Shown piece by piece: positions 1-7,833 of a stretch of DNA of 7,833 bases. Under the pieces are notes generated by a model. The model did no database searches. It had not been told where the DNA came from and saw only the letters and a program-made list of their open reading frames with translations. A program made the position numbers and the translations under genes. This DNA comes from a bacterium (GTDB lineage: Bacteria; B130-G9): assembly GCA_021160245.1 (NCBI GenBank), contig JAGHCW010000239.1, positions 1 through 7,833 of the forward strand, given 5' to 3'. Every line of letters begins with the position of its first letter. Position 1 is the first letter of the stretch.

Positions 1-1335
1 GCGTCCGGGCCGTTGTTCACAACCGTTGACGAGGCGGTCTCTGGGGCAGAGGAGGCGCAGCGGGCTCTGATGGCGCTGCCGCTTGAGCGTCGCAAGGAGA
101 TTATCGCATCCATCCGTCGAGTCTGCACTGAGCGTATGGATGAATTGGCTCAGCTGGCGGTCTCCGAGACCGGGATGGGAATCGTGGCCGACAAGGTCCA
201 GAAGAACCTTCTGGCCATCAAGAAGACTCCCGGCGTTGAGGACTTGCAGACCGCTGCCTTCTCTGGCGACCGCGGCCTCACGATTGAGGAGCTGGCGCCG
301 TTCGGCGTCATCGGGGCAATCACGCCCTCCACAAACCCATCCGAGACGGTGATAAGCAACGCCATCGGCATGGTCGCCGCCGGCAATTCAGTCATTTTCA
401 ACGCGCATCCGGGGGCCAAGAAAGTAAGCGCAAGGGCGGTTGAGCTGGTTGACCAGGCGATCGTAAGCGCCGGCGGACCGCGCAACGTCGTCTGCTGCCT
501 CGCCAATCCAACCATCGCGACGGGTCAGGAGATGATGAGGCACAAGGGCGTCAGATTACTCGTAGTAACCGGCGGCCCGGCGGTCGTTCGGGCGGCGATG
601 TCGGCCGGCAAGAAGGTCATCGCGGCCGGACCGGGCAACCCCCCGGTCGTCGTTGATGAGACAGCTGACCTCGAGCTCGCTGCGCAGGAGATAGTCAATG
701 GCGCGAGCTTTGACCACAACGTCCTGTGCGTCTCGGAGAAGGAAGTTTTCGTCGTTCAGAGCATCGCGGAAGAGCTCAAGCGGGGCATGGTCGCAAACGG
801 CGCCTACGAGCTCTCACCGGCCGAACTCGCCGCTGTCTTAAAGACGGTCTATACTGATCATACTCCGAGCAAGCCCTTTGACAATCTCACGGTCAATCGA
901 AACCTCGTCGGCCATTCAGCTGCGAAGATTATGCAGACAGCGGGCCTCTCTCTCCCCACTGGTAAGCGGCTTCTAATTGTCGAGACCGACCCGCTCCACC
1001 CGCTTGTGATGCGCGAGATGCTCATGCCACTTCTGCCCATCGTAAAGGCGGCGAACGTGGACGAGGCGATTGAATGGGCGTATCGGGCGGAGGCGCAGCG
1101 CTTCCACTCGGCGATGATGTATTCGCGGAACATCGCCAACCTGAATAAGATGGCAAACCGCATGAATACGAGCATATTCGTAAAAAACGGGCCGTCATAC
1201 GCAGGACTCGGCTTCGGTGGCGAGGGCCACACCTCATACACAATCGCCGGCGCAACCGGCGAGGGAGTCACGACCGCCCGCACGTTCACTCGCCGCAGAC
1301 GGTGTGTGCTGGTGGATTATTTCAGGATTGTGTAG
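1..1335 (+). CDS. eutE: CoA-acylating aldehyde dehydrogenase, EutE/PduP family (5' partial)
   Basis: The frame is open from base 1 to the TAG at 1333-1335, so the gene starts upstream of the window; the TTG at 13 is only an internal codon. About 444 codons are present, against roughly 460-480 for the family, so only the N-terminus is missing. The family oxidises an aldehyde (acetaldehyde or propionaldehyde) with NAD+ and CoA to acyl-CoA, usually in ethanolamine or 1,2-propanediol use. Visible landmarks are SETGMG, TPGVEDL, the FGVIGAITPSTNP segment, HPGAKKVS, VVTGGP, AGPGNPPVVVDETAD, and the nucleophile Cys (TGC at 727-729) in NGASFDHNVLC. The C-terminus has FVKNGPSYAG, GGEGHTSYTIAG and TGEGVTTARTF. 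The sequence looks intact. In EutE/PduP a microcompartment targeting peptide would lie in the missing N-terminus, so encapsulation cannot be judged. No shell or other eut/pdu gene is in view. The family is clear; the substrate, and hence eutE versus pduP, is not. Confidence 0.93.
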   Translation, partial: ASGPLFTTVDEAVSGAEEAQRALMALPLERRKEIIASIRRVCTERMDELAQLAVSETGMGIVADKVQKNLLAIKKTPGVEDLQTAAFSGDRGLTIEELAPFGVIGAITPSTNPSETVISNAIGMVAAGNSVIFNAHPGAKKVSARAVELVDQAIVSAGGPRNVVCCLANPTIATGQEMMRHKGVRLLVVTGGPAVVRAAMSAGKKVIAAGPGNPPVVVDETADLELAAQEIVNGASFDHNVLCVSEKEVFVVQSIAEELKRGMVANGAYELSPAELAAVLKTVYTDHTPSKPFDNLTVNRNLVGHSAAKIMQTAGLSLPTGKRLLIVETDPLHPLVMREMLMPLLPIVKAANVDEAIEWAYRAEAQRFHSAMMYSRNIANLNKMANRMNTSIFVKNGPSYAGLGFGGEGHTSYTIAGATGEGVTTARTFTRRRRCVLVDYFRIV

Positions 1336-1346
1336 CAATTGATTAG

Positions 1347-1372
1347 ATGGGGACGCAGTCGCTCGTCCCCAT
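1347..1372 (+). terminator. Hairpin just after the aldehyde dehydrogenase gene, possible terminator
   Basis: A perfect 9-bp inverted repeat, ATGGGGACG (1347-1355) and CGTCCCCAT (1364-1372), encloses an 8-nt loop and begins 11 nt after the stop codon. The position and stability suit a transcription terminator or an mRNA 3'-end stabiliser. There is no T-run after the stem (the next bases are ACCCCCTC), so it is not a classical intrinsic terminator. It may equally be the first hairpin of the structured cluster that follows. Confidence 0.4.
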
Positions 1373-1375
1373 ACC

Positions 1376-1457
1376 CCCTCAGCGATTCTTGAGAATATGC
1401 GCCGACATATCGCTGCGCAATCTGACGGCGACGTCATAAGCGATAAGTCGCTGAGGG
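1376..1457. repeat. Nested inverted-repeat element (possible structured RNA or decayed small mobile repeat)
   Basis: Three perfect stems nest inside one another. The outer stem is 10 bp, CCCTCAGCGA (1376-1385) with TCGCTGAGGG (1448-1457). The middle stem is 7 bp, TATCGCT (1408-1414) with AGCGATA (1439-1445). The inner stem is 5 bp, TGACG (1423-1427) with CGTCA (1432-1436), closed by a GCGA loop of the GNRA type. The middle and outer stems are separated on the 3' side by only 2 nt. The strand of action is unknown, although the GNRA loop appears only when the + strand is transcribed. It matches no RNA family that I recognise. It could be a structured leader of the downstream antitoxin-like gene, an independent RNA, or a palindromic repeat. 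Confidence 0.45.
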
Positions 1458-1465
1458 TGCGCTTT

Positions 1466-1514
1466 GAGTGCGGAGGCTTGACTCCGCTCTCACTCGTGGT
1501 GGCCAGGCGCCACC
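1466..1514. repeat. Two adjacent hairpins, possible interspersed palindromic repeat
   Basis: The first hairpin pairs GCGGAG (1470-1475) with CTCCGC (1482-1487) around GCTTGA; an outer GAGT (1466-1469) pairs with ACTC (1492-1495) across a 4-nt bulge. The second pairs GGTGGC (1498-1503) with GCCACC (1509-1514) around a 5-nt loop. The tight, GC-rich, back-to-back arrangement resembles dispersed REP-like palindromes common in bacterial intergenic DNA. Only one copy is in this window, so repetition elsewhere in the genome is inferred, not seen. Confidence 0.4.
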
Positions 1515-1589
1515 TTCTGATCAATATCCTCTCAGACCTTGACGAGAGCCTTTGTATGACCCAAAGTGATGCTGGAGGTGAAACATAAT

Positions 1590-1832
1590 ATGATAACCGC
1601 CAAAATTGCCATTAGCATTGACAAAGAAACTCTGAAACGCCTCGACCATCTTGTCAAGAATCGGGTTTTCCCCAGTCGGAGTAAGGCGATGCAGGAGGCG
1701 ATTGAGGATAAGCTCAACCGGCTTCAACACACTCGTCTTGCGGAAGAATGCGCAAAGCTCGATCCTGCCGACGAACAGGCATTGGCGGAAGAAGGCATGT
1801 CCTTTGAGCTCGAGCAACGGCCCGAATACTGA
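1590..1832 (+). CDS. Ribbon-helix-helix (CopG/Arc-type) antitoxin-like protein, toxin not found
   Basis: The protein has 80 residues. The ATG at 1590 is chosen because GGAGGTG (1574-1580) lies 9 nt upstream; an in-frame GTG at 1566 lies before that site. The N-terminus ([20 protein letters not shown]) has the alternating pattern of the RHH DNA-binding strand followed by helix 1. Helix 2 follows, with a turn at [16 protein letters not shown]. The acidic tail ([14 protein letters not shown], ending RPEY) resembles the toxin-binding tail of antitoxins paired with MazF/PemK-like endoribonucleases; that likeness is from memory. Such antitoxins form dimers, repress their own operon and neutralise the toxin. 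Here no toxin ORF follows within the usual few bases, and the next 230 nt hold no convincing MazF. It may be an orphan antitoxin, a remnant of a decayed pair, or a stand-alone RHH regulator. The fold is well supported; the partner is not. Confidence 0.8.
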
Positions 1833-2068
1833 GGGCCTCGACCTCGACATTAGATCAGGTGGGGAACTTACCAGCCCCCATCCGCGTCGAACTCTAAGAC
1901 GACTCCAGCAGCCATGTCTTACTTGACAAAAACCCGATTCGCACTTACTTACTTGTATTAAGTAAAAGAAAGTATCGACTACTATTAGGCGTGCTTTTCA
2001 GTAGCGAGCATGCGTTCCCTGTTGGGATCATTATCGCAGCTGCTTCAGAAATTATGAAGGAGACGCTT
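1833..2068. other. Intergenic region after the RHH gene
   Basis: No confident gene is visible. The place where a MazF-type toxin would start (from 1833) has no good start codon or long frame. A short frame across 1849-1926 gives GGELTSPHPRR, which faintly recalls the start of MazF proteins (RRGEI/L...) but is too short and weak to call. The second half, from about 1923, is AT-rich and promoter-like. Confidence 0.5.
1923..1965 (+). promoter_or_regulatory. Possible promoter with operator-like inverted repeat
   Basis: A perfect -35 hexamer, TTGACA (1923-1928), precedes an AT-rich stretch, but the -10 at the expected distance (TACTTA, 1946-1951) is poor. Just downstream, TTACTT (1949-1954) and AAGTAA (1960-1965) form a 6-bp inverted repeat with a 5-nt spacer, within a run of ACTT repeats (1943-1954). 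An inverted repeat overlapping a promoter would suit repressor binding. It would drive the small ORF at 2069. Confidence 0.3.
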
Positions 2069-2191
2069 ATGAAACTAACAGCCACATTGGCGGTAGTAAT
2101 GGTGGGGACGGCGCTCGCGGGGATATTTGGCGATCTGTTTCCAGATTACAGGGGAAGATGCAAGCTAACGGAAAACCTGCCTATGATATAA
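2069..2191 (+). CDS. Short ORF with signal-peptide-like N-terminus, unknown or truncated
   Basis: A 40-codon frame begins at ATG 2069 with a strong Shine-Dalgarno, AAGGAG (2057-2062), 6 nt upstream. The product starts MKLTATLAVVMVGTALAG: a positive start, a hydrophobic core and small residues before a likely cleavage site, as in a Sec signal peptide. Only about 22 residues follow (IFGDLFPDYRGRC and on to PMI) before TAA. I recognise no family. The good ribosome site and export signal followed by such a short mature part suggest either a tiny secreted peptide or the 5' remnant of a larger secreted protein whose body was lost, perhaps in the event that left the tRNA-like fragment just downstream. 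The frame could also be chance. Confidence 0.4.
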   Translation: MKLTATLAVVMVGTALAGIFGDLFPDYRGRCKLTENLPMI

Positions 2192-2209
2192 GTAGTGACG
2201 AGCGCAGGA

Positions 2210-2236
2210 GGGGGTTCGATTCCCCCTCGCCCCGCC
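2210..2236 (+). other. Orphan tRNA 3' end: T-arm plus acceptor 3' strand
   Basis: GGGGG (2210-2214), TTCGATT (2215-2221) and CCCCC (2222-2226) form a perfect canonical T-arm, matching the TTCRANN loop and the invariant G53-C61 pair. Seven bases follow (TCGCCCC, 2227-2233) that would be the 3' acceptor strand, then G as discriminator and CC. The matching 5' acceptor strand (about GGGGCGA), D-arm and anticodon arm are not found upstream at either tRNA or tmRNA distance. Lone tRNA 3' ends are typical of attachment sites or scars left by integrases that recombine in tRNA genes. The tRNA identity cannot be read. Confidence 0.5.
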
Positions 2237-2249
2237 TTTAAGTCGGATT

Positions 2250-2304
2250 TGATGAATCTTTGCGGAATCAAACGGCTAGGCTGCCAATATGATCCGATTC
2301 ATCA
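2250..2304. repeat. Inverted repeat with long spacer
   Basis: TGATGAATC (2250-2258) and GATTCATCA (2296-2304) are perfect 9-bp inverted copies separated by 37 nt. They lie between the tRNA-like fragment and the 3' end of the minus-strand HicB gene. The function is unknown; the loop is long for a terminator, and no T-run is present on either side. Confidence 0.3.
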
Positions 2305-2336
2305 GCGAGATAGATAAACACCCCTAATGCTCTGGC

Positions 2337-2597
2337 CTATCCTTCGCGCTTCTCTGCCAGATACTCCCTGAACGGCCTGGATGGCTCATTGCTGCGGCTC
2401 TCAATTAGGTCTTCGTCAGATAGAGAGACTTCTATCTCCACCCGGTCCTCAACATGCAGGCGAATGGCGTCCTTGATGTTCTCAAGCGCCTCTTCGTATG
2501 TATCCCCTTGGGTGCAGCAGCCCTGAAGGTCGGGACACATCGCAAACCAGCCGTCCTTGTCCTTTTCGATTACGACGGGGAACCGGTATCTTCTCAT
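2337..2597 (-). CDS. hicB: HicB-family antitoxin-like protein, HicA not found
   Basis: The protein has 86 residues and runs leftward. The start chosen is the ATG complementary to 2595-2597, which begins MRRYRFPVVIEKDKDGWFAM as HicB proteins do and has GAGGA about 9 nt upstream; longer in-frame starts would add an atypical basic N-terminus. The partial RNase H-like HicB core is plain: FPVVIEKDKDGWFAMCPDL, then QGCCTQGDTYEEALENIKDAI and an acidic C-terminal part. In HicAB pairs HicB neutralises the HicA mRNA interferase. Many HicB proteins also carry a C-terminal DNA-binding domain, but this short form shows none. No HicA-like frame (small dsRBD-like protein with a GSH motif) is visible for at least 130 nt on either side. 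It is therefore an orphan HicB, a remnant of a lost pair, or a distantly partnered protein. Confidence 0.87.
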   Translation of the reverse strand: MRRYRFPVVIEKDKDGWFAMCPDLQGCCTQGDTYEEALENIKDAIRLHVEDRVEIEVSLSDEDLIESRSNEPSRPFREYLAEKREG

Positions 2598-2825
2598 TAT
2601 GTTAAATCCTCGCATTTGCCTCGCGGTTATGCTCTTCCAACGAAACTGCATCTTTACAATAGTGCCGCCTGTATGGCATCGCTTCAAGCGAAAAGATGAT
2701 GCAAGTTGAGCAGCAGAGAGTTAGCGCCTGATTGGCGTCATTTTGATCGTCGAACTTGACTGAACGTATGAGCAGGTGTTATCTTGCCGAGTCGCATTGC
2801 AGCTTCAGAATTGGTGTGTGCCAGC
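2598..2825. other. Divergent intergenic region between hicB and the argF leader
   Basis: No confident gene is present. The region must hold the leftward hicB promoter, for which no clear hexamers were found, and probably the argF promoter. A small hairpin, GCGCC (2725-2729) with GGCGT (2735-2739), is present. The 10-mer AGCAGGTGTT at 2771-2780 recurs at 2878-2887 close to the argF start. GTGCCAGCA at 2818-2826 recurs at 2873-2881. Confidence 0.45.
2756..2785 (+). promoter_or_regulatory. Candidate sigma70-type promoter for argF
   Basis: TTGACT (2756-2761, 5/6 to consensus) is followed after 18 nt by TATCTT (2780-2785, 4/6). Transcription from here would give a leader of about 135 nt before argF that includes the short upstream ORF at 2826-2936. 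No ARG-box match was recognised. The hexamers alone are weak evidence. Confidence 0.3.
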
Positions 2826-2936
2826 ATGAAAATCGCAGTGCTTGAATGGTTAGTATTTGAATTGAGATGGGCGTGCCAGCAGGTGTTTGGTGCCCGGCAA
2901 CTCTACTATAACTACTGGAGGCGATATTGGCAGTAA
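2826..2936 (+). CDS. Possible 36-residue upstream ORF overlapping argF
   Basis: ATG at 2826 to TAA at 2934-2936 encodes MKIAVLEWLVFELRWACQ and a further 18 residues rich in Tyr, Trp and Arg (ending YYNYWRRYWQ). It overlaps the argF TTG start (2927) in another frame, so ribosomes ending here would stop at the argF initiation site. The ribosome site is weak (GGTGTGTG upstream). It holds four Arg codons, three of them in the last 13, which is suggestive but not proof of a leader peptide sensing arginine. It may be a chance frame. Confidence 0.25.
   Translation: MKIAVLEWLVFELRWACQQVFGARQLYYNYWRRYWQ
2916..2923 (+). promoter_or_regulatory. Ribosome binding site fixing the argF TTG start
   Basis: TGGAGGCG lies 5-6 nt before the TTG at 2927. 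It supports TTG as the initiator, because translation from there gives the usual N-terminus of the family (NLKGRDLLSL) and no in-frame ATG lies nearby upstream. Confidence 0.75.
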
Positions 2937-3862
2937 ATCTAAAGGGACGAGACCTTCTTTCACTTCTCCACTTGAACCTGGAGGAGATTGTCCAGATTCT
3001 TGAATATGCTCAGGCACTGAAATTGAAGCACTATGCAGGGGAGCCGCATCGCAACCTTGAGGGCAAGAGCATTGCTATGCTTTTTGAGAAACCTTCGCTT
3101 AGAACGCGAGTATCGTTTGAGGTTGGCATGAGCCACCTGGGCGGCTCGGCGGTCTATCTCTCGCCCCTGGACGTCAAGATGGGCAAGCGAGAGGCCGTGG
3201 CGGATATCGCAAAGGTCCTTTCCCGCTACGTTAATGGCATCGTGGCCCGGGTTATGTCGCACCAAACGGTCATTGACCTCGCGAACTACGCGAGTGTGCC
3301 CGTGATAAACGCCCTGTGCGATACGTATCATCCGTGCCAAGTTCTCGCAGACCTATTGACGATTTGGGAGAAGAAGAACGAGCTCGAGGGTCTGAAGTTC
3401 GCATTCGTCGGCGACGGGAACAACATGACAAACTCCCTGATGCTCGGATGCGCGACCGTCGGGATGGACGTAAGCATTGCCACGCCTGAGGGTTACGAGC
3501 CGAAGCCCTCGATGGTTGAGCAAGCCCGAGAGATCGCGTCTGCAAAGGGCAGCGAGGTGGAGATCACGAACGAACCAAAAACAGCCGTCGATGAGGCGGA
3601 CGTTGTCTATACGGACGTTTGGACAGGCATGGGACAAGAGGGGGAAACCGAGAGGCGACTCAGGGACTTTGCAGGCTATGGCCTAACAACTGAGCTGCTA
3701 TCGCACGCTTCGCCTGATGCTGTATTACTGCATTGTCTGCCTGCTCATTACGGCGAGGAGATCACGTTCGACCTAGTTCACGATGATCCCAGGTCTGCGG
3801 TATTCGACCAGGCGGAGAATCGCATGCACGCCCAGAAGGCCGTCCTATCCCTTCTGCTGTAG
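2927..3862 (+). CDS. argF: Ornithine carbamoyltransferase
   Basis: The 311-residue enzyme is of full family length (about 300-335). It transfers the carbamoyl group from carbamoyl phosphate to ornithine, giving citrulline, in cytoplasmic arginine biosynthesis. Carbamoyl phosphate motif SLRTR is at residues 57-61, followed by VSFEVG; HPCQ is at 135-138 and GDGNN at 162-166. The ornithine-loop region DVWTGMGQE is at 230-238, the catalytic Cys sits in HCLPA at 269-273, and the C-terminal QAENRMHAQKAVL helix is present. All the main catalytic residues appear intact. It starts with TTG at 2927 behind a strong Shine-Dalgarno. No other arginine gene is in the window, so it seems to be transcribed alone or with genes outside. 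The catabolic role (arginine deiminase pathway, arcB) cannot be excluded by sequence, but no arc genes are adjacent, so argF is preferred. Confidence 0.96.
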   Translation: MAVNLKGRDLLSLLHLNLEEIVQILEYAQALKLKHYAGEPHRNLEGKSIAMLFEKPSLRTRVSFEVGMSHLGGSAVYLSPLDVKMGKREAVADIAKVLSRYVNGIVARVMSHQTVIDLANYASVPVINALCDTYHPCQVLADLLTIWEKKNELEGLKFAFVGDGNNMTNSLMLGCATVGMDVSIATPEGYEPKPSMVEQAREIASAKGSEVEITNEPKTAVDEADVVYTDVWTGMGQEGETERRLRDFAGYGLTTELLSHASPDAVLLHCLPAHYGEEITFDLVHDDPRSAVFDQAENRMHAQKAVLSLLL

Positions 3863-3904
3863 TGGACAGGATTTGAAAAAAGAGTTGCCAGCGTGCTAGA
3901 CGTT

Positions 3905-3944
3905 TGCCCCCGGAAAATCGAGGGCAGGACCGCGGCAAGAGCCG
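3905..3944. terminator. Two weak hairpins between argF and the PKD gene
   Basis: TGCCC-CG (3905-3912, one mismatch) pairs with CG-GGGCA (3919-3926) around GAAAAT. A second small hairpin, CGGC (3933-3936) with GCCG (3941-3944), has an AAGA loop. Neither has a T-run. TATAAG at 3945-3950 could be a -10 element for the next gene, but no -35 is visible. They may separate the two transcription units, but support is thin. Confidence 0.25.
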
Positions 3945-3981
3945 TATAAGATGAGAATCTACCATTCGGGAGGAGAATGAA

Positions 3982-6900
3982 ATGAGAAGGCTAATTATAT
4001 GCCTGGTTGTGACATCTCTACTTGTGATGACGCAGGCTGCGGCGAGTGGATTCACGTTGCGTTTGGGGCTATATGACTTTTTCTCGTTCGAACCTCGTGA
4101 CATCACCGAGATATGCGAGGATGCTTTCGGATTTCGCCCCACTAACGTCATTCCTCTCAATTTCACTAGCGATTCTCTCATAGACGGCTACATCGGCTTC
4201 GACTTCGAGTCCCAAAGCATCTCGTACTACGACAACGCTGCGGCGTCATCGATCCCCATTGAGGACTTCATCACGGAGCTCTTCGGCTTCACTCCGCTGA
4301 GGCTCTCTGTGGTTCACAGAAGCGGCGAATATGACGATCTAGTAGGCTGGGACTTCAACAAGATAGTCATCCTCTCGCTGGACGATTTTCATCTTGATGA
4401 TGTGACACTCGAGCTCGCCGGAGCTCTCTCTGTCTCCGGCCTTTGCGGCAATGAGCAATCAAACATTGACGAGGCGACGATCGTCTATGATGGCGAGGAT
4501 TGGTACCTTGATTATGAGTACATTACGGATTTGGTTGAGAACCTGCTCGGAGTTGACGTCTTCCGCATGACTCCGCTGAACTTCCAGGATGGTGCGGCCG
4601 ACGACGGTTTGCTGTTCACATACGGGGCGGATAACGAACCTCCCCAAGCGGACTTCTCGATTGACCCCGAGACGGGCGATACAAAGACGACTTTCTGGTT
4701 CGACGCCTCGTCATCTTCGGACTATGAGGACGCGAGCGCGGAGCTCAAGGTCAGATGGGACTTTGACTCGGATGGTGTCTATGAGACGGAGCGTTCCTAT
4801 GACAAGCAGTCCCTCCATGCATTCACAACGCCCGGCCGGCACGATATCACGGTTGAGGTGATGGACATGGAGGGTGCGACGGATACCGCAACGAAGACTT
4901 TGACGGTCCAGAACTCGTTGCCAACCGCTAGGTTCGAGTCGCTTCCGGATATCGGCACGATTGGGACGCTTTTTTGGTTCGACGCCTCGACTAGCCACGA
5001 CGTAGAGGATGCGGCGGAGGAGCTAGAGGTTAGGTGGGATTTTGAGTCTGACGGGGAGTACGACACAGATTTCTCGACCGACAAGACAGTGTCACATCAG
5101 TATGAGCGGCCGATGCAATACACGGTAACACTCCTGATTAGGGACACAAGCGCTGGAGTGGCGGCGACGACCGGCAGTGTCGAGGTCCAGAATATGGGGC
5201 CATATCCTTGCTTTGAGGTTGCGCCTCCTACGGGCAATTACGAGACCGAGTTTGAATTCGACGCATCATGCAGCAGCGACGTTGAGGACGACATCACGGC
5301 GCTCCAAGTGAGATGGGACTGGGATAGCGACGGCGAGTACGATACCGATTTCAGCTATAATAAGGTCGCAGAACGAGGCGGCTGGCCGGTTGGGACGCAC
5401 CTAATCACGATTGAGGTGAGGGATAGTGCTGGCGACTCGAGCATGACCGCGGCGCAGATTATTGTGGAGAATACCGCGCCCAATGCCGCCTTTCTTGTCC
5501 AACCCATTCAGGGAACCGTGAGGACTGCATTCAATTTCGACGCCGGGACCTCAAGTGATCTCGAAGACGAGACAGCAGACCTTCTCGTGAGGTGGGACTT
5601 CAACTCTGACGGAGAGTTCGACACATCTTTCTCGACCACAAAGACCGCCGCGCGGAGCTTTGCGAGCCCGGGTCAGAAGACAATAACGGTACAAGTTGCC
5701 GACACCCACGACGCCCGCTCGGTTGAATCCCATTCTGTCACGGTAGCAAATACATCTCCGGTCGCATGTTTCACGTTTACGCCACATCTCGGCGACACCA
5801 ACACCGATTTTTCCTTTGACGCCAGCTGCTCAACAGACTGGGAATCGACCACCGGCTCGCTTGAGTTCAGATGGGATTTCAACAATGACGGCGCGTATGA
5901 GACCGAATTTAGCTCATCACCGGACATTCTGCATAGGTTCAGCGAGCCCGGTTCATGGACAGTCGTAGTGGAGGTTAAAGACGCACACGGGGCAACCGAC
6001 CAGGTCACCCAGGCAATTGATGTGGAGCAGGGCAATCGACCCCCAGTCGCTTGCTTCACGGTAGTTCCCCAGAATGGGACGACAGAGACTGTATTTGAAT
6101 TCGACGCTAGCTGCTCCAGCGACCCCGATTCCGATACTTCGGCGCAGCTTCAAATTCGATGGGACTTCGAGGGCGACGGGGTATTCGACACATCCTTCTC
6201 AACGACGAAATCCGCCTACCACACATACACGACGACTGGCTACAAGGATGCAGTGTTGGAGGTTCTAGACACCGAGGGCGGTACCGACACAGCAACCCAA
6301 CGGCTATTCATAGAGGCGGCTAATGTTCCACCCGTGGCCTGCTTTGGCATCACCCCCGAGAGCGGCAACACAACGACGAACTTCTCGCTTGACGCATCTT
6401 GCAGCAATGACCCAGACGGGTCTGAGGCGACGCTGCAATTCAGGTGGGACTTTGAGAACGACGGGGTATTTGACACAGCATATCTCTCGACCCCGTTCAT
6501 CTCGCACCAGTTCACAACCGCCGGTTCTAAGACGGTCTTGCTAGAGGTAAAGGACATTCGCGGTTCAGTCAACACAACCACGCGGAACCTGACTGTCGAT
6601 GAGCAAAATGTCCCACCCGTCGCGTGTTTTACTGTAACGCCCCTCTATGGCAACACGACGACGGACTTCGCCGTCAATGCAACGTGCAGCAATGACCCAG
6701 ACGGGTCCGAGGCGACGCTGCGATTTAGGTGGGACTGGACCAATGACGGTGTCTTCGATACCAGCTACTCAAACCAGAAGACGGCCTCACATAGGTACAC
6801 GACGCCCGGCACAAAAACCATAGTGCTTCAGGCGATGGACAGCGAGGGCGCAACCGATCAGACCACATGGACTGTTGAGGTCGAGCAGGGGAACGAGGCC

Positions 6901-7470
6901 CCAATCGGCTGCTTCACGGTCAATCCAAGCGCCGGAACAACAGATACTAATTTTGCCTTCGACTCCGCGTGCAGCAGTGACCCAGACGGGTCTGATTCTA
7001 CCCTTCAGGTGCGGTGGGATTGGACAAACGATGGCGTCTATGACACTGCATTCACAACGACGAAGACGGCAAACCACTCATATCCCTCCCCTGGCGAGTT
7101 TGTGGTCCTTTTGGAGGTCAAGGACGCAGCCGGCGCGACCGGGCATTATGCAAAAGGGATAAATGTCCAGTCGTCGGACAACAACCCGCCGGTAGCTTAT
7201 TTCACCGTCGAACCAAGCGCCGGAACACTTTCGACATTGTTCTTCTTCGACGCCTCAAGCTCATTTGATACGGACGAGGCGACAGGAGGCACGTTACAGT
7301 TCAGGTGGGACTTCGATGGTGACGGGACTTATGACACCTCCTACTCCTATCAACAGACGACGACCCACACGTTTGGTGAGACAGGGACCTATAACGTCCA
7401 GCTTGAGGTCAGAGACCCTCAGGGCGCGGCAGACACCTGCACCCGACCGGTCTATGTGACAGATGTATAG
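3982..7470 (+). CDS. Large secreted protein with a repeated N-terminal motif and ten PKD repeats
   Basis: The protein has 1162 residues. ATG 3982 is preceded by GGGAGGAG (3968-3975) at 6 nt. Residues 1-22 form a Sec signal peptide (IICLVVTSLLVMTQAAA), so it is exported. Residues 24-215 match no family I recognise; they contain three related segments beginning near I41, I93 and I181. Ten PKD repeats of 93-96 residues follow, starting near residues 220, 314, 407, 500, 593, 687, 783, 878, 973 and 1069. Each carries FDAS-like and RWDF/W..DG(x)(x)(D/E)T motifs and a final strand. Six repeats contain a matched pair of cysteines. PKD domains are immunoglobulin-like folds used for adhesion, spacing or carbohydrate/protein binding on the cell surface. 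There is no enzyme domain, LPxTG, PEP-CTERM or membrane anchor; the protein ends with the tenth repeat. Function is therefore likely structural or adhesive (inference). Repeats 7-9 are closely alike in DNA, suggesting recent tandem growth. Confidence 0.93.
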   Translation: MRRLIICLVVTSLLVMTQAAASGFTLRLGLYDFFSFEPRDITEICEDAFGFRPTNVIPLNFTSDSLIDGYIGFDFESQSISYYDNAAASSIPIEDFITELFGFTPLRLSVVHRSGEYDDLVGWDFNKIVILSLDDFHLDDVTLELAGALSVSGLCGNEQSNIDEATIVYDGEDWYLDYEYITDLVENLLGVDVFRMTPLNFQDGAADDGLLFTYGADNEPPQADFSIDPETGDTKTTFWFDASSSSDYEDASAELKVRWDFDSDGVYETERSYDKQSLHAFTTPGRHDITVEVMDMEGATDTATKTLTVQNSLPTARFESLPDIGTIGTLFWFDASTSHDVEDAAEELEVRWDFESDGEYDTDFSTDKTVSHQYERPMQYTVTLLIRDTSAGVAATTGSVEVQNMGPYPCFEVAPPTGNYETEFEFDASCSSDVEDDITALQVRWDWDSDGEYDTDFSYNKVAERGGWPVGTHLITIEVRDSAGDSSMTAAQIIVENTAPNAAFLVQPIQGTVRTAFNFDAGTSSDLEDETADLLVRWDFNSDGEFDTSFSTTKTAARSFASPGQKTITVQVADTHDARSVESHSVTVANTSPVACFTFTPHLGDTNTDFSFDASCSTDWESTTGSLEFRWDFNNDGAYETEFSSSPDILHRFSEPGSWTVVVEVKDAHGATDQVTQAIDVEQGNRPPVACFTVVPQNGTTETVFEFDASCSSDPDSDTSAQLQIRWDFEGDGVFDTSFSTTKSAYHTYTTTGYKDAVLEVLDTEGGTDTATQRLFIEAANVPPVACFGITPESGNTTTNFSLDASCSNDPDGSEATLQFRWDFENDGVFDTAYLSTPFISHQFTTAGSKTVLLEVKDIRGSVNTTTRNLTVDEQNVPPVACFTVTPLYGNTTTDFAVNATCSNDPDGSEATLRFRWDWTNDGVFDTSYSNQKTASHRYTTPGTKTIVLQAMDSEGATDQTTWTVEVEQGNEAPIGCFTVNPSAGTTDTNFAFDSACSSDPDGSDSTLQVRWDWTNDGVYDTAFTTTKTANHSYPSPGEFVVLLEVKDAAGATGHYAKGINVQSSDNNPPVAYFTVEPSAGTLSTLFFFDASSSFDTDEATGGTLQFRWDFDGDGTYDTSYSYQQTTTHTFGETGTYNVQLEVRDPQGAADTCTRPVYVTDV
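6328..7185 (+). repeat. Closely related tandem PKD-coding repeats 7-9, 285-nt period
   Basis: The block starting TGCAGCAATGACCCAGACGG occurs at 6400 and 6685 with one difference in the first 36 nt. A third copy starts at 6970 (TGCAGCAGTGACCCAGACGG). The spacing is exactly 285 nt (95 codons) both times. Repeat 6 is 288 nt before repeat 7 and more diverged. This is a coding tandem repeat within the PKD gene and a likely site for unequal recombination. Confidence 0.75.
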
Positions 7471-7833
7471 GGAAGTTATCCTCGCGGACGCTCATTGCGA
7501 TACCGTGCTTCGGGCATTGGATGGGATTGACCTCGCCCGAGGGGAGGCGCGCTGCCAAGCGGACATCCCGAAGCTCAGAGCCGGTGGGATCGACCTGCAG
7601 GTTTTCGCTATGTGGGTGGATAACACCGTCTCACCCAAGAGGAGCTATGACCGCTTATTGAGGTTGCTAACCCAAGCTGTGGCTTTGGCGAACGGAGCGG
7701 CAGACACCGTTGCTATCGTGACCGGCTACGAGGATTTCAGGAAGAGCCTCGCGCAGGAGAAGATCAGTCTTGTCCTGGCCGTCGAGGGCGCCCATAGCCT
7801 CCTCCCATCCGTGGACTCTATCGACCTATGTTA
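7463..7833 (+). CDS. Membrane dipeptidase-like metallopeptidase, family M19 (3' partial)
   Basis: From ATG 7463 the frame is open to the window end (123 codons of an expected 300-400). The product begins MYREVILADAHCDTVLRALD; H11 and D13 form the HxD zinc ligands, and E108 in AVEGAH is the expected metal-bridging glutamate. Middle landmarks include DIPKLRAGGIDLQVFAMWV, typical of M19. These enzymes hydrolyse dipeptides, including some with D-residues, using two zinc ions. The start is immediately before the active-site strand, so there is no signal peptide and a cytoplasmic location is likely. The start codon overlaps the stop of the PKD gene by 8 nt (ATGTATAG) with no obvious Shine-Dalgarno, which suggests translational coupling. 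The remaining metal ligands lie outside the window. Confidence 0.9.
   Translation, partial: MYREVILADAHCDTVLRALDGIDLARGEARCQADIPKLRAGGIDLQVFAMWVDNTVSPKRSYDRLLRLLTQAVALANGAADTVAIVTGYEDFRKSLAQEKISLVLAVEGAHSLLPSVDSIDLC

Follow-up and report, generated by a model that had tools for sequence, protein, structure and literature searches.

Gene content of the locus and architecture of the PKD protein

The window, i.e., the whole stretch of DNA that was analysed (7,833 nucleotides), is a single contig (C71, 7833 bases) from a 3.43 Mb genome in 244 contigs. This genome belongs to a candidate phylum that is represented by four genomes in the collection, all from one family. The contig carries an aldehyde dehydrogenase-like frame, genes for a ribbon-helix-helix protein, a HicB-like antitoxin (minus strand) and an ornithine carbamoyltransferase, the gene of a protein with ten PKD repeats and the start of a peptidase M19 gene (Table 1). 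The start codon of the latter overlaps the 3' end of the PKD gene (window 7463-7470; L247 around 13322-13373). This overlap, joined to the conservation of the order ornithine carbamoyltransferase - PKD protein - peptidase M19 in a genome from another genus of the same family (G001), suggests an operon. No relatives of the PKD protein were found on the viral contigs searched.

Table 1. Position of the genes upstream of the PKD gene and of the parts of the PKD protein in the window.
Feature	Position	Strand	Basis or remark
Ribbon-helix-helix protein	1566-1832	+	Upstream of the PKD gene
HicB-like antitoxin	2337-2687	-	Upstream of the PKD gene
CDS of the ten-PKD-repeat protein (1162 aa)	3982-7470	+	Open frame; PKD_4 E 2.1e-79, nine stretches
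Predicted signal peptide, ~aa 1-21 (MRRLIICLVVTSLLVMTQAAA)	3982-4044	+	Sequence; heuristic signal-peptide scan
N-terminal domain, aa 22-216 (~195 aa)	4045-4629	+	Without Pfam match
PKD repeat 1, without pair	4636-4914	+	Aligned repeats
PKD repeat 2, without pair	4915-5193	+	Aligned repeats
PKD repeat 3, pair C410 (5209-5211) / C430 (5269-5271)	5194-5472	+	
PKD repeat 4, without pair	5473-5751	+	Aligned repeats
PKD repeat 5, pair C596 (5767-5769) / C616 (5827-5829)	5752-6036	+	
PKD repeat 6, pair C691 (6052-6054) / C711 (6112-6114)	6037-6324	+	Also modelled
PKD repeat 7, pair C787 (6340-6342) / C807 (6400-6402)	6325-6609	+	Also modelled
PKD repeat 8, pair C882 (6625-6627) / C902 (6685-6687)	6610-6894	+	Also modelled
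PKD repeat 9, pair C977 (6910-6912) / C997 (6970-6972)	6895-7182	+	
PKD repeat 10, without pair; lone C1153 (7438-7440) near the C-terminal end	7183-7467	+	

The protein reaches 262 bits over nine stretches with the PKD_4 profile (PF18911), whose curated cut-off is 27, and is thus a member of the PKD domain proteins; the PKD profile (PF00801) gives 160.6 bits. The predicted signal peptide has a cysteine (C7) inside its hydrophobic core and no lipobox. The N-terminal domain that follows is present only in this genome and in G001 among the 193 genomes searched. Three degenerate copies of a strand-helix-strand-strand unit seem to make it up; its structural model (pLDDT 36) is too poor for use. 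Its two cysteines (C45 and C155) are both kept in the G001 orthologue. The ten repeats reach to a few residues short of the C-terminus, where no obvious anchor is seen. Tandem Repeats Finder detected no DNA-level repeat across the array, which indicates that the PKD repeats are old and strongly diverged.

The cysteine pair within the protein and in its orthologue

The protein contains 16 cysteines (residues 7, 45, 155, 410, 430, 596, 616, 691, 711, 787, 807, 882, 902, 977, 997 and 1153). The sequence-only reading had described pairs of cysteines always 20 residues apart in repeats 3 and 5-9, and all six pairs were verified by position. They occupy columns 4 and 24 of the aligned repeats, in the contexts PxxCF and FDASCS, and are the only cysteines of the paired repeats. 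It had also been stated that the four other repeats have neither cysteine and that none has just one, which the alignment bears out: repeats 1, 2, 4 and 10 carry D, R, A and Y at column 4 and S, T, T and S at column 24, respectively, and C1153 lies outside the pair columns and is not kept in the orthologue. The chance of such a perfect 6-in-10 match would be 1 in 210 if the repeats were independent, but they share descent.

The G001 orthologue (57% identity) is found at the same genomic place, flanked by the ornithine carbamoyltransferase and peptidase M19 genes. It has ten repeats in which presence or absence of the pair is identical repeat by repeat: all 12 pair cysteines are kept and every pairless repeat stays pairless. 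A tree of these 20 repeats, computed without the two pair columns, needs about three state changes (2-4 in bootstraps). The strict pattern within the protein is the outcome of few events plus long conservation. Owing to the small number of state changes, co-occurrence inside the PKD protein alone amounts to a few events only, and the weight of the co-occurrence argument comes from the orthologue and from other lineages rather than from the window protein alone.

Co-occurrence of the two cysteines in other PKD repeats

For a wider survey, 79 loci were collected using motifs located outside the cysteine positions (YDGE[DN]WY, WDFEGDG) and further loci using Pfam PKD_4 or whole-protein searches. 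A first count, own family included, gave 33 repeats with both cysteines, 4 with one and 486 with neither. The fuller count comprised 932 distinct repeats and, after removal of the own family, 912 repeats from 151 loci. Among the latter, at a spacing of exactly -20, 13 have both cysteines, 2 the first only, 8 the second only and 889 neither (Fisher p 5e-22; 13 observed vs. about 0.35 expected). The two columns are thus coupled in distant lineages, in agreement with the proposal that the pair is gained or lost as a unit. Moreover, in three of the eight repeats with the second cysteine only, a partner is located upstream at -19 or -23, which leaves five true singles.

Frequent single-cysteine repeats in homologues had been named as an observation that would speak against a disulfide. 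This is mostly not what is seen at the exact spacing, since the partner is present in 13 of the 15 outside repeats with a cysteine at exactly -20; a cysteine at the second column occurs in 21, of which 16 show a partner upstream (-19 to -23) and five do not. With a loose spacing (19-23), 16 pairs are found outside the own family vs. 17 single cases, mostly A-strand cysteines at other registers; about ten repeats have an A-strand cysteine only, several of which could instead pair with a cysteine about 46-56 residues further on. The pair rule is therefore strong but not absolute, some relatives breaking it.

The outside paired loci are nine loci of Peregrinibacteria/Patescibacteria type, most with a single pair per locus, which look like one orthologous repeat, as well as L034 (five repeats, each bearing further cysteines), L013 and L152. 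They are non-independent, yet they represent at least 3-4 separate protein families. By number of loci, -20/0 is the most widespread placement of a cysteine pair in the survey.

Structural position of the pair

A mean-field coupling analysis was run on 849 aligned repeats, and among its 3828 column pairs 4-24 takes the first place. When the sequences with a cysteine at either column are removed, this pair falls to rank 1390, which shows that its coupling is a cysteine effect. In the same reduced set, column pairs 5-22, 3-22 and 3-24 rank 34, 44 and 105, which puts strand A alongside the end of strand B. The AlphaFold2 model of repeats 6-8 (mean pLDDT 96.4) has the PKD beta-sandwich fold and shows lone bridge residues two positions before the first cysteine and two positions after the second in all three repeats. 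Bridge partners were deduced from the one-letter secondary structure of the model; the simplest reading is that these residues pair with each other, so that the cysteines would face each other across antiparallel strands. It is known from crystallography of PKD-like domains that strands A, B, B' and E share one sheet (PMC4356367).

The best solved structural matches of the model are PKD domains (Z 14.0 to 12.1), including 2c26 (Z 14.0, rmsd 1.8 over 92 residues) and 4aqo (Z 12.7, rmsd 1.9 over 86 residues). Foldseek matches to titin, contactin and GhpA were discarded, as they reflect merely a general likeness between tandem sandwiches. With regard to the suggestion of a disulfide tying the first strand to the FDAS strand, the strand geometry (coupling and modelled bridges) fits, and the bond itself is inferred.

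The predicted Ca2+ site next to the pair

The Ca2+ ligands of PKD-like domains include an Asn, an Asp-x-Asp and a strand F Asp (PMC4356367). All 20 repeats of the window protein and its orthologue have an Asp three residues and an Asp or Glu five residues after the second pair position, and the linker Asn and the VxDxxG-type Asp are also present in the repeats by sequence. Columns 27-75 and 29-75, which correspond to putative Ca2+ ligands, rank high in the coupling list, in agreement with the published site (PMC4356367). As these loop residues are kept in 20 of 20 repeats, the disulfide would add to the predicted Ca2+ site and not replace it. Outside the own family, the DxD/E loop is found in 1 of 16 paired vs. 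340 of 879 pairless repeats, a comparison that is strongly non-independent and dominated by one orthologous group.

Export and proposed oxidation

The sequence-only reading also proposed folding in an oxidising place outside the cytoplasm. Export is supported by the predicted signal peptide, recognised by sequence and by a home-made scan, whereas profile searches found neither DsbA (PF01323) nor DsbB (PF02600) nor VKOR (PF07884) in the four genomes of the phylum (83-95% complete); these profiles do match control genomes. A home-made gene and signal-peptide scan of 60 stretches of the own genome (about 0.7 Mb) provided a sample of proteins predicted to be exported. Their cysteine content is 1.66% vs. 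1.89% of residues and they show no overall parity bias (17 with an even and 21 with an odd number of cysteines). Among predicted exported proteins with at most 6 cysteines, the even:odd ratio is 11:4 in the own genome and 6:1 in its relatives, but this cut was chosen post hoc and is not relied on. Oxidation of the pair cysteines is likely because of the pairing itself; the location of this oxidation outside the cytoplasm is the weaker part of the proposal.

Two other predicted exported proteins of this genome deserve mention. One, of 805 aa (L233 6632-9046; G000:C98), has a marginal Thioredoxin_4/GILT-like region and is matched in each of the phylum's four genomes (G000-G003); it is a candidate thiol oxidoreductase. 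The other, of 2097 aa (L239 246-6618; G000:C23), contains 70 regularly spaced cysteines in beta-helix-like repeats (C.GAI..CTI..NSA..GGGLY).

Probable role of the pair and alternative explanations

Taken as a whole, these data make it very likely that each pair forms an intradomain disulfide between strand A and the end of strand B, which would stabilise a putative secreted rod-like stalk. Within the A-B-E sheet of the sandwich, such a bond would act as a staple, holding the N-terminal strand A with its PxxCF motif against the FDASC end of strand B. The predicted Ca2+ site (Asn of the preceding linker, SxDxD/E loop and Asp of VxDxxG) would lie alongside. The bond would stop strand A from peeling off and would stiffen the pole that joins each repeat to the preceding one in the stalk. 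Six of the ten repeats would then have the staple plus an apparently intact Ca2+ site and the four others would rely on the Ca2+ site and the core alone.

The distribution of the pair could also result from shared descent only, the pair having spread through repeat duplication and been kept without bond or selection. The few changes required on the tree of 20 repeats and the closeness of repeats 5-9 would agree with this. However, conservation of every pair cysteine in strongly diverged repeats of proteins that share 57% overall identity, the placement of paired repeat 3 among the pairless repeats 1, 2 and 4 and the recurrence of the pair in unrelated proteins make it an improbable explanation. 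Bonds between repeats or between molecules would account for the odd cysteine totals due to the lone C1153 and to the extra cysteines of the orthologue. Against such bonds stand the constant spacing of 20 residues, the pairless repeats that sit between paired ones and the loci of Peregrinibacteria type that mostly have one pair each, so that this arrangement appears extremely improbable.

The lack of DsbA, DsbB and VKOR in the four genomes and of an overall parity bias is what would be expected if the pair stayed reduced, with a thiol role (e.g., metal binding) or with folding under reducing conditions. Nevertheless, two cysteines 20 residues apart with no further conserved cysteine per repeat would be a poor metal site, there is no strong depletion of cysteine among the predicted exported proteins and the two cysteines act as a coupled unit, and we consider a reduced pair very improbable. 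Another possible, although rather unlikely, reading is that the phylum would make disulfide-stapled secreted proteins without recognised DsbA, DsbB or VKOR, relying on an oxidant or oxidase not yet recognised, such as the 805-aa protein. In a milder version of this proposal, the disulfide and the Ca2+ site may be interchangeable staples of the same strand, given how seldom the outside paired repeats keep the DxD/E loop.

Comparison with known systems

The intradomain disulfide would be carried by a module that is otherwise ordinary. PKD repeats are common parts of microbial surface and secreted proteins, and those of the window resemble the PKD domain of a C. thermocellum endoglucanase (2c26) and the PKD-like domains of the C. 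histolyticum collagenases ColG and ColH (4aqo, 4jrw, 4jgu) in sequence family, fold (Z 11-14 overall), WDF core and residues of the predicted Ca2+ site. In contrast with the window protein, where six of ten repeats have the cysteine pair, the solved relatives whose alignments were compared do not have it. A literature search of partial coverage yielded no paper describing a disulfide for PKD domains of prokaryotes. The disulfide-bearing subset would be a new disulfide variant of this surface-protein module. A disulfide that can be read from the sequence repeat by repeat, with Ca2+ sites apparently kept, offers a simple natural test of the share of each staple in stability and stiffness.

The V-set domains of immunoglobulins are also two-sheet sandwiches, in which the classical disulfide joins strand B to strand F. 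They resemble the PKD fold in this respect and in having one disulfide per domain, but in the PKD pair the bond would stay inside one sheet, linking strand A with the end of strand B; the paired repeats of the window have no strand F cysteine and therefore not the classical immunoglobulin disulfide.

Coupled cysteines inside PKD repeats are also seen at other positions, probably on other strands. In G107 (L165, L166), another coupled pair is located at -11/+50 from the second pair column (18 repeats, 3 loci, p 2e-20) and is likely a second disulfide placement in the PKD family. In L034 (ORF L034_+_0_1368), the -20/0 pair is accompanied by extra cysteines, among them one at -9 and, in some repeats, one at +6, so that these repeats possibly have two disulfides each.
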